In this document: one piece after another, positions 1 through 64,000 of the stretch
How positions within the stretch are numbered: the first letter of the stretch is position 1
How the letters are laid out: every line of letters begins with the position of its first letter
Source of the DNA: Wohlfahrtiimonas chitiniclastica DSM 18708
Lineage (GTDB): Bacteria; Pseudomonadota; Gammaproteobacteria; Cardiobacteriales; Wohlfahrtiimonadaceae
DNA length: 64,000 nucleotides
Assembly (NCBI RefSeq): GCF_000375345.1
Contig: NZ_AQXD01000005.1
Span: 1-64,000 of the forward strand
Reading direction: 5' to 3'
The notes under the pieces: generated by a model
The model's input: the letters and a program-made list of their open reading frames with translations, nothing else
Database searches by the model: none
What the model was told of the DNA's origin: nothing
Made by a program: the position numbers and the translations under genes

Positions 1-14
1 CAACCACCAGTTTT

Positions 15-130
15 CCTGGAGACAATAGCGCTATGGAACCACCTGATCCCATTCCGAACTCAGAAGTGAAACGTAGCTGCGCCGATGATAGTGTGGGGCC
101 TCCCCATGTGAAAGTAGGTCATCTCCAGGG
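15..130 (+). rRNA. rrf: 5S ribosomal RNA
   Basis: The segment carries the conserved 5S core: CCGAACTCAGAAGTGAAACG at about 55-74 and the GTGTGGGG-CTCCCC helix at about 91-108. The two ends pair with each other (CCTGGAGA at 15-22 with TCTCCAGG at 122-129), which defines the molecule. It should be the last gene of an rRNA operon whose 16S and 23S lie left of the window. The exact ends are uncertain by one or two bases. Confidence 0.95.
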
Positions 131-143
131 CCTAACATGAATG

Positions 144-170
144 GCCCTCTTCAAGCGAAGAGGGCTTTTT
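144..170 (+). terminator. Terminator of the rRNA operon
   Basis: A perfect 9-bp stem (GCCCTCTTC / GAAGAGGGC) with a 4-nt loop is followed by five T, 14 bases after the 5S end. This is a standard intrinsic terminator. Confidence 0.9.
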
Positions 171-304
171 CATTTGTCTGAAAAAATTGCGCATCTCACC
201 ATTTACTGAAGTTGGTCAAAACAGAGTGAAATAAATGCTAAATGCCATTTAATCTCAGTAAAAAGGCGCTAAAATGGCCGTTTAACTTTTCTCGTGTGAG
301 CGTG

Positions 305-844
305 ATGACTAAAATAACTTTACAAGATCTGATTAAAGATCGACGACCAAAGAATGAGGATGACTTGGTAAACCTGTCTGATGATGTTTGGGCGATGGGG
401 GATTTGGCCACCATTGCACAAAAGCTTGATCAGGATGCTTTTAATTTGTTCATTGCCACCAATGTCATTGGCATTTGGAAAGGCGATGGTTGGGGCGGGG
501 TGTTAGAGCACAATCAATTGTTGCCTCATGTCGTGCCTGCATTAACTGCAATGGGTTTGACGGACATGGCTCATCATTTTGAGCAGTTGCTCACACTGTT
601 TCCATTTGATCCAACAGATCTCAATGTGGCAGACCATTTTCACGATCATTTAAATTTTCTTCTCAATCCCCGTTTTACTGTGGCCGATGAACGCTTGAGC
701 ACAATTTCTGATAAAACGCGCATGGAATTATCCAATCAGTTTCATGAAGAATTATCTGTATTAGATGATCAAGCCGAAGCATTATGGGCATATGATGCGC
801 CAGATCAAGAAGGCTGGGGCATGGTCCTGGCGAAGTTGCACTGA
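305..844 (+). CDS. DUF4375 (DMP19)-like protein of unknown function
   Basis: A 179-residue acidic soluble protein without signal peptide or membrane segment. The middle part (NLFIATNVIGIWKGDGWGGV, then a helix with LTAMGLTDMAHHFEQLLTLF) resembles the DUF4375 family, which includes the Neisseria DNA-mimic DMP19, whose usual motif is an NGG-containing segment followed by a helix ending in LFP. The resemblance is weak and the NGG is not intact (GWGG here). The open frame extends upstream to 242, but both starts have poor Shine-Dalgarno sequences; ATG 305 (MTKITLQ) gives the more typical N-terminus. It stands alone between the rRNA terminator and a bidirectional terminator. No function can be assigned from the sequence. 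Confidence 0.7.
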   Translation: MTKITLQDLIKDRRPKNEDDLVNLSDDVWAMGDLATIAQKLDQDAFNLFIATNVIGIWKGDGWGGVLEHNQLLPHVVPALTAMGLTDMAHHFEQLLTLFPFDPTDLNVADHFHDHLNFLLNPRFTVADERLSTISDKTRMELSNQFHEELSVLDDQAEALWAYDAPDQEGWGMVLAKLH

Positions 845-850
845 ATAAAA

Positions 851-875
851 AAGAGAACCTTAGGTTCTCTTTTTA
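851..875. terminator. Bidirectional terminator
   Basis: AAGAGAACC and GGTTCTCTT form a 9-bp stem with a 3-nt loop. It has a T-run on the right for the upstream gene and an A-run on the left that serves the convergent phosphatase gene. Confidence 0.85.
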
Positions 876-891
876 TAATCTTGTGAATGCA

Positions 892-1371
892 TCAGTCAGC
901 GAGTTGATGGACATTAACCAAATGATCGAGCCAATAATCACAACCTTGATTGACCAATTCATAGGTCAATTCAAAATTACCTGTGTAATAAGGGTCCGGC
1001 ACTTCATCATGTTCAGGATGCTCAAGGGGTGCTAAAAAGAGATGAATTTTTTCATCATATTGATCCGTGGGCGGTAGGGTTTTAAGGTCACGCACATTGT
1101 TGTGATCCATGGCTAAAATATAATCATAATGATCATAATCATCGCTCGTGATGCGGGTTGCAATCATGCCATCGCAGGTAATGTGATGATCTGCCAATAT
1201 TTTTTGTGTGCCAGCATGAGGGGGCTTGCCTTCATTCCAGTCACCGGTGGCCGCCGATGCAATTTCGATGCGATCATCTAAACCGCGTGCGATCACTTTT
1301 GCGCGAAAGAGTGCTTCAGCCATTGGGGAACGACAAATGTTCCCAAGACAGACAAATAAAACTTTAATCAT
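892..1371 (-). CDS. Low-molecular-weight protein-tyrosine phosphatase
   Basis: A 159-residue cytoplasmic enzyme of the LMW-PTP family, which hydrolyses phosphotyrosine esters. The P-loop CLGNICRSP near the N-terminus supplies the nucleophilic Cys and the Arg, and the DPYY segment near residue 128 supplies the general acid Asp. ATG 1371 is chosen over the TTG one codon upstream because AGGA lies 7 bases before it. No polysaccharide export genes (wza/wzc type) are near, so a capsule role is not supported; the gene resembles the free-standing members found in many Proteobacteria. It is convergent with the preceding gene and divergent from recC, with about 85 bp between the two starts. Confidence 0.93.
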   Translation of the reverse strand: MIKVLFVCLGNICRSPMAEALFRAKVIARGLDDRIEIASAATGDWNEGKPPHAGTQKILADHHITCDGMIATRITSDDYDHYDYILAMDHNNVRDLKTLPPTDQYDEKIHLFLAPLEHPEHDEVPDPYYTGNFELTYELVNQGCDYWLDHLVNVHQLAD

Positions 1372-1455
1372 CAAAATGTCCTATGGTTCTAAAATGGCTC
1401 ATTGTAGCTTACAATGACGCATTAAGAACCATTATGATGACTAAAAGAACAAATT

Positions 1456-4400
1456 ATGGCGTTTACAATTTATCATTCAAATCATTTAGATGACTTGCAA
1501 TTCATGGCAAGTTACATCATTAAAAATAATCCGTTAGATGATCCGCTTGCACCTGAATATTTCATCATCCACAGTGCAGGCATGACCAACTGGCTCAAAA
1601 GTGCACTGGCGACAGAGCACAATATTTTTGCCAATACGCGCCTAGAATTCCCCATCAATCAGATTGTCACGATCATTGAAAATCTATTGAGCCCAGAAGA
1701 GCGCGCGCAAACCAATCTTCGCATGTCGCGCTTGACGTTGACATGGGCAGTGTATGATGCCCTCAATCAACTCGATTTATCTGATTTGCCAGAACTTGCC
1801 AGTTATTTGAATGATAAAGGGGCGCAATCCGATGATGTGCGCATGATGGGGCTCGCTGAAGAGATTGCAGGATTGTTCGATAAATATTTAGCCTATCGTC
1901 CCGATTGGTTTGCCGCGTGGGAGAATCATCAACGCATTTTTCCAGACTCTCCGTATGAATCATGGCAACAGCAGCTCTGGCAAATCATACGTTCACAAGT
2001 GATTAAAAAATATTATTTAGCCAATATTTTATCGCATTTAAAAACCTTGCCAAGCGAGCGCTATCAAGCTGCCACAATTCCACGACGCCTTTTTATCATC
2101 GGGATTTCAACGTTGCCACCTTTGTTCATTGAATTGTTGCACGTGTTGAGTGAACACATTGATGTGCATCTGTTTTTCACGAATCCATCTCAATTTTATT
2201 GGGGGGATTTAACGCAATATCGCCAGCGCACCATCGCGCGCATCAATTTTAAAACAGAAGATGCACGCACCGATTATTTAGCACCGAATGCACAGGCCGT
2301 TCAGCCGGATCAAGAGGAACATTGGCTTGAGTTCCATGGCAATCCATTGTTGGCAAACTTTGGTAAAATTGGGCGTGATTTCTTACATGTTTTGTCACAA
2401 TATGATGATTTAAATGAAATTGAAGCGTTCAGCGAGCCCACAACGCCAGGTTTATTAGGTGAAGTACAGCGCGCGGTTTATTATTTAGCCCCCATTCAGG
2501 CCGATGCCCCGAAATATTGTGTGGCTGAAGATGATGGCACCATTGCTTTTCATGCCCATTACAGTGAGCGCAGAGAAGTGGAAGGACTGTATGATCAGCT
2601 CTTAAAGGCCTTCAATGAGGATCGCACGTTAGCGCCTAAAGATATTATTGTGATGGTTTCAGACATTGACCGCTATCGCCCCATGATTGAAGCAGTGTTT
2701 GGTTCACCCTTTGAGCCGCGCGCGAAAATCCCATTCACCATTTCGGATTTTACTTTAGGGAAGCATGAGCCCATTTTAGAGGCATTTTTACTGCTGCTGT
2801 CGATGTCTGAGAGTCAGTTTACTGTCTCAGAGATTTTAACGCTGTTGGACATCCCTGAAATTGGTGAGAAGTTTCACATCAAAATTGAGGATCGAGCCCT
2901 TATCAAACGTTGGATTGATGCCTCAAACATTCGCTTTGCCATTGATGATCAACACTTAGATGACATGCACATCCGTGATGATTTCACCAATACTTGGTTG
3001 TGGGGCTTAAAACGTCTGTTGTTAGGGTATGCTGTCAATGACCACTATTCGTTAGAAGGTGTGCGAGCGCTGCCTTATGTACAAGGTGGGGATGCTGAAG
3101 TGCTCGGGCATTTAGCCGATTTCATTGATGCGTTGATTGCTTTGAAAGAAAAGCTCTCTCAGTCCTATTTACTCATAGAGTGGCGCACATTATTGCCAGA
3201 GATTTGGAACACTTTTTATGTGGACAATCAGGCAACGCAACTGCGTTTACAGCATCTACAAACCATTTGGAATACCTTCATTGATGAAGGATTAGACACA
3301 AGCTTTCATGATGAAGTGTCCATTCATTTGATGCATCGTCATCTAAATGAGCACCTCTCATCTTTCCGCCCAGAATCACGATTTTTAACCGGTTCTGTGA
3401 ACTTTTGTACATTCATTCCGATGCGTTCGATCCCTTTTAAGATTGTCTGTATGTTGGGCATGAATCAAGACAGTTTCCCGCATCGTCGCCAATATCCTGA
3501 ATATGATCTAATGCAAGCGCATCCTGCGCGTGGGGATCGTTCGGTTACGAATGATGAGCGTTATCTCTTTTTAGAAGCCATTTTATCGGCGCGCACGCAA
3601 CTGTACATCAGTTACATTGGGCGCAATATTCATAACAACAGTGAGATGTTTCCCTCATTGTTTGTCAATGAGTTGCAATATTATTTAGATGAACTGGCCG
3701 TCATGTCATCTGGGGCATCCGTGAGTGAAGCATTGACGCATCGTCATCCTTTGTCACCCTTTAGCCCGACATTGTTTAAGGCAGACAGCCCGATTCGTTC
3801 TTTTCAAAAGCCCTGGTTGCCCACATCCGCAGTGATCAATGATGAGCCATTTGTGCCGGCGCCTGTTGAGGTGACCACGTTAACACCTAAGCAGCTGATA
3901 GATACCTTTAAAAATCCCATCAAAGCTTATAGTTTAAAGCACTTTGGCATTCATTATCAAAATGATCAAGAGGATGAATTGCCCGATGATGAACTCTTTA
4001 GCCTTGCTCAATACAATGGATTAGAGGCTTATGCGGCACGCGTGCAGCTGCTCGAGGATCTTTTTTACAATGATCTGCCCGCCGATGATTTATCGGATTA
4101 TGCCCATCATACGCTGTTTCATCGTTATAAAGCGGAAGGGCGATTGCCTAAATTTGCCTTTGCAGAGATTGATTGGCAAGACTTTGCAGAACCGATCGTA
4201 CAACTTGTGCTTGCAGGTAAGGCGCAAGGTTGCCAATATGGCGCGCAGCAACAAGTGCAGGTGGCATTGGAAAACTGCACGATTGAGGGCACCATTGATG
4301 GCGTGCAGGATGTGCAGCAAACCACAGTATTTGTGGGTAAATGGACGCTGCATCGTCAATTTGAAGCATTCATCACCCATTTATTGAATGTGATGGCGCT

Positions 4401-4854
4401 TGGCAAACCGATTCATTCGCACATTTTCTATTTAGAGGAGAGCGTGGGGCATTTTGAGATTTCAGGCATCACGCCCGAGATGGCAAGGCAACATTTAGAA
4501 ACCTTCTTTGAAGGTTATACGTTAAATCAACAGACGCCATTTTTACTCATTTCTTCGAAGGATTATCTTAAAACGGGTGCAAAAATCATCAAGCCGCATC
4601 AACATTTCATTGATCAAATGTATCATCATTACAATGAAACGGTAGCACATGAATATTTATCACAATCTGACAATCATGAATTTAATACAAAAATTGTGCA
4701 GCGTTATTGGGCAAGTTTAGAGTCAGTGCATGATGCGATGCGGGCACGCTTTGTGCCGGTGGTCACCTTAAAAGAAGTGATGGGGTATCTCTATTTTGTG
4801 ACGCATTATCAATCCCTCTTGCCAGAAAAACCGCGAAAAAAGGCAAAAAGCTAA
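1456..4854 (+). CDS. recC: Exodeoxyribonuclease V subunit gamma (RecC)
   Basis: An 1132-residue protein matching RecC in length and in the conserved start (IYHSNHLDDLQ) and early FIIHSAGMTNWL block. RecC forms the RecBCD complex that processes double-strand breaks and recognises Chi. Its inactive helicase-like and nuclease-like domains hold the Chi-recognition channel. Typical RecC motifs include the SVNFCTFIPMRSIPFKIVCMLGM-type region around residue 650, where RecC reads tFCtLvPMRsIPFrvVcLLGMND. ATG 1456 opens the frame with no better alternative. Unlike the enteric order recC-ptrA-recB-recD, recB and recD are not next to it here; the next gene is convergent trpE. Confidence 0.93.
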   Translation: MAFTIYHSNHLDDLQFMASYIIKNNPLDDPLAPEYFIIHSAGMTNWLKSALATEHNIFANTRLEFPINQIVTIIENLLSPEERAQTNLRMSRLTLTWAVYDALNQLDLSDLPELASYLNDKGAQSDDVRMMGLAEEIAGLFDKYLAYRPDWFAAWENHQRIFPDSPYESWQQQLWQIIRSQVIKKYYLANILSHLKTLPSERYQAATIPRRLFIIGISTLPPLFIELLHVLSEHIDVHLFFTNPSQFYWGDLTQYRQRTIARINFKTEDARTDYLAPNAQAVQPDQEEHWLEFHGNPLLANFGKIGRDFLHVLSQYDDLNEIEAFSEPTTPGLLGEVQRAVYYLAPIQADAPKYCVAEDDGTIAFHAHYSERREVEGLYDQLLKAFNEDRTLAPKDIIVMVSDIDRYRPMIEAVFGSPFEPRAKIPFTISDFTLGKHEPILEAFLLLLSMSESQFTVSEILTLLDIPEIGEKFHIKIEDRALIKRWIDASNIRFAIDDQHLDDMHIRDDFTNTWLWGLKRLLLGYAVNDHYSLEGVRALPYVQGGDAEVLGHLADFIDALIALKEKLSQSYLLIEWRTLLPEIWNTFYVDNQATQLRLQHLQTIWNTFIDEGLDTSFHDEVSIHLMHRHLNEHLSSFRPESRFLTGSVNFCTFIPMRSIPFKIVCMLGMNQDSFPHRRQYPEYDLMQAHPARGDRSVTNDERYLFLEAILSARTQLYISYIGRNIHNNSEMFPSLFVNELQYYLDELAVMSSGASVSEALTHRHPLSPFSPTLFKADSPIRSFQKPWLPTSAVINDEPFVPAPVEVTTLTPKQLIDTFKNPIKAYSLKHFGIHYQNDQEDELPDDELFSLAQYNGLEAYAARVQLLEDLFYNDLPADDLSDYAHHTLFHRYKAEGRLPKFAFAEIDWQDFAEPIVQLVLAGKAQGCQYGAQQQVQVALENCTIEGTIDGVQDVQQTTVFVGKWTLHRQFEAFITHLLNVMALGKPIHSHIFYLEESVGHFEISGITPEMARQHLETFFEGYTLNQQTPFLLISSKDYLKTGAKIIKPHQHFIDQMYHHYNETVAHEYLSQSDNHEFNTKIVQRYWASLESVHDAMRARFVPVVTLKEVMGYLYFVTHYQSLLPEKPRKKAKS

Positions 4855-4921
4855 AAAAATGCGCAACTGACATAAAATATTTAATTTCAATGGATTAAAT
4901 GGGTTTTATGCAAGTTGCGCA
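4853..4921 (-). terminator. Long hairpin, probable trpE terminator
   Basis: TGCGCAACT (4860-4868) pairs with AGTTGCGCA (4913-4921), and inside it ATAAAA (4872-4877) pairs with TTTTAT (4904-4909). Read on the minus strand the hairpin is followed by seven T (complement of 4853-4859), so it can end the trpE transcript. The A/T-rich outer segment may work less well for recC. Confidence 0.6.
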
Positions 4922-4926
4922 CAGTG

Positions 4927-4935
4927 TTATCCACA
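4927..4935 (+). other. Perfect DnaA-box sequence
   Basis: TTATCCACA matches the consensus DnaA box exactly. It is the only one in this intergenic stretch, so it does not mark an origin; a chance match or a DnaA titration site is possible. Confidence 0.4.
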
Positions 4936-4963
4936 GGTTATGTGGACTTCTCCATAGCGGCCA

Positions 4964-6463
4964 TCAGTGGCTGTTTAAAATGGCATGAATGACACTGTTG
5001 GCTTTGTGGCGCGTTTCTGCCAATTCACGTTCGGGCACAGAGTCATGCACAATGCCTGCGCCGGCTTGAATGGTGGCGATGCCATCTTGCACATTGGCAG
5101 AGCGAATCACGATGCAGCTGTCTAAATCCCCAAAACTATTGAGGTAACCAATGGCGCCGCCGTAGCTGCCGCGCGCCACAGACTCATATTCATAAATGGC
5201 TGTCATCGCGGCAATTTTCGGGTCGCCGGTCAATGTGCCCATGTTCATGGTGTGAATGTAAGCATCAAAGGCATCGAGATGATCTTGCAATTGCGCTTGC
5301 ACGTTTGAAACCAAATGCATCACATACGCATAGCGATCCACTTTCATTAAATCTTTGACATGAAAAGAACCGGGTTTAGCAATCGGCGTTAAATCACGTT
5401 CTGCAAGATCTACAAGCATCATGTGCTCATTGACTTCTTTCGGATCATTGAGGAGATCTTGCTCCAGTTCTAAATCGAGTACAGGATCAATGACATCATT
5501 CACTCGTCCACGTGGGCGTGTGCCAGCAATGGGATAAAGTTCAACAATGCGCGAGGTGTGATCAAATTTCAATGCACGCTCAGGGGATGCGCCAAAGAGG
5601 GTGAATGCGTCATCTTGTAGATAGAAAAGATAAGGGCTAGGATGGGCAGTTTTTAGGGCAGCATACGCATTGATGGCAGAAGGACAAGCCACTTGGAAAC
5701 GGCGAGAAGGTACGATTTGTTGAAATTCACCGGCTTTTACGCGCTCAATTAAAGTGGCAACGGTGTTTAAAAACTCGTTCGGATCATCCACTTCCACAAT
5801 GTCAGGGCTCACATTGGCATCATACGTTTCTGGCGTGAAAACCTGTTCGGCGTGTTGATTGATTTGCTGAGCGGTTGCATCGATGTCAAACGGCGTATTT
5901 TGATGACGGCCAAATTGATTGTGCTGCACATCGGCAGTTTTTGCCACATGATCAATGATGATCAATGTTTCTGCCACATAGACTAAAAGATCATGCCCGC
6001 GGTTGGTTTCAGGCACCGGAATGTCATAATAATAACCCACTAAATCATAGCCAAGTAAACCTGCCATGAAATAGGTGTATTCATTATCATGGGTGCGATC
6101 GGCAAAGCTTTGCACAGTGCGAAGGACATCCATTGGGGAAAATTGCCCACCTTTTGGGAAAGCGAAAATGAGTTGTGTGGCCGTTTTTGCCGTTAAGTTG
6201 ATGTGAATGGGCGCGTTGCTAATGAGTTCAAGGAGGGCTGCGCCATTATCTGTGAGTGCTGTTAGGATCACATCTTGCCCAAAGCCTTCAATCTTAATGG
6301 CGGCATCGGTCAATAAAAAGCTTTTGAGGGCATGTTGATGATCCACATCCGCCGATTCATACAATAGGTGATGATTGCGATTTTGCGTTAAAGCTTGGTA
6401 TAAACCGAGCAGATCACGTGGGAAAGAGAGAGCGGCGGTTGTGTAAGATGCTGAATGTGTCAT
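4964..6463 (-). CDS. trpE: Anthranilate synthase component I
   Basis: A 499-residue chorismate-utilising enzyme that makes anthranilate from chorismate, the first step of tryptophan synthesis. The N-terminal LLYESADVDH matches the LLESADID feedback-inhibition site. The catalytic half carries IVPSRRF, SPSPYLFYLQ-like, PIAGTRPRGR, LMLVDLAERDL, VDRYAYVMHLVS, TGDPKIAAM and GSYGGAIGY, as in enteric TrpE. ATG 6463 is chosen because AAAGGA lies 8 bases upstream; the longer open frame reads into the attenuator. The glutamine amidotransferase partner trpG is not adjacent, so trpE is a one-gene unit as in pseudomonads. Control is by the leader and attenuator just upstream. Confidence 0.95.
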   Translation of the reverse strand: MTHSASYTTAALSFPRDLLGLYQALTQNRNHHLLYESADVDHQHALKSFLLTDAAIKIEGFGQDVILTALTDNGAALLELISNAPIHINLTAKTATQLIFAFPKGGQFSPMDVLRTVQSFADRTHDNEYTYFMAGLLGYDLVGYYYDIPVPETNRGHDLLVYVAETLIIIDHVAKTADVQHNQFGRHQNTPFDIDATAQQINQHAEQVFTPETYDANVSPDIVEVDDPNEFLNTVATLIERVKAGEFQQIVPSRRFQVACPSAINAYAALKTAHPSPYLFYLQDDAFTLFGASPERALKFDHTSRIVELYPIAGTRPRGRVNDVIDPVLDLELEQDLLNDPKEVNEHMMLVDLAERDLTPIAKPGSFHVKDLMKVDRYAYVMHLVSNVQAQLQDHLDAFDAYIHTMNMGTLTGDPKIAAMTAIYEYESVARGSYGGAIGYLNSFGDLDSCIVIRSANVQDGIATIQAGAGIVHDSVPERELAETRHKANSVIHAILNSH

Positions 6464-6532
6464 GCGTGGTCCTTTGATGTTTGAAATATGATTGTCTGTT
6501 GAAAAGTGCGTTTGCGGACCATCGTGCATGCA

Positions 6533-6559
6533 CAAAAAAAAGCCCGCTTGCGCGGGCTT
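6533..6559 (-). terminator. trp attenuator (intrinsic terminator)
   Basis: On the minus strand AGCCCGC-GCAA-GCGGGCT (6558-6541) is followed by a run of eight T. It lies 20 bases after the leader stop codon and before trpE. The 5' arm (CCCGCG) is exactly complementary to CGCGGG inside the leader gene (6601-6606), which supplies the competing antiterminator pairing expected of amino-acid attenuation. Confidence 0.88.
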
Positions 6560-6577
6560 GATCGACTGATGACGTCT

Positions 6578-6649
6578 TTATTGAACGCACAGCACCATCT
6601 CCCGCGAGGAGGAGATGTGCCACCATAAATATTGCGTCAAATGCGTCAT
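6578..6649 (-). CDS. trpL: trp operon leader peptide
   Basis: A 23-codon frame too short for standard gene calls. It begins MTHLTQYLWW, with two adjacent Trp codons at residues 9-10, and ends with TAA at 6578. AAGGA sits 7 bases before the ATG. Downstream, ATCTCC and GGAGAT arms inside the reading frame can form the pause hairpin, and CGCGGG can pair with the terminator arm. Ribosome stalling on the Trp codons at low Trp-tRNA would favour the antiterminator and allow trpE transcription. Its position, Trp pair and the following terminator make the call strong. Confidence 0.9.
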   Translation of the reverse strand: MTHLTQYLWWHISSSREMVLCVQ

Positions 6650-6679
6650 GTTGCGTCCTTATTCGTAAATTGAGCTTAG

Positions 6680-6709
6680 ATATTACGGCCAAAAAGTTTT
6701 TTTTGTCAA
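6680..6709 (-). promoter_or_regulatory. trpL-trpE promoter
   Basis: On the minus strand TTGACA (6709-6704) and TAATAT (6685-6680) are separated by 18 bp, 31 bp upstream of the trpL start codon. I do not see a clear TrpR operator (CTAGT-type dyad) overlapping it, so attenuation may be the main control. Confidence 0.75.
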
Positions 6710-6853
6710 TCAAAAATGTGAAATTTTTTCAAAGCGGCGTAAACAGATGCTGTGAGATGCGTGGTAAATGGGTATAATGGTCGCACGTTATCTACGCTAG
6801 ATTCATACACGCTAGGATGTATAATACTTCTTTTCACATTTGAGGCAATTTGA

Positions 6854-7690
6854 ATGAATAATAAAAAGATTGCGGGCAATCTTTCAAAAAATGCCATCTA
6901 TATTTTGCCGAATTTATTCACAACGGCATCTTTGATGACGGGTTTTAGCTCGATTCTCTTAGCTTTAGAAGGGCGATTTGCCCAAGCCGCTGTGCTCATT
7001 TTTGTATCCATGGTGTTAGATGGTATGGATGGGCGCGTTGCACGCATGACCAATACACAAAGCAGCTTTGGTGAGCAATATGACTCCTTAGCCGATGTGA
7101 TCGCCTTTGGTGCTGCGCCTGCCATTTTGGTTTATATGTGGTCCTTTCAAGGTTTAGGTGAAGTCTCTAAAGTCATTGGCATCGGTTGGTTTGCCTCATT
7201 TGTGTATTTAGCCTGTGCGGCGCTTCGTTTGGCGCGTTTTAATGTGCAAATTGGCTCTGTGGATAAACGTTATTTTGTGGGGTTGCCAAGTCCGACAGCT
7301 GCGGCGATTGTTGCAGGTGCTGTGTGGGCAGGGGAAGTTGGGCTGAAAAAGCTTGGCGCTGCCATTGGGACAGATTTAAGTTATACCGGTCATGATGTGA
7401 CGGGCTTAATGGTGATCATTACGTTGTATGCCGGTTTAATGATGGTGTCGAACTTTTTGTTCTACAGTTTTAAAACGGTTGCCATCAAACGTGTGCGCTT
7501 TACGACCTTGATCATTGTGGTGTTGTATGCTGGCATGCTCATTGCATCACCTTCGATTGTGCTTTTCTTAACGGCATTTTTATACGGAATTTCATCACCC
7601 ATTTATTGGTTCTATCGTCGTCACATTCGCAAAAAACGCTTTTTGGCATTGATCAAAGCGCGCGGTGAGCGTAACAAAAAGAATGACTGA
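6854..7690 (+). CDS. pssA: CDP-diacylglycerol-serine O-phosphatidyltransferase
   Basis: A 278-residue integral membrane enzyme that makes phosphatidylserine from CDP-diacylglycerol and serine, the committed step to phosphatidylethanolamine. The full CDP-alcohol phosphotransferase motif is present (LDGMDGRVAR ... FGEQYDSLADVIAFG, residues about 54-85), with all the catalytic Asp residues. Several hydrophobic segments follow, and a basic C-terminal tail ends at the inner membrane surface. It is the membrane-bound type II form, unlike the enteric soluble PssA. A TATAAT at 6820-6825 could be its -10 element. Its last bases overlap the following holD-like gene. Confidence 0.93.
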   Translation: MNNKKIAGNLSKNAIYILPNLFTTASLMTGFSSILLALEGRFAQAAVLIFVSMVLDGMDGRVARMTNTQSSFGEQYDSLADVIAFGAAPAILVYMWSFQGLGEVSKVIGIGWFASFVYLACAALRLARFNVQIGSVDKRYFVGLPSPTAAAIVAGAVWAGEVGLKKLGAAIGTDLSYTGHDVTGLMVIITLYAGLMMVSNFLFYSFKTVAIKRVRFTTLIIVVLYAGMLIASPSIVLFLTAFLYGISSPIYWFYRRHIRKKRFLALIKARGERNKKND

Positions 7691-8510
7691 TCAACACGCT
7701 CAATACCTTCGATTATTAAAGATCCCACTGTGGCATTCACGCACCGGTGGTGATCCTGCTTATGAGATTGAAATCACCACTGAGGTTGAAGCGCGCGCGC
7801 GAATCTCATTGCCACCCTTGCCTGAAGTTGCACCTGTTGCACCGCCTGTTGAGGTCATGCGCGCACCTAAGCCTGTGGAGATGCCAGAGAGTCAGCCGAT
7901 TGTACCAGTGGCAAAACCGCAGCCGATAATCAGTGCCGCTGAACCATACATTGCTGAGGCCATCAGCCGCAGTACGCATGCGATACACATCGATGCGGCA
8001 ATGTGCAGCGCTTGTCAATTGTCGAAAGCACGCACGCGAGTGGTCAAAGGCACGGGGCATGCCAAGGCGCGATTGATGGTCATTACAGAAGCGCCGACGC
8101 TTCAAGAGGACATTGCCGGTCAGCCTTTAGCCGGGCGCGCTGGGCAGCTCTTTGATGAGATGCTCAAAGCAGTTAAATATTCGCGCGATGATGTTTTCAT
8201 CACGCCTTATGTAAAATGTGCCCCTTTGCAAAGTTTGATCAGCGCCGCTGAAGAGGCAGAATGCTCGGGGCATTTACTCAATGAGATGATTGCACAGATG
8301 CCAGAGCGCATTTTGATTTTAGGCCGTCATGCTGCGCGCGCGGTCTTGAATGTGCAATTGCCATTTGAACAACTGCGCACTGGGCAATTTCACCTGAAGG
8401 TGAATGGACGGGCGATACCGGTGCAAGTCAGTTATAATCCTTACCAATTATTAAAATTCCCTGAAGAGAAACGCAACGCCTGGCAAGACATGAAAAGGCT
8501 GATAGGATAA
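7683..8510 (+). CDS. DNA polymerase III psi (HolD)-like protein with UDG-type fold
   Basis: A 275-residue protein in two parts joined by a Pro/Val-rich linker (about residues 40-95). The N-terminus QYLRLLKIPLWHSR matches the start of HolD (LQQLGITQWSLR), the segment that binds chi. The C-terminal part resembles family 4/5 uracil-DNA glycosylases: a CSACQLSKARTRVV segment, ITEAPTLQEDIAGQPLAGRAGQLFDEML, then TPYVKCAP. The normal GEAPG reads TEAPT and only some of the iron-sulfur Cys are present, so catalysis is doubtful. It precedes rimI, exactly as holD does in enterics and as the larger psi gene does in Pseudomonas. ATG 7683 is preferred to GTG 7665; it overlaps the pssA end by 8 bases. Psi is the likelier role. 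Confidence 0.72.
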   Translation: MTDQHAQYLRLLKIPLWHSRTGGDPAYEIEITTEVEARARISLPPLPEVAPVAPPVEVMRAPKPVEMPESQPIVPVAKPQPIISAAEPYIAEAISRSTHAIHIDAAMCSACQLSKARTRVVKGTGHAKARLMVITEAPTLQEDIAGQPLAGRAGQLFDEMLKAVKYSRDDVFITPYVKCAPLQSLISAAEEAECSGHLLNEMIAQMPERILILGRHAARAVLNVQLPFEQLRTGQFHLKVNGRAIPVQVSYNPYQLLKFPEEKRNAWQDMKRLIG

Positions 8511-8513
8511 TCC

Positions 8514-8960
8514 ATGCAAACACTGTACTTTGAGCCCATTATACCGGCAGATTTTGCCGCCCTTTATGCCATTGAACGCAGGGCATATCCGATCCCTTGG
8601 CAAGAAAAAGTGATGCGCAATATGGTCGATGGGCATGATGAAAAAATTAAAATTTTGCGCAATCAACAGATTTTAGGCTATGCTTTTGTGATGACGGTGT
8701 TAGATGAAGCCACTTTATTGAACATCACCATCGATCCCGATGAGCAAGGTCACGGTTATGGCCGACAATTATTACAATACCTCAAAGCGATCCTCAAGGA
8801 TAAAGGTATTTACAGTCTATTTTTAGAGGTGCGCATGAGCAATGCTCCGGCTTGTCGTTTATATGAAAGCGAAGGGTTTCATGAGATTGATGTGCGCAAA
8901 AACTATTATCCCACCGCCAAAGGGCGAGAAGATGCCATCATTATGGCGTGTTCGTTATAA
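8514..8960 (+). CDS. rimI: Ribosomal protein S18 alanine N-acetyltransferase
   Basis: A 148-residue GNAT acetyltransferase that acetylates the N-terminal Ala of ribosomal protein S18. The acetyl-CoA loop EQGHGYGRQLL (RimI usual: QxxGxGRxLL) is near residue 80, followed by LFLEVRMSN-APACRLYESEGF and the RKNYYP motif typical of RimI. The spacing of three bases after the holD-like gene shows they are cotranscribed, a linkage conserved across gammaproteobacteria. Confidence 0.92.
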   Translation: MQTLYFEPIIPADFAALYAIERRAYPIPWQEKVMRNMVDGHDEKIKILRNQQILGYAFVMTVLDEATLLNITIDPDEQGHGYGRQLLQYLKAILKDKGIYSLFLEVRMSNAPACRLYESEGFHEIDVRKNYYPTAKGREDAIIMACSL

Positions 8961-8973
8961 CAGTTGAAGGATT

Positions 8974-9198
8974 ATGGAAATTTTAGATTTAAAAAATTTA
9001 CACTGTCCGATGCCCATTTTGAAAACAAAACAGGCATTGCAAAAAATGAAAGAGGGCGAAGAAATCACAGTTGTGACCACAGATCCGCACTCGGAAATTG
9101 ACTTTAAGGCATTTTTAGGCAAAACTTCTAATCAATTAATGAAATTTTGGGTAAAAGATGGTGAGTATTTCTTTATCATTAAGAAGATTAATGGGTAA
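8974..9198 (+). CDS. TusA-family sulfurtransferase
   Basis: A 74-residue protein with the TusA fold signature: LDLKNLHCPMPILKTKQAL near the N-terminus, whose CPMP Cys (Cys11) carries persulfide sulfur. TusA relays sulfur for tRNA 2-thiouridine or for other pathways. The rest (ITVVTTDPHSEIDFKAFL) fits the family and its length. It lies 13 bases after rimI and probably ends that operon. Whether it is true TusA or a paralogue cannot be told from the sequence. Confidence 0.88.
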   Translation: MEILDLKNLHCPMPILKTKQALQKMKEGEEITVVTTDPHSEIDFKAFLGKTSNQLMKFWVKDGEYFFIIKKING

Positions 9199-9246
9199 AA
9201 ATATACTTAGATGATCTTTCGTGAATTTATGTGGTGTCGCTAAATA

Positions 9247-10245
9247 ATGAGTACAGTTTTATTCATCATACCGTGTTTAACAAATCGTTTACCAAAAGCC
9301 TGGAGCAGTAACATTGCCTCTGTGGCACTTGATGGTGCGTACGAGAAATTTTTACGTTTATCCACATCACATAAAACTCATCATCATACGATTAAAGATG
9401 CGTTAGATACGTATCTACATTTGCCAGACAATGTGGCGTGGGCGCGCTGCGGCTTAGATGCCAGTGGCATTCGTGTGCGCTCAAACAATTGGTTCAAATT
9501 AACATTGCTAACAAAAGTTGGGCCAACAGCGCTGCGTGGGCACATGGTACAAAAGATGGCAGAGGATTTTGCCCATCATTTTTCCTTTGCTGAAGATTCC
9601 ATCGTCACCACCGGCGGCGACTGGTTCATCTCGTTAAAGCAGCACAATCAAGTGACCTCTACGCCCCTTTGGAAAATCACACCGCAAGATCGCGATTCAG
9701 GCAGTTATGGATTAAGTGGGGAAGATGCCGCCTATTGGCAAGAGCAATTCATCAATGCGCAGCAGTGGCTTAAAACCTACTCGTATAATCGTTTACGCAT
9801 GCGCCAAAAATATGATCCGATTGTGGATTTTTGGCCATGGGGCAATGGTGGTGAGCATGCATTCAATCGCCAAGAGATTGAGTATTCTGCCATTTTCTCA
9901 GACAGTGCCATTGTTCGTGGTGTTGGCAATGCCGCAGGTTTATCCTATTTTCCGCTTCGCAATTCAACGGCTGATTTTTCACAAATGGTGCATAATCATC
10001 CAAACATCTGCGTGGTGGATGATCGCTTGGTCAGCAAAGTGTCTGACAATGATATTTTAGGCTGGCTAGATGCCCGCACACAGATTGCGAATATGCTCTT
10101 AGCGCCAACACTTGCGGCGGTTGATCAAGGCTTGATTCAAAATGTCATCATCGATACCGTGGATGGTGAATGTTTTATTTATAACAAGAAATTTAAATTT
10201 GTCTTGATCCGCCCGAAATTTACTTATCGATATTTAGCCGAATGA
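9247..10245 (+). CDS. Conserved RpfE-like protein upstream of recJ
   Basis: A 332-residue soluble protein with no signal peptide. I recognise it as the type of conserved protein (annotated RpfE or phosphoglycerate-mutase-like) that sits next to recJ in xanthomonads and relatives. Visible features are an N-terminal LFIIPCLTNRLP segment, several Trp-rich stretches and WPWGNGGEHAF around residue 197, which is typical of this family. Its biochemical role is unknown; the family name comes from a pathogenicity-factor cluster and does not prove a regulatory function. Its stop overlaps the recJ start in an ATGA, so the two are translationally coupled. The Shine-Dalgarno before 9247 is poor. Confidence 0.7.
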   Translation: MSTVLFIIPCLTNRLPKAWSSNIASVALDGAYEKFLRLSTSHKTHHHTIKDALDTYLHLPDNVAWARCGLDASGIRVRSNNWFKLTLLTKVGPTALRGHMVQKMAEDFAHHFSFAEDSIVTTGGDWFISLKQHNQVTSTPLWKITPQDRDSGSYGLSGEDAAYWQEQFINAQQWLKTYSYNRLRMRQKYDPIVDFWPWGNGGEHAFNRQEIEYSAIFSDSAIVRGVGNAAGLSYFPLRNSTADFSQMVHNHPNICVVDDRLVSKVSDNDILGWLDARTQIANMLLAPTLAAVDQGLIQNVIIDTVDGECFIYNKKFKFVLIRPKFTYRYLAE

Positions 10246-11948
10246 TCATTACTGAACGCACTGTGAGCACAGCCGCGACTTTAAGCACTGTGCCGTTATT
10301 AAATCGCGTCTTGCAGCGCCGCAATTTTCAATCCATCGAAGATTTGACTTTTAGTCTTAAGGATATGTGCCCGCCTTCTACTTTAGAAGGCTGTGAAGCA
10401 GCTGGGGAGCGCATTGCTCAAGCTGTGATGAATCAGCAAAGCATTCTGATTGTGGGCGATTATGATGTCGATGGCGCAACCTCCACTGCTTTAATGATGC
10501 GTTTACTGCGTGCCTTTGGCGCTGAGTCGGTGCGTTATCGCATTCCTAATCGTATGTTAGATGGTTATGGATTAACAACGCCTTTACTTGAAGAGATCGT
10601 GGCAAAAGATCAGCCAGAGCTCATCATTACGGTGGATAATGGCATTTCAAGCATTGAAGCCATTGAGCGCGCGAATCAATATGGCATTGAGGTGATTGTC
10701 ACAGATCATCATTTGCCGGGCGATGTGTTGCCAAATGCCGCAGTGATCGTCAATCCTAATTTAGTGGGCAGCACATTTGAGAGTCGTGCTTTGTGTGGCG
10801 TTGGCGTTGCATTTTATGTGCTCACTGCAACGCGCCGTGCGCTTTTAACCCATGGACATTTATCAAAAGAGACTGCGCCAAATCTCGGTGATTATCTTGA
10901 TTTGGTGGCGCTGGGCACAATTTCAGACTTAGTGCCCCTTGATCGCAACAATCGTTGTCTTGTGCAGCAAGGCATTGAGCGCATTCGCCGTGGACGCACG
11001 TGTGTTGGGATTGAGGCATTATTGGCGGTGTCGGGTAAAAATCAAGAGGAATTGTCCACCACAGACATTGCTTTTGGCGTGTCACCATTACTCAATGCGG
11101 CGGGTCGTTTAGATGACATGCGCATCGGCATTGAATGTTTATTGACAGATTCAAGGCAGCAAGCGGCATATTATGCCGAACGATTGTTTGAGTTTAACCA
11201 AGAGCGTAAAGAGATTGAGCGCTCAATGACGGTAGAAACCCAACACATTTTAGATGCCATCACTTTAAATTCGGATGCATTGCCAAGTGCATTGGCGCTG
11301 TATGATCCCTCATGGCATCAAGGCGTGATTGGCATTGTGGCATCCCGCGTCAAAGAGCGTTTTGATCGTCCTACGTTCATTTTTGCAGAAGAGAGTGATG
11401 AATTGTTAAAAGGTTCGGGGCGTTCGATTGCGGGGATTCATTTACGCGATGTGATCGATGAGATTGCCACAGAAAATCCAGGGATTATTAAACAATTTGG
11501 CGGCCATGCGATGGCGGCAGGTTTAACGCTGTATGAATCTCGTTTAGAGGATTTTCGTGCGGCGTTGAATCAAAAAGTTGAGAAATTATGGGGCGGTTTA
11601 GATCAAAAAGTGATGTATACCGATGGTCCTTTATCCCCAAGTGATCTGACCATTGAACATGCAGGCATCCTAAAAACGGCGATGCCTTGGGGACAAATGT
11701 TTCCTGAGCCGCTTTTTGACAATACTTTTGAAGTGGTGGATGTTAAGATTTTAAAAAATCTGCACCTTAAATTGACCCTAAAGCATCTTGAGGCCAATCT
11801 CTATTTTGATGGGATTGCCTTCTTTAAGGCCCCAGATTGGCAGGAAAAGACGCAAAAAGTACGATGTTTATATAAACTCGATGTCAATGAATGGCGCGGA
11901 CGACGATCTTTACAATTGCTCATTGACCACATTGAGATGGAAAGCTAA
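10242..11948 (+). CDS. recJ: Single-stranded-DNA-specific 5'-3' exonuclease
   Basis: A 568-residue exonuclease of the DHH superfamily, which degrades single-stranded DNA from 5' ends in recombination and mismatch repair. The metal-binding motifs are all present: GDYDVDGATSTALMMR (residues about 73-88), ITVDNG, TDHHLPG (about 153) and the DHHA1-domain GSGRSIAGIHLRD followed by KQFGGHAMAAG. Length is normal for RecJ. The start overlaps the upstream gene by 4 bases. Confidence 0.95.
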   Translation: MIITERTVSTAATLSTVPLLNRVLQRRNFQSIEDLTFSLKDMCPPSTLEGCEAAGERIAQAVMNQQSILIVGDYDVDGATSTALMMRLLRAFGAESVRYRIPNRMLDGYGLTTPLLEEIVAKDQPELIITVDNGISSIEAIERANQYGIEVIVTDHHLPGDVLPNAAVIVNPNLVGSTFESRALCGVGVAFYVLTATRRALLTHGHLSKETAPNLGDYLDLVALGTISDLVPLDRNNRCLVQQGIERIRRGRTCVGIEALLAVSGKNQEELSTTDIAFGVSPLLNAAGRLDDMRIGIECLLTDSRQQAAYYAERLFEFNQERKEIERSMTVETQHILDAITLNSDALPSALALYDPSWHQGVIGIVASRVKERFDRPTFIFAEESDELLKGSGRSIAGIHLRDVIDEIATENPGIIKQFGGHAMAAGLTLYESRLEDFRAALNQKVEKLWGGLDQKVMYTDGPLSPSDLTIEHAGILKTAMPWGQMFPEPLFDNTFEVVDVKILKNLHLKLTLKHLEANLYFDGIAFFKAPDWQEKTQKVRCLYKLDVNEWRGRRSLQLLIDHIEMES

Positions 11949-12026
11949 TAGCCAATCCGCGGCAATCTGTGTTAGAATCCCGAGCCAATCTTTTTTGGCA
12001 AACCAACCTTTCAGGGGATCTAATAT

Positions 12027-13484
12027 ATGTTGCGAATTATTGAGCAAGCGCTAACTTTCGATGATGTTTTACTCGTTCCAGGGTACTCAGAAGTCCTTCC
12101 TAAAGATGTATCTTTAAAGACTCAGCTGACCAAATCCATCAGTTTAAACATTCCACTGCTATCGGCTGCGATGGACACAGTGACCGAAAGCCGTTTAGCT
12201 ATTGCGATGGCACAACAAGGTGGTATCGGTATTGTTCATAAGAACTTAACCATTGAAGAACAAGCCGCCGAAGTGCGCAAAGTGAAGAAATTCGAAAACG
12301 GCATCATTTCAGATCCCGTGACTGTGACACCAGATATGACATTGGCCGAACTTCGCCACATGTTCACCACGTTTGAAATCTCAAGCGCACCGGTGATCGA
12401 TGCGGGCAAAGTGATGGGCATTGTGACCAACCGTGATGTTCGCTTCCATGATAACTTAGCCATTCGCGTGAAAGATGTGATGACACCACGTGATCGTTTA
12501 ATCACAGTGAAAGAACACACAAGCCGCGAAGAGATCGTAGATTTATTACAACAACACCGCGTTGAGCGTTTAGTGATTGTCAATGACAACAATGAACTCC
12601 GTGGTTTAGTGACGGTGAAAGACATCTCTCGCTCTCAATCTTTCCCAAATGCATGTGTTGATGCCAATGAACAATTGCGCGTTGGTGCTGCTGTGGGCGC
12701 TGGCGCTGGGACAGAAGAGCGCATCGAAGCACTCGCAGCCGCTGGCGTTGATGTGATCATCATCGATACGGCGCATGGTCACTCTAAAGGCGTGATTGAT
12801 CGCGTGCGTTGGACAAAAGAAAAATATCCTCACATTCAAATCGTTGCAGGTAACATTGCAACCGCTGATGCTGCGATTGCCTTGGCAGAAGCTGGCGCAG
12901 ACGCCGTTAAAGTGGGCATTGGTCCTGGTTCAATCTGTACAACGCGCATCATCGCCGGTATCGGTGTGCCACAAATCAGTGCGATTGCCAACGTTGCAGA
13001 AGCTTTAAAAGGCCGCAACATTCCTGTGATCGCTGATGGTGGCGTGCGTTACTCAGGTGATATGGTTAAAGCATTGGCAGCAGGCGCATCTTGCATCATG
13101 GTTGGCGGTTTATTAGCCGGTACAGATGAAGCACCTGGCGACATTGAATTCTATCAAGGCCGTGCATATAAATCTTACCGCGGCATGGGTTCATTAGGCG
13201 CAATGGGTGCAGGTTCTTCGGATCGTTATTTCCAAGAAGGCACCACATCCGATAAGCTTGTACCTGAAGGCATTGAAGGCCGTGTGGCGTATAAAGGCTC
13301 ATTGGTGCCCATCGTGCATCAATTGATGGGCGGCATTCGCGCAGGTATGGGCTATGTGGGTTGCGGTACAATTGCTGAAATGAATGTGAAACCACAATTC
13401 GTACAAATTACAAACGCAGGGATGCGTGAGTCACACGTGCATGATGTAACCATTACAAAAGAAGCACCGAACTACTCAAGCTGA
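12027..13484 (+). CDS. guaB: Inosine-5'-monophosphate dehydrogenase
   Basis: A 485-residue enzyme that oxidises IMP to XMP, the committed step to GMP. The TIM barrel is interrupted by two CBS domains (about residues 92-205). [10 protein letters not shown] (about 298-307) contains the catalytic Cys, and the flap has SDRYFQE and GRVAYKG. GuaA does not follow; lysS does. ATG 12027 lies behind a usable AGGGG. Codons here are less A/T-rich than in the accessory genes, as expected for a highly expressed gene. Confidence 0.96.
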
Positions 13485-13520
13485 TTCCTCTCTTTTTATT
13501 AACTTTTATGTCAAAGAATT

Positions 13521-15032
13521 ATGAGTCAAGATATTAAAACCGAAGAAGTAAACGAAAGTCATTTGATTACCGAACGCCGTGAAAAATTGGCTGCCATTCG
13601 AAAGGAAAAGCCTGTTGCGTTCCCAAACCATTTCCGTAAGGATACGCACGCGAAAGATTTACACAAGCGTGCAGAAAACATGGATAAGGAAGCGTTGGCA
13701 GAAGCGGCGATTCACGTAAAAATGGCTGGGCGCATCATGTCTAAGCGTTTATTCGGCAAAGGTGGCTTTGTTGTGCTTCGTGATCAGACGGGCGACATTC
13801 AACTTTTCTTAAACACAGGTTTGATCGGTCAAGAGAAGTTTGAAGAGTTCACGCATTGGGACATTGGTGACATCATCGGTGTGTCAGGTGTGGTGTCGCG
13901 CTCTGATAAAGGTGAATTGACGGTTCGTGTATCAGAGATTGACTTATTGACGAAATCTCTTCGTCCATTGCCAGATAAATTCCATGGCTTAACGGACATT
14001 GAAGCGCGTTATCGTCAGCGTTATGTGGATTTGATTGTGAATATGGAAGCTCGTGAAGTGTTTCGTAAACGCACGCAAATCATGCGCACGATTCGTAACT
14101 TCTTTGACAGCAAAGGTTTTGAAGAAGTAGAAACGCCAATGATGCATCCGATTCCGGGTGGGGCGAATGCTAAACCTTTCATCACGCATCACAACGCGTT
14201 AGATATGGAATTTTATCTTCGCATCGCGCCTGAGTTGTATCTCAAACGTTTGGTTGTGGGCGGCATGGAAAAAGTGTACGAAGTGAACCGTAACTTCAGA
14301 AATGAAGGCGTGTCTACGCGTCACAATCCTGAGTTCACCATGGTGGAATGGTATTGGGCTTATGCAGATTACCAAGACATGATGAATTTCACTGATGAGT
14401 TGATGACCACATTGGCCATGGAAGTGACAGGTTCAACCGAAGTGCCTTATCAAGGTTTGACATTAGATTTCAGCAAACCTGCCACGCGCATGACGGTGCA
14501 AGAATCCATCATCCATTATTATCCTGAAGCAAAAGCCTTTGATTTAGATACCCGTGAAGGTGTTGCACAATTGGCGACATCCATCGGCATTAAATTCAAA
14601 GATTCAGATGGTTGGGGTAAAATCTTGATGGAAATCTTCGATGAAAAAGTTGAAGAGAATTTGATGCAGCCAACATTCATCACCGCTTATCCATCAGAAG
14701 TGTCACCATTGGCGCGTAAAAATGATGCCAATCCACTCATCACTGACCGTTTTGAATACTTCATTGGCGGCCGCGAAGTGGGCAATGGTTACTCTGAGTT
14801 AAATGACGCAGAAGATCAATACCAACGCTTTATGGCGCAAGTGGCTGAGAAAGATTCAGGTGATGATGAAGCGATGCATTTAGACAAAGACTTCATCACA
14901 GCATTGGAATATGGCTTACCACCAACAGCGGGCGAAGGCATCGGGATTGACCGCTTGGTCATGATCTTTGCGGATGTTGCCTCCATTCGTGATGTGTTAT
15001 TATTCCCACACATGCGTAATCGCGCGGAATAA
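13521..15032 (+). CDS. lysS: Lysyl-tRNA synthetase, class II
   Basis: A 503-residue class II aminoacyl-tRNA synthetase. It has an N-terminal OB-fold anticodon domain (about 60-150), motif 1 ([27 protein letters not shown]), motif 2 ([23 protein letters not shown]) and motif 3 ([21 protein letters not shown]). It lies 36 bases after guaB and is likely cotranscribed with it; an intrinsic terminator follows. Confidence 0.96.
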
Positions 15033-15049
15033 GATTTAAAGATTCAACA

Positions 15050-15077
15050 AAAGCTTTAGTCTTCACTAAAGCTTTTT
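15050..15077 (+). terminator. lysS terminator
   Basis: AAAGCTTTAGT (15050-15060) pairs with ACTAAAGCTTT (15065-15075) around a CTTC tetraloop, with a run of T. It stands just before the mtnN ribosome-binding site. Confidence 0.88.
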
Positions 15078-15096
15078 TTATAGAAAGGACAAAAAC

Positions 15097-15786
15097 ATGG
15101 CAAATGATAAACACGTAATCATTGGTGCAATGGATGAAGAAGTGGGTGCTTTAGTGGCGCGCATGGAAAATGTTGTGGCATCAACGATTGATGGCATTGA
15201 GATTCATGAAGGTTTACTCGGTGGTCAAGCAGTTGTGGTGGCAAAATCTGGCATTGGTAAAGTCAATGCGGCTTATACGGCCACAACTTTAATCAAAGCC
15301 TTTGCACCTAAGCAAGTGATCAATATTGGCAGCGCGGGTGGCACAAAATTGGGTCAATCTGTGGGCGATGTAGTGATTGCCAATCGCTTGCAATATCATG
15401 ACTTTGACATTGGGCCAAATACGCCCACTGATCCGCGTTTTATTTTTGAGCAAGGTCATGCTGATTTAACGGGCATTGAAACTGTGCTCAATGAGTTGAA
15501 TGTGCCGCATCACATTGGGTTGATTGTGTCCGGTGATCAATTTGTGACCAAAGATTCAGAGGCATTTAAACGCATTCAGGCCAAATTTGACCAAGCGGTT
15601 GCCGTGGATATGGAAGCGGCAGCGATTGCCTGTGTGTGTGAAAAATTGGGCACGCCATGGATTGTGCTTCGCTCATTGAGTGATGTGACGCACAATGAAG
15701 GCAACGATATGGACTTTGAAACCTATTTAGCCAAAGCAAGTGCCAACTCAGCATTGATTGCGCAAGAGTATGTAAAATTGATCTAA
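15097..15786 (+). CDS. mtnN: 5'-methylthioadenosine/S-adenosylhomocysteine nucleosidase
   Basis: A 229-residue enzyme that cleaves MTA and SAH, recycling by-products of methylation and polyamine synthesis. IIGAMDEEVGALVARM carries the catalytic Glu near residue 13; GIGKVNAA, the NIGSAGG loop, VDMEAAAIA (substrate ribose binding) and RSLSDV with the catalytic Asp near residue 197 are all present. AGAAAGGA precedes the ATG. It appears monocistronic, flanked by two intrinsic terminators. Confidence 0.95.
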   Translation: MANDKHVIIGAMDEEVGALVARMENVVASTIDGIEIHEGLLGGQAVVVAKSGIGKVNAAYTATTLIKAFAPKQVINIGSAGGTKLGQSVGDVVIANRLQYHDFDIGPNTPTDPRFIFEQGHADLTGIETVLNELNVPHHIGLIVSGDQFVTKDSEAFKRIQAKFDQAVAVDMEAAAIACVCEKLGTPWIVLRSLSDVTHNEGNDMDFETYLAKASANSALIAQEYVKLI

Positions 15787-15804
15787 ATGACAGGATCTGA
15801 ATGT

Positions 15805-15830
15805 AAAAAGACCGTTTTTCGGTCTTTTTT
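15805..15830 (+). terminator. mtnN terminator
   Basis: AAAAAGACCG and CGGTCTTTTT form a hairpin with a short T-loop and end in a T-run. Confidence 0.85.
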
Positions 15831-15897
15831 ATTGCCTGACGTTTGTGAGAATCCTTGTTAAGATGAAAGGTATGATCCATCATTTGTCGGAGAACGC

Positions 15898-17307
15898 ATG
15901 AACATCGAACGTTGGTATCCTCATTATCACATTGCCCCAGAGCGCGGTTGGCTCAATGACCCCAATGGTTTGGTGTATTTTAACGGGCAATATCATGTCT
16001 TTTTTCAGCATCATCCGGATGCGCCAAAGTGGGGTTTAATGCATTGGGGGCACGTGGTGAGCGATGACATGGTGCATTGGCAGCCTCAGCCGATTGCTTT
16101 GACGCCTTCAGAGCCTTATGATCAAGATGGCTGTTTTTCAGGTTCGGCGTTGGTGAAAGATGATGTGCTTTATCTATTTTACACAGGTCATGTGATTGTT
16201 GATGATGCGGTGGAGCCGCCCATCATTCGCCAAGTGCAGTGCTTGGCCATCAGTGAAGATGGTATAAAATTTCATAAACAAGGCATCATCATTGAACCCC
16301 CTGAAGGCTACATGCATTTTCGTGATCCAAAAGTGTGGCAAGATGATCACGATTATAAAATGATTTTAGGGGCAGCGCACGAATCCCGCGGGGCAGAGCT
16401 GTTGCTCTATCGCTCGGATGATCTTCATGTTTGGCACTTTGAGCGCATTTTTTGGCAAACGGATCGTACGGATGTTTATATGTTTGAATGCCCGGATTTA
16501 ATGTTTGTGGATGATCATGCGGTATTGATGTGTTCGCCTCAAGGCATGCAAGCAAAAGGTTATGATTATCGCAATCTTTTTCAAGCAGGTTATTGGCTTG
16601 GCAAATATACAGCAGGGGTATTTACAGCGACCGCTGATTTTCAGGAACTCGATCACGGACATGATTATTATGCACCTCAAAGTTTTGTGGCGGCGGATGG
16701 TCGGCGCGTTGTGATCGGATGGATGGACATGTGGGAGGCGAATATGCCAAGCGCGGCGGATGGTTTTGCAGGTGCGATGACGGTGCCGCGGGAAATTGCC
16801 ATTAATGATGCAGGTTTGCTCACACAAAATCCTGTGCGGGAATTGTCTATGCTACGAAGCGAGCCCACAACGCGAACCCACATTAATCTAACGGATGGCA
16901 TGGAAAATCTCTATCTATCCACCAAAAGTGCAGAGATCATTTGCCAAATTGATTTGACGCAAACAACTGCAGACAAGGCAGGGCTGTATTTGGCAGCCTC
17001 CGGTGATTTTTCTGAATATGCAGCACTCTATATTGATCAATCTTGTGGGCGTTTGTTTTTGGATTTAAGTCGTATGGCATCGGGCAGCGATGATGAACGC
17101 TCCATTCCTTTGCCCATGGGAGATGCGCTGACATTGAGGATATTGATGGATGCATCCTCCATTGAGGTGTTTGTCAATGATGGCATTGCGGCATTGTCGA
17201 GTCGGATTTATCCTAATAACTCAACACGGGCGATGGCTGCCTTTGCAAACACCGGCACTTTGAAGATCACAAAGCTTGAGCATTCGGTCTTGAAATCGAT
17301 GCGATAA
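15898..17307 (+). CDS. GH32 sucrose (sucrose-6-phosphate) hydrolase
   Basis: A 469-residue cytoplasmic glycoside hydrolase family 32 enzyme (beta-fructofuranosidase). The three catalytic motifs are intact: WLNDPNG with nucleophile Asp21, FRDPKVW with the stabilising Asp near residue 143, and FECPDL with the acid/base Glu near residue 197. A beta-sandwich domain follows with the SSIEVFVNDG strand typical of the family. No signal peptide is seen. It stands alone: no sucrose PTS, permease, fructokinase or LacI-type regulator is adjacent, so the substrate (sucrose, its 6-phosphate, or a fructan) is open. The nearby upstream region has no convincing promoter. Confidence 0.9.
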   Translation: MNIERWYPHYHIAPERGWLNDPNGLVYFNGQYHVFFQHHPDAPKWGLMHWGHVVSDDMVHWQPQPIALTPSEPYDQDGCFSGSALVKDDVLYLFYTGHVIVDDAVEPPIIRQVQCLAISEDGIKFHKQGIIIEPPEGYMHFRDPKVWQDDHDYKMILGAAHESRGAELLLYRSDDLHVWHFERIFWQTDRTDVYMFECPDLMFVDDHAVLMCSPQGMQAKGYDYRNLFQAGYWLGKYTAGVFTATADFQELDHGHDYYAPQSFVAADGRRVVIGWMDMWEANMPSAADGFAGAMTVPREIAINDAGLLTQNPVRELSMLRSEPTTRTHINLTDGMENLYLSTKSAEIICQIDLTQTTADKAGLYLAASGDFSEYAALYIDQSCGRLFLDLSRMASGSDDERSIPLPMGDALTLRILMDASSIEVFVNDGIAALSSRIYPNNSTRAMAAFANTGTLKITKLEHSVLKSMR

Positions 17308-17367
17308 CCTCATATGATCACTAGAAGCAGCATAAAAAAGATGATAAATAATGATAAAGGTATAAAT

Positions 17368-18444
17368 ATGGAATTTACAGAAAAACTCACCGCATTGTCA
17401 GGCAAGATCAGACAACAAAAAGATTCAATTCAAACAGAAGAAGCCACGAAAACGGCATTTTTATTACCTTTTATCGGGCAAGTGTTGGGGTATGATATTT
17501 TTGATCCAAGTGAAGTGATCCCTGAATATACAGCAGATGTGGGCATTAAAAAAGGTGAAAAAGTCGATTATGCCATCATGCATAATGGTGAATTACAAAT
17601 TTTGATTGAAGCGAAAAAGATCAATGAAGATTTAAGTGTGCATCATTCTGCCCAATTGTTCAGATATTTCACCACAACCACTGCAAAACTTGCCATTTTA
17701 ACCAATGGTCAAATCTATAAGTTTTATACGGATCTAGACAGTCCAAATAAGATGGATGAGAAGCCATTTTTGGAAATTGATTTATTAGAATTAGATGATT
17801 TAGCCATTTCTGAATTGCGTAAATTGGCTAAAAATAATTTTGATGTGGAGTCTGTGTTAAATTCAGCCGGTGAGTTGAAATACCTCAATGCCATAAAAAA
17901 GATTTTAGGTGCTCAGTTAAAAGAACCTGAAGATGATTTTATGCGTGTCTTCATTTCGCGTGTGTATGATGGGCAAATCACTCAAAAAGTGCGTGAGCAG
18001 TTTTCTCCTTTAATTATTAAAGCTTTTTCACAATTTATCAATGATCGCATCAATGCAAGATTAAAATCAGCAATGGCGGGCGATGTTGAGGTGAAGCCGA
18101 TTTTGTCATCGGATGCCACAGAGACACAAGCAGATGATCAGGATAAAGATGATGGCATCGTCACCACGTTAGAGGAGATTGAGGGCTTTAACATTGTGAA
18201 GGCAATTGTGCGTAAACACATTGACCCGAATAAAATTGTGGCGCGCGATACCAAAAGCTACTTTGGCATTTTGTATGATGACAATAATCGTAAGCCCATT
18301 TGTCGTTTGCATTTTAATCGCGCTCAAAAATATATTGAAACATTTGATGAAAATAAAGAGAGTGTGCGCCATCCAATCACTTCTGTGGATGAAATTTTTG
18401 ATTTTGAGGATCAATTGGTGGCTGTGGCTTTATCGTATGAATAA
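17368..18444 (+). CDS. Orphan HsdR-N-like (type I restriction nuclease-fold) protein
   Basis: A 358-residue soluble protein resembling the stand-alone type I restriction HsdR N-terminal family. Residues about 15-150 show the nuclease-like arrangement: TEEATKTAFLLPFIGQVLGYD, then VIPEYTADVGIKKGEKVDYAI and LQILIEAKK, which fits a PD-(D/E)xK core with E, D and ExK. The C-terminal half ends in a domain reading YFGILYDDNNRKPICRLHFN, found at the C-terminus of many such proteins. There is no helicase, methylase or specificity subunit beside it. ATG 17368 is chosen because AAAGG lies 7 bases before it; the open frame begins at 17314. Its A/T-rich leader and isolation suggest acquisition by transfer. 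Function is unproven. Confidence 0.75.
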   Translation: MEFTEKLTALSGKIRQQKDSIQTEEATKTAFLLPFIGQVLGYDIFDPSEVIPEYTADVGIKKGEKVDYAIMHNGELQILIEAKKINEDLSVHHSAQLFRYFTTTTAKLAILTNGQIYKFYTDLDSPNKMDEKPFLEIDLLELDDLAISELRKLAKNNFDVESVLNSAGELKYLNAIKKILGAQLKEPEDDFMRVFISRVYDGQITQKVREQFSPLIIKAFSQFINDRINARLKSAMAGDVEVKPILSSDATETQADDQDKDDGIVTTLEEIEGFNIVKAIVRKHIDPNKIVARDTKSYFGILYDDNNRKPICRLHFNRAQKYIETFDENKESVRHPITSVDEIFDFEDQLVAVALSYE

Positions 18445-18470
18445 TGCATTAATGTTCACACAGTGAAAGT

Positions 18471-18498
18471 AAAAAGGTTGGCAATGCCAACCTTTTTT
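18471..18498. terminator. Bidirectional terminator
   Basis: AAAAAGGTTGGC (18471-18482) and GCCAACCTTTTT (18486-18497) form a 12-bp stem with a 3-nt loop. It has U-runs in both directions, serving the HsdR-like gene and the convergent DUF2069 gene. Confidence 0.9.
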
Positions 18499-18519
18499 AA
18501 TGTGAAGTGCTGGATATCA

Positions 18520-18894
18520 TCACTTGCCACGTGGGCGCGGAATCACTTTCCAATCAAAGGGTGAAAAGCGTGCAAAGAGCACCATGCCCGTGAACCAAAT
18601 GGTGGTGCTCATTAAAACTGTTGCGGAGATCGCAGGATTCGCTTGCCATAAATCCACGCCCACCACTAAATACCAACACGCCAAAAAGCTGCCCCAAGCG
18701 TGGGTATAACGTTTTGCCTGCAGTAAACCACGTAAAGGAAAGAGGAGCGGCACAATCCAAATGATGATTAAAAAGCCCTCCGGCAATTCTGAATGAATTT
18801 TTTTCAGCACGATGCCAAGCAACAGTGTGATGAATAAAATGGCATAGCCTGCGAGCGTCAATATGCGCGATAAAGGAAGAATAGGGTGGTGCAT
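18520..18894 (-). CDS. DUF2069-type small membrane protein
   Basis: A 124-residue protein with four hydrophobic segments (ILTLAGYAILFITLLLGIVL, GFLIIIWIVPLLFPLRGLL, the AWGSFLACWYLVVGVDLW stretch and TVLMSTTIWFTGMVLFARF). The order, with PLRGLLQAKRYTHAWGSFL in the middle, matches the DUF2069 family of gammaproteobacterial inner-membrane proteins. ATG 18894 is chosen because the longer frame would start with a hydrophilic stretch lacking a ribosome-binding site. The gene is divergent from mutM. No function is known. Confidence 0.72.
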   Translation of the reverse strand: MHHPILPLSRILTLAGYAILFITLLLGIVLKKIHSELPEGFLIIIWIVPLLFPLRGLLQAKRYTHAWGSFLACWYLVVGVDLWQANPAISATVLMSTTIWFTGMVLFARFSPFDWKVIPRPRGK

Positions 18895-18956
18895 AACAGA
18901 TCCATTATGAGTACAATGAAGCGATTTTACCATGTTTTCAAGTGAGCGGGATCATC

Positions 18957-19775
18957 ATGCCAGAATTACCAGAAGTCGAAACCACCAAACGCGGCGTTGC
19001 GCCATATTTGCTCAATGAGTCGATCATGAAAATTGACATTCATCATCGATCATTGCGTTATCCTGTGGAAGATGCCATTTTATTAATGGAAAATCAAACC
19101 ATTACGGATGTCACGCGCCGTGCCAAATATTTGATGATCCATACGGCAGGTTTTTATTTGATTGTGCATTTGGGCATGTCCGGCAGCTTACGAGTGAGCT
19201 TGCCTGATGAACCATTAAAAAAGCATGATCACTTGGTGTTCCATCTCTCAAATGGAAGGGAGCTGCGTTATCATGATCCACGCCGTTTTGGTTTTGTGCA
19301 GCTCTTTCAAGGCGATGTGACGCCAGATTATCTCACAAAATTGGCCCCCGAGCCTTTGAGTGATGAGTTTAATGTGGATTATTTTCAGTCCATCATTGTC
19401 CGCAAAAAGCAGCCGATTAAGGCATTTTTGATGGATCAGCGCTTTGTGGTGGGCGTTGGGAATATTTATGCCAATGAGTCATTATTCATGAGCGGCATTC
19501 ATCCTTTGACCCGCACGCAAGATTTAACACAAGCGCAATGTACAACCTTGGTGGAAAATATTCGCGCAGTATTGGCGCGCTCGATTCAAGATGGCGGCAC
19601 CACGTTGCGTGATTTTATTCAGCCCGATGGCACGCATGGCTATTTTGCGCAAATGCTCTCTGTTTACGGGCGCGAAGGAGAACCCTGTTTAACCTGTGGC
19701 ACATTGATTGAAAAATGTGTGGTGGCGCAGCGCTCGACATTTTGGTGCCCAAATTGTCAGCCAAAACAGGATTAA
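18957..19775 (+). CDS. mutM: Formamidopyrimidine-DNA glycosylase
   Basis: A 272-residue bifunctional base-excision enzyme for 8-oxoguanine and formamidopyrimidines. The start MPELPEVE is diagnostic: Pro2 becomes the catalytic N-terminus and Glu3 the partner, so the ATG at 18957 is the right start, not the upstream one. The helix-two-turn-helix VGVGNIYANESLF and the zinc finger CLTCGTLIEKCVVAQRSTFWCPNCQ with four Cys at the C-terminus are both present. Confidence 0.96.
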   Translation: MPELPEVETTKRGVAPYLLNESIMKIDIHHRSLRYPVEDAILLMENQTITDVTRRAKYLMIHTAGFYLIVHLGMSGSLRVSLPDEPLKKHDHLVFHLSNGRELRYHDPRRFGFVQLFQGDVTPDYLTKLAPEPLSDEFNVDYFQSIIVRKKQPIKAFLMDQRFVVGVGNIYANESLFMSGIHPLTRTQDLTQAQCTTLVENIRAVLARSIQDGGTTLRDFIQPDGTHGYFAQMLSVYGREGEPCLTCGTLIEKCVVAQRSTFWCPNCQPKQD

Positions 19776-20035
19776 TTGATATTTTAAATGATAAATGGGC
19801 TAAAATTTGTTATCCTAATGGACGATTATTTATGTTTGTCAATCTTAATGTAACCTAAAATTAACGATCCATCGGTAGTTTTGATTAAAATTAAGTATTG
19901 AGTTGTATTATCAGAGAATAAAAACCGATTATATGGCACGATACGTTCACTGTATATGTAGGTAATAATAAATTTTAGTTATTATGTATGTAAGGCATTT
20001 CGATTGGCGACCCGATCTATGAGAAAGGAGAACCA
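19776..20035. other. A/T-rich intergenic region upstream of proP
   Basis: No gene or tRNA is seen. The stretch is strongly A/T-rich with several possible -10 hexamers and no clear single promoter. AGAAAGGAG lies immediately before the proP ATG. A long upstream region fits the osmotic control of proP-type genes, but I see no definite site. Confidence 0.4.
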
Positions 20036-21532
20036 ATGTCAGAGGCGACACAAACAGAGAATCTTCAACCCCTTGAGCTAGAAGACATCACCATCATCAA
20101 GGATGATCAATTTAAAAAGGCAATCACAGCCGCCGCGCTTGGCAACGCCATTGAGTGGTTTGACTTTGGTGTGTATGGCTTCTTAGCCTATGTGTTGGGT
20201 AAAGTCTTCTTTCCGGAAGCATCGCCAAGTGTGCAATTGGTGGCATCTTTGGCCACATTTTCCGTCCCATTTTTAGTACGTCCGCTCGGCGGCATCTTTT
20301 TTGGTGTGCTTGGGGACAAATTTGGCCGCCAGAAAATTCTAGCCATCACCATCATCATTATGTCCGTGAGTACGTTTTCCATCGGGCTCATTCCATCGTA
20401 TGCAACCATCGGCATTTGGGCACCTGTTTTGCTCTTACTTGCCAAATTGGCACAAGGCTTTTCTGTGGGCGGTGAATACACAGGCGCGGCGATTTTTGTG
20501 GCAGAATATGCGCCTGATCGTAAACGCGGATTTTTAGGCAGTTGGTTGGATTTTGGCTCGATTGCAGGCTTTGTATTGGGTGCAGGCGTTGTGGTTGTCA
20601 TCACAATGTTGCTTGGGCAAGAGCGCTTTGAGGAGTGGGGCTGGAGAATTCCATTTTTCATTGCAGGTCCCCTTGGCATCATTGGCATGTATTTACGCAG
20701 TGCCCTAGATGAAACCCCCACTTTCCAAAAGCATACCGAAAGTTTAGAAAAGGGTGAAGGCGAAGAAAAAGAGTCGTTGCTACAGATCATCCGTAATAAT
20801 TTTAAAAGCATTTTGGTGTGCATCGGTTTAGTGATGGCAACAAATGTCACTTACTATATGTTATTGACGTACATGCCAAGTTATCTGTCTCACAATCTTG
20901 AGTACAGCGTGGATCATGGCGTGTTGATCATCATTGCCATTATGCTTGGTATTTTGGTGATTCAGCCAGTGATTGGTTTGTTGAGTGACCGTTTTGGCCG
21001 CCGTATTTTTGTGCAGATGGGCAGCATTGGTCTGTTTGTGTGCGCCATTCCGGCTTTTTACCTCATCAATACGGGTAATGTTGTGCTCATCTTTTTGGGT
21101 TTGATGGTTTTAGCAACTTTATTGAGCTGTTTTACGGGTGTGACGGCATCCATTTTACCGGCGATTTTCCCAACTCATGTGCGTTACAGTGCCATGGCAA
21201 TTGCTTTTAATATCTCGGTATTGATTGCAGGCTTTACCCCAACCGTTGCAGCATGGCTTGTGGAAACGACGCACAATTTATACATGCCCGCGTATTATTT
21301 GATGGTGATAGCTGGCGTTGGTTTTATCACGGTGTATCACATGAAAGAGACAGCCAATCGCCCATTGAGTGGTGAAACGCCTGTGGCATCTAATCGACGT
21401 GAGGCGAAAGAAATTTTGCAAGCCCATTATGATCGCATTGAGGGCAAAATTGAAAGCATCGATGAAGAGATTGCCCGCTTACAAAAACGTCGGGAACAGT
21501 TGATTTTACAGCATCCTGAAATTGATGAATAA
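20036..21532 (+). CDS. proP: ProP-type proton/osmolyte symporter (MFS)
   Basis: A 498-residue 12-TM transporter of the metabolite:H+ symporter group. The start of the membrane domain (AITAAALGNAIEWFDFGVYGFLAYVLGKVFFP), the loop LGDKFGRQKIL, SVGGEYTGAAIFVAEYAPDRKRGFLGSWLDFGSIAGFVLGAG and the second LSDRFGRR match ProP closely. After TM12 a cytoplasmic tail of about 50 residues (NRREAKEILQAHYDRIEGKI onward) has heptad-like spacing, the C-terminal coiled coil that sets the osmotic threshold in E. coli ProP. Substrates would be proline, glycine betaine and similar solutes. It is monocistronic, with a terminator after it. Confidence 0.85.
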   Translation: MSEATQTENLQPLELEDITIIKDDQFKKAITAAALGNAIEWFDFGVYGFLAYVLGKVFFPEASPSVQLVASLATFSVPFLVRPLGGIFFGVLGDKFGRQKILAITIIIMSVSTFSIGLIPSYATIGIWAPVLLLLAKLAQGFSVGGEYTGAAIFVAEYAPDRKRGFLGSWLDFGSIAGFVLGAGVVVVITMLLGQERFEEWGWRIPFFIAGPLGIIGMYLRSALDETPTFQKHTESLEKGEGEEKESLLQIIRNNFKSILVCIGLVMATNVTYYMLLTYMPSYLSHNLEYSVDHGVLIIIAIMLGILVIQPVIGLLSDRFGRRIFVQMGSIGLFVCAIPAFYLINTGNVVLIFLGLMVLATLLSCFTGVTASILPAIFPTHVRYSAMAIAFNISVLIAGFTPTVAAWLVETTHNLYMPAYYLMVIAGVGFITVYHMKETANRPLSGETPVASNRREAKEILQAHYDRIEGKIESIDEEIARLQKRREQLILQHPEIDE

Positions 21533-21552
21533 GTGTATTCAATAACAGAAAC

Positions 21553-21584
21553 AAAAAAAGCATTGTTTTCACAATGCTTTTTTT
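21553..21584. terminator. Bidirectional terminator
   Basis: AAAAAAAGCATTGT and ACAATGCTTTTTTT form a 14-bp stem around TTTC, between proP and the convergent lipoprotein gene. Confidence 0.9.
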
Positions 21585-21599
21585 ATGATTCAGCTGATA

Positions 21600-21947
21600 T
21601 TAAGAGGCAGATTTACATGCCACACCATTTTTGGATTGACCCATAAAATTGGTGAAAGTGGCCGTTTTGCCTTTTGTCCATAATTCGTAAATGCCGCCGG
21701 CATATTTAGCGCCACTTGCAGAGATGACATTGGCCAATAAAACTGGTGCTTCACCATTCACAGAGACTAGGGCAATGCTGTTTTGATCATTGTTCATGAA
21801 GGTTGCTGTCACTTTATCCGCACCGCATACATAATTTTCTACAGTGGCTGTTTCATAGCCTTTAAATGCAGAGGGTTCTGTGGTTGCGCATGCACCTAAT
21901 GCCAATGCAGCAGCACAAAGGGTGATGATTTTGATCGCTTTTTTCAT
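21600..21947 (-). CDS. MliC-type lysozyme-inhibitor lipoprotein
   Basis: A 115-residue lipoprotein with signal sequence and lipobox LALGACATT (Cys19). The mature part shows the MliC/PliC pattern: YVCGADKVTATFMNN, a short repeat of strands (IALVSVNGEAPVLLA), the SASGAKYAGGIYELWTKGKTATF block that carries the conserved Ser and Lys that contact the lysozyme active site, and paired Cys at the ends. Such proteins inhibit C-type lysozyme in the periplasm or outer membrane. A TATAAT on the minus strand lies inside the upstream palindrome. Confidence 0.82.
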   Translation of the reverse strand: MKKAIKIITLCAAALALGACATTEPSAFKGYETATVENYVCGADKVTATFMNNDQNSIALVSVNGEAPVLLANVISASGAKYAGGIYELWTKGKTATFTNFMGQSKNGVACKSAS

Positions 21948-21968
21948 AAAAAGTCTCCTATGGGTAAA

Positions 21969-22001
21969 AGCCCATTATAGGCATAAAGCCTATAATATGG
22001 C
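21969..22001. promoter_or_regulatory. Palindrome between helicase and mliC-like gene
   Basis: ATTATAGGC (21974-21982) and GCCTATAAT (21988-21996) are perfect inverted repeats separated by ATAAA, extended by outer AGCC / GGCT. On the minus strand the sequence contains TATAAT positioned as a -10 element of the mliC-like gene. It may be a regulator site or end the helicase transcript; it lacks a good T-run. Confidence 0.45.
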
Positions 22002-22017
22002 TAGATCATCTTAAGAA

Positions 22018-23574
22018 TTATTCAGAACGCGTGCGACGTGAATGTGCTTTAGGGGCACGAGGACGGTCGCCTGCAGGACGTGCAGGGCGGTCTGATCTTT
22101 CAGACTTAAAACGTTTCTTTTCAGCGCCACGAGAATCGCGATCACCTTTAGGTGCATCAAAAAACTCAGAAGAGGATTTACGTTCTCTTTTTGGTTTTTC
22201 AGCACGTGCTTCACCACCACGAGGTTCACGGTTTTCACGTTCAGCACGTGGGGCGCGTTCACGATCACCACCGCGATCAGAACGGCGTGCGCCGCCAGAT
22301 GATTTACCGTAACGACCATTGCCACCACCGTTACCACGGCGTGAACGACCACCTTTTTTATTGCGGCTTTCTCTGAAATCATTAGGATCTAAGGTTGGCT
22401 CTAAACCTTCAACAGTCGACACATCGATTTTGAAAGAAGTGTAATCAGAGATGTCACGCACACGTTTATGATCGCGGACATTCACTAAGCTGATGGCATC
22501 ACCTTTACGACCCGCACGGCCTGTACGGCCAATACGATGCACGTAATCTTCCGCTTTCATTGGTAAACCAATGTTGATGACGTGTGTCACCGTTGCGATG
22601 TCGATACCACGAGCAGCAACGTCTGTCGCCACTAAGATTTTAGTGCGGCCTTTACGCAATGTTTCTAAACGACGGTTACGCACTTTTTGTGGAATGCCAC
22701 CGTGTAAGAATGTGACAGAAAAACCTTCATCTTCTAACAATTCAGCAATCTCTTCACTTTCGATTTGCGTTGGGGTGAACACAACCGCTTGATCTAAAGA
22801 TGGAGAGCGCAACCAATGCATTAACAATTCTCTTTGGTGAGATCTGTCATCGGCAAAGTTGATTTGTTGTGTGATGTTTTCATTTAAGATGCTTTTTGAA
22901 GAGAGCTCAATTTTATGAGGTTCTGTCATCATCTCTTCAGCTAAACGCATGATGTTTTTAGGGAATGTGGCTGAGAACATTAAGTTTTGTTCGCAGTTTG
23001 TACAAGCTTTGTGAATGAGTTCTAAGTCTTCTGCAAAGCCTAAATCTAACATGCGATCCGCTTCATCGGCTACAAAGAATTCAACTTCTGACAAGTTGAT
23101 GACTTTTTGATTGTATAAGTCTAATAAACGGCCAGGGGTTGCCACTAAAATGGTCACGTTTTCTAATTCACGGATTTGTTGACCATAAGGCATGCCGCCC
23201 ACAACTGTGGAGATGCGAACGCCTTTGGCCATACCTTTTAAGCGAATGGCTTCTTTTGCCACTTGTTGCGCCAATTCACGCGTTGGGCAAAGCACCAATG
23301 CTTTAGGTTTAATGTTCTCTTTCATCTTACCAAAACCACGTTCGCCTTTAGGACGGAACGGGCGCTTTTCAGCGGGTAAGTCTAATAAAATATTTAAGAC
23401 AGGCAATAAGAATGCAGCAGTTTTACCGCTACCTGTTTGGCTGCTCACCATTAAATCCTGACCGGTTAATGCAATCGGTAATACTTCAGATTGCACAGGC
23501 GTCGGGGATTGATAGCCCATTTCATTTAACGCGTTTAATAAAATAGGATGTAGATCTAAGTCTGAAAAAAGCAT
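22018..23574 (-). CDS. DEAD-box ATP-dependent RNA helicase, RhlE-like
   Basis: A 518-residue RNA helicase. All motifs are intact: Q motif (GYQSPTPVQSEVLP), Walker A SSQTGSGKT, PTRELAQQ, TPGRLLDLY, VADEADRMLDLGF, SATFP, ATDVAARGIDIATV and HRIGRTGRAGRKGD. The core ends at about residue 380. The rest is a low-complexity basic tail rich in Arg, Gly, Ser and Asp with RGG- and RxER-like repeats, typical of RhlE-group proteins that act on rRNA or mRNA. An insertion of about 20 residues with KPFRPKGERGFGKMKENIK type sequence lies between motifs I and Ia. Neither tail nor insertion identifies a substrate. Confidence 0.88.
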   Translation of the reverse strand: MLFSDLDLHPILLNALNEMGYQSPTPVQSEVLPIALTGQDLMVSSQTGSGKTAAFLLPVLNILLDLPAEKRPFRPKGERGFGKMKENIKPKALVLCPTRELAQQVAKEAIRLKGMAKGVRISTVVGGMPYGQQIRELENVTILVATPGRLLDLYNQKVINLSEVEFFVADEADRMLDLGFAEDLELIHKACTNCEQNLMFSATFPKNIMRLAEEMMTEPHKIELSSKSILNENITQQINFADDRSHQRELLMHWLRSPSLDQAVVFTPTQIESEEIAELLEDEGFSVTFLHGGIPQKVRNRRLETLRKGRTKILVATDVAARGIDIATVTHVINIGLPMKAEDYVHRIGRTGRAGRKGDAISLVNVRDHKRVRDISDYTSFKIDVSTVEGLEPTLDPNDFRESRNKKGGRSRRGNGGGNGRYGKSSGGARRSDRGGDRERAPRAERENREPRGGEARAEKPKRERKSSSEFFDAPKGDRDSRGAEKKRFKSERSDRPARPAGDRPRAPKAHSRRTRSE

Positions 23575-23994
23575 AAATAATATATCTACCTCAAAGTGAT
23601 TTGAGGCACCTTAACTTGATTAAAAAGGGAGGGTGTTCACGGAATACTACGTGGCGGCTTGACGCGCGAGGGTGAGGCAAATATAGAAATATGCATGTAG
23701 ACTCTAGAATTCAATGAAGCCTGTGAATTATACAGACTTTTTTATAAAATGATAGCACTGTTTAAAATTGACCAAATTTTACAATCAAACTTTGATGTTT
23801 TAGCTTGAATGTAATGAAAAGTAAGTGGTGTGGGCACAATAAAAAAAATTTATGCTACTATAAAATGGCATTAAAAGATTAACCACCTCAATTAATGATG
23901 AGAAAAGCGTATTTATGTAAATCAATGAATCTCATACATTAAAGAACTATTATAAACTTGTTAAGCAAATCGTGAATTGTAAGGAATGAAGTTC
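23575..23994. other. 420-bp divergent region between helicase and globin genes
   Basis: No gene is seen. On the minus strand a TGTATAAT -10 element (TATAAT at 23732-23727) suggests a helicase 5' leader of about 140-150 bases, which contains a stem-loop just before the start codon. The plus-strand half, A/T-rich, should hold the globin promoter, but no FNR-type or other known palindrome is evident there. Confidence 0.5.
23589..23606 (-). promoter_or_regulatory. Stem-loop at the helicase translation start
   Basis: CCTCAAA / TTTGAGG form a 7-bp stem with a 4-nt loop, 15 bases upstream of the helicase ATG. The GAGG of the 3' arm is the only Shine-Dalgarno-like sequence in reach, so folding could limit ribosome access. 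DEAD-box helicase leaders are often temperature-controlled, but that is inference here. Confidence 0.4.
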
Positions 23995-24537
23995 GTGACC
24001 ATAAAAAATACATTTGGCATTAAAAATGAAGAGTTAGATGTTTTATTAGATATTAATAATTTTACCGAATCGGATGTGGCGACACTCCACCGCTTGCGCC
24101 CGATTGTTGAGTCTAAACTCCCAGAATTAACAGAAAAATTTTATATTCAATTACAAGGCAACCCAACCACTGCTCACTATTTAGAGGGACGTTTAGAAGC
24201 GTTGAAAGCCACGCATTTGGCATGGCTGCAAGGTCTATTTACGGAAAATTTTGATCAAGCGTATGTGGATTTTTTATGGAACATTGGTCGCGTGCATGCA
24301 AAATTGCACATTGCACCATTGTTTGTAGCGGCAAGCATGAGCTATTTGCGTGCGGAGTTTCCAAAATTAATCAGCTATGAAGCGGCGCAAACTTTAGGAT
24401 GCACGCAATCTGAATTGGTGTCCCCGATTCTAAAAATGCTCGACATCAATCAGTTTGTGATCGACAACAGTTACAACGAGCGCCTATTAGAAGTGACGGG
24501 CATCTCGAAAAAATTGTTACAGCGTTTAATGAGCTGA
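23995..24537 (+). CDS. Single-domain protoglobin / sensor globin, copy 1
   Basis: A 180-residue heme globin of the globin-coupled-sensor lineage with no output domain. IGRVHAKLHIAP carries the proximal His (HxxIGLxP in the family), and KFYIQL supplies the usual distal-side Tyr. GTG 23995 is preferred: AAGGA is 9 bases upstream, while the ATG at 23986 is only one base from it, and the GTG start gives MTIKNTFGI aligned with MSIKNTFGI of copy 2. Such proteins bind O2, NO or CO; with no output domain this copy may store, scavenge or sense through a partner. An intrinsic terminator follows, so it is transcribed apart from copy 2. Confidence 0.85.
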   Translation: MTIKNTFGIKNEELDVLLDINNFTESDVATLHRLRPIVESKLPELTEKFYIQLQGNPTTAHYLEGRLEALKATHLAWLQGLFTENFDQAYVDFLWNIGRVHAKLHIAPLFVAASMSYLRAEFPKLISYEAAQTLGCTQSELVSPILKMLDINQFVIDNSYNERLLEVTGISKKLLQRLMS

Positions 24538-24560
24538 TGCCTATTTAATGGTGATTGAAT

Positions 24561-24585
24561 GACCAGCATCGCTGGTCTTTTTTTT
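24561..24585 (+). terminator. Terminator of globin copy 1
   Basis: GACCAGC-ATC-GCTGGTC forms a 7-bp stem followed by at least eight T. Confidence 0.9.
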
Positions 24586-24692
24586 ATTTCATGTCTGTCA
24601 TGTGCTTGTCATATTGATCCTATATACTTGCCATTTTGTGAATTAAGATAATGATTTATAAATATTTTTAAGGGTAGATGAGATCAATATTG

Positions 24693-24706
24693 TTGATATT
24701 AATCAA
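24693..24706. promoter_or_regulatory. FNR/Anr-type binding site upstream of globin 2
   Basis: TTGATATTAATCAA matches the FNR-family consensus TTGATNNNNATCAA at every fixed position. It is 119 bp upstream of the globin 2 start codon. FNR/Anr and Dnr-type regulators bind this sequence and respond to oxygen limitation or NO. No equivalent is seen before copy 1. Confidence 0.6.
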
Positions 24707-24824
24707 TAAACAGGGTGTGAGAAAATTCTCTGATGATAAGAATCTTGAATTTAGAAAATTTCATTGCTACTCTCAAAAAAGTCAGTTGAACTGACCAATA
24801 TAAATACAAAATGAAGGAGTAAGG

Positions 24825-25367
24825 ATGAGCATAAAAAATACATTCGGCATTACGAATGAAGATTTAGATGTATTGCTGGACATTAACCATTTTACACAAG
24901 CAGATGTGGAGATTTTGCGCACATTGCAGCCGCTTGTTTTGCCAAAGCTTGGGCAGCTGACGGAGCAGTTTTATGCGCAATTGCAGGGCAATGAGACAAC
25001 AGCACATTATTTAGAAGGTCGCATTGATGCTTTAAAAGCCACACATTTGGCATGGCTGCAAGGTCTGTTTACGGAAAATTTTGATCAAACGTATGTGGAT
25101 TTTTTATGGAACATTGGCCGCGTGCATGCAAAACTGCACATTGCACCTTTGTTTGTGGCGGCAAGCATGAGTTATTTGCGTGCGGAATTTCCAAAACTCA
25201 TCACCCGTGAAGATGCTGATGCACTAGGGCATTTACAATCAGAGTTGATTTCACCTGTGTTAAAAATGCTCGACATCAATCAATTTGTGATCGACAGCAG
25301 CTACAGTGATCGCTTATTAGAAGTGACAGGCATTTCAAAAAAGCTATTGCAAAGATTAATGGGTTAA
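24825..25367 (+). CDS. Single-domain protoglobin / sensor globin, copy 2
   Basis: A 180-residue paralogue of the preceding gene, very similar throughout: both share the block from KATHLAWLQGLFTENF through NIGRVHAKLHIAPLFVAASMSY to the TGISKKLLQRLM end. Differences lie mainly in the N-terminal third and in the helix after FPKLI. Proximal His and FY are conserved, so both copies should bind heme. A strong AAGGAG precedes the ATG. The pair arose by tandem duplication; the FNR-type site upstream suggests separate, oxygen-responsive expression of this copy. Confidence 0.86.
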   Translation: MSIKNTFGITNEDLDVLLDINHFTQADVEILRTLQPLVLPKLGQLTEQFYAQLQGNETTAHYLEGRIDALKATHLAWLQGLFTENFDQTYVDFLWNIGRVHAKLHIAPLFVAASMSYLRAEFPKLITREDADALGHLQSELISPVLKMLDINQFVIDSSYSDRLLEVTGISKKLLQRLMG

Positions 25368-25393
25368 AAAAATCCCACTCATCAGAGTGGGAT
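25366..25393 (-). terminator. Terminator of the his operon
   Basis: ATCCCACTC / GAGTGGGAT with a 4-nt loop, followed on the minus strand by seven T. It lies 13 bp after the hisFIE stop. On the plus strand it may also stop the globin 2 transcript, though the T-run there is poor. Confidence 0.85.
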
Positions 25394-25406
25394 CGATTTG
25401 GATCAA

Positions 25407-28575
<3,169 letters not shown>

Positions 28576-28584
28576 GTCTTTCTC

Positions 28585-29625
28585 CTAAACAAAATTTTTA
28601 AGGGCAGTGATGACGCGCGCCATCTCTTCATCTGTCCCGATGCTGATGCGAATGAGATCACTGAACGCACCCGATTGACGTTTTACATAGATGTGTTCAT
28701 TGTTAAGGTGCGTCATCAGTGCATCGGCGGCGGTCACTTCAATGAGCACAAAGTTGGCATCACTTCGATAAACCTTGGTCACGTAATCGATGGTGGCAAG
28801 CGCTTTTATGAAATTGCTTTTAGTGGCTTGAATGCGCGCAACGTTCGCTTTCATTTGGTCAATGGCGGCATCTGTTAACGCAGATTCTGCAATTGCCACA
28901 ACGGGCGAAGGCATCGGATAAGGCGCAATCACCTTTTTAAGGGTGCGAATGACCTCAGGATTGGCCACCGTAAAGCCGCAGCGAATGCCCGCTAAACCAA
29001 AGGCTTTAGACAATGTGCGGATAATTGCAAGATTTGGGAATTCTGCTAAGCGGCTTGCAAAGCTTGGTTGATCGGCAAACTCAATGTACGCTTCATCCAC
29101 CACCACAATGGCATGGTCAGCGGCGCGCAAAATGGTTTCCATCTCGTCAAGCTTCATCACATTGCCGGTGGGATTATTTGGCGAGCAGATGAACACCACT
29201 TTTGCATCCTGCATGGATTCTAAAAGGGCAGGCACATCCAGTTGAAAATCTTGTGTCAAAGGTGCTGTGAGCACTTTTGCGCCCACCACTTGTGCATCAA
29301 TGGCATACATGCCAAAAGTAGGCGGTGAGCAGAGAATGGCATCTTCATCACCATTGCAATACGCCTCAATGATGAGTTTAATCGCTTCATCGCCGCCAAG
29401 GGACACGAGAATGTTCTCCGGCTGCACGCCCAAAAATTTTGCATAGCGCTCAATCAAAACCGTTGGCTGTGATTCAGGGTAACGATTAAACGTTGCATTG
29501 GTGAGGGTAAAGGTTTGCGGATAAGGGTTCTCATTGGCATCTAAATAGATGGCGCGCGGATCTTCATCACGGGGCGCGACAGAATATGGCTCTAAGGTAT
29601 TGAGGCTACGTTTTTCGATGTTCAT
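28585..29625 (-). CDS. hisC: Histidinol-phosphate aminotransferase
   Basis: A 346-residue PLP-dependent class I/II aminotransferase. NENPYPQTF, the SPNNPTGNV segment, VVDEAYIEF, and RTLSKAFGLAGIRCGF with the PLP-binding Lys are all seen. It overlaps hisD by 4 bp (ATGA). Confidence 0.95.
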   Translation of the reverse strand: MNIEKRSLNTLEPYSVAPRDEDPRAIYLDANENPYPQTFTLTNATFNRYPESQPTVLIERYAKFLGVQPENILVSLGGDEAIKLIIEAYCNGDEDAILCSPPTFGMYAIDAQVVGAKVLTAPLTQDFQLDVPALLESMQDAKVVFICSPNNPTGNVMKLDEMETILRAADHAIVVVDEAYIEFADQPSFASRLAEFPNLAIIRTLSKAFGLAGIRCGFTVANPEVIRTLKKVIAPYPMPSPVVAIAESALTDAAIDQMKANVARIQATKSNFIKALATIDYVTKVYRSDANFVLIEVTAADALMTHLNNEHIYVKRQSGAFSDLIRISIGTDEEMARVITALKNFV

Positions 29626-30917
29626 GTGCGCTCCTTCACTTTCTCTAAACGAAGATCAACGGCTAATTTATGGGCATCTAACAACTCTTTCTCTGCCAAA
29701 AGAGAGACGATGGGGCCTAAAGTTTTTAATCCCTCTTCGGAGATTTCTTGGATGGTCATGCGTTTACTGAAATCTGCCAATCCCAAGCTTGAGACCGTTT
29801 TTGCATAGCCATACGTTGGCAAAACGTGATTGGTGCCAGACGCATAATCACCCATGGATTCAGGAGAATATTGCCCCACAAAAACAGAGCCTGCATGCTG
29901 AATGCTTGGCAATAAATCGCGCGGTGCTTGAGTTTGTAAAATTAAGTGCTCAGGCGCATATTGATTGCTGACGCGCACGGCTTCTGTCAAATCATCCACA
30001 ATGATGGTGGTGCTGTGGCGAAGGGATTCGGTGGCCACATCTTTGCGAGAGAGGCGCGCGAGCCAATAATCTAACGCAGCATTGACGCGTTCAGCCATGT
30101 TTTGAGATGTGGTGACTAAAATCACTTGAGAATCTGCGCCATGCTCCGCTTGGGAAAGCAGATCAGAGGCCACAAAATCAGGATCTGCGGAATCATCCGC
30201 AATCACCAACACTTCAGATGGGCCCGCAGGCATGTCAATGGCTGCACCATTGACGCGCTGGCTCACTTGGCGTTTAGCTTCTGTCACATAGCTATTGCCC
30301 GGGCCAAAGATTTTATCCACTTTTTCCACTTGTTCAGTGCCAAGCCCTAAAGCAAAGATGGCTTGTGCGCCGCCCATGGTGTAAATGGTGTCAATGCCGC
30401 ATAATTTGGCCGCATAAATGATCTCATCGGCAATCGTAGGCGGTGAGGCGAGCACAATGCGTTGGCAGCCTGCAATCTGCGCTGGAATGGCCAACATTAA
30501 TACCGTGGAAAATAGCGGCGCTGTTCCGCCTGGAATGTATAAGCCCACTTTTTCAATCGGGCGCGTGACCACTTCGCATACGACGCCTTTTTGTGTTTCC
30601 ACTGTAATCGGCGGCGTTTGTTGGGCTTTGTGGAATTGATATATGTTGTCATACGCATTTTTAAGGGCAGCTTTGAACTCATCAGAGAGATTTTGCTCCG
30701 CTGCGTCAAAGGCAGATTGTGGCAACAGCACTTCAGTTAATTCTGTGCCATCAAATTGTGCCGTAAAGCGAAGCAGGGCAGCATCGCCTTCAGTTTCAAT
30801 CGCTTCGCCAATGGCGCGCACGCGATTTTCTAAACTTTCGGCGCTCATTTGCACCGGGCGCTGTAAAATTTCGGCCTGTTTTTCGGTGGTTAATTCATTC
30901 CAAACAACTGTACGCAT
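29622..30917 (-). CDS. hisD: Histidinol dehydrogenase
   Basis: A 431-residue enzyme of the last two steps of histidine synthesis. It has VGLYIPGGTAPLFSTVLM, the FGPGNSYVTEAKRQV loop, DMPAGPSEVLVIAD, DLLSQAEHGADSQV with the zinc-binding Gln and His, and NQYAPEHLILQT; the end has SVFVGQYSPESMGDYASG-TNHVLPT. ATG 30917 is preferred over GTG 30920 by spacing from GGAG. It follows hisG directly. Confidence 0.95.
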   Translation of the reverse strand: MRTVVWNELTTEKQAEILQRPVQMSAESLENRVRAIGEAIETEGDAALLRFTAQFDGTELTEVLLPQSAFDAAEQNLSDEFKAALKNAYDNIYQFHKAQQTPPITVETQKGVVCEVVTRPIEKVGLYIPGGTAPLFSTVLMLAIPAQIAGCQRIVLASPPTIADEIIYAAKLCGIDTIYTMGGAQAIFALGLGTEQVEKVDKIFGPGNSYVTEAKRQVSQRVNGAAIDMPAGPSEVLVIADDSADPDFVASDLLSQAEHGADSQVILVTTSQNMAERVNAALDYWLARLSRKDVATESLRHSTTIIVDDLTEAVRVSNQYAPEHLILQTQAPRDLLPSIQHAGSVFVGQYSPESMGDYASGTNHVLPTYGYAKTVSSLGLADFSKRMTIQEISEEGLKTLGPIVSLLAEKELLDAHKLAVDLRLEKVKERT

Positions 30918-30922
30918 CACAA

Positions 30923-31816
30923 CTACTCCATCATTTTTTCAATTGGTAACACTAAAATTGCGCTGGCCCCTTTGGCTTTAAGGGCTTCCATCGTCTCCCA
31001 GAAGAGGGATTCGGTGCTCACCATATGGATCGCGACACGCGATTGATCATTGGTGAGGGGTAAAATCGTTGGGGTCTCAGCTCCTGGCAATAATGAGCAA
31101 ATCTCTTCTAAGCGATCTTTCGGCGCATGGAGCATGATGTATTTTGATTCAATCGCTTGGGTGACGCCTTGAATGCGGCACATGAGTTTATTGATGAGCG
31201 CTTGCTTATCTGCACTCATCGGGGCGGTGGTTTGAATGAGTGCCGCTGTTGAGCGATAGATCACATCCACTTCGCGTAAACCATTTGCTTCTAATGTTGC
31301 GCCGGTTGAGACAAGGTCACAAATGGCATCTGCAAGACCTGCGCGCGGGGCAACTTCTACAGAACCATTGAGCATTGAGGTTTTAAAGGGGATGTTTTTC
31401 TCATCTAAAAAGCGCTTTAACAGATATGGGTAAGAGGTTGCGATGCGTAGATTTGTGAGATCTGTCACATCTTGATAGGGGCGCTCTTTAGGAATGGCAA
31501 TCGACAAACGGCATGCACCAAAAGGCAATTCTTTTAATGCAATGTATTGATTGTCCATTTTGCCTTCGCGGCTCAGCGCCACTTCTTCAAGGACATTTTG
31601 CCCCACAACGCCAATGTCCACCACACCATCAAAAATGAGCCCCGGAATGTCGTCATCACGCACACGCAAAATGTCGATGGGCATATTTTCCACATGGGCA
31701 ATGAGCTTATCTTTTTGAATGGTGATTTTAAGGCCACATTGCTTGAGGAGATTTTCGCAATCTTGGCTGAGTCGACCAGATTTCTGGATGGCAATTTTCA
31801 AACGTTGATTTTGCAT
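30923..31816 (-). CDS. hisG: ATP phosphoribosyltransferase, long form
   Basis: A 297-residue first enzyme of the pathway. The length and the C-terminal ACT-like regulatory domain (about residues 225-295) mark the long, self-sufficient form inhibited by histidine, so no HisZ is needed. [35 protein letters not shown] and the PRPP-binding [14 protein letters not shown] motif are present. It heads the operon; the short upstream leader contains no His-rich leader peptide, so E. coli-style attenuation is absent. Confidence 0.95.
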
Positions 31817-31854
31817 GGCATTCCTTTGGTGTTTTTTTGAATTATCTTAATACT

Positions 31855-31872
31855 GTACTACTATAATAGTAC
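31855..31872. promoter_or_regulatory. HisR/TrpR-type operator at the his promoter
   Basis: GTACTA-CTATAA-TAGTAC is a dyad with perfect 6-bp arms, of the form bound by TrpR-superfamily repressors. On the minus strand it overlaps a possible -10 (TACTAT, 31873-31868 region) with TTGCAT as -35. In xanthomonads I recall a TrpR-like gene beside hisG proposed to control histidine genes; no such gene is in this window. The assignment is inference from the palindrome and position. Confidence 0.45.
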
Positions 31873-31994
31873 AATTGATTTGATTTAATGCAACCATTTT
31901 TTTATAAAATTTTCATCTCTGTTATAGTAATGATCACTAAGAGAATGAATTGATAAGAAAATTAGCCCAGATGAATTAACAATAAGGAGTGCAC

Positions 31995-33619
<1,625 letters not shown>

Positions 33620-33624
33620 ACAGC

Positions 33625-34560
33625 ATGAAATGGATGTGGTTAAGCGCGGTATTATGGTTGCCAAGCGCGTGGGCAGTCGATGAGCGATCTGTGAATAATC
33701 GTTACACAGCGCTGCTTGGCGCGCCGCTCATTGCCAGTGATTATGCAACAAAAGCGCACGATGCTTATTGGCAAGATTATGATGCGCTGGAGGCTGCCTT
33801 CTTAGCGGAGCCTTTTTTAAGCACAGATGCCATGACAAAGATTGCGAGCCATTATGCAGCGCTTGCCAATGAGCCTGCCATGGTTTGGGTGAAAGATGAA
33901 GGTGTCACGCAAAATGGGACATTGTGTTGGCGCACCACAAACACCGATTGCTTAGCCGATGTGTTGGCAAAATCGCCGCGCGTGTTGCAAAACATTGCCG
34001 ATAATGTTGCCATCATCGCGCGGTATGATGCAGTGTTTGCCAATCATCCTGTGGAAACGTGGGTGTGGTATCCGAAAGACGCCGTGATGATGACGCCCTT
34101 TCCACAATATCCGCCCCTTTTGAACATTGCTAAGCTGCAATTGGCCGCCGGCACTGCAGGTATTTTGACGGACAATATTGATGAAGGATTGCAAAGTTTT
34201 ATGGGCGTGCAGCAGCGCGTCAGTGAGATGACGAATGCCGAACAAACCACCGGCATTTTAGCGGTGATGGTTGCGCTGTCGATGCAAGATGGGCTCAACC
34301 AATATTTGGAAGCATTGCTACAAAGCGATGTGATGGAAGCCTTGCTTACGAGTGCACATTTGCAGCAGTTGCTTGCGACACATGAAGCATTGCCTTCGCA
34401 ATTAGAGAGCGCCTTGCAGCGTGCGCTCCATTTTGAGTTTGGTCATTTAGCAGAAGAGGAAGCGACCGCTTCTCGTCAACATTTTATTGATAAAGCCGAA
34501 CACATCATGAAGCGCCATCAGCGCGTTCAAGCAGCATATCAGCAACTCAATGCCTCTTAA
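33625..34560 (+). CDS. Exported protein of unknown function
   Basis: A 311-residue protein with a clear signal peptide (MKWMWLSAVLWLPSAWA, cleavage after AWA). I do not recognise the mature protein. It is alpha-helical in character, with one Cys pair in TLCWRTTNTDCLADVLA near residue 105-116, and an Ala/Leu/Gln-rich C-terminal half. ATG 33625 has GGAG 9 bases before it; the open frame begins inside the SDR gene and is not used. Its last bases overlap the end of the convergent esterase. It may be cotranscribed with the dehydrogenase. Confidence 0.75.
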   Translation: MKWMWLSAVLWLPSAWAVDERSVNNRYTALLGAPLIASDYATKAHDAYWQDYDALEAAFLAEPFLSTDAMTKIASHYAALANEPAMVWVKDEGVTQNGTLCWRTTNTDCLADVLAKSPRVLQNIADNVAIIARYDAVFANHPVETWVWYPKDAVMMTPFPQYPPLLNIAKLQLAAGTAGILTDNIDEGLQSFMGVQQRVSEMTNAEQTTGILAVMVALSMQDGLNQYLEALLQSDVMEALLTSAHLQQLLATHEALPSQLESALQRALHFEFGHLAEEEATASRQHFIDKAEHIMKRHQRVQAAYQQLNAS

Positions 34561-35603
34561 GGCAAGAGTGACTGCGCTGTGTTGCCGTTTGGATAAAGCG
34601 TGAGGATGTATTTTTCAAACGCCAACGCGGTTTTGGGTGTGCCGGTGCGCTTTAAATATGACAATACAGCCGCTAAATAAGGCTCGCTTGGCTGCATCGT
34701 AAAGCCAAGTTTGGCGCTTAAATCTTCATATTGAATCTGCACTAAATTTGGCTCATCATGGAGCGCTCGTAGATTCACCTGCATACCATCAAACAGTGTG
34801 CGTAGCCCCTCTAAATTGCCTTTGATGACAATCGAGCCGTGATCCTCGCCTTCATATTGCGCATAGTGATAAGTTAGGCGCGAAAAGGGCTGACTTTGTA
34901 GATAATCATTGAAAGTTGAGATGGCATCATAATGATCCGTTAAATGATCACGGCGCTCAGTTTGCCCAACTTGCGTGAGGATCAATTGAATGTTGTGAAA
35001 ATCTTGTCCACGTGCGGCTTTAAATTTTTTCAGCATAAAGGCGTCATCCCACCAAATGCTTGGATCATGCACAATGTAAGCATTCATGGAGTGATTGCTC
35101 AATAGATGATTTAGGGCTGTAATGCCGCCAAATGAATGGCCAATGAGAATGTTATAACCATTGGTGCGATGGGTTTGTTCGATCAATGGGCGAAGGGTGC
35201 CTTCTAGAAAATCAAAAAATGCACCATTGCCACCGGTTTCACCATTGATGGCATGAGAATTGATGGGTGCGCTAGGAATGGATGGCGTTAAATCCCGCGT
35301 GCGATCGGTATTGATGATGCCCACAATGATCATTTCAGGCAAGGATGGATAGGGCGCTTTAGAGAGCTTTTCCACAATGCCTGTCAAGTAATGAAAATGA
35401 CTTTCGCCATCGAGCAAATAAATGACCGGATAAGTCTGTGAGGGATAATCGGCATACGAAGGTGGCACATAGACTTGTACCTCGCGCGCTTCATCATTTA
35501 AGCTTGGGGCAAATAATGTGGTGATGTTGCCAATGGTGATGGGCTGTGCAAAGCCGATGGGCATCAGCACACAAAAGAGTAGGATAAAAAAACGCATGAT
35601 CAT
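34557..35603 (-). CDS. Secreted alpha/beta hydrolase, probable siderophore esterase
   Basis: About 348 residues with a signal peptide (MRFFILLFCVLMPIGFA). The fold is the esterase D / Fes / IroE type: VQVYVPPSY, YPVIYLLDGESHF, MIIVGI, and the nucleophile elbow IGHSFGGITAL; an EGEDHGSI segment supplies the His, and an Asp lies in the FDFLEGTLRP region or nearby. Such enzymes hydrolyse ferric siderophore esters in the periplasm. A near-consensus Fur box directly upstream supports an iron role. Start is ATG 35603 or 35597; the upstream ATG 35618 would leave no room for the promoter. Confidence 0.78.
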   Translation of the reverse strand: MIMRFFILLFCVLMPIGFAQPITIGNITTLFAPSLNDEAREVQVYVPPSYADYPSQTYPVIYLLDGESHFHYLTGIVEKLSKAPYPSLPEMIIVGIINTDRTRDLTPSIPSAPINSHAINGETGGNGAFFDFLEGTLRPLIEQTHRTNGYNILIGHSFGGITALNHLLSNHSMNAYIVHDPSIWWDDAFMLKKFKAARGQDFHNIQLILTQVGQTERRDHLTDHYDAISTFNDYLQSQPFSRLTYHYAQYEGEDHGSIVIKGNLEGLRTLFDGMQVNLRALHDEPNLVQIQYEDLSAKLGFTMQPSEPYLAAVLSYLKRTGTPKTALAFEKYILTLYPNGNTAQSLLP

Positions 35604-35624
35604 GATGCCTCTCGTCAATAATTA

Positions 35625-35643
35625 GATAATGATAGTCATTCTC
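35625..35643. promoter_or_regulatory. Fur box upstream of the esterase gene
   Basis: GATAATGATAGTCATTCTC matches the 19-bp Fur consensus GATAATGATAATCATTATC at 17 positions. It lies just upstream of the minus-strand esterase gene, where it would repress it when iron is plentiful. It is also near the plus-strand metQ-like promoter, about 30 bp away. Confidence 0.72.
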
Positions 35644-35674
35644 ATTTGATATGACAAATTTTTATTAAAAAATA

Positions 35675-35703
35675 TTGACCCTCACTGAAGAACGCGCTAT
35701 TAA
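35675..35703 (+). promoter_or_regulatory. Promoter of the tandem metQ-like genes
   Basis: TTGACC and TATTAA are separated by 17 bp. Immediately downstream GCGCTATT (35694-35701) pairs with AATAGCGC (35720-35727) around an 18-nt loop. I see no MetJ boxes (AGACGTCT repeats) or SAM riboswitch. Confidence 0.5.
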
Positions 35704-35828
35704 TAATGAACTATTAAACAATAGCGCCGATTTACACAACTTGCGGGCGAAAACAGCTAAACAGTGCAATCGATCATTGAATGTTTACGTTGGCTCGAGA
35801 TTGGCGCAAGGCAATTAAAGGAGTCATC

Positions 35829-36671
35829 ATGAAAGCATTAGGGAAACGATTGATCACGGCAGCAACCTTAGCATTGAGCCTAATTTTGGCCGGTTGCGGT
35901 AACAGCGACACCACACAAACTTCTGAGAAAAAAGCCATCACCTTTGGCACGACGCCAGGCATGTTTGCGGACATGGTGCGTGATTCTGTGCGCCCGCAAT
36001 TAGAAGAGAAGGGTTACACCGTTAAATTGATTGAATTTAATGATTATGTGCGCCCTAATCATGCATTGGCGAGCGGCGATTTAGACATCAATATTTTCCA
36101 ACATCAACCCTATTTAACGCAGTTCATTGCCCACAATAAAGTGGATTTAATCCCATTGTTCCAAGTGCCAACGGCGCCTCTTGGCGTGTATCCTGGTAAA
36201 TTAAAAACGTTGGATGATGTGAAAGAAGGCTCGACCATTTCTGTGGCGAGTGATCCTAGTAACTTTTCACGCACGCTTGTACTATTGAGTCAATTAGGCT
36301 GGATTACGTTAAAAGATGATGTCAATCCCATCACTGCATCTGAAAAAGACATTGCTGAGAATCCTAAGGGCTTAAAATTCATTGCCATTGATGCTGCACA
36401 ATTGCCAAGATCGCGTTCGGATGTGGATTTTGCAGTGATTACGGGCAACTATGCTGTGGATGCAAAAATCCCCTTAACCGAAGCTTTATTTCAAGAGCCA
36501 AGCTTTGAATACATCAATTGGTCTGCCATTAAAACTGCCGATCAAAATGCGCAATGGGTCAAAGATGTGACGGATGCCTACAATTCAGAGGCCTTTAAAG
36601 CGTATGCCCATAAGGTGTTTGCCGGTTATAAATATCCTGCAGCATGGTCAGCAACAGACTCTAAGGAATAA
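35829..36671 (+). CDS. MetQ/NlpA-family substrate-binding lipoprotein, copy 1
   Basis: A 280-residue periplasmic-binding lipoprotein with lipobox LILAGCGNS. The NlpA pattern is clear: ITFGTTPGMFADMVRDSVRPQLEEKGYTVKLIEFNDYV, then LDINIFQHQPYL, VPTAPLGVYPGKLKTLDDV, SVASDPSNFSRTL and RSRSDVDFAVITGNYA. MetQ proteins deliver methionine (or related compounds) to MetNI. ATG 35829 has AAAGGAG. No metN or metI is adjacent, so transporter and substrate are open. It is followed after 2 bp by a paralogue. Confidence 0.88.
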   Translation: MKALGKRLITAATLALSLILAGCGNSDTTQTSEKKAITFGTTPGMFADMVRDSVRPQLEEKGYTVKLIEFNDYVRPNHALASGDLDINIFQHQPYLTQFIAHNKVDLIPLFQVPTAPLGVYPGKLKTLDDVKEGSTISVASDPSNFSRTLVLLSQLGWITLKDDVNPITASEKDIAENPKGLKFIAIDAAQLPRSRSDVDFAVITGNYAVDAKIPLTEALFQEPSFEYINWSAIKTADQNAQWVKDVTDAYNSEAFKAYAHKVFAGYKYPAAWSATDSKE

Positions 36672-36673
36672 TC

Positions 36674-37504
36674 ATGAAACGATTGGGACGCAAAATATTG
36701 GCGATCAGTGCACTTGCCGTGAGTTTAATCCTCGCAGGCTGTGGTCAAGATCAAGCGGAGTCCACACATCAAACAGTGATCACCGTTGGGACAACACCTG
36801 GCATGTTTGCGGACATGGTGCGTGATTCGGTACGCGCGCAATTAGAAGAGAAGGGTTACACCGTCAAATTGATTGAATTTAATGACTATGTGCGCCCAAA
36901 TATGGCATTGGCGGATGGTGATTTAGACATCAATATTTTTCAGCATAAGCCTTATTTAGATGTATTTAAAGGGCAGCGCCATTTAGATTTGGTTGAAGTT
37001 TTTCAAGTGCCCACCGCGCCGCTTGGCATTTATCCTGGGAAATTAAAATCATTAGCAGATCTCAAAGAAGGTGCGCGCATCTCTGCGCCGAATGATCCGA
37101 GTAACTTTGCCCGCGCCATTGTGATGTTAGATGAATTGGGCTGGATTAAACTGAAAGCGGGCGTGAATCCCATTTTGGCGACGAAAAATGACATTGCCGA
37201 GAATCTAAAAGGCATTGAAATTGTCGAGCTTGATGCCGCACAAGTTCCAAGATCCCGTTCGGATGTGGATTTTGCCATCATCAACGGCAATTATGCCATT
37301 GATGCCAAGATTCCGTTAACCGATGCACTTTTTCAAGAACCAAGTTTTGCCTATGTTAATTGGAGTGCAGTGAAGTCAAAAGATATCGAGGCGCCATGGT
37401 TAAAAGATGTGACGGATGCCTACAATTCAGAAGCCTTTAAAGCGTACATTGCCAAAACTTATCCTGGTTTTAAATTGCCGGCGGCATGGGGCAATCAGCC
37501 ATAA
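36674..37504 (+). CDS. MetQ/NlpA-family substrate-binding lipoprotein, copy 2
   Basis: A 276-residue paralogue of the preceding gene, with lipobox LILAGCGQD. Large blocks are identical in both (TTPGMFADMVRDSVR, EEKGYTVKLIEFNDYV, VTDAYNSEAFKAY). Differences cluster in the central part, such as KGQRHLDLVEVFQ versus AHNKVDLIPLFQ, which may change ligand preference. RBS AAGGA precedes the ATG. A terminator follows, so the unit is just the two binding proteins. Confidence 0.88.
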   Translation: MKRLGRKILAISALAVSLILAGCGQDQAESTHQTVITVGTTPGMFADMVRDSVRAQLEEKGYTVKLIEFNDYVRPNMALADGDLDINIFQHKPYLDVFKGQRHLDLVEVFQVPTAPLGIYPGKLKSLADLKEGARISAPNDPSNFARAIVMLDELGWIKLKAGVNPILATKNDIAENLKGIEIVELDAAQVPRSRSDVDFAIINGNYAIDAKIPLTDALFQEPSFAYVNWSAVKSKDIEAPWLKDVTDAYNSEAFKAYIAKTYPGFKLPAAWGNQP

Positions 37505-37520
37505 TGGGTAGAATCGAAAG

Positions 37521-37542
37521 CCGCTCAATGAGCGGTTTTTTA
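37521..37542 (+). terminator. Terminator after the metQ pair
   Basis: CCGCTC-AAT-GAGCGG with a T-run of six. Confidence 0.8.
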
Positions 37543-38133
37543 TAGCGCGCGTTGAATGCGTTGATAAATGGTGAACATCAATAACGCAACCATTGCCCAT
37601 AAAATGCCATTGAGAAATGTCATTGAAATGATGTTTAGAGCCAGTGCAATACACAATGCGCCGAGTACGAAGGCACGATCGCTTTTACCCATTGGCCCAT
37701 CATAGCGGCGCTTTTCTCCAATCAGTGGTGCCATAACGCCGGCATATTCTGACAATAAGGCTAGAAAAATCACGCTGAATACGGCAATACTATTGATGCC
37801 TGCAATGGGCAATAGAACGAGCATTAAAGCTGTGTCTGAAATCACATCGCACAATTCATTGAGATAAGCGCCGAGTTTCGAGGCTTGCTGATGTTCGCGG
37901 GCAAGCATGCCATCAATTGCATTGAGCGACATGCGCACAAATAACCAAATGGGCATGAGCCATAAGATCGTAAAATTGGGCAAGCTGACAGTGATGATGC
38001 CAGCTGTGAGAATGGAGCCTAAGCAGGCAAAGAGTGTCACTTGATTGGCAGTGATGCTGCGCTGATACAGTGTATGAACAAGCGGGCGAAGTAAATTCTG
38101 AAATTTTGGTTTGAGTTGATAAATGGTGATCAT
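37540..38133 (-). CDS. ynbA: CDP-alcohol phosphatidyltransferase, YnbA-like
   Basis: A 197-residue inner-membrane enzyme. It begins ITIYQLKPKFQNLLRP and has RSITANQVTL, as in E. coli YnbA. The catalytic motif reads NAIDGMLARE ... LGAYLNELCDVISD: DG, AR and the last Asp are present but the third Asp of the usual motif is Asn, which is also so in YnbA, so it is a family trait and not decay. Substrates are unknown. It is divergent from the methyltransferase and YnbB-like genes and probably shares their control. A TTGACA-type -35 lies in the intergenic region on the minus strand. Confidence 0.85.
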   Translation of the reverse strand: MITIYQLKPKFQNLLRPLVHTLYQRSITANQVTLFACLGSILTAGIITVSLPNFTILWLMPIWLFVRMSLNAIDGMLAREHQQASKLGAYLNELCDVISDTALMLVLLPIAGINSIAVFSVIFLALLSEYAGVMAPLIGEKRRYDGPMGKSDRAFVLGALCIALALNIISMTFLNGILWAMVALLMFTIYQRIQRAL

Positions 38134-38256
38134 CTTATTTTCTCCTGAAGTGTTTAATTATATTGAGCGATGTTTATTTGTCTGTCAAATAAAATAAACA
38201 CTGCTTATTTTTAGCGAGCGAAAAATCTTGTTAAGATGCACGCAAAGGAGGAAACA

Positions 38257-38880
38257 ATGAGAGAAAAATGGGATGCCCGTTACGCCGCACATGAGCATTT
38301 ATATGGCAGTGCGCCAAATGCCTTTATTGCCAAAATGGTGGAGGGATTAGAGTTTTCCGGTACATCGCTTGCAATTGCAGAAGGGGAAGGGCGAAATGCG
38401 CTCTATATTTTAGAAGATGCTATGCGTCATAATCGCCCGATGACGATGTTGTTACAAGATTATTCAAGCGTTGGGCTCACAAAGGCTAAAGCGCGCGCTG
38501 AATCCATGGGATTGATCATCGAGACACAATGCATTGATCTTAATGATGCCGCTTGGCCGTCACAGCATTATGACAATGTATTTTGTGTGTTTGGGCATTT
38601 TGAACCTGCACTGAAAGATAAAACATTGCACGGCATTCGTGAGAGTTTAAAGCATGAGGGATGGTTTGTGGGCGAGGTGTATTCAACCGCGCAACTTGCC
38701 TATCAAACGGGCGGGCCGCCTGTGGCTGAATTGTTGTATGATGTTGAGGATTTCCTTACCGTCTTTGCTAACGATCGCATTCATCATCTATTTTTAGGGG
38801 AAGTGATGCGTTCAGAAGGTGATCTACACAATGGCTTGTGTCATGTGATTCAATTTGCCATTCAAGTGAAAAAAGACTAA
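38257..38880 (+). CDS. Class I SAM-dependent methyltransferase (TehB-like)
   Basis: A 207-residue soluble protein. The start MREKWDARYAAHEHLYGSAPNAFI is typical of the TehB/thiopurine-like methyltransferases, and motif I reads LAIAEGEGRNALYI (GxGxGxNA type), with DYSSVGLTKAKARAE and an acidic LNDAAWPSQHYDNVFCVFGHF motif. AAGGAGG precedes ATG 38257; the open frame begins at 38236. E. coli ynbC also has a methyltransferase part, so this gene likely takes that role in the locus. The substrate is unknown. Confidence 0.8.
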   Translation: MREKWDARYAAHEHLYGSAPNAFIAKMVEGLEFSGTSLAIAEGEGRNALYILEDAMRHNRPMTMLLQDYSSVGLTKAKARAESMGLIIETQCIDLNDAAWPSQHYDNVFCVFGHFEPALKDKTLHGIRESLKHEGWFVGEVYSTAQLAYQTGGPPVAELLYDVEDFLTVFANDRIHHLFLGEVMRSEGDLHNGLCHVIQFAIQVKKD

Positions 38881-38895
38881 AGCAACGCCATTAAA

Positions 38896-38923
38896 TTTAA
38901 GCCATAAATATAAATGGCTTAAA
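38896..38923. repeat. Inverted repeat between methyltransferase and ynbB-like genes
   Basis: TTTAAGCCAT and ATGGCTTAAA are perfect 10-bp arms with an 8-base loop. No strong T-run follows, so it may be a partial terminator or mRNA-stabilising hairpin. Confidence 0.45.
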
Positions 38924-38997
38924 ATTTAAGTTGTATTTAAACGTTGTTTAGTTTAAATTAAACAGTATTCAAAATAACAATGCATAGGAAATGGATC

Positions 38998-39936
38998 ATG
39001 GCGCATCTTTTACCCCACAGTTTTTATATGATCATCGCACTTTTTGCTTTATTGAGTGTAGCGAGCCTCATCGTTTGGCTCAAATGCCAACGTCAAAAAG
39101 GGCAGCACAATGAATTGGCCATGCGCACGCAATCATGGTGGTGGATGATCATCATTGTGGTGGGCGCGTTGTACCTTGGGCAAAAAGCCATCACGATCCT
39201 TTTTGCATTGATGAGCTTTCTCGCCCTCAAAGAGTTCTTTTCCATTACGCCAATGCGTGCGGTGGATCGTCGTTTGGTGTTTTGGGCGTATTTAGCCATC
39301 CCATTGCAATACTATTTTGCGTATGTGCAGTGGTATGGCATGTTCATCATTTTAATTCCAGTCTACTTATTTTTACTGTTGCCGATGCGCTCAGTTTTGA
39401 TTGGGGAAACAGATGGCTTCATTAAAGCAAATGCCACCATTCAATGGAGTTTGATGCTGTGTGTGTTTGCCTTTAGTCACATTGCTTATTTAGCAAATTT
39501 AGATCGTATCAATCCAGCAGCTGGCTTTGCCGGTTTGATTTTATATCTGCTATTCATCACGCAGTTCAATGATGTGAGCCAATATGTGTGCGGTAAGCTT
39601 TGGGGGCGCCATAAAATCATCCCGAAAGTGAGCCCAAATAAAACATGGGAAGGATTCATTGGCGGGCTCATCGTGACGACATTATTGGCCACATGTTTAG
39701 CGCCTTATTTAACCATTTTGACATGGCAGCAGGGATTGATGGCAGGGATTGTATTGGCCATTTCTGGTTTTATTGGTGATGTCGTACTTTCATCCGTTAA
39801 GCGCGATTTAGGCATCAAAGACAGCGGCGCATTGATTCCGGGGCACGGTGGCATTTTAGATCGCATTGACAGCTTAATGTACACAGCGCCACTCTTTTTC
39901 CATTACTTTTATTTCGTAACGAAGGGGGCAGTATGA
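38998..39936 (+). CDS. ynbB: Phosphatidate cytidylyltransferase, YnbB-like
   Basis: A 312-residue multi-TM enzyme of the CdsA family, making CDP-diacylglycerol from phosphatidate and CTP. QFNDVSQYVCGKLWGRHKIIPKVSPNKTWEGFIGG and SVKRDLGIKDSGALIPGHGGILDRIDSLMYTAP are the CdsA signature (KDSGxxxPGHGGxxDRxDS) and match E. coli YnbB closely. ATG 38998 is preferred over 38980. Its end overlaps the PlsC-like gene by 4 bp. Probably this makes a CDP-lipid for the divergent YnbA. Confidence 0.87.
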   Translation: MAHLLPHSFYMIIALFALLSVASLIVWLKCQRQKGQHNELAMRTQSWWWMIIIVVGALYLGQKAITILFALMSFLALKEFFSITPMRAVDRRLVFWAYLAIPLQYYFAYVQWYGMFIILIPVYLFLLLPMRSVLIGETDGFIKANATIQWSLMLCVFAFSHIAYLANLDRINPAAGFAGLILYLLFITQFNDVSQYVCGKLWGRHKIIPKVSPNKTWEGFIGGLIVTTLLATCLAPYLTILTWQQGLMAGIVLAISGFIGDVVLSSVKRDLGIKDSGALIPGHGGILDRIDSLMYTAPLFFHYFYFVTKGAV

Positions 39937-40565
39937 AACGCCTGATTAAAGTGCTCTTTTTTGCATTGATTGTTAAACCCTTGGTATTAATTGGATTAGG
40001 GTTAAACATTGTTAAATGTAGCCCTTTGCCTAAAGAAGGAGCCGCCATATTAGCGGCAAATCACACGAGCCATTTAGACACATTGGTGTTGATGAGTTTA
40101 TATCCACTCAGTCAAATTCATCGCGTGCGCCCCGTTGCGGCGGCAGATTATTTCTTACGTAATCGCTGGATTCGTTGGTTTGCCATCCATTGCATTGACA
40201 TTATTCCCATGGATCGCTCTGAAAAAGGCAGCGCACAAAGCTTTAAAAATGTGTTGAGTGCGCTTGAGCGCGGCGAGATCATCATTTTATTTCCAGAAGG
40301 CACACGTGCTCTAACAGAGGATCGCGACTTTAAATTAAAACGCGGCATTCATTGCTTGGTTAAGAAGATGCCTGATGTGGCGGTGCATCCGGTGATTCTG
40401 CGCGGTTTAAGTAAAGCTTTGCCAAAGGGAGAAGCGCTGTTTGTGCCTTTTAATTGTGATGTGATCCTTGGCGAGCCATTGATGTATCACGATGATGCGG
40501 CTCAATATTTAGCCGCACTTTCACAAACCTATCAAACCCTTTTGACGCATTGTGTGACGAAATAA
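39933..40565 (+). CDS. PlsC-like 1-acylglycerol-3-phosphate acyltransferase
   Basis: A 210-residue acyltransferase. NHTSHLDTLVLM has the HX4D catalytic motif, and FPEGTRALTED the substrate-binding FPEGT motif. An N-terminal membrane anchor (VLFFALIVKPLVLIGLGLNIV) is seen. It is coupled to the YnbB-like gene by a 4-bp overlap, so it likely acylates the phospholipid precursor that YnbB activates. The main plsC is expected elsewhere. Confidence 0.85.
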   Translation: MKRLIKVLFFALIVKPLVLIGLGLNIVKCSPLPKEGAAILAANHTSHLDTLVLMSLYPLSQIHRVRPVAAADYFLRNRWIRWFAIHCIDIIPMDRSEKGSAQSFKNVLSALERGEIIILFPEGTRALTEDRDFKLKRGIHCLVKKMPDVAVHPVILRGLSKALPKGEALFVPFNCDVILGEPLMYHDDAAQYLAALSQTYQTLLTHCVTK

Positions 40566-40625
40566 ATCTAGACATAGTATGTTGCATGTCAGTATCATGA
40601 TTGTAGGTCAATTATTGCAAGTTTT

Positions 40626-40639
40626 TTGATGCTCATCAA
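40626..40639. promoter_or_regulatory. FNR/Anr-type site upstream of the TAXI operon
   Basis: TTGATGCTCATCAA fits TTGATNNNNATCAA at every fixed position. It lies 124 bp before the TAXI start codon and about 85 bp upstream of the proposed -10 element, a place consistent with an upstream activator site. Confidence 0.5.
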
Positions 40640-40703
40640 TGAATCAACTCATTGAGATCAAATTGGATTTGCAAAAATCAAAAAAATGTTGCTGAACTTT
40701 TGA

Positions 40704-40732
40704 TTGACGACCTGATTAAAATCAGATATCAA
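40704..40732 (+). promoter_or_regulatory. TAXI operon promoter with dyad in the spacer
   Basis: TTGACG and TATCAA are 17 bp apart. The spacer contains CTGATTAAAATCAG (40712-40725), a palindrome like the upstream site but with C for the first T. A protein bound there would block RNA polymerase. Confidence 0.5.
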
Positions 40733-40762
40733 TTAAGCATACATAAACAATCGGAGGGGAGT

Positions 40763-41773
40763 ATGTTTTCAATGAAGAAGGTTGCGATGGCGACCATGTG
40801 TGGATTATTGTTAGCGGCGTGTTCAGATGATGCCAAAGCACCTGAAGCAAATACAGGCACTTCTGAGACAGCTAAAGCGAGTGACCCGAACCGTTTAGAG
40901 ACGCGTTTTGTGACGATTGCCTCAGGTGGTGCATCAGGTCCATACAACATTATTGCTACAACACTTGGTGAAGTGTACGCAGATCAATTTAAAGCGAACT
41001 CTAAAACTCAAACCACAGGCGCTTCAGTTGAGAACATTAACCTCATCGATCAAGGCAAAGCAGAAATGGCATTTGTGATGAGCGATGCATTGAGCAATGC
41101 AGTCAATGGTGAAGCACCGTTCCAAAAGAAATTTGACAGTGTCCAACAAATTGCTGTCTTGTATCCAAACTTTGTGCAAGTGGTGGCCTCACAAAAATCA
41201 GGCATTAAAAATTTATCAGATTTAAAAGGTAAACGTGTGGCTGTGGGGGATCAAAACTCAGGTGTTGAAGTCAATGCGCGCTCCTTAATCAATGGCCACG
41301 GCATGACTTATAACGACATGAAAGTGGATTATTTAGGCTTTGCAGAAGCTGCCGATGCATTGAGAACTGGGCGCGTGGATGCGGCTTTCTTCACAAGTGG
41401 CTTGCCAAATGCAGCATTGATGGAATTGGCACAAGGCTTTGATTTGCAATTGGTCACCATTGATCCTGAAATGGTCAAAACAATCGCCGCAGATCAACCT
41501 TACTTCATGCCAATGGAAATCCCAGCCAATACCTATGGCAACGCAGAAGCTGTGCCAACTGCGGTGATCATGAATGCGTTGGTGGTGAATAAAAAGCTCA
41601 GCAATGATGATGTGTATAAATTAACAAAAGCATTTTTTGACAATTTAGATCACTTACAAAATGCACATCAAGCAGTGAAAGATGTCTCTTTAGAAAAAGC
41701 TCAACAAGGCATGGTGGCACCGATTCATCCGGGTGCCCAAAAGTTCTATGATGAGCAAGCTCAAAAACAGTAA
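40763..41773 (+). CDS. TAXI-family TRAP transporter solute-binding lipoprotein
   Basis: A 336-residue binding protein with signal peptide and lipobox LLLAACSDD. FVTIASGGASGPYNIIATTLGEVY, the LIDQGKAEMAFVMSDAL segment, VAVGDQNSGVEVNARSLI and GRVDAAFFTSGLPNAAL are typical of TAXI binding proteins, which bind organic acids such as glutamate or other C4/C5 acids. GGAGGGGA precedes ATG 40763; the frame opens earlier at 40652. It is followed by DUF1850 and fused DctQM genes, the standard TAXI-TRAP order. Confidence 0.93.
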   Translation: MFSMKKVAMATMCGLLLAACSDDAKAPEANTGTSETAKASDPNRLETRFVTIASGGASGPYNIIATTLGEVYADQFKANSKTQTTGASVENINLIDQGKAEMAFVMSDALSNAVNGEAPFQKKFDSVQQIAVLYPNFVQVVASQKSGIKNLSDLKGKRVAVGDQNSGVEVNARSLINGHGMTYNDMKVDYLGFAEAADALRTGRVDAAFFTSGLPNAALMELAQGFDLQLVTIDPEMVKTIAADQPYFMPMEIPANTYGNAEAVPTAVIMNALVVNKKLSNDDVYKLTKAFFDNLDHLQNAHQAVKDVSLEKAQQGMVAPIHPGAQKFYDEQAQKQ

Positions 41774-42251
41774 AGCAATGATGATGGGCTTTGCAGCTGT
41801 GCTGCTGAGCCTATCCTTTTACCCTTTTTTTACGCGTGTGATGATTTCATCTGGTGATGTGCATTGCCAATTGCCAGAACAATCTTTCACATTGTCCTGG
41901 ATACACTCGGTGGAACGCGCATTGTGGCGCGAATCGTATCAAGTGAAAAATGGGGCATTGCATCTGTATCGATCACAATTTAAAACCTTTGGGGCAGGCA
42001 CGCCGTACAATGAAGCAAGCACACTGAGCGATGGCTTTGTGGAAACCGCGCCAAATGTACAGCTGCCAGTGCTTTATTGGATGATTTCACGCAATGTGGC
42101 ATCCACCATTGAGGTCAATCAAAAGGTGTGGCCGATTCATCAGGATTTTGATGATTACACAGAAATTACCCTCACCACGACACAACACAACATTTGGACA
42201 TTATTAAAGGAAAATTCTTGCCATGACCTCTTCAGCATCTCAAATAGATGA
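41748..42251 (+). CDS. DUF1850 protein of the TAXI-TRAP system
   Basis: About 167 residues with one N-terminal hydrophobic segment (MMMGFAAVLLSLSFYPFF). The SFTLSWIHSVERALWRESYQV stretch (SWxHSVE) and FGAGTPYNEAS match the DUF1850 family, which is found next to TAXI-TRAP permeases. It overlaps both neighbours, so all three are translated together. Start ATG 41748 or 41751; the role is unknown. Confidence 0.82.
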   Translation: MMSKLKNSKAMMMGFAAVLLSLSFYPFFTRVMISSGDVHCQLPEQSFTLSWIHSVERALWRESYQVKNGALHLYRSQFKTFGAGTPYNEASTLSDGFVETAPNVQLPVLYWMISRNVASTIEVNQKVWPIHQDFDDYTEITLTTTQHNIWTLLKENSCHDLFSISNR

Positions 42252-44205
42252 TGGCCAGCGCATTTTAGAAAAATTTGATCGCGAATCGCTGGTACGCAAT
42301 CCCGCGAGCAAAAATATACGCACATTCATCGCGCTCTTAGCACTGACGTACTCACTTTTTCACTTAGTCACCACTTATTATCCGATTCCGCAGCTCTTGT
42401 ATCGCGCAGCACACGTGGCGATTGGTTTAGCGTTGATCTTTTTGATTTATCCTGCGTATCATTCACAAAATCGCACCAAAATTCCTTTGTATGATTGGGC
42501 ATTAGCGGCAGCATCGCTCACATCATTTGCCTATTTGTGGGTGGAATATGATGCCATTATGAATACGCGCGGCGGCATTCCAAATACCTTAGACATTGCC
42601 TTTGGCATGATGACAGTGGCGCTGGTGATTGATGGCGCGCGCCGCGTGATGGGTTGGATTCTGCCCATTTTGGCATTGGTGTTTTTACTCTATCCATTCA
42701 TTAGTCATTATGATTTTATGCCCGATCGCTTATTGACGCGCCCTTATGATTTAGGCGACATCTTTGGGCAAATGTATTTGAAGATGGAAGGCTTATACTC
42801 AACAGCGATTGGGGCATCGGTTTCCTTTATCTTCTTATTCATCTTGTTTGGCGCATTTTTAGCAAAATCAGGCATGGGGCAACTTTTTAATGATTTAGCC
42901 TTAGCGATTGCCGGTCACAAACAAGGTGGACCTGCGAAAGTTGCAGTCATTTCCAGTGGCTTTATGGGCAGCATTAATGGCTCTGCGGTGGGTAACGTTG
43001 TGGGCACGGGCGTATTTACGATTCCGATGATGAAGCGCGTGGGCTACAATGCAAACTTTGCAGGCGCGGTGGAAGCGAGCGCATCCGTTGGCGGACAAAT
43101 CTTACCGCCAATCATGGGAGCAAGCGCCTTCATCATGGCAGAAACCACGGGCGTTAAATACAGCACCATTGCCTTAGCCGCCTTTTTCCCAGCATTATTG
43201 TATTATTTAGGTGTGATTGCTCAAGTGCATTTCAGAGCAGGGCGCGATAACCTAAAAGGCATTCCCAAAGCAGATTTGCCACGCGTGAAAGAAGTTTTAC
43301 TCGCGCGCGGTCACTTATTGATCCCGATTTTTGCCTTGGTCTATTTTTTGTCTCAGTCTGTGCCCATTAACTTTGCAGCATTTTATACGATTGTGATCAG
43401 CATCATCGTCAGTCAGTTCAGACCTGAAACCCGCATGGGCCCAAAAGATGTGATGGATGCCATGATCACAGGTGCCAAGCAATCGTTACCCGTTATGGCT
43501 GCGTGTGCGGTGGTGGGCATCATCATCGGTACTGTGAGTTTAACGGGCTTTGCCAGTGTGATGATCTCAATGATCACCAGCATCGGTAAAGATTCGCTCT
43601 TCTTAACCCTCTTTTTAACGATGTTGGCTTCGATGGTATTGGGCATGGGATTACCCTCCATTCCCGCGTACATCATCACGGCCACAATGGCAGCGCCTGC
43701 CATTGCTGGCATGGGCGTTCCTGTATTGGTGGCACACTTATTTGTGTTCTACTTTGGTTTATTTGCCAACATCACGCCGCCGGTTGCACTCGCATCCTTT
43801 GCAGGCGCTGGCATCGCGGGCGGGGACCCGATGAAAACAGGCTGGCAATCACTTAAATTGGCATTAGCAGGCTTCATTGTGCCATTTATGTTTGTTTACA
43901 ATCCTGCGATGCTCTACATCGACACCACAGGTTTAACGAGCATGAATGTAACAGAATTCCCAGCACCGCCCATTTTATCCATTTTACTGATCTCCATCAC
44001 CTCCATTGTGGGCGTCATCAGTTTAAGTGCGGCAGTGGAAGGTTATTTTAAAGCTGCAATGAACCCGATTGAGCGCATTGTATTGGCCATTGGCGCATTG
44101 ATGTTGATTGTGCCAGAGACTTATACAGACATCGCGGGCATGTTAGTTGTTGCGGTGATCGTGGTGCTCAATTACCGAAAAATGCATCGGCTAACGCCTG
44201 CATAA
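42223..44205 (+). CDS. TRAP transporter fused permease (DctQM type)
   Basis: A 660-residue membrane protein with about 16 hydrophobic segments: an N-terminal small-subunit-like part (to about residue 170) joined to the large DctM subunit. GGIPNTLDIAFGMM, FMGSINGSAVGNVVGTGVFTIPMMKRVGYN, VEASASVGGQILPPIMGASAFIMAE and NITPPVALASFAGAGIAGGDPMKTGW are hallmark blocks of TAXI permeases. It drives sodium- or proton-coupled uptake with the preceding binding protein. Confidence 0.93.
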   Translation: MTSSASQIDDGQRILEKFDRESLVRNPASKNIRTFIALLALTYSLFHLVTTYYPIPQLLYRAAHVAIGLALIFLIYPAYHSQNRTKIPLYDWALAAASLTSFAYLWVEYDAIMNTRGGIPNTLDIAFGMMTVALVIDGARRVMGWILPILALVFLLYPFISHYDFMPDRLLTRPYDLGDIFGQMYLKMEGLYSTAIGASVSFIFLFILFGAFLAKSGMGQLFNDLALAIAGHKQGGPAKVAVISSGFMGSINGSAVGNVVGTGVFTIPMMKRVGYNANFAGAVEASASVGGQILPPIMGASAFIMAETTGVKYSTIALAAFFPALLYYLGVIAQVHFRAGRDNLKGIPKADLPRVKEVLLARGHLLIPIFALVYFLSQSVPINFAAFYTIVISIIVSQFRPETRMGPKDVMDAMITGAKQSLPVMAACAVVGIIIGTVSLTGFASVMISMITSIGKDSLFLTLFLTMLASMVLGMGLPSIPAYIITATMAAPAIAGMGVPVLVAHLFVFYFGLFANITPPVALASFAGAGIAGGDPMKTGWQSLKLALAGFIVPFMFVYNPAMLYIDTTGLTSMNVTEFPAPPILSILLISITSIVGVISLSAAVEGYFKAAMNPIERIVLAIGALMLIVPETYTDIAGMLVVAVIVVLNYRKMHRLTPA

Positions 44206-44220
44206 CTCGGTGGAATGCTC

Positions 44221-44254
44221 AAGGCCAATATCAATATTAGATATTGGCCTTTTA
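44221..44254 (+). terminator. Terminator of the TAXI operon
   Basis: AAGGCCAATATC and GATATTGGCCTT form a 12-bp stem with a 7-base loop, followed by T residues. Confidence 0.85.
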
Positions 44255-44352
44255 ATTTGTTAGGATGACACAGAAAGCCAGATAATGTATTACCCTAATA
44301 CAGTTATCACCGAACTGACAACTGAACAACAACGAACAAGGGAGATCAATCC

Positions 44353-44718
44353 ATGGAATTTATTTTAGTGGCAGGCGCGATTGTATTTTATGTATTATCC
44401 GCCATCTTTTTAAAGCAAGAACAAGTCCGTAAACTCTGGTTGTCCATCTTTTTACTCACCAATGTGGTGACGTTTGGTGTCATTGTCTTCATGCATTTTG
44501 GGCAAGAGGATTTTATGGCGAATGCTAAAACCATGTGGCAGCTCTATCTCATTTACTTTAACATTGCTGTGATGTTAGCGGTGGCGGTGATCAACTGCTG
44601 GATGTTCCGCTCTGTGGTGTGGAAAGTATTGCGCGGTAAACCTGTTGTATTGGAAACCGATGCAGAAATTGCCGATCAAATCGCTGAAAAAGTGGTGGAA
44701 AAAGAGCACAAACATTAA
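44353..44718 (+). CDS. Small membrane protein of unknown function
   Basis: A 121-residue protein with three hydrophobic segments (FILVAGAIVFYVLSAIFL, LWLSIFLLTNVVTFGVIVFM, LYLIYFNIAVMLAVAVINCWM) and an acidic/basic C-terminal tail (AEIADQIAEKVVEKEHKH) that should be cytoplasmic. AAGGGAG stands 8 bases before the ATG. It follows the TAXI terminator and converges on the btuF-like gene with no gap. I do not recognise the family. Confidence 0.7.
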   Translation: MEFILVAGAIVFYVLSAIFLKQEQVRKLWLSIFLLTNVVTFGVIVFMHFGQEDFMANAKTMWQLYLIYFNIAVMLAVAVINCWMFRSVVWKVLRGKPVVLETDAEIADQIAEKVVEKEHKH

Positions 44719-45576
44719 TCATTTGATCCGTTCAGAGATGATGCGCCATGCCTTGAGGGTTGCAATGATGCCATCAGGGCTTGCCATAAAGGTGGCATTG
44801 CCAGTCATCTCGAACACCTGTTGATTTTGAAGGGCAGGCACAGCATCTAATGCCCGCCAAGCGGGCGCGATTTTTTCAATCGTAATGGTGTGGGCAGGAT
44901 CATAATCTATGCCCACATCGCCTTTCATCAACACAATTAAATCAGGATGGAGTTGTAAGACACTTTCTGTGGAAAGCATCGGCGCATTGAGCACACCTTG
45001 ATACGCATTTTGCCAACCGAGTGCATGCATCAGCTCTTCATGAAAACTTGGGCCCACTGCTTGCGTTGGCAATGCATTGGGCGCTTGACCTTGATAAGTA
45101 TAAAAAATCAAAGTGCGATGCGGCGGGCTTTTTTGTTCGTTGAGTGCTTGATCGAGTTCATTGACTTTATTCTCAGCAGCTTCATGAATGCCGCAGATCT
45201 CGCCAATGGCAAGGGTGGATGCCCGCACTTCATTTAAACCCCGAAAGGATAAATGCTCTGTGGGCAAATGAAGGGCAGCAAGCTTTAAGGATTGTGGGCT
45301 GTCATCCGACAATTCAGAAAAAACAATCGATGGTGATAAGCGCAGAATCGCTTCATAATTTGGATCAAGTGTGCCGCCAATGTTGGCAATCGGCTGATCC
45401 TTTGGCATTAAGTCATAGCGCGTGCCGCCCACAATGTTGTTCGCTAAACCTAGAGATAGCAAGGTATCTGTAATGGTGGGCGAGAGGGAAACAATACGCG
45501 TACAGCGCTCACTCACATCAGCATATGTAATGTTAAGGCTAAGCGCCAATAAACCAAAGGATCGCCAATGTTTCAT
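44719..45576 (-). CDS. BtuF-like cobalamin-binding protein
   Basis: A 285-residue periplasmic binding protein of the BtuF/FepB group with a signal peptide. CTRIVSLSPTITDTLLSLGLANNIVGGTRYD resembles BtuF ([30 protein letters not shown]), as do NIGGTLDPNYEAILRLSPSIVF and the VLQLHPDLIVLMKG segment. It is last in the minus-strand run and overlaps the receptor gene by one base. Substrate could be a corrinoid or another TonB ligand; the BtuB-like receptor beside it favours a corrinoid. Confidence 0.75.
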   Translation of the reverse strand: MKHWRSFGLLALSLNITYADVSERCTRIVSLSPTITDTLLSLGLANNIVGGTRYDLMPKDQPIANIGGTLDPNYEAILRLSPSIVFSELSDDSPQSLKLAALHLPTEHLSFRGLNEVRASTLAIGEICGIHEAAENKVNELDQALNEQKSPPHRTLIFYTYQGQAPNALPTQAVGPSFHEELMHALGWQNAYQGVLNAPMLSTESVLQLHPDLIVLMKGDVGIDYDPAHTITIEKIAPAWRALDAVPALQNQQVFEMTGNATFMASPDGIIATLKAWRIISERIK

Positions 45577-47450
45577 TAGAATGCCACTTTCACGCCAATA
45601 TTACCGTTGATGCGTTTTTGGCCATATCCCCAAACGCTGTAATATTGTTTGTCCAATAAGTTATTCACGCGGCCATAAATGCTGACGGTGTCATTGATCT
45701 GATAATCTGCGGCAAGATTCACCATCCAGTAGGCTTTTAATTGTTTAGGTTCTGCTGCGAAGGTTTTAGAATCAAAATATTTATCCTGCGCTGTTCCAGT
45801 ATATTTTGTTTCAGCAAATAGATTTAAACGTTCATTGGGCTGATAATTAACATGTGCCCCAAACATATGTTTAGGTACACGTAACGCTTTATGGCTGATG
45901 ACACTTTGCCCATTGCTTTGATATTCGCGCGCATTGGTATAGGTATAATTTAAACCAAATGACCATTGATCATTGAGGATGGTTTGCGTTGAAAGCTCCC
46001 AACCTTTTGATTTAAAGTCACGATTGACAAAATAGTTTGTAAACGCAATATTATGATCAATTTTTTGATGGAAATATGTCACATCAATTGTTGTCGATGC
46101 GTGAGGCGTGATGACGACGCCAATGTCGTAACCTTTGCTCGTTTGTGCTTTCAGTGCGGAGTTGCCATATTTTTTATCATAAAGTTGCACAATTGTGGGC
46201 GTTTTATAGCCAGTGCCATAGCTGCCTTTGAGGGCAATATAATCATTCACATTAAAGCGAGAGGTCAAGCGGTAAGTGACTTTATCTCCAAATGTTGAAT
46301 GATCATCATAACGCAATCCAATGGTATTAAAGAAACGATTGGCAAAGTTTAAATGTTGATCAAGATAAACACTGGTGGTCTTCATGCTTTTTTTCCAAAC
46401 ATCTGTTGAAGGCGTTAACTTGATGGACTCTTTATTGTATGACGCGCCAAATAGTGTTTGAAAATCAGGGTGCAATGTTAATGTATTTTGCCATGTAATG
46501 GTTTGTTGTGTGCCAGTATAGTCACCATTTGGCTTTGGATCATAATATTTGAGAGTGGCTTTTTGCGCATCATAAATCAATGAGCTTAACCATTGCTCAT
46601 TTAAATTGATGGTATTGATGGCAAAACGCCCTAATAACTGTTTTGAGCGTTGATAGGACTCAAGATTATCCTCATCAGGACCGCCGCCGTTATCTGTATC
46701 AGTGCGTTGTTGATCATAACGGAGCATGACATCAAAATTGATGAAATCCGTGGGCGCATAATTCATATAACCTGAAAGATTACGATTTTTATAGTGATCA
46801 CGCTCTGAGTTACCAGGGAGTTTAGCATCCGCCGCAGACACACCATATTCTTGTTCTAAACCTGCGGCAAAGGCATAACTCAATGTATCAGTCATGTCTT
46901 GTGTTTGTATGGTTGTTTTCACATGTTCATAACTGCCACCTTCTAACGTAACTGTGGTACGCTGTGGTCCACCTTTTTTGGTGAAGACTTGAATCACACC
47001 CGCCATGGCATTTGAACCATATAACGTACTTTGTGGGCCTTTTAACACTTCGATGCGATCAATATTTAGAGTGTTTAAGCTGCTAAAGTCAAAACTACGA
47101 TCATAGAGTGCGGGATTATTCATGACAACGCCATCGATCATGACTAAATAATTACTGCTGCCAAGTCCGCGAATAAAGACATTGCTTGTACCATTGGCAG
47201 AAGCGGTCGAAACATTGATGCCGGGTAATGTGGCCAATGCATCGCTCACACGTTGATATTGGCCGCGAGCCAATTGTTCTTCAGTGATGACATTGATGCT
47301 TGATCCTACGGTATCTAAGGCTTGATCTGCGCGATTGGCGGTGAAGACAATGGTGTTGTCCTCAGAAGAGACATTGATGGCATCGTCTGCAAAGGCAACG
47401 GGGGCAAGTAACGCGGCGCTTAAGGCTGCGCATAATTGATGGGTTTTCAT
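45576..47450 (-). CDS. TonB-dependent outer-membrane receptor, BtuB-like
   Basis: A 624-residue receptor with a signal peptide, a TonB-box-like NTIVFTANRADQ (BtuB: TLVVTANRFEQ), plug domain (GSSINVITEEQL, VSDALATLPGINV, VFIRGLGSSNYLVMIDGVVMN, EVLKGPQSTLYGSNAMAGVIQVFT) and a beta-barrel ending in Phe. YGSNAMAGVI and the start match BtuB; the barrel part GSYGTGYKTPTIVQLYDKKYGN also does. A B12 riboswitch is not seen; only 48 bp separate it from the permease gene, so it is cotranscribed. Vitamin B12 is the best guess; heme or iron chelates remain possible. Confidence 0.82.
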   Translation of the reverse strand: MKTHQLCAALSAALLAPVAFADDAINVSSEDNTIVFTANRADQALDTVGSSINVITEEQLARGQYQRVSDALATLPGINVSTASANGTSNVFIRGLGSSNYLVMIDGVVMNNPALYDRSFDFSSLNTLNIDRIEVLKGPQSTLYGSNAMAGVIQVFTKKGGPQRTTVTLEGGSYEHVKTTIQTQDMTDTLSYAFAAGLEQEYGVSAADAKLPGNSERDHYKNRNLSGYMNYAPTDFINFDVMLRYDQQRTDTDNGGGPDEDNLESYQRSKQLLGRFAINTINLNEQWLSSLIYDAQKATLKYYDPKPNGDYTGTQQTITWQNTLTLHPDFQTLFGASYNKESIKLTPSTDVWKKSMKTTSVYLDQHLNFANRFFNTIGLRYDDHSTFGDKVTYRLTSRFNVNDYIALKGSYGTGYKTPTIVQLYDKKYGNSALKAQTSKGYDIGVVITPHASTTIDVTYFHQKIDHNIAFTNYFVNRDFKSKGWELSTQTILNDQWSFGLNYTYTNAREYQSNGQSVISHKALRVPKHMFGAHVNYQPNERLNLFAETKYTGTAQDKYFDSKTFAAEPKQLKAYWMVNLAADYQINDTVSIYGRVNNLLDKQYYSVWGYGQKRINGNIGVKVAF

Positions 47451-47498
47451 GTGATGGATGATCCTACTTGATGGGCAAATAAAAACCTATAAGCATAG

Positions 47499-48470
47499 TT
47501 ATTTTTTATCCTTTATCAAGATGAAGATGAAAAAAGGTGCGCCAAATAGGGCAGTGATGACGCCAACGGGCAATTCGGCAGGGGCAAAGAGCACGCGTGC
47601 CATCCAATCAGCAATGACCAATAAGGCACCGCCAAGGAGTAGCGCCGCGATCCATAAATAACGGTGATCCGCCCCAATGAGGCGGCGCACCACATGGGGC
47701 ACCACTAAGCCCACAAAGCCAATCGGCCCGCTGATGGCGATCATCACCCCCATCATTAGGCTGACCAAAATAAAGAGGGGAATGAAGACGTATTTTGGTT
47801 CAATGCCGCGTGTTTTTGCGATGATGTGCCCTGCACTCAATAAATTCAAACGTGGGCTCAATAGGGCAATGATGAGAGTACTGATGAGCATGATGATGCT
47901 AAGCGGCAGGATTTCTGTCACTGTAACATGGCTGATCGAGCCCATCATCCATTGCATTAAGCGGTAACTGTCTTGCGGGCGGCCAACGGCTTGCATCACC
48001 ATCACAAGACTGCTGCAAAAGAAGCTGAAAATGACGCCCACCAACACAAGGCGAGTGACAGATTCAAGCGCATGGCGATTGAGAAGGTAGATGGCAAAGG
48101 TGATCACCATCGCACCCATAAAGGCAAAGAGGGAGAGCCCAGAAAATAGGCTCAACGATATCGATAAGCCTAAATGTATATAAATGGCTGCACCTAATGC
48201 GCCGCCGCTTGCAATCCCAAGAGTGAAAGGTTCGGCTAGGGGGTTGCGTAAAATCGCTTGAAAGACTAAGCCAGATAATGCAAGCATTGCACCCATGAGC
48301 CATGCGGTGAGTACGCGCGGTACACGCAATTGCCAAAAGATTTGGGCACTGCCAGCATCACCGTCAAAGATTGCTCGCGGTGAAAGATTCTCTAACCCTA
48401 AAAAAGGGGCAATGACGAGGACAGATACGCTCAATATGGCTAAGAGTAAGAGAGAACAACGGTGACTCAC
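47499..48470 (-). CDS. BtuC/FecCD-type ABC permease
   Basis: A 323-residue inner-membrane permease with about 10 segments. RVPRVLTAWLMGAMLALSGLVFQAILRNPLAEPFTLGIASGGALGAA and SGPIGFVGLVVPHVVRRLIGADHRYLWIAALLLGGALLVIADWMARV are the two conserved FecCD blocks. GTG 48470 overlaps the ATPase stop as GTGA, the natural coupled start; the frame can be read from a TTG one codon earlier. It forms the transporter with the downstream-encoded BtuF-like and the upstream-encoded ATPase. Confidence 0.9.
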   Translation of the reverse strand: MSHRCSLLLLAILSVSVLVIAPFLGLENLSPRAIFDGDAGSAQIFWQLRVPRVLTAWLMGAMLALSGLVFQAILRNPLAEPFTLGIASGGALGAAIYIHLGLSISLSLFSGLSLFAFMGAMVITFAIYLLNRHALESVTRLVLVGVIFSFFCSSLVMVMQAVGRPQDSYRLMQWMMGSISHVTVTEILPLSIIMLISTLIIALLSPRLNLLSAGHIIAKTRGIEPKYVFIPLFILVSLMMGVMIAISGPIGFVGLVVPHVVRRLIGADHRYLWIAALLLGGALLVIADWMARVLFAPAELPVGVITALFGAPFFIFILIKDKK

Positions 48471-49225
48471 CAAAAGATCACTCCTTGCTCACTCAACGCT
48501 TGAATAAAGGGGCGATCATAGAGCCGTTCTAAATTCTGCTGATGGACAACATCCGATACTTCACCCATAAAACAGATTTTCCCCGCTTTGAGAGCAAGGC
48601 AATGGGTGAAATAATGGGTCACCTCATTGACATCATGCGTTACAGCAATGATGGTTTTATGGAGTGAGGTTGCAATGTCCCTCATCAATGATAAAAGCTC
48701 ATGGGCTTGTTTGGGGTCCAAAAAATTGGTGGGTTCATCGAGTAAAATGAGCGGCGTTTCTTGGCAAAGGCTTGCGGCAATCATGGCGCGCTGACGCTCA
48801 CCGCCACTTAAACGATTGAGCGGCGTATTCGCAAAATGCGTCAGATTTGTGCGTGCAAGCATAGTATGGATGAGGGATTGCTCTTGATCCGTCAAAGAAA
48901 AACCAAGGGATTGATGGGGCATGCGCCCATAACTGCACCAATCAAACACGGTAACCGCAAGGTCAGGCTGCATTTGCGGCACATAGCTGATGAATTGAGC
49001 GAGCGCTTTGCGGGAGAGTTGATCAATGTTCTGCCCAAAACATGTTAAGGATTGATGCGTACTTGGAATGAGTTTTAAGATAGCTTGCAGCAGCGTGCTT
49101 TTACCCGCGCCATTTGGGCCAATGATGGCCAATCGGCTGCCTTGTGGCACCGTAAAGGAGAGATGATCTAAACGCAAGGTTTGATGAGAGCGAACGGATA
49201 ATTGATTCACAGATAACGCAAGCAT
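48467..49225 (-). CDS. BtuD/FepC-type ABC transporter ATPase
   Basis: A 252-residue ATPase: Walker A GPNGAGKST, Q loop ISYVPQMQPD, signature LSGGERQRAMIAASLCQ, Walker B LILLDEPTNFLDP and VTHDVNE with the switch His. It lies 2 bp from the tonB-like gene and overlaps the permease by 4 bp. Confidence 0.92.
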   Translation of the reverse strand: MLALSVNQLSVRSHQTLRLDHLSFTVPQGSRLAIIGPNGAGKSTLLQAILKLIPSTHQSLTCFGQNIDQLSRKALAQFISYVPQMQPDLAVTVFDWCSYGRMPHQSLGFSLTDQEQSLIHTMLARTNLTHFANTPLNRLSGGERQRAMIAASLCQETPLILLDEPTNFLDPKQAHELLSLMRDIATSLHKTIIAVTHDVNEVTHYFTHCLALKAGKICFMGEVSDVVHQQNLERLYDRPFIQALSEQGVIFW

Positions 49226-49227
49226 GA

Positions 49228-49950
49228 TTAACGCAGCCTAAATTCAATGGGTTGATCAAAATGGCTCGACACCGCTTTGCCGCCTTTGATGGCAGGTTTG
49301 ACCTTTAAATCTGTAATGGCATCGAGCGCACAGCGATCTAAACGGGAAAAACCGGAGGATTGCACCACTTGTTTGTTCACAAGCTCTCCTTTTTCATTGA
49401 CTAAAATACGCACGATCACGCGGCCTTGCTCGCCGCGGCGCCGAGAAATTAAGGGATAGCAGCGGTTAATGTTGCGATCAATACTGGCATGACTGTTGCC
49501 ATTGATAAAGCCCGCAGGACCATCTTGTAAGCTTTGCCCGCTGCCATGAGAAGGTGTTTTGATGGGATTGCTTGTTGCGTTACTTTTTTGATGAATAGCA
49601 GGCTTTGAGGGCGATTTGGGCGATGGCGTGGGTGGCGAATTTTGTGGGGTGGGTTTGACGATTTTCGGCGGTGCAATGATGGGCGGCGCTTCTGGCTCGA
49701 TGGCAAGGAGGGCAGCATGATCGATGGCTTTTGGGAAAAACCAATCACTGTCAATCGTCATGATGATGTAACGCTCAGCACTCGTTTGAGTGCTTGAGCT
49801 TTGAGGTTCAGATGAATGGATGGCCTGTGCCATTGTAGAATGATCTTGCTGTAATTGATGATTTTCATGCTGAAAAAAAAGTGCCGCAATGGCAGCATGT
49901 AAACCGATCACCACAATCGGCGCGATCCAGACAATCGAGCGTTCAATCAT
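49228..49950 (-). CDS. TonB-family energy-transducing protein
   Basis: A 240-residue protein with an N-terminal membrane anchor (VWIAPIVVIGLHAAIAALFF), a Pro/Lys-rich spacer (PKIVKPTPQNSPPTPSPKSP), and a C-terminal TonB domain (YPLISRRRGEQGRVIVRILVNEKGELVNKQVVQSSGFSRLD). Spanning the periplasm, it would power the BtuB-like receptor in the same run. ExbB and ExbD are not in the window. It overlaps the next upstream gene by 8 bp. Confidence 0.9.
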   Translation of the reverse strand: MIERSIVWIAPIVVIGLHAAIAALFFQHENHQLQQDHSTMAQAIHSSEPQSSSTQTSAERYIIMTIDSDWFFPKAIDHAALLAIEPEAPPIIAPPKIVKPTPQNSPPTPSPKSPSKPAIHQKSNATSNPIKTPSHGSGQSLQDGPAGFINGNSHASIDRNINRCYPLISRRRGEQGRVIVRILVNEKGELVNKQVVQSSGFSRLDRCALDAITDLKVKPAIKGGKAVSSHFDQPIEFRLR

Positions 49951-50464
49951 GGTGCCTTGGCAGAATCAGTAAAAGCAACACGGTGAGCGTAAGAAAGATC
50001 AGGGCTGCATAGCTTGGATAGGTCAATGTGTCGATGTGGTGGGGCAAAGTTGCGAGCGCGGCATCAATGTCTTTGGCAGAAAAATTCTTAGCAAAGCGGC
50101 GCATGGCAAATAAGCCTTGATCAAGCGGCACATTGAGGGCTTGCCAAAATTGAATCCCATAAATGGTGAGATACGTTAAGCTCGACAATAGCAACAGGGG
50201 CGGCAAGGCAATGACAGCGCGCAGCTTAAACGAGTAGGGCAGCGCCCGAATGCGTAAGCCCACAATCCCATAAAAACCCATCACAATGCTGATCACAATT
50301 AAAAGTGGCCAAATGCGATGATGGTAGAGGCTCAAAGCACTGTAAAACACATTAAATTGTGTGTGAAATTTGAGCCCTAATGTTTGCATTAAAATCAGCA
50401 GCGCCAATCCTGCCCACAGCACAAGGCCAGCGAGTGCGATGAAAGTTTGTCGGCGCGTGATCAT
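49943..50464 (-). CDS. Four-TM membrane protein of unknown function
   Basis: A 173-residue protein with four hydrophobic segments (FIALAGLVLWAGLALLILMQ, IWPLLIVISIVMGFYGIVGL, AVIALPPLLLLSSLTYLTIY, ALIFLTLTVLLLLIL) and a soluble loop of about 40 residues with FAKNFSAKDIDAALATLPHHIDTL. ATG 50464 is chosen, just past the pyrC stop; the longer frame reads back into pyrC. Sandwiched between pyrC and tonB in the same operon, it might help this TonB system, but I know no such family. Confidence 0.68.
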   Translation of the reverse strand: MITRRQTFIALAGLVLWAGLALLILMQTLGLKFHTQFNVFYSALSLYHHRIWPLLIVISIVMGFYGIVGLRIRALPYSFKLRAVIALPPLLLLSSLTYLTIYGIQFWQALNVPLDQGLFAMRRFAKNFSAKDIDAALATLPHHIDTLTYPSYAALIFLTLTVLLLLILPRHHD

Positions 50465-50465
50465 C

Positions 50466-51503
50466 TTATTTAACCTGCCATTTAAGGGTTTGCTTAGCAC
50501 CGAGCGGAATGAGGCGATCATTCTCTAAATAAGGATAAGATTCCGGTGGCGTCCAATCTTCGCGCACTAAAGTGATGGTGTCAGTATTGCGCGGCAAACC
50601 ATAGAAATCTGCACCATAGTGACTAGCAAAGGCTTCGAGTTTATCCAGTGCATTCATCATTTCAAAGGCTTCGGCGTAGTGAGACATTGCCGTGAGTGCG
50701 GAATAGCAACCGGCGCAGCCGCAGCAGCTCTCTTTGGCACTTTGAGCATGCGGCGCGCTGTCCGTGCCTAAGAAGAATTTAGGATTGCCACTGGTGGCCG
50801 CTTTGATCAGCGCTTGGCGATGGGTTTCGCGCTTTAAAATGGGCAAACAATAAAGATGCGGTTTGATGCCGCCAGAAAGCAGTGTATTGCGGTTAAATAG
50901 CAAATGCTGTGGTGTTAAGGTTGCGGCGATGTTGGCATTGGTGCTTTCTACAAATTCTACAGCATCTTTTGTGGTGATGTGTTCCATCACAATGCGTAAA
51001 TCAGGAATGGCAGCATGCAATGGCTTGAGTTCTTGCTCAATGAAGATGGCTTCACGGTCAAAAATGTCAATATTTGGGTCGCTTGCTTCGCCATGCACTA
51101 AAAGGGGTAAACCCACTTTGGCCATGGTTTCAAAGACAGGATATAAGTTGCTTAAGGTAGAGACGCCCGCACTTGAATTGGTGGTGACGCCCGCAGGATA
51201 TAATTTAATGGCATGGACAATGCCTGAAGCCTTGGCGGCTTCCACAATGCTTGGCGTGGTTTCAGGCGTTAAATATAGCGTCATCAAAGGTTCAAAAGGA
51301 ACGCCGTCGGGCACATTGGCTAAAATGCGGTCGCGGTATGCTTTGGCATCGTCCGCAGTTTTAATGGGTGGATTGGTGTTCGGCATCACCACAACGCGTC
51401 GAAAGCTTTGAGCCGCATGCGCAACGGTTGTTTTCAGTGCATCATGATCACGCAGATGAATGTGCCAGTCATCAGGAAATGTAATAGTGAGTTGATTTGT
51501 CAT
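50466..51503 (-). CDS. pyrC: Dihydroorotase
   Basis: A 345-residue class II (E. coli type) dihydroorotase of pyrimidine synthesis. DDWHIHLRDHDALK has the zinc HxH motif; MPNTNPP, KLYPAGVTTNS with the carboxylated Lys, LVHGE, MEHITTKDAVEF, TLTPQHLLFNRN and LGTDSAPHA with the catalytic Asp are present. It is the first gene of a run with the TonB uptake genes, an unusual association. A small palindrome with divergent promoter-like features is upstream. Confidence 0.95.
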   Translation of the reverse strand: MTNQLTITFPDDWHIHLRDHDALKTTVAHAAQSFRRVVVMPNTNPPIKTADDAKAYRDRILANVPDGVPFEPLMTLYLTPETTPSIVEAAKASGIVHAIKLYPAGVTTNSSAGVSTLSNLYPVFETMAKVGLPLLVHGEASDPNIDIFDREAIFIEQELKPLHAAIPDLRIVMEHITTKDAVEFVESTNANIAATLTPQHLLFNRNTLLSGGIKPHLYCLPILKRETHRQALIKAATSGNPKFFLGTDSAPHAQSAKESCCGCAGCYSALTAMSHYAEAFEMMNALDKLEAFASHYGADFYGLPRNTDTITLVREDWTPPESYPYLENDRLIPLGAKQTLKWQVK

Positions 51504-51567
51504 GAAAAATCCTTCTATTCGGGTGGAAGTCGTAAATTTTGTAAAAGCTTTTTTTAAAAAAGCCTTT

Positions 51568-51583
51568 GCATACTATACTATGC
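51568..51583. promoter_or_regulatory. Short palindrome in the pyrC divergent region
   Basis: GCATA-CTATAC-TATGC is an inverted repeat located between pyrC and the small membrane gene. It overlaps -10-like hexamers on both strands (TATACT and TATAGT types). A shared operator is possible. Confidence 0.35.
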
Positions 51584-51617
51584 CTTCTCTAGGATAGGAA
51601 TGCACATAGGAGGGCAT

Positions 51618-51920
51618 ATGAGAGAGCTCTATATTAATGGCAAACAAGCAAGCCTTTGGCAGAAAATTTTGATCACGTTGGGTTCAATTGGCTTTTTGTT
51701 GTTGATTATTCCTTTAGGCTTGGGTATTTTAGCTGTCGGCGCGGTGCTTGCGGTGATTTTTTATGTCTATTTATACTTCAAAGTCCGCAAGATCAAAAAA
51801 GTGATGCAAGCGGCACAGGCTGCCCAAGCACAACAGGCACAACATATGTATGAAAATATGCGCCCAAAAGCAGAACCAACAAAACGCAACATCATTGATG
51901 GTGAGTATAAAGAGTTGTAA
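51618..51920 (+). CDS. Small membrane protein, function unknown
   Basis: A 100-residue protein with a hydrophobic region at about residues 15-52 that could cross the membrane twice, then an Ala/Gln-rich stretch (AAQAAQAQQAQH) and a conserved-looking C-terminal tail ending NIIDGEYKEL. ATG 51618 has AGGAGGG; the frame opens 18 bases earlier. Not recognised. It may be cotranscribed with dksA, about 100 bp on. Confidence 0.7.
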   Translation: MRELYINGKQASLWQKILITLGSIGFLLLIIPLGLGILAVGAVLAVIFYVYLYFKVRKIKKVMQAAQAAQAQQAQHMYENMRPKAEPTKRNIIDGEYKEL

Positions 51921-52021
51921 TGAGCGTAAAATTGCATCAAAAATGCATTTAAATCTTTTATTTTTTTGAAAATTGTGGTTTGATACGCCACTATTTAAGA
52001 CATATGTATGGAGATATTTAA

Positions 52022-52453
52022 ATGAATAATAATCCAACCGTTTTTAAGAACTTTAAGCCTTACGAATTAGCAGATGGCGAAGAGTACATGAATGATCGCC
52101 AAAAAGAACATTTTCGTCAGATTTTAAATGGTTGGCGTGCTCAATTGATGCAGGAAAGTGAAAAAACTGTGAACAACATGCAACAAGATGGTGCCACAAT
52201 TTTGTCTGATCCCAATGATCGTGCAAGCCAAGAGGAGGAATTCTCTTTAGAATTGCGTACGCGTGACCGTGAAAGAAAATTGCTCGCGAAAATTGAGAAA
52301 ACATTGCACAAATTGTCCATTGATGATTATGGCTATTGTGAAACCTGTGGGATTGAGATTGGAATCAAACGCTTAGAAGCTAGACCAACGGCTGAATTGT
52401 GTATTGATTGCAAAGAAATCGCAGAACAAAAAGAGAAATCTGGTGTGATTTAA
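52022..52453 (+). CDS. dksA: RNA polymerase-binding transcription factor DksA
   Basis: A 143-residue DksA. The coiled-coil part has [25 protein letters not shown], with the acidic tip DPxDRA typical of DksA, and the zinc finger [26 protein letters not shown] has four Cys. With ppGpp it represses rRNA and tRNA promoters. It stands just before a tRNA cluster. Confidence 0.95.
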
Positions 52454-52482
52454 AAAAAATTTAAAAAATTTTCAAAAAAAAG

Positions 52483-52510
52483 TTGACACCCTGAAAATTT
52501 TTGATATTAT
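52483..52510 (+). promoter_or_regulatory. Promoter of the tRNA cluster
   Basis: TTGACA and TATTAT are 16 bp apart, with an A/T-rich UP-element-like stretch (52450-52480) before it. The first tRNA begins 40 bases after the -10. Confidence 0.82.
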
Positions 52511-52549
52511 GCAACACCTCAGTTAGACGAACTAACTTCAAAACGGAAT

Positions 52550-52625
52550 GTCCCCATCGTCTAGAGGCCTAGGACACTGCCCTTTCACGGCGGCAACCGG
52601 GGTTCGAATCCCCGTGGGGACGCCA
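52550..52625 (+). tRNA. tRNA-Glu (UUC)
   Basis: A 76-nt cloverleaf with acceptor GTCCCC/GGGGAC, T-loop TTCGAAT, encoded CCA and anticodon TTC in the loop CTTTCAC. It is identical to two later copies. Confidence 0.95.
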
Positions 52626-52677
52626 ACTTGATTCATGAGTTGGCTAGGTTTTGAAGTAAACTGCACCAGTTAAATCT

Positions 52678-52753
<76 letters not shown>

Positions 52754-52760
52754 ATACGAT

Positions 52761-52836
52761 GTCCCCATCGTCTAGAGGCCTAGGACACTGCCCTTTCACG
52801 GCGGCAACCGGGGTTCGAATCCCCGTGGGGACGCCA
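52761..52836 (+). tRNA. tRNA-Glu (UUC), copy 2
   Basis: Same 76-nt sequence as the first tRNA-Glu, with CCA encoded. Confidence 0.95.
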
Positions 52837-52889
52837 ACTTTAAGAAGTCTTTAAAGTTGTCGTATTACACATAGCAACTGAAGCAATTC

Positions 52890-52953
52890 AGTTAAAGCTC
52901 TCCTTGGTAGAGTACTCGTTGCTAGCGAGAGATGACTAGACATCTATTAACCA
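52890..52953 (+). pseudogene. tRNA-like remnant (Ser-like anticodon arm)
   Basis: The stretch can form a cloverleaf-like fold: GTTAA/TTAAC ends, D-arm GCTC-TCCTTGGTA-GAGT, an anticodon-like arm CTCG-TTGCTAG-CGAG (loop with T33, GCT and A37) and a 5-bp stem-loop AGATG-ACTAGA-CATCT. CCA is at 52951-52953. The consensus T-loop is missing and the acceptor has only five pairs, so it is not a normal tRNA. It looks like a decayed tRNA left in a cluster between Glu copies. Confidence 0.4.
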
Positions 52954-52959
52954 AAATCT

Positions 52960-53035
52960 GTCCCCATCGTCTAGAGGCCTAGGACACTGCCCTTTCACGG
53001 CGGCAACCGGGGTTCGAATCCCCGTGGGGACGCCA
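52960..53035 (+). tRNA. tRNA-Glu (UUC), copy 3
   Basis: Same 76-nt sequence as the other two tRNA-Glu copies, CCA encoded. Confidence 0.95.
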
Positions 53036-53043
53036 TCTTAAAG

Positions 53044-53072
53044 AAAGCCTGCACATTGTTGCAGGCTTTTTG
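53044..53072 (+). terminator. Terminator of the tRNA cluster
   Basis: AAAGCCTGCA and TGCAGGCTTT form a 10-bp stem with a 6-base loop and a T-run; the following darP gene has its own Shine-Dalgarno. Confidence 0.88.
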
Positions 53073-53089
53073 CTATGAGGAGAATTAAC

Positions 53090-53605
53090 ATGTACGAAGA
53101 AGAATTTGAATACGATGGCCCAAGCAAAAGCCAATTGAAAAGAGAAGCGGAAGCTAAGCAGGATTTTGGTGAATCTTTGATGGCGCTCTCTGAAAGTGAT
53201 TTAGATCTTTTAGATTTACCAGGCACTTTAGTAGAGGCCGTGTTGCTTGCCAAAACCATTCGTCATGGCGGCGGCTTAAAGCGTCAAAAGCAATTGATTG
53301 GTAAACTCATGCGTCAATTAGATGATGAGGATTACGAATTGGTGGTGCGCCGTTTAGATGCCATGCAAGCGGGCAGTGAGCGTCAAAAGGGCATCGAGAA
53401 ATGGGTGGAAAATAAAGTTGAGCGATTATTGAACAATGATCCTGCGGTGCACGATGAGATTGTTGAGCAATTAGGCGAGATTGATTTCCAACACATGCGC
53501 CAATTGGTGAGAAATTCCTTATCCGAGATCAAGAAAGGTGGGAAATCTCGCAGCCGAACATTACTATTTCGCTATTTACGTGATAAATTTGCTCAAAACC
53601 CGTAG
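53090..53605 (+). CDS. darP: Dual-action ribosomal maturation protein DarP (YjgA, DUF615)
   Basis: A 171-residue acidic/basic helical protein. SKSQLKREAEAKQDFGESLMALSESDLDLLDLP and the long RHGGGLKRQKQLIGKLMRQLD segment, followed by SRTLLFRYLRD near the end, are typical of YjgA. It aids 50S subunit assembly. ATG 53090 has AGGAG. Confidence 0.92.
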   Translation: MYEEEFEYDGPSKSQLKREAEAKQDFGESLMALSESDLDLLDLPGTLVEAVLLAKTIRHGGGLKRQKQLIGKLMRQLDDEDYELVVRRLDAMQAGSERQKGIEKWVENKVERLLNNDPAVHDEIVEQLGEIDFQHMRQLVRNSLSEIKKGGKSRSRTLLFRYLRDKFAQNP

Positions 53606-53677
53606 TGAAAGTTTTATTTAACGATATAATAACGCATTACACATGTTTTTCTGCAAATGGGATAATGGAATATAAAA

Positions 53678-54049
53678 ATGGCGGATAATTTTAAGATTAT
53701 GGTGGTCGATGACAGTAGCACTGTGCGTAAAACGGCAGAGTTGATTTTAAGCAAAGAGGGCTTTGAAGTCATCTCTGAAGTCGATGGCTTCAGTGCATTG
53801 TCAGGATTAGAAGAGGCACGTCCTAATTTGATTTTTATGGATGTGATGATGCCGAATCTCGATGGCTATGACACTTGCCAAATCATTAAAGGTTCGCCTT
53901 CTGAGATCTCTAAAACCCCTGTCATTATGCTCACGAGTAAAGATGGTGCATTTGATAAGGCGCGTGGGCAATTAGCGGGCTGTGATGCGTTCATTACAAA
54001 ACCCTTTACCCGTGATGATTTAATTAAAGTGATAGAAAAATATAAATAA
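53678..54049 (+). CDS. PilG/PilH-type single-domain response regulator
   Basis: A 123-residue receiver without output domain. Acidic pocket Asp11-Asp12 (VVDDSS), phosphoacceptor Asp55 (LIFMDVMMPNLDG), Thr86 and Lys108 are all in place, and TPVIMLTSKDGAFDKARGQLAGCDAFITKPF resembles PilG/PilH. It leads a set with a PilJ-like receptor and a ChpA-like Hpt protein. In Pil-Chp systems such regulators are phosphorylated by ChpA and control twitching motility or cAMP. Confidence 0.88.
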   Translation: MADNFKIMVVDDSSTVRKTAELILSKEGFEVISEVDGFSALSGLEEARPNLIFMDVMMPNLDGYDTCQIIKGSPSEISKTPVIMLTSKDGAFDKARGQLAGCDAFITKPFTRDDLIKVIEKYK

Positions 54050-54059
54050 TTAAAGGATC

Positions 54060-55583
54060 ATGACTGTGAGTGAAGTGATGGCGGATGTGAGCGCGGCAAA
54101 GACGATCACCACCACACCATATGAGAAACAGCGCAAGCAATTGACCATTGCATTTTTCATTTGCGGCCTCTTTTTGGTGGGTTTGATTGTGTTTGCTTTT
54201 ATGCGGTTACCAAAATATGAGAGCAACCAAGATGTGGCGCATTTATCCACCGTGTATGATGCCGTACGGGACATTGATCATTATATTGATATCCAAGCCC
54301 AAGGTGGGCACATTGAGGAAGCGTTTTTAAAAGCGCGCATGCAAACCATCTCAGAAAATCTGCAAAAGGTTGAAGGGATTGATGCCAACAATGTGCTGAA
54401 CATTTGGCAAAACTTTCAGCAGCAATTGGCAGAACAAAACAATGCGTTAAACGTTGTCAATAATGCCATTCGCTTAAAGCAGCGGGCGGATGCGGCCAGT
54501 CAATCCTTATATCAAGATTTAAGTGGCGTATCGAGTCAGCTGTCTGATGCGCGCTCCGTGAGTTTAGAAACCATTCGCTACATTGATCAATTGGCCAATG
54601 CGGTGGTGCGTTTACATGCGAATTTAACGCGCGTCATCAATAGCCAAGCGAAAGTGGACATTCAAACCATCTCAGAATTGACAGACAGCTTATCTGTGGT
54701 GCAAAAGGGCTTAAATGTCTTGATGATGGGCTCACCACAAGAGGGCGTACAAAGCATTCGCGGCTCGTTAGAAGAAGAGAGCATTTTAGAGGCGCAATTT
54801 GTGTTCAATCAATTGGCACGCGATGTGTCCAGCCTCATTAAAGATGCCAGAGGCTTAGTGCTCCTCAATCAAATGCGCACCAAATTACAAGATGAAAAAG
54901 ACACCATTCAGCGCCTATTGCAAACCACGATCGACACCGCTTATGAAGGTCAGCAAGCCTACATTCAATCGATGAATCAATATGTGCGTTTAATTTCACT
55001 GATTGTTGCCGGTGGGATTGTGCTCTTTTTCTTGATTTTTGCTTTCTTATTCTTGCGCTTAAATCGTGCGCGCTTATCCATTTTGTTTGAAAAAGATGTG
55101 AAAGATCAGCGCATTGTGCAGGTGATGGCGGTGGTCGATCACTTTGTGACATTGCGTGAGCGCTTGATGACGCAGTTAGATTTAGTCGCTTCATTGAACA
55201 ATGAGAGTGATCGCATTTTAGCGAAAGGGCGCGAGGTGCGAGAGTCTTCACACAGCATCAGCGACATCATCAAAGAGATGCAAAACACTTATGATTATCT
55301 TGAACAAGCCTTTTCCCACGATTTGTCCCTCGTGAAAAAAGGTGGTGATGAGCACTTAGAGACACTACGTTCAACCTTAAAAAAACAGCTCGCGTATTTT
55401 ACGGAGCGTAAAGATAAAATTGCGGATGTCAAACAGACCGCATGGATGATAGAAGCGTTCTTCTCAAGCGTTGTGAGCAATACCAATGATTCTGTGGTGG
55501 CGTATCGCGAAGTGGAACAAGAATTGATGTTGATCATATCTGAGATTGATCAGTTAAATAGAGGATTGAAGGAAGAGGCATGA
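54060..55583 (+). CDS. PilJ-like two-TM receptor without MCP signalling domain
   Basis: A 507-residue membrane protein. TM1 spans about residues 28-48, a helical periplasmic part follows with repeated NxxALN- and SLSVV-type helices as in PilJ, and TM2 is at about 310-333. The cytoplasmic part (334-507) is helical and charged but lacks the conserved MCP hairpin tip, so it should not engage CheW/CheA normally. ATG 54060 has AAAGGA. It starts 10 bp after the regulator and overlaps the next gene by 4 bp. It may be a degenerate or specialised PilJ. Confidence 0.72.
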   Translation: MTVSEVMADVSAAKTITTTPYEKQRKQLTIAFFICGLFLVGLIVFAFMRLPKYESNQDVAHLSTVYDAVRDIDHYIDIQAQGGHIEEAFLKARMQTISENLQKVEGIDANNVLNIWQNFQQQLAEQNNALNVVNNAIRLKQRADAASQSLYQDLSGVSSQLSDARSVSLETIRYIDQLANAVVRLHANLTRVINSQAKVDIQTISELTDSLSVVQKGLNVLMMGSPQEGVQSIRGSLEEESILEAQFVFNQLARDVSSLIKDARGLVLLNQMRTKLQDEKDTIQRLLQTTIDTAYEGQQAYIQSMNQYVRLISLIVAGGIVLFFLIFAFLFLRLNRARLSILFEKDVKDQRIVQVMAVVDHFVTLRERLMTQLDLVASLNNESDRILAKGREVRESSHSISDIIKEMQNTYDYLEQAFSHDLSLVKKGGDEHLETLRSTLKKQLAYFTERKDKIADVKQTAWMIEAFFSSVVSNTNDSVVAYREVEQELMLIISEIDQLNRGLKEEA

Positions 55584-57358
55584 CACAGACCATTGAACTA
55601 ACTGATGCAGACGTTGTGGATGAATTAAAAGTTGCCGCTGAGTTATTGCGTGACACCCTTGAAACATTATTAGAAGATTCTGAGGATGAAGCGGAAGAAA
55701 AAGCCACGATTGCCAGTGCATTAGAAGAGATCGCCGGGATATTTACCGTATTGTCTTGGAATCATGCCGCGCAATACACCACGCAAGCGGGTAAACATGT
55801 GGCAGCATTGTCTGCCTTTGGGGAAGGGGATGCAGAAGATTTTGTGCTCCGTTACTGTTTGTTGTTAGAGCAGAGCATTGATATTTTCACAGACCTTGGG
55901 CGCATGCAAGAAAGTGATGTGGTGGAAGGCTTTGATGCGGGTGCAGAGGCTAATGAAGAGCTCAATTTAACCCTCATTAAAATGCTGCGTACATTGTATC
56001 AAAAGCAATTATTGCAGCTCATTCGCACAAATTCGATGGAAGGCCCTTTGAATGCTTTAAATGCGTTGAGTCGTGACATTTCTGCCTCATTGCCTGAAGT
56101 CAATGGCCGTGATTGGTCGCTTCTGTCTTTTTATTTACAAGCACTGTTGAATCACGAGCGCCCGTTGAGTGTAGAAACGCACCGTTTATTGGCGCAATTA
56201 GATGGACGCTTGGCGCAATTGCTCGATCATCAAGCCATTGAGCCAGATGTGAGTGAAGCGTTATTGTCCACAGTACGCACGCTGACAGAAGGTGAAAACT
56301 TCATTGAAAAGAGTATTTTAGTACAAAATGTCTACAGCATTTCACCAGCGGTTTATAAGCGTTTTGGGCAAGCCTTGAAAGATGATTTGATCAAAATTCA
56401 TGAGCAATTAGAGCGTGTTTATTTAGATCAAGCGCAGCGCATACGCTTAGAAGAATTCATGCCATTTTTGCATAAACTCATTAAAGTACTGGATTTTATG
56501 GGTTTAAAGCGCCTATCTGTATTGACGACAGATTTGGTTAATGCCATGGAGCGCCTCATCGCTGAACCGATGGAAAGCAATGAATTTAACGAGCTTGTGA
56601 GCCAATATTGGGTGCTTGAAAGCTATTTAGCAGACCTTTGGGGCACACGTGAGCAACCGGTGCCATTATCATACAATGAAACGCAAAATTGGGCATACAT
56701 CAATGCAAAACATCGAGCCTTGAAGTTATTTGTGGCACAATATGGTCAATTGCGTGATGCGATTGCGAAAAGTAAAGATGCGGCGAAATTGGCCGAGTTT
56801 CAAAAAGTGCTTTATGATTTGGTCAAAGCCGAAGGCATGCTTTCGATTGTGCACAGTTTAACGCGTTATTTTAACGATGATTTTATGCTCCGTCAGTTGT
56901 CACAAGAGGCGCTCGGTGAAGTGGCACTTGCGGTTGAATACATCAGCAACATGCATTTAGAGAATCGTGAAGTCTCTGCGCAAGTGATTGAAGGGGCAAA
57001 AGGCCATTTACAGCGTCATCAAGCATTGACACGTGCTTTGAACCAATATTCTGATGTGGATGTTGAGATGATCATGGCGTGCAAAGAGGATTTTGATGCT
57101 TTGGTGTCAGAATTCAGTGAGGCCATTGATGTGATGCCGATGGATGCGCGCAATTATGAAGGCCTCATTCGCATTGCACATACTTTACGTGGTAATGCAG
57201 CCTTGATGAAGCTGACAGAGGCTGAACATGCTGCCGCGGCGTTAGAGCGAGCGATGACGCGCAGCAGTGCGAGTGATGCCGCAGCCATCTGTGAATATCG
57301 CTTACAGTTTTTACACATTATTGAGTTGTTCAATCAATTTTTACAGCCATATCAATAG
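55580..57358 (+). CDS. ChpA-like Hpt protein without kinase core
   Basis: A 592-residue helical protein. Near the C-terminus IRIAHTLRGNAALMKL carries a histidine-phosphotransfer motif (His about 534; HTLxGNA). The earlier part resembles the repeated Hpt/pseudo-Hpt helices of ChpA, but there is no CheA dimerisation, HATP or CheW-like domain: the protein ends at about 60 residues after the Hpt. It can receive or pass phosphate but not make it. It is coupled to the PilJ-like gene by ATGA and lies 8 bp before mlaF. A distant kinase would be needed. Confidence 0.72.
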   Translation: MTQTIELTDADVVDELKVAAELLRDTLETLLEDSEDEAEEKATIASALEEIAGIFTVLSWNHAAQYTTQAGKHVAALSAFGEGDAEDFVLRYCLLLEQSIDIFTDLGRMQESDVVEGFDAGAEANEELNLTLIKMLRTLYQKQLLQLIRTNSMEGPLNALNALSRDISASLPEVNGRDWSLLSFYLQALLNHERPLSVETHRLLAQLDGRLAQLLDHQAIEPDVSEALLSTVRTLTEGENFIEKSILVQNVYSISPAVYKRFGQALKDDLIKIHEQLERVYLDQAQRIRLEEFMPFLHKLIKVLDFMGLKRLSVLTTDLVNAMERLIAEPMESNEFNELVSQYWVLESYLADLWGTREQPVPLSYNETQNWAYINAKHRALKLFVAQYGQLRDAIAKSKDAAKLAEFQKVLYDLVKAEGMLSIVHSLTRYFNDDFMLRQLSQEALGEVALAVEYISNMHLENREVSAQVIEGAKGHLQRHQALTRALNQYSDVDVEMIMACKEDFDALVSEFSEAIDVMPMDARNYEGLIRIAHTLRGNAALMKLTEAEHAAAALERAMTRSSASDAAAICEYRLQFLHIIELFNQFLQPYQ

Positions 57359-57366
57359 GAGTTGCC

Positions 57367-58158
57367 ATGCCTGAGATGATCAAGTTACAAGATGTGTCCC
57401 TCTCCTTTGGGAAACGTGTCATTTTTGATGGCATGACGCTTTCGATCCCGAAAGGAAAGATCACAGCCGTGATGGGTCCATCAGGCACGGGGAAAACCAC
57501 GCTGCTTAAATTGATGACCAAACAAGTGGTGCCACAATCGGGCACCATTATGGCGATGGGCAAAGATTTGTCCACGTTGTCGCGCTCAGAGCTGTATGAA
57601 ATGCGTAAACAGATGGGATTATTGTTCCAAAGTGGCGCGCTGTTTACAGACATGACGGTGTATGACAATGTTGCCTTTGCCTTAAGAGAGCACACCAAAC
57701 TCTCTGAAGAACTCATTAACACATTGGTGTTATTAAAATTAGAAGCGGTGGGGCTTCGCGCATTGAAGGATGCAAAGCCCTCATCATTATCCGGTGGACA
57801 AGCGCGCCGTGTGGCATTAGCGCGTGCGATTGCGTTAGATCCACAATTGTTACTTTATGATGAGCCTTTTACTGGGCAAGATCCCATTTCGATGGGGGTT
57901 TTGATGCGTTTGATCAAAGATCTCAATGACGCCCTTGATTTAACGAGCATCATTGTTTCCCATGATGTCGATGAAGTGCTCAGCATTGCCGATTATGTCT
58001 ACATCATCAGTGGTGGGCATGTGATTGCGCATGGCACAGCCGATGAAATTCGCTCTGATGAGAATGTGCAGGTGCGTCAATTCATCGATGGTTTAGCTGA
58101 TGGCCCGATGCCATTTAATCTGCCCACTGTACCGTTGAAGGATGAGTTATTGTCATGA
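57367..58158 (+). CDS. mlaF: MlaF-type phospholipid transport ATPase
   Basis: A 263-residue ABC ATPase: GPSGTGKTT, QSGALFTDMTVYDNVAF as in MlaF, signature SLSGGQARRVALARA, Walker B LLLYDEPFTGQDPIS and SHDVDE. The C-terminal tail VRQFIDGLADGPMPFNLP is the MlaF-specific extension that binds MlaB and the neighbouring subunit. AGGAG precedes the ATG. Confidence 0.93.
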   Translation: MPEMIKLQDVSLSFGKRVIFDGMTLSIPKGKITAVMGPSGTGKTTLLKLMTKQVVPQSGTIMAMGKDLSTLSRSELYEMRKQMGLLFQSGALFTDMTVYDNVAFALREHTKLSEELINTLVLLKLEAVGLRALKDAKPSSLSGGQARRVALARAIALDPQLLLYDEPFTGQDPISMGVLMRLIKDLNDALDLTSIIVSHDVDEVLSIADYVYIISGGHVIAHGTADEIRSDENVQVRQFIDGLADGPMPFNLPTVPLKDELLS

Positions 58159-58931
58159 AATTGATTGAAACGATCGGGCAAAAGACCATTGATTGCGTCA
58201 ATGCCCTTGGGGAAAGCGTGGTGTTTTTCTTTGCTGTGATGCGCCACAGCGGTTATCTATTCCAAAAACCAGGATTATTTGCGCGCCAAGTGTATCAATT
58301 GGGCATCTTGTCGTTGCCCATTATTTTATTGAGCGGCATGTTCATTGGCATGGTGCTTGCGTTTCAAGGCTATGTCAATTTAGTGCGCTTTGGGGCAGAG
58401 GCGTCTGTGGGCACTGTCACAGCATTGGCGCTCTTTCGTGAGTTGGCCTCTGTATTTACAGCACTGCTTTATACGGGGCGCGCGTGTTCATCACTCACTG
58501 CCGAAATTGGTTTGATGCGTGCCACAGAGCAGTGGTCAAGCTATGAGATGATGGCAGTGGACCCTTATCGCTATATTTTATTACCCCGCTTAATGGCGGG
58601 CATCATTGTGGTGCCGATTTTAACGATTTTCTTTTCAGATGTGGGCATTTTAGGCAGTTACTACATTGCCGTTGAGGTCTTAGGGCTCGATGGCGGTGGT
58701 TACTGGTCACAAATGCAGTCATCTGTCATCTTTTATGATGATATTTTCAACGGTGTCATCATTAAAAGTGTTGTGTTTGGCTTAATTTGTAACTTAGTGG
58801 CACTGCGTGAAGGTTTGCGCGGACATGCCACATCAAGTGGTGTGGCCAACTCAACAACAGCGACGGTGGTCAAAGCATCATTGCTCGTATTAGCGGCAGA
58901 CTTTATTTTGACAGCACTTTTGTTCAGATGA
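58155..58931 (+). CDS. mlaE: MlaE-type permease
   Basis: A 258-residue membrane permease. SGMFIGMVLAFQGYVNLVRFGAEASVG, LFRELASVFTALLYTGRACSSLTAEIGLMRATEQ and the C-terminal VFGLICNLVALREGLRGHATSSGVANSTTATVV are MlaE signatures. It overlaps mlaF by 4 bp. The next Mla genes (mlaD, mlaC, mlaB) are not here. Confidence 0.93.
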   Translation: MKLIETIGQKTIDCVNALGESVVFFFAVMRHSGYLFQKPGLFARQVYQLGILSLPIILLSGMFIGMVLAFQGYVNLVRFGAEASVGTVTALALFRELASVFTALLYTGRACSSLTAEIGLMRATEQWSSYEMMAVDPYRYILLPRLMAGIIVVPILTIFFSDVGILGSYYIAVEVLGLDGGGYWSQMQSSVIFYDDIFNGVIIKSVVFGLICNLVALREGLRGHATSSGVANSTTATVVKASLLVLAADFILTALLFR

Positions 58932-58987
58932 TGTTGATGCCGTGGTTTGACGTTCGTTATTCACTATTCTAATCAATAAGGTAACTC

Positions 58988-60649
58988 ATGAAGATGATCA
59001 AAAGCATGTGGGCATCCGCCTTTTTGCTGATGGCGCTTCTCTGTTCGCTCGCCGCTGCGAATGTGGACAAAGATGATGCCGCAACAGAAGATATTTTCTT
59101 GTATAAAGCCATTCCGGGCGACAGCCTATGGAACATTGCCCAGCGCCATCTGCACAGCATTAAACTCTGGACAGAACTTAAAAAAATCAACCATTTAACC
59201 AATGATGACTACATTGAACCGGGAACGCTCATTAAAGTGCCGCGCGCTTGGTTGAAAACGAATCAATCAACAGCCACGCTCGTCAATGCGATTGGCAGTG
59301 TCACCATCATCAATGACAATGAGCAAACATTGCAATATGGCCAAGATTTTACAGATAAAGACAGCCTAATTTTAACCACAGGCGATAAGATCATCACAGG
59401 TGATGATGGATTGGCCACCATTTTATTTAAGGATGGTTCGCGCCTATTGCTGCAAAGCAATAGTGAATTGGTGTTGAAAGATTTGATCGCCTTAGGCGAT
59501 GGTTCATTGAGTGACATTAAATTAGAGCTGGAAAAAGGGCGTTTAGAGAATCGCGTTTATTCCAGCCCAATTTCTAACACCAACTATGAAGTGAAAACAG
59601 CCTCTGCCATGACATCTGTACGCGGCACAGTGTTTCGCATGGGATTAGAAAAAGATGACAACAGCGTGACGGAAGTGGTGACCGGTAAAGTTGTGGCAAA
59701 AAGTGCCGAAGAGGCAGCACAAGGCGCTGAACTCACAGCCGGTGAAGCCATCATCATCACAAAAGAGGGCGATGCCAAGAAAGTTGTGATGTTGCCGCCG
59801 CCTGAGTTTAAATCATTCCCACAATTGATTGAAGCTGTGCCGATTCGCATTGATGTGCCAAAGGCTGACAATGTCATGGGTTATGCCACAAAAGTGGTGC
59901 CTGTTGGGGAAGATGAGCAAGATGCTGTGTCAAGCTTGCGCTCACAAGGTGATGTGCTGTTAGGCGGTGATCTGCCCGATGGCCGTTATCGCATGATCGT
60001 CAGTGCCATTGATGACAATGGCGTCACAGGGCAGCCTGCGAGCTATGAATTCATTTTAAATGCGCGTCCATTTGCTCCAAATCTCACAACGCCTGATAAT
60101 CATGCCAAAGCGTTATTGAAAGATTTAACCTTTGCATGGCAAAAAGTGAACGATGAAGCAAAAACATATTATCTACAAGTGGCGCGTGATGCGGATTTCC
60201 GTGAAGTCATCATTGATGCAGACAATTTAAGTGCGCCTGAATATCAGCCTAAGGATTTATTATCAGGCGTTTATTATTGGCGTGTGGCATCGATTGCGGA
60301 CAATGGCAAACGTGGTCCATTTTCAAGTGTGATGGATACACGCGTGTTGCTTGAAGATCCGAATTTAGATCGTGCCCATGTGAAAACAGCGAATGTGATG
60401 CTTGAATGGGCGCCATTAGAGCAGGGCACACAATATTTGATTCAAGTGTCCAATGATCCAAGCTTTAAGCAAGTGTTACTTGAGCACTCATTGCCAGAAA
60501 CAGAGCTCTTTATTGAGGATCTCGTGCCGGGGACTTATTATTTTCGCATTCAATCCACAGCATTTGATGGTTATGTGAGTGAATGGGGTTTGCCGCAATC
60601 TTTTGAGGTGTTAAATATCCCAAGCATTTCCGCAAAGCTGACGCCATAA
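58988..60649 (+). CDS. LysM-FecR envelope protein with Fn3-like repeats
   Basis: A 553-residue protein with a signal peptide (MWASAFLLMALLCSLAAA). A LysM domain (IPGDSLWNIAQRHLHSIKLWTELKKINHL, about residues 38-80) binds peptidoglycan. FecR-like region about 95-270 (GDKIITGDDGLATILFKDGSRLLLQSNS, VKTASAMTSVRGTVFRM) resembles the FecR domain of proteins that lack the sigma-signalling partner. Two or three Fn3/Ig-like repeats follow with YYWRVASIADNGKRGPFS type strands. There is no TM segment, so it is periplasmic. It lies 56 bp after mlaE. Its role is not known. Confidence 0.82.
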   Translation: MKMIKSMWASAFLLMALLCSLAAANVDKDDAATEDIFLYKAIPGDSLWNIAQRHLHSIKLWTELKKINHLTNDDYIEPGTLIKVPRAWLKTNQSTATLVNAIGSVTIINDNEQTLQYGQDFTDKDSLILTTGDKIITGDDGLATILFKDGSRLLLQSNSELVLKDLIALGDGSLSDIKLELEKGRLENRVYSSPISNTNYEVKTASAMTSVRGTVFRMGLEKDDNSVTEVVTGKVVAKSAEEAAQGAELTAGEAIIITKEGDAKKVVMLPPPEFKSFPQLIEAVPIRIDVPKADNVMGYATKVVPVGEDEQDAVSSLRSQGDVLLGGDLPDGRYRMIVSAIDDNGVTGQPASYEFILNARPFAPNLTTPDNHAKALLKDLTFAWQKVNDEAKTYYLQVARDADFREVIIDADNLSAPEYQPKDLLSGVYYWRVASIADNGKRGPFSSVMDTRVLLEDPNLDRAHVKTANVMLEWAPLEQGTQYLIQVSNDPSFKQVLLEHSLPETELFIEDLVPGTYYFRIQSTAFDGYVSEWGLPQSFEVLNIPSISAKLTP

Positions 60650-60661
60650 ATTATGGATAAG

Positions 60662-60690
60662 AAAAAACCCTGATTCATCAGGGTTTTTTT
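60662..60690. terminator. Bidirectional terminator
   Basis: AAAAAACCCTGA and TCAGGGTTTTTT around TTCA, between the LysM-FecR gene and fumarase. Confidence 0.9.
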
Positions 60691-60697
60691 ATGGGGA

Positions 60698-62212
60698 TTA
60701 TTCAGTCACCACAGGGATTTTACCGATTTTTGCTTGCCATTTAACAGGCTCAGTTTTATGCACGGATTGACCTTTGCTATCAACTGCAACAGTCACAGGC
60801 ATATTTTCCACGGTGAATTCATAAATGGCTTCCATGCCCAAATCTTCAAAGGCTAAGACTTTAGAGGCTTTGATGGCTTTAGACACAAGATAAGCCGCGC
60901 CACCCACTGCCATTAAGTAGGCTGCATTGTTATCTTTGATGGCATCAATGGCGATTTGACCGCGTTCAGCTTTACCGATCATGCCAATTAAGCCCGTTTG
61001 CTCTAGGATTTGGCGGGTGAATTTATCCATACGCGTTGCCGTTGTTGGGCCCGCAGGTCCCACCACTTCATCATGAATCGGATCCACAGGACCCACGTAA
61101 TAGATCAAGCGATTGGTGAAATCAACCGGTAATGGTTCGCCTTTGTTGAGCATTTCCACCAAGCGCTTATGGGCAGCATCGCGACCTGTTAAGATTTTAC
61201 CGGTGAGCAATAAAGTTTCGCCCGGTTGCCATGTGGCCATCTCTTCTTTGGTCAAGGTGTCTAAATTCACCTGACGACCGCCGCTGCCTGTATTGGTGAT
61301 TTCTGGCCAAATGTCCAAGTTTGGTGGTGTCAATACCGCAGGGCCTGTGCCATCTAATGTAAAGTGCGCATGACGAGTGGCCGCGCAGTTTGGAATGATG
61401 GCAACGGGTAAGTTGGCTGCATGGGTTGGGCATTCCATGATTTTAACATCTAATACGGTGGTTAAACCGCCTAAACCTTGTGCGCCGATGCCAAGGGCAT
61501 TGACTTTGTCATAGAGCTCTAAACGAATCTCTTCCGAGCGATTTTGTGGGCCTCTGGCCATCAACTCTTGAATGTCGATCGGCTGCATGAGGGATTTTTT
61601 GGCCATGAGCATTGCTTCTTCAGCCGTACCGCCCACGCCAATCCCTAAAATGCCTGGAGGACACCAGCCTGCGCCCATTTCTGGTACTTTTTGTAGCACC
61701 CAATCCACCACAGAATCAGAAGGGTTGAGCATCGCAAATTTAGTCTTAGCTTCACTACCGCCACCTTTTGCGGCCACATGAATGTCTAATCGATCACCAG
61801 GCACGATGTCATAATGGATCACCGCAGGTGTATTGTCTTTAGTGTTGATGCGTTTGCCCATCGGGTCAGCCAGGACGGAGGCACGCAAAATATTGTCAGG
61901 ATCCGTATAGGCTTTCGCTACGCCTTCATTGATGGCTTGTGTGACATCAAAGCCATCTTCAAAACGTACGTTGGTGCCGATTTCTACAAACACAGTCACG
62001 ATGCCAGTATCTTGGCAAATCGGGCGGCGACCTTCCGCGCACATGCGTGAATTGATGAGGATTTGCGCCATTGCATCTTTAGCCGCTTGAGATTCTTCAC
62101 GCTCATAGGCAGCCGTTAAATTTTTAATGTAATCTTCAGGGTGATAATAAGAGATGAACTGCAAGCTATCATGAATAGATTGCACGAGATCATCACGTTT
62201 AATAATAGTCAC
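60698..62212 (-). CDS. Fumarate hydratase class I (iron-sulfur)
   Basis: A 504-residue oxygen-sensitive fumarase of the citric acid cycle. CQDTGIVTVFVEIG, GGGSEAKTKFAML, GWCPPGILGIGVGGTAEEAMLMAKKSL, the Cys at PNCAATRH and GPTTATRMD are typical of the alpha and beta halves of class I enzymes. GTG 62212 is chosen because AAAGGAG is placed correctly before it; the open frame extends further upstream without support. It carries a terminator and is alone. Confidence 0.93.
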   Translation of the reverse strand: MTIIKRDDLVQSIHDSLQFISYYHPEDYIKNLTAAYEREESQAAKDAMAQILINSRMCAEGRRPICQDTGIVTVFVEIGTNVRFEDGFDVTQAINEGVAKAYTDPDNILRASVLADPMGKRINTKDNTPAVIHYDIVPGDRLDIHVAAKGGGSEAKTKFAMLNPSDSVVDWVLQKVPEMGAGWCPPGILGIGVGGTAEEAMLMAKKSLMQPIDIQELMARGPQNRSEEIRLELYDKVNALGIGAQGLGGLTTVLDVKIMECPTHAANLPVAIIPNCAATRHAHFTLDGTGPAVLTPPNLDIWPEITNTGSGGRQVNLDTLTKEEMATWQPGETLLLTGKILTGRDAAHKRLVEMLNKGEPLPVDFTNRLIYYVGPVDPIHDEVVGPAGPTTATRMDKFTRQILEQTGLIGMIGKAERGQIAIDAIKDNNAAYLMAVGGAAYLVSKAIKASKVLAFEDLGMEAIYEFTVENMPVTVAVDSKGQSVHKTEPVKWQAKIGKIPVVTE

Positions 62213-62290
62213 GTTACGCTCCTTTGTGAATGATTTTGGTGGTGGACAAGCCGCAAAATCATACCACAAAAGCGCAACATTTATCACTGC

Positions 62291-63115
62291 TTAAGCATGG
62301 AAAGGACTGCGATTGAGGGTTTTAAAAGGTAAAACTTGCCAGCCTTCTAGATTTGCTAAATCCATCAATTGTGCCATTTGTGATTCTGTGGGCACATCGA
62401 TGTAAATACAGGCGCCTGTACCTGTAATTTTTGGCATCACACCAATGTTCGTCAATTGTGTGAGATAGCGCCCCATTTGAGGATAGAGTGCAACAATGGC
62501 AGAGGTGCAATCATTGAGATAAGGTTGATCTGGTGATTGTGGCAACATCGGATGGTTGCGCGCTAAATGCTCTGATTGAAACACTTTTTGCGTGCTGATG
62601 GCAATCGGTGGCACGATGAGATATTGCGCGCTTTCCTCTGGCATCATCGGTATGAATTGATCGCCAATGCCTTCTGCCCATGCGCTTTGTCCATAGATGA
62701 AGATTGGCACATCTGCCCCAAGTGTGCGCCCTAAGGCTTGCAACGTTTCAGAAGAGTAATGCAAGCCATACAGTTCATTGATGGCCATCAACGCCGTTGC
62801 GGCATTTGAGCTGCCACCGCCTAAGCCTGCACCCATCGGAATGTGTTTATCTAAAGTAATGGTCACGCCTGTGGTGCGCCCACTTTTCGCTTGTAATAAG
62901 CGAATGGCTTTAACGATCAGATCATTGCCTTCATGAATGAATTCATTGTGATAATCCGCCACAATCTGATCATCCGTCCGGAGTTCAAAACCTAAAGTGT
63001 CCGTCAAAGAGATGAATTGAAAGATCGTTTGGAGGTAATGATAACCATTGTCCTCTTGGCGGACGATGCGCAAAAAGCGATTGATCTTCGCGGGGGCAGG
63101 GTAATAATGCATCAT
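62291..63115 (-). CDS. ispE: 4-diphosphocytidyl-2-C-methyl-D-erythritol kinase
   Basis: A 274-residue GHMP kinase of the MEP isoprenoid pathway. PAPAKINRFLRI, GYHYLQTIFQFI, the ATP-binding PMGAGLGGGSSNAATAL and ADVPIFIYGQSAWAEGIGD fit the family. It overlaps lolB by one base, the usual lolB-ispE linkage. Confidence 0.94.
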   Translation of the reverse strand: MMHYYPAPAKINRFLRIVRQEDNGYHYLQTIFQFISLTDTLGFELRTDDQIVADYHNEFIHEGNDLIVKAIRLLQAKSGRTTGVTITLDKHIPMGAGLGGGSSNAATALMAINELYGLHYSSETLQALGRTLGADVPIFIYGQSAWAEGIGDQFIPMMPEESAQYLIVPPIAISTQKVFQSEHLARNHPMLPQSPDQPYLNDCTSAIVALYPQMGRYLTQLTNIGVMPKITGTGACIYIDVPTESQMAQLMDLANLEGWQVLPFKTLNRSPFHA

Positions 63116-63666
63116 CAGTACAACCAGTGCTCCACTAAGAGGCGTAAACGCACATTGTCACGGGTGAGCTCGATGGTTTTTGGAATGTCACGCTGTTTGT
63201 AATGACCCCATTTTTTATATTCCACATGCCAGCCATCTTCATCAAAGGATTCAATGCGGTTTTGTGCATCGCGTTTAACGAGGGTAGAAGCCGCACCGGG
63301 TTCGCCCACGATCCAACTCGTCATCCCAGAAATTGGCCAATCAAAGCCTGTGATCTCACTAAAGAGCACATCTGGAGATTCGCTTTTATAGGTTTGATCA
63401 TCGGTTTTAAGGGTGCTTTCGGTGGGCGTTACCACCAAATCAATTCTGCCGCTGCCAAGCGGACCTTGGATGATCACTTTTAAATTTTCAGGGGAAATTT
63501 GCTGCCAATTAAAGCTTGCTTGTCCACTGTTGTTTGGTGCTTTTAAAGCCGCGCGACCGATGGCGGTATAACTTTCAAGCGGTTGATTTGGGTCAGGAAT
63601 GTGTGTGGCACAGCCTGTAATGATGAGCATTGCAGCCGCGGCAAGCCCTAAACGTTTGATGGACAT
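63115..63666 (-). CDS. lolB: Outer-membrane lipoprotein receptor LolB
   Basis: A 183-residue lipoprotein with lipobox IITGCATH. The mature start YTAIGRAALKAPNNSGQASFNWQQI and LVVTPTESTLKTDDQTY, then GFDWPISGMTSWIVGEP match LolB, which receives lipoproteins from LolA at the outer membrane. It is cotranscribed with ispE. Confidence 0.9.
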   Translation of the reverse strand: MSIKRLGLAAAAMLIITGCATHIPDPNQPLESYTAIGRAALKAPNNSGQASFNWQQISPENLKVIIQGPLGSGRIDLVVTPTESTLKTDDQTYKSESPDVLFSEITGFDWPISGMTSWIVGEPGAASTLVKRDAQNRIESFDEDGWHVEYKKWGHYKQRDIPKTIELTRDNVRLRLLVEHWLY

Positions 63667-63734
63667 AGTGGAGTTCTCAAGTTAAAAATTGTGAAAACTG
63701 TAACAAGGATTGCCTAAATTGTAAACGGACAATG

Positions 63735-63761
63735 AAAAACACCCGCACTGAATGCGGGTGT
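63735..63761 (-). terminator. Terminator of the partial permease gene
   Basis: ACACCCGCA / TGCGGGTGT with a 5-base loop; on the minus strand five T follow. It lies 20 bp past the stop codon at 63782. Confidence 0.87.
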
Positions 63762-63781
63762 AGAGGGTGTAACTTTAGTGG

Positions 63782-64000
63782 TTATTCAACATTGTGTTGG
63801 CGATCAATGAAGGCTTGTGGGTATTTTCTAAAGCCTTTAGTGACGAATGCCAAATAAATGATACCAATGCTGCCCCAAACCAAACCAATTTGTAATGCCA
63901 TGGCTTCTAAGTTGTACCATAAATAACCGATACAAAGCATACCAAGGAACGGTAAGAACAAATAATGGAAAGTGTTGCGGAATCCTGATTTTTGATTGTC
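63782..64000 (-). CDS. Amino-acid permease-like protein, C-terminal end only
   Basis: The frame is cut by the window edge; only the last 72 codons are seen, ending TAA at 63782. The visible part has two hydrophobic segments (FLPFLGMLCIGYLWYN and ALQIGLVWGSIGIIYLAFV) and the tail RKYPQAFIDRQHNVE, as in APC-superfamily amino-acid/amine permeases. The family is a guess from this short end. Confidence 0.55.
   Translation of the reverse strand, partial: DNQKSGFRNTFHYLFLPFLGMLCIGYLWYNLEAMALQIGLVWGSIGIIYLAFVTKGFRKYPQAFIDRQHNVE

Follow-up and report, generated by a model that had tools for sequence, protein, structure and literature searches.

The three-gene cassette found at positions 53678-57358 of the window (the whole stretch of 64,000 nucleotides of Wohlfahrtiimonas chitiniclastica DSM 18708 that was analyzed) is probably one part of a Pil-Chp system divided between two loci, and not a system without a kinase. 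The genes for a PilG regulator, a PilJ-derived receptor and a 592-aa protein form an operon-like run (Table 1), with a gap of 10 bp between pilG and the receptor gene (54050-54059), an overlap of 4 bp between the receptor and 592-aa genes (55580-55583) and the start of mlaF 8 bp past the stop of the latter. This packing, with mlaFE at once behind, had been described in the original prediction, together with a PilG-type receiver with all of its catalytic residues, a PilJ-like protein with two transmembrane (TM) segments and no MCP tip, and a ChpA-like Hpt protein without the CheA core. All of these features were recovered in the present analysis, as was the claim that the operon encodes parts for input, relay and output but neither a kinase nor PilH or PilI. 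No kinase domain or MCP tip was detected with Pfam in the three proteins, and no ORF for a CheW-like PilI was present within 53678-57358.

Table 1. Position and content of the cassette genes, their downstream neighbors and the ChpA kinase encoded at the second locus.
Feature	Position	Strand	Description
pilG, single-domain response regulator	53678..54049	+	canonical PilG clade, D55 acceptor
PilJ-derived membrane protein (receptor)	54060..55583	+	PilJ-type periplasmic domain, two TM segments; without MCP signaling domain or Pfam HAMP match
592-aa protein	55580..57358	+	ChpA N-terminal (FimL-like) region and one Hpt domain, His534
mlaF and mlaE	57367..58931	+	directly downstream, constant neighbors
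ChpA kinase	C2:9608-14494		1628 aa; three Hpt domains, HATPase, CheW, receiver

All three genes were intact in the six Wohlfahrtiimonas genomes searched, that of the window included; W. populi, W. larvae and strain G9077 were among those compared. Across the genus, the identity was 86-98% for PilG, 58-96% for the receptor and 49-98% for the 592-aa protein, and the dN/dS values (0.013-0.017 for pilG, 0.04-0.12 for the other two genes) point to strong purifying selection, that is, to genes that are maintained. A related, larger cassette was detected in another genus of the family (genome G007), where a PilG of 124 aa, a receptor of 588 aa and an Hpt protein of 919 aa are again followed by mlaFE. 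When homologues beyond the family were sought with each species represented by one genome, a method that is best at reaching close relatives, only Wohlfahrtiimonas was found. Additionally, in the comparison with strain G9077 (G002), the identity falls to 85-91% across pilG and the receptor gene (53750-55500), most of the flanks being at 94-100%. The dS between both strains was 0.43-0.61 in these two genes and 0.11-0.13 in darP, the 592-aa gene and mlaF, a pattern that suggests recombination of this segment.

The regulator of the cassette matched the Pfam Response_reg domain (E 1.1e-25) and has all of the catalytic residues (D11/D12, D55, T86, and K108). It was placed by the tree in the PilG clade with a support of 100/99, and it is 50-57% identical to the canonical PilG of other Gammaproteobacteria. 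The regulator encoded at the second locus of the same genome (C2, see below) fell into this clade of the tree as well, with a long branch. Its assignment as PilH was rejected on account of this position, and it is a divergent, poor PilG, the canonical PilG being that of the cassette. No PilH-clade gene was found in either of the two Wohlfahrtiimonas operons, cassette or C2. A PilH-clade gene is retained in the genome G006 beside its C2-type locus.

The receptor has its TM segments at residues 30-48 and 314-332. Pfam detected neither an MCP nor a HAMP match in it, and only a short remnant aligns with the PilJ-type HAMP. A HAMP motif of the PilJ type (ILRLVDEVALLAKGDLSAEMTVTHDSTGVIADSINVAVEELRMIVG) is present in the receptor of the G007 cassette, and the tail behind it is not of the MCP type. 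When compared by hhalign with 20 PilJ proteins, the G007 protein alone gave 99.3%, the family 97.2% and the Wohlfahrtiimonas proteins alone 82.9%, with a reversed control of 1.5%. A direct sequence search of the PDB returned nothing useful. The AF2 model of the receptor (pLDDT 70.7, pTM 0.40) matched best the periplasmic part of P. aeruginosa PilJ, in the structures 7zjr (Z 17.9, rmsd 5.6, 249 residues) and 8wdf (Z 17.8, rmsd 5.3, 242 residues). The ligand-binding domain of McpS came next (Z 17.4) and is tied with the PilJ structures under the fold-search program's own rule; therefore, the fold match supports PilJ only jointly with the sequence profile. Because of the HAMP motif of G007, the profile match and the fold match to the PilJ crystal structures, the receptor can be regarded as the sensory half of PilJ, its signaling half being gone. 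In the model, the tail forms an extended antiparallel hairpin (349-427 and 430-506), which might be a residual MCP hairpin, but it did not match the PilJ profile and has no detectable similarity to MCPs. The signaling half of the receptor was apparently lost stepwise, since the sister genus retains a HAMP of which Wohlfahrtiimonas shows at most a short remnant, and the sensor domain has been kept under selection.

In the 592-aa protein, Pfam detected an Hpt domain at residues 497-572 (E 1.3e-7), but no HATPase, CheW or dimerization domain, and His534 was invariant across seven genomes. Residues 11-478 aligned by hhalign with the N-terminal region of ChpA with a probability of 92-93%, and residues 11-566 aligned with the ChpA columns 30-769 at 96.7% (reversed control 0.2%), an extent that covers the FimL-like region and, behind it, an Hpt domain. 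The values against FimL (21.7%) and against the ChpA N-terminus (92%) differ, a gap that may only reflect alignment depth, as two FimL sequences were aligned. Only weak Hpt matches were obtained by direct sequence search of the PDB. The AF2 model (pLDDT 73, pTM 0.30) contains two CheA P1 folds: the one at 122-237 (CheA3 P1, Z 15.8, rmsd 2.3, 116 residues) has no conserved His, and the one at 490-589 (T. maritima CheA P1, Z 14.1, rmsd 2.3, 98 residues) carries the invariant His534.

The original prediction had also stated that the phosphate source was missing. This is true of the operon and not of the cell, and a genome without a kinase was thus rejected, since a full ChpA kinase is encoded at the second locus (C2:8473-16884), together with the PilG-clade regulator, PilI/CheW, an MCP-type PilJ, PilZ and TatD. 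The His, N-box, G1 and G2 motifs of this ChpA are intact, and the PilJ of this locus is the sole MCPsignal match of the genome. The search that had been proposed for a kinase, pilI and pilH elsewhere in the genome therefore located the first two at C2. This chp locus (L009 8473-16884) continues straight into pilZ and tatD, an order kept across the family. In the genus g4 of the same family, the ChpA core was found in none of nine genomes (G008 and G010-G017), and those also searched for PilG were without it too, so that Pil-Chp seems to have been lost altogether there.

The contents of the two loci are largely complementary in Wohlfahrtiimonas. The FimL-like region is absent from the C2-type ChpA family (0.1%), whose alignment with canonical ChpA does not begin before column 696, and the residues between the TM segments number about 86 in the C2 PilJ and about 265 in the cassette receptor. 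A system divided between the two loci is thus favored because the cassette supplies the FimL-like region that the C2 ChpA lacks, because the C2 PilJ loop is short in this genus and the canonical PilG is held in the cassette, because the kinase, PilI and MCP-type PilJ are all at C2, and because PilB/PilT-type ATPases are encoded and the cassette is under purifying selection. In the genomes G006 and G007, the periplasmic part of the C2-type PilJ is still larger (TM segments at 16-34 and 267-285 in G007); therefore, it is in Wohlfahrtiimonas that the split goes furthest.

On the basis of the anatomy and ancestry of the cassette, the selection acting on it, the kinase in trans and the pilus motor ATPases found in the genome, the following working is proposed, in which phosphotransfer, PilG binding, localization and the effect on pili are inferred. 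The C2 locus carries the catalytic array, composed of the MCP-type PilJ, PilI and the ChpA kinase. Encoded at the window locus are the canonical PilG, the membrane protein that represents the PilJ sensory half, and the FimL-like ChpA N-terminal part with its single Hpt domain. ChpA made from C2 would autophosphorylate and would then phosphorylate PilG in trans, directly or via the Hpt domain of the 592-aa protein. This protein, like FimL and the ChpA N-terminus, may bind PilG and keep it at the pilus sites, and the PilJ-derived protein would act as membrane anchor and periplasmic input. Phosphorylated PilG would promote pilus extension. In P. aeruginosa, PilG is held at the pole jointly by FimL and ChpA, and ChpA phosphorylates PilG (PMC10519157); in A. 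baylyi, fimL, located away from the main operon, is required with pilG for pilus placement and pilJ is not required (PMC9596432). A cAMP output via a CyaB-type class III cyclase was rejected, as none was found in the genome. The motor ATPases being present and this cyclase not found, the output is therefore more likely the pilus motor than cAMP. More tentatively, a single Pil-Chp pathway might be wired via two separate membrane complexes, the sensing and positioning complex of the window and the kinase array of C2, in such a way that a receptor without the CheA/CheW contact surface senses via the PilJ periplasmic domain and controls PilG via the FimL-like Hpt protein; this arrangement is possible, and we would not call it probable.

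Several observations stand against the divided system. The loci are not strictly complementary in G007, given the larger periplasmic part of its C2-type PilJ, the receptor tail is without MCP similarity, the C2 ChpA already has a partner in its own PilG-clade regulator, and the constant neighbor of the cassette is mlaFE and no pilus gene. The last two, the latter holding in both genera, would also fit a separate branch, in which the cassette, as a second, reduced paralogue of the Pil-Chp operon, would function independently of C2, with its Hpt protein fed by another kinase or by none and with a PilG whose target is not the pilus and is perhaps, in view of the adjoining mlaFE, the envelope; other histidine kinases are indeed encoded in the genome. 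We consider this rather unlikely, as the cassette PilG is the one that has stayed close to canonical PilG, the C2 regulator having diverged, and the region missing from the C2-type ChpA is exactly what the cassette supplies.

The original prediction had offered two guesses, a borrowed relay and a phosphate sink, of which the borrowed relay is the better and the sink found no positive support. As a phosphate sink or buffer, the cassette would use its Hpt protein and PilG to drain phosphate from the C2 ChpA for a faster termination of the signal, and it would be a brake and not an output. The conservation of His534 and D55 and the lack of a PilH-clade gene in both operons would suit this role, for which a PilJ-type sensor and a FimL-like region would be needless; P. 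aeruginosa PilH is itself no sink (PMC10519157), and we hold a brake to be improbable. Least credible of all, to the point of being nearly discounted, is a decaying remnant or an assembly artefact of an ordinary pil-chp operon. The truncation with respect to canonical chpA and pilJ and the gene order pilG-pilJ-chpA, which is that of the parent operon, would agree with it, but the genes are intact in six genomes at dN/dS of 0.013-0.12 and occur in a second genus. A frameshift splitting a normal chpA, which the original prediction had named as a possible refutation, or an assembly error was rejected on the same grounds.

The cassette shares with the Pil-Chp systems of Pseudomonas and Acinetobacter (Tfp class) the PilG-type output regulator, the PilJ-type periplasmic sensor, the ChpA-type N-terminus with Hpt, and the gene order pilG-pilJ-chpA. 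It differs from them in that its operon lacks pilH, pilI, the MCP signaling domain and the kinase core, all of which except pilH are at the second locus. FimL binds PilG and the polar hub FimV. Like FimL of P. aeruginosa and A. baylyi, the 592-aa protein is related to the ChpA N-terminus and has a gene of its own, apart from that of the kinase and beside, or working with, PilG (PMC3019171, PMC9596432). The homology of P. aeruginosa FimL to ChpA spans residues 1-563 of the latter, and its acceptor sites are occupied by Gln (PMC3019171). The 592-aa protein differs in having an extra C-terminal Hpt with an invariant His. The FimL-like part of ChpA is also a gene of its own (524-605 aa) in the divided chpA operons L148, L150 and L155 of other Gammaproteobacteria, but there it is adjacent to the kinase gene in one operon with pilG, pilI and pilJ. 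L155 (4578-11014) is another reduced or divided Pil-Chp, its single operon comprising pilG, pilI, the gene of a very short PilJ of 323 aa, the FimL-like gene of 524 aa and that of a ChpA of 923 aa. Hpt domains split from the kinase core are functional in CheA3/CheA4 of Cereibacter sphaeroides, where the Hpt-bearing protein is likewise apart from the core (PMC10782961); the genes of those two proteins lie in a single operon, and CheA3 includes a CheW domain, which the 592-aa protein lacks.

Moreover, mlaFE was found behind the cassette in the same order in the six Wohlfahrtiimonas genomes and in G007. The gaps are of 8-10 bp, and a consensus scan detected no strong terminator between the genes and several weak terminator-like patterns on the + strand inside coding sequences. 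Co-transcription of the cassette with mlaFE is likely. Beyond constant adjacency, no support for a functional link between them was obtained. In the window, mlaFE is followed by a gene for a LysM-FecR protein with Ig-like matches (58988-60649) instead of mlaDCB. This gene is broken into two ORFs in the genome G005 (L054 6310-7965), by an assembly error or as a pseudogene.

The cassette is therefore real and conserved, and it is a variant of the known Pil-Chp system, not a new kind of system. The kinase function in P. aeruginosa is not easily separated by genetics from the ChpA N-terminus, FimL and the PilJ sensor. In Wohlfahrtiimonas, sensing and PilG handling would have been parted from the kinase array by evolution with both kept, and this genus may thus offer a natural test of the roles that PilJ sensing and the FimL-like region have when contact with a kinase is lacking.
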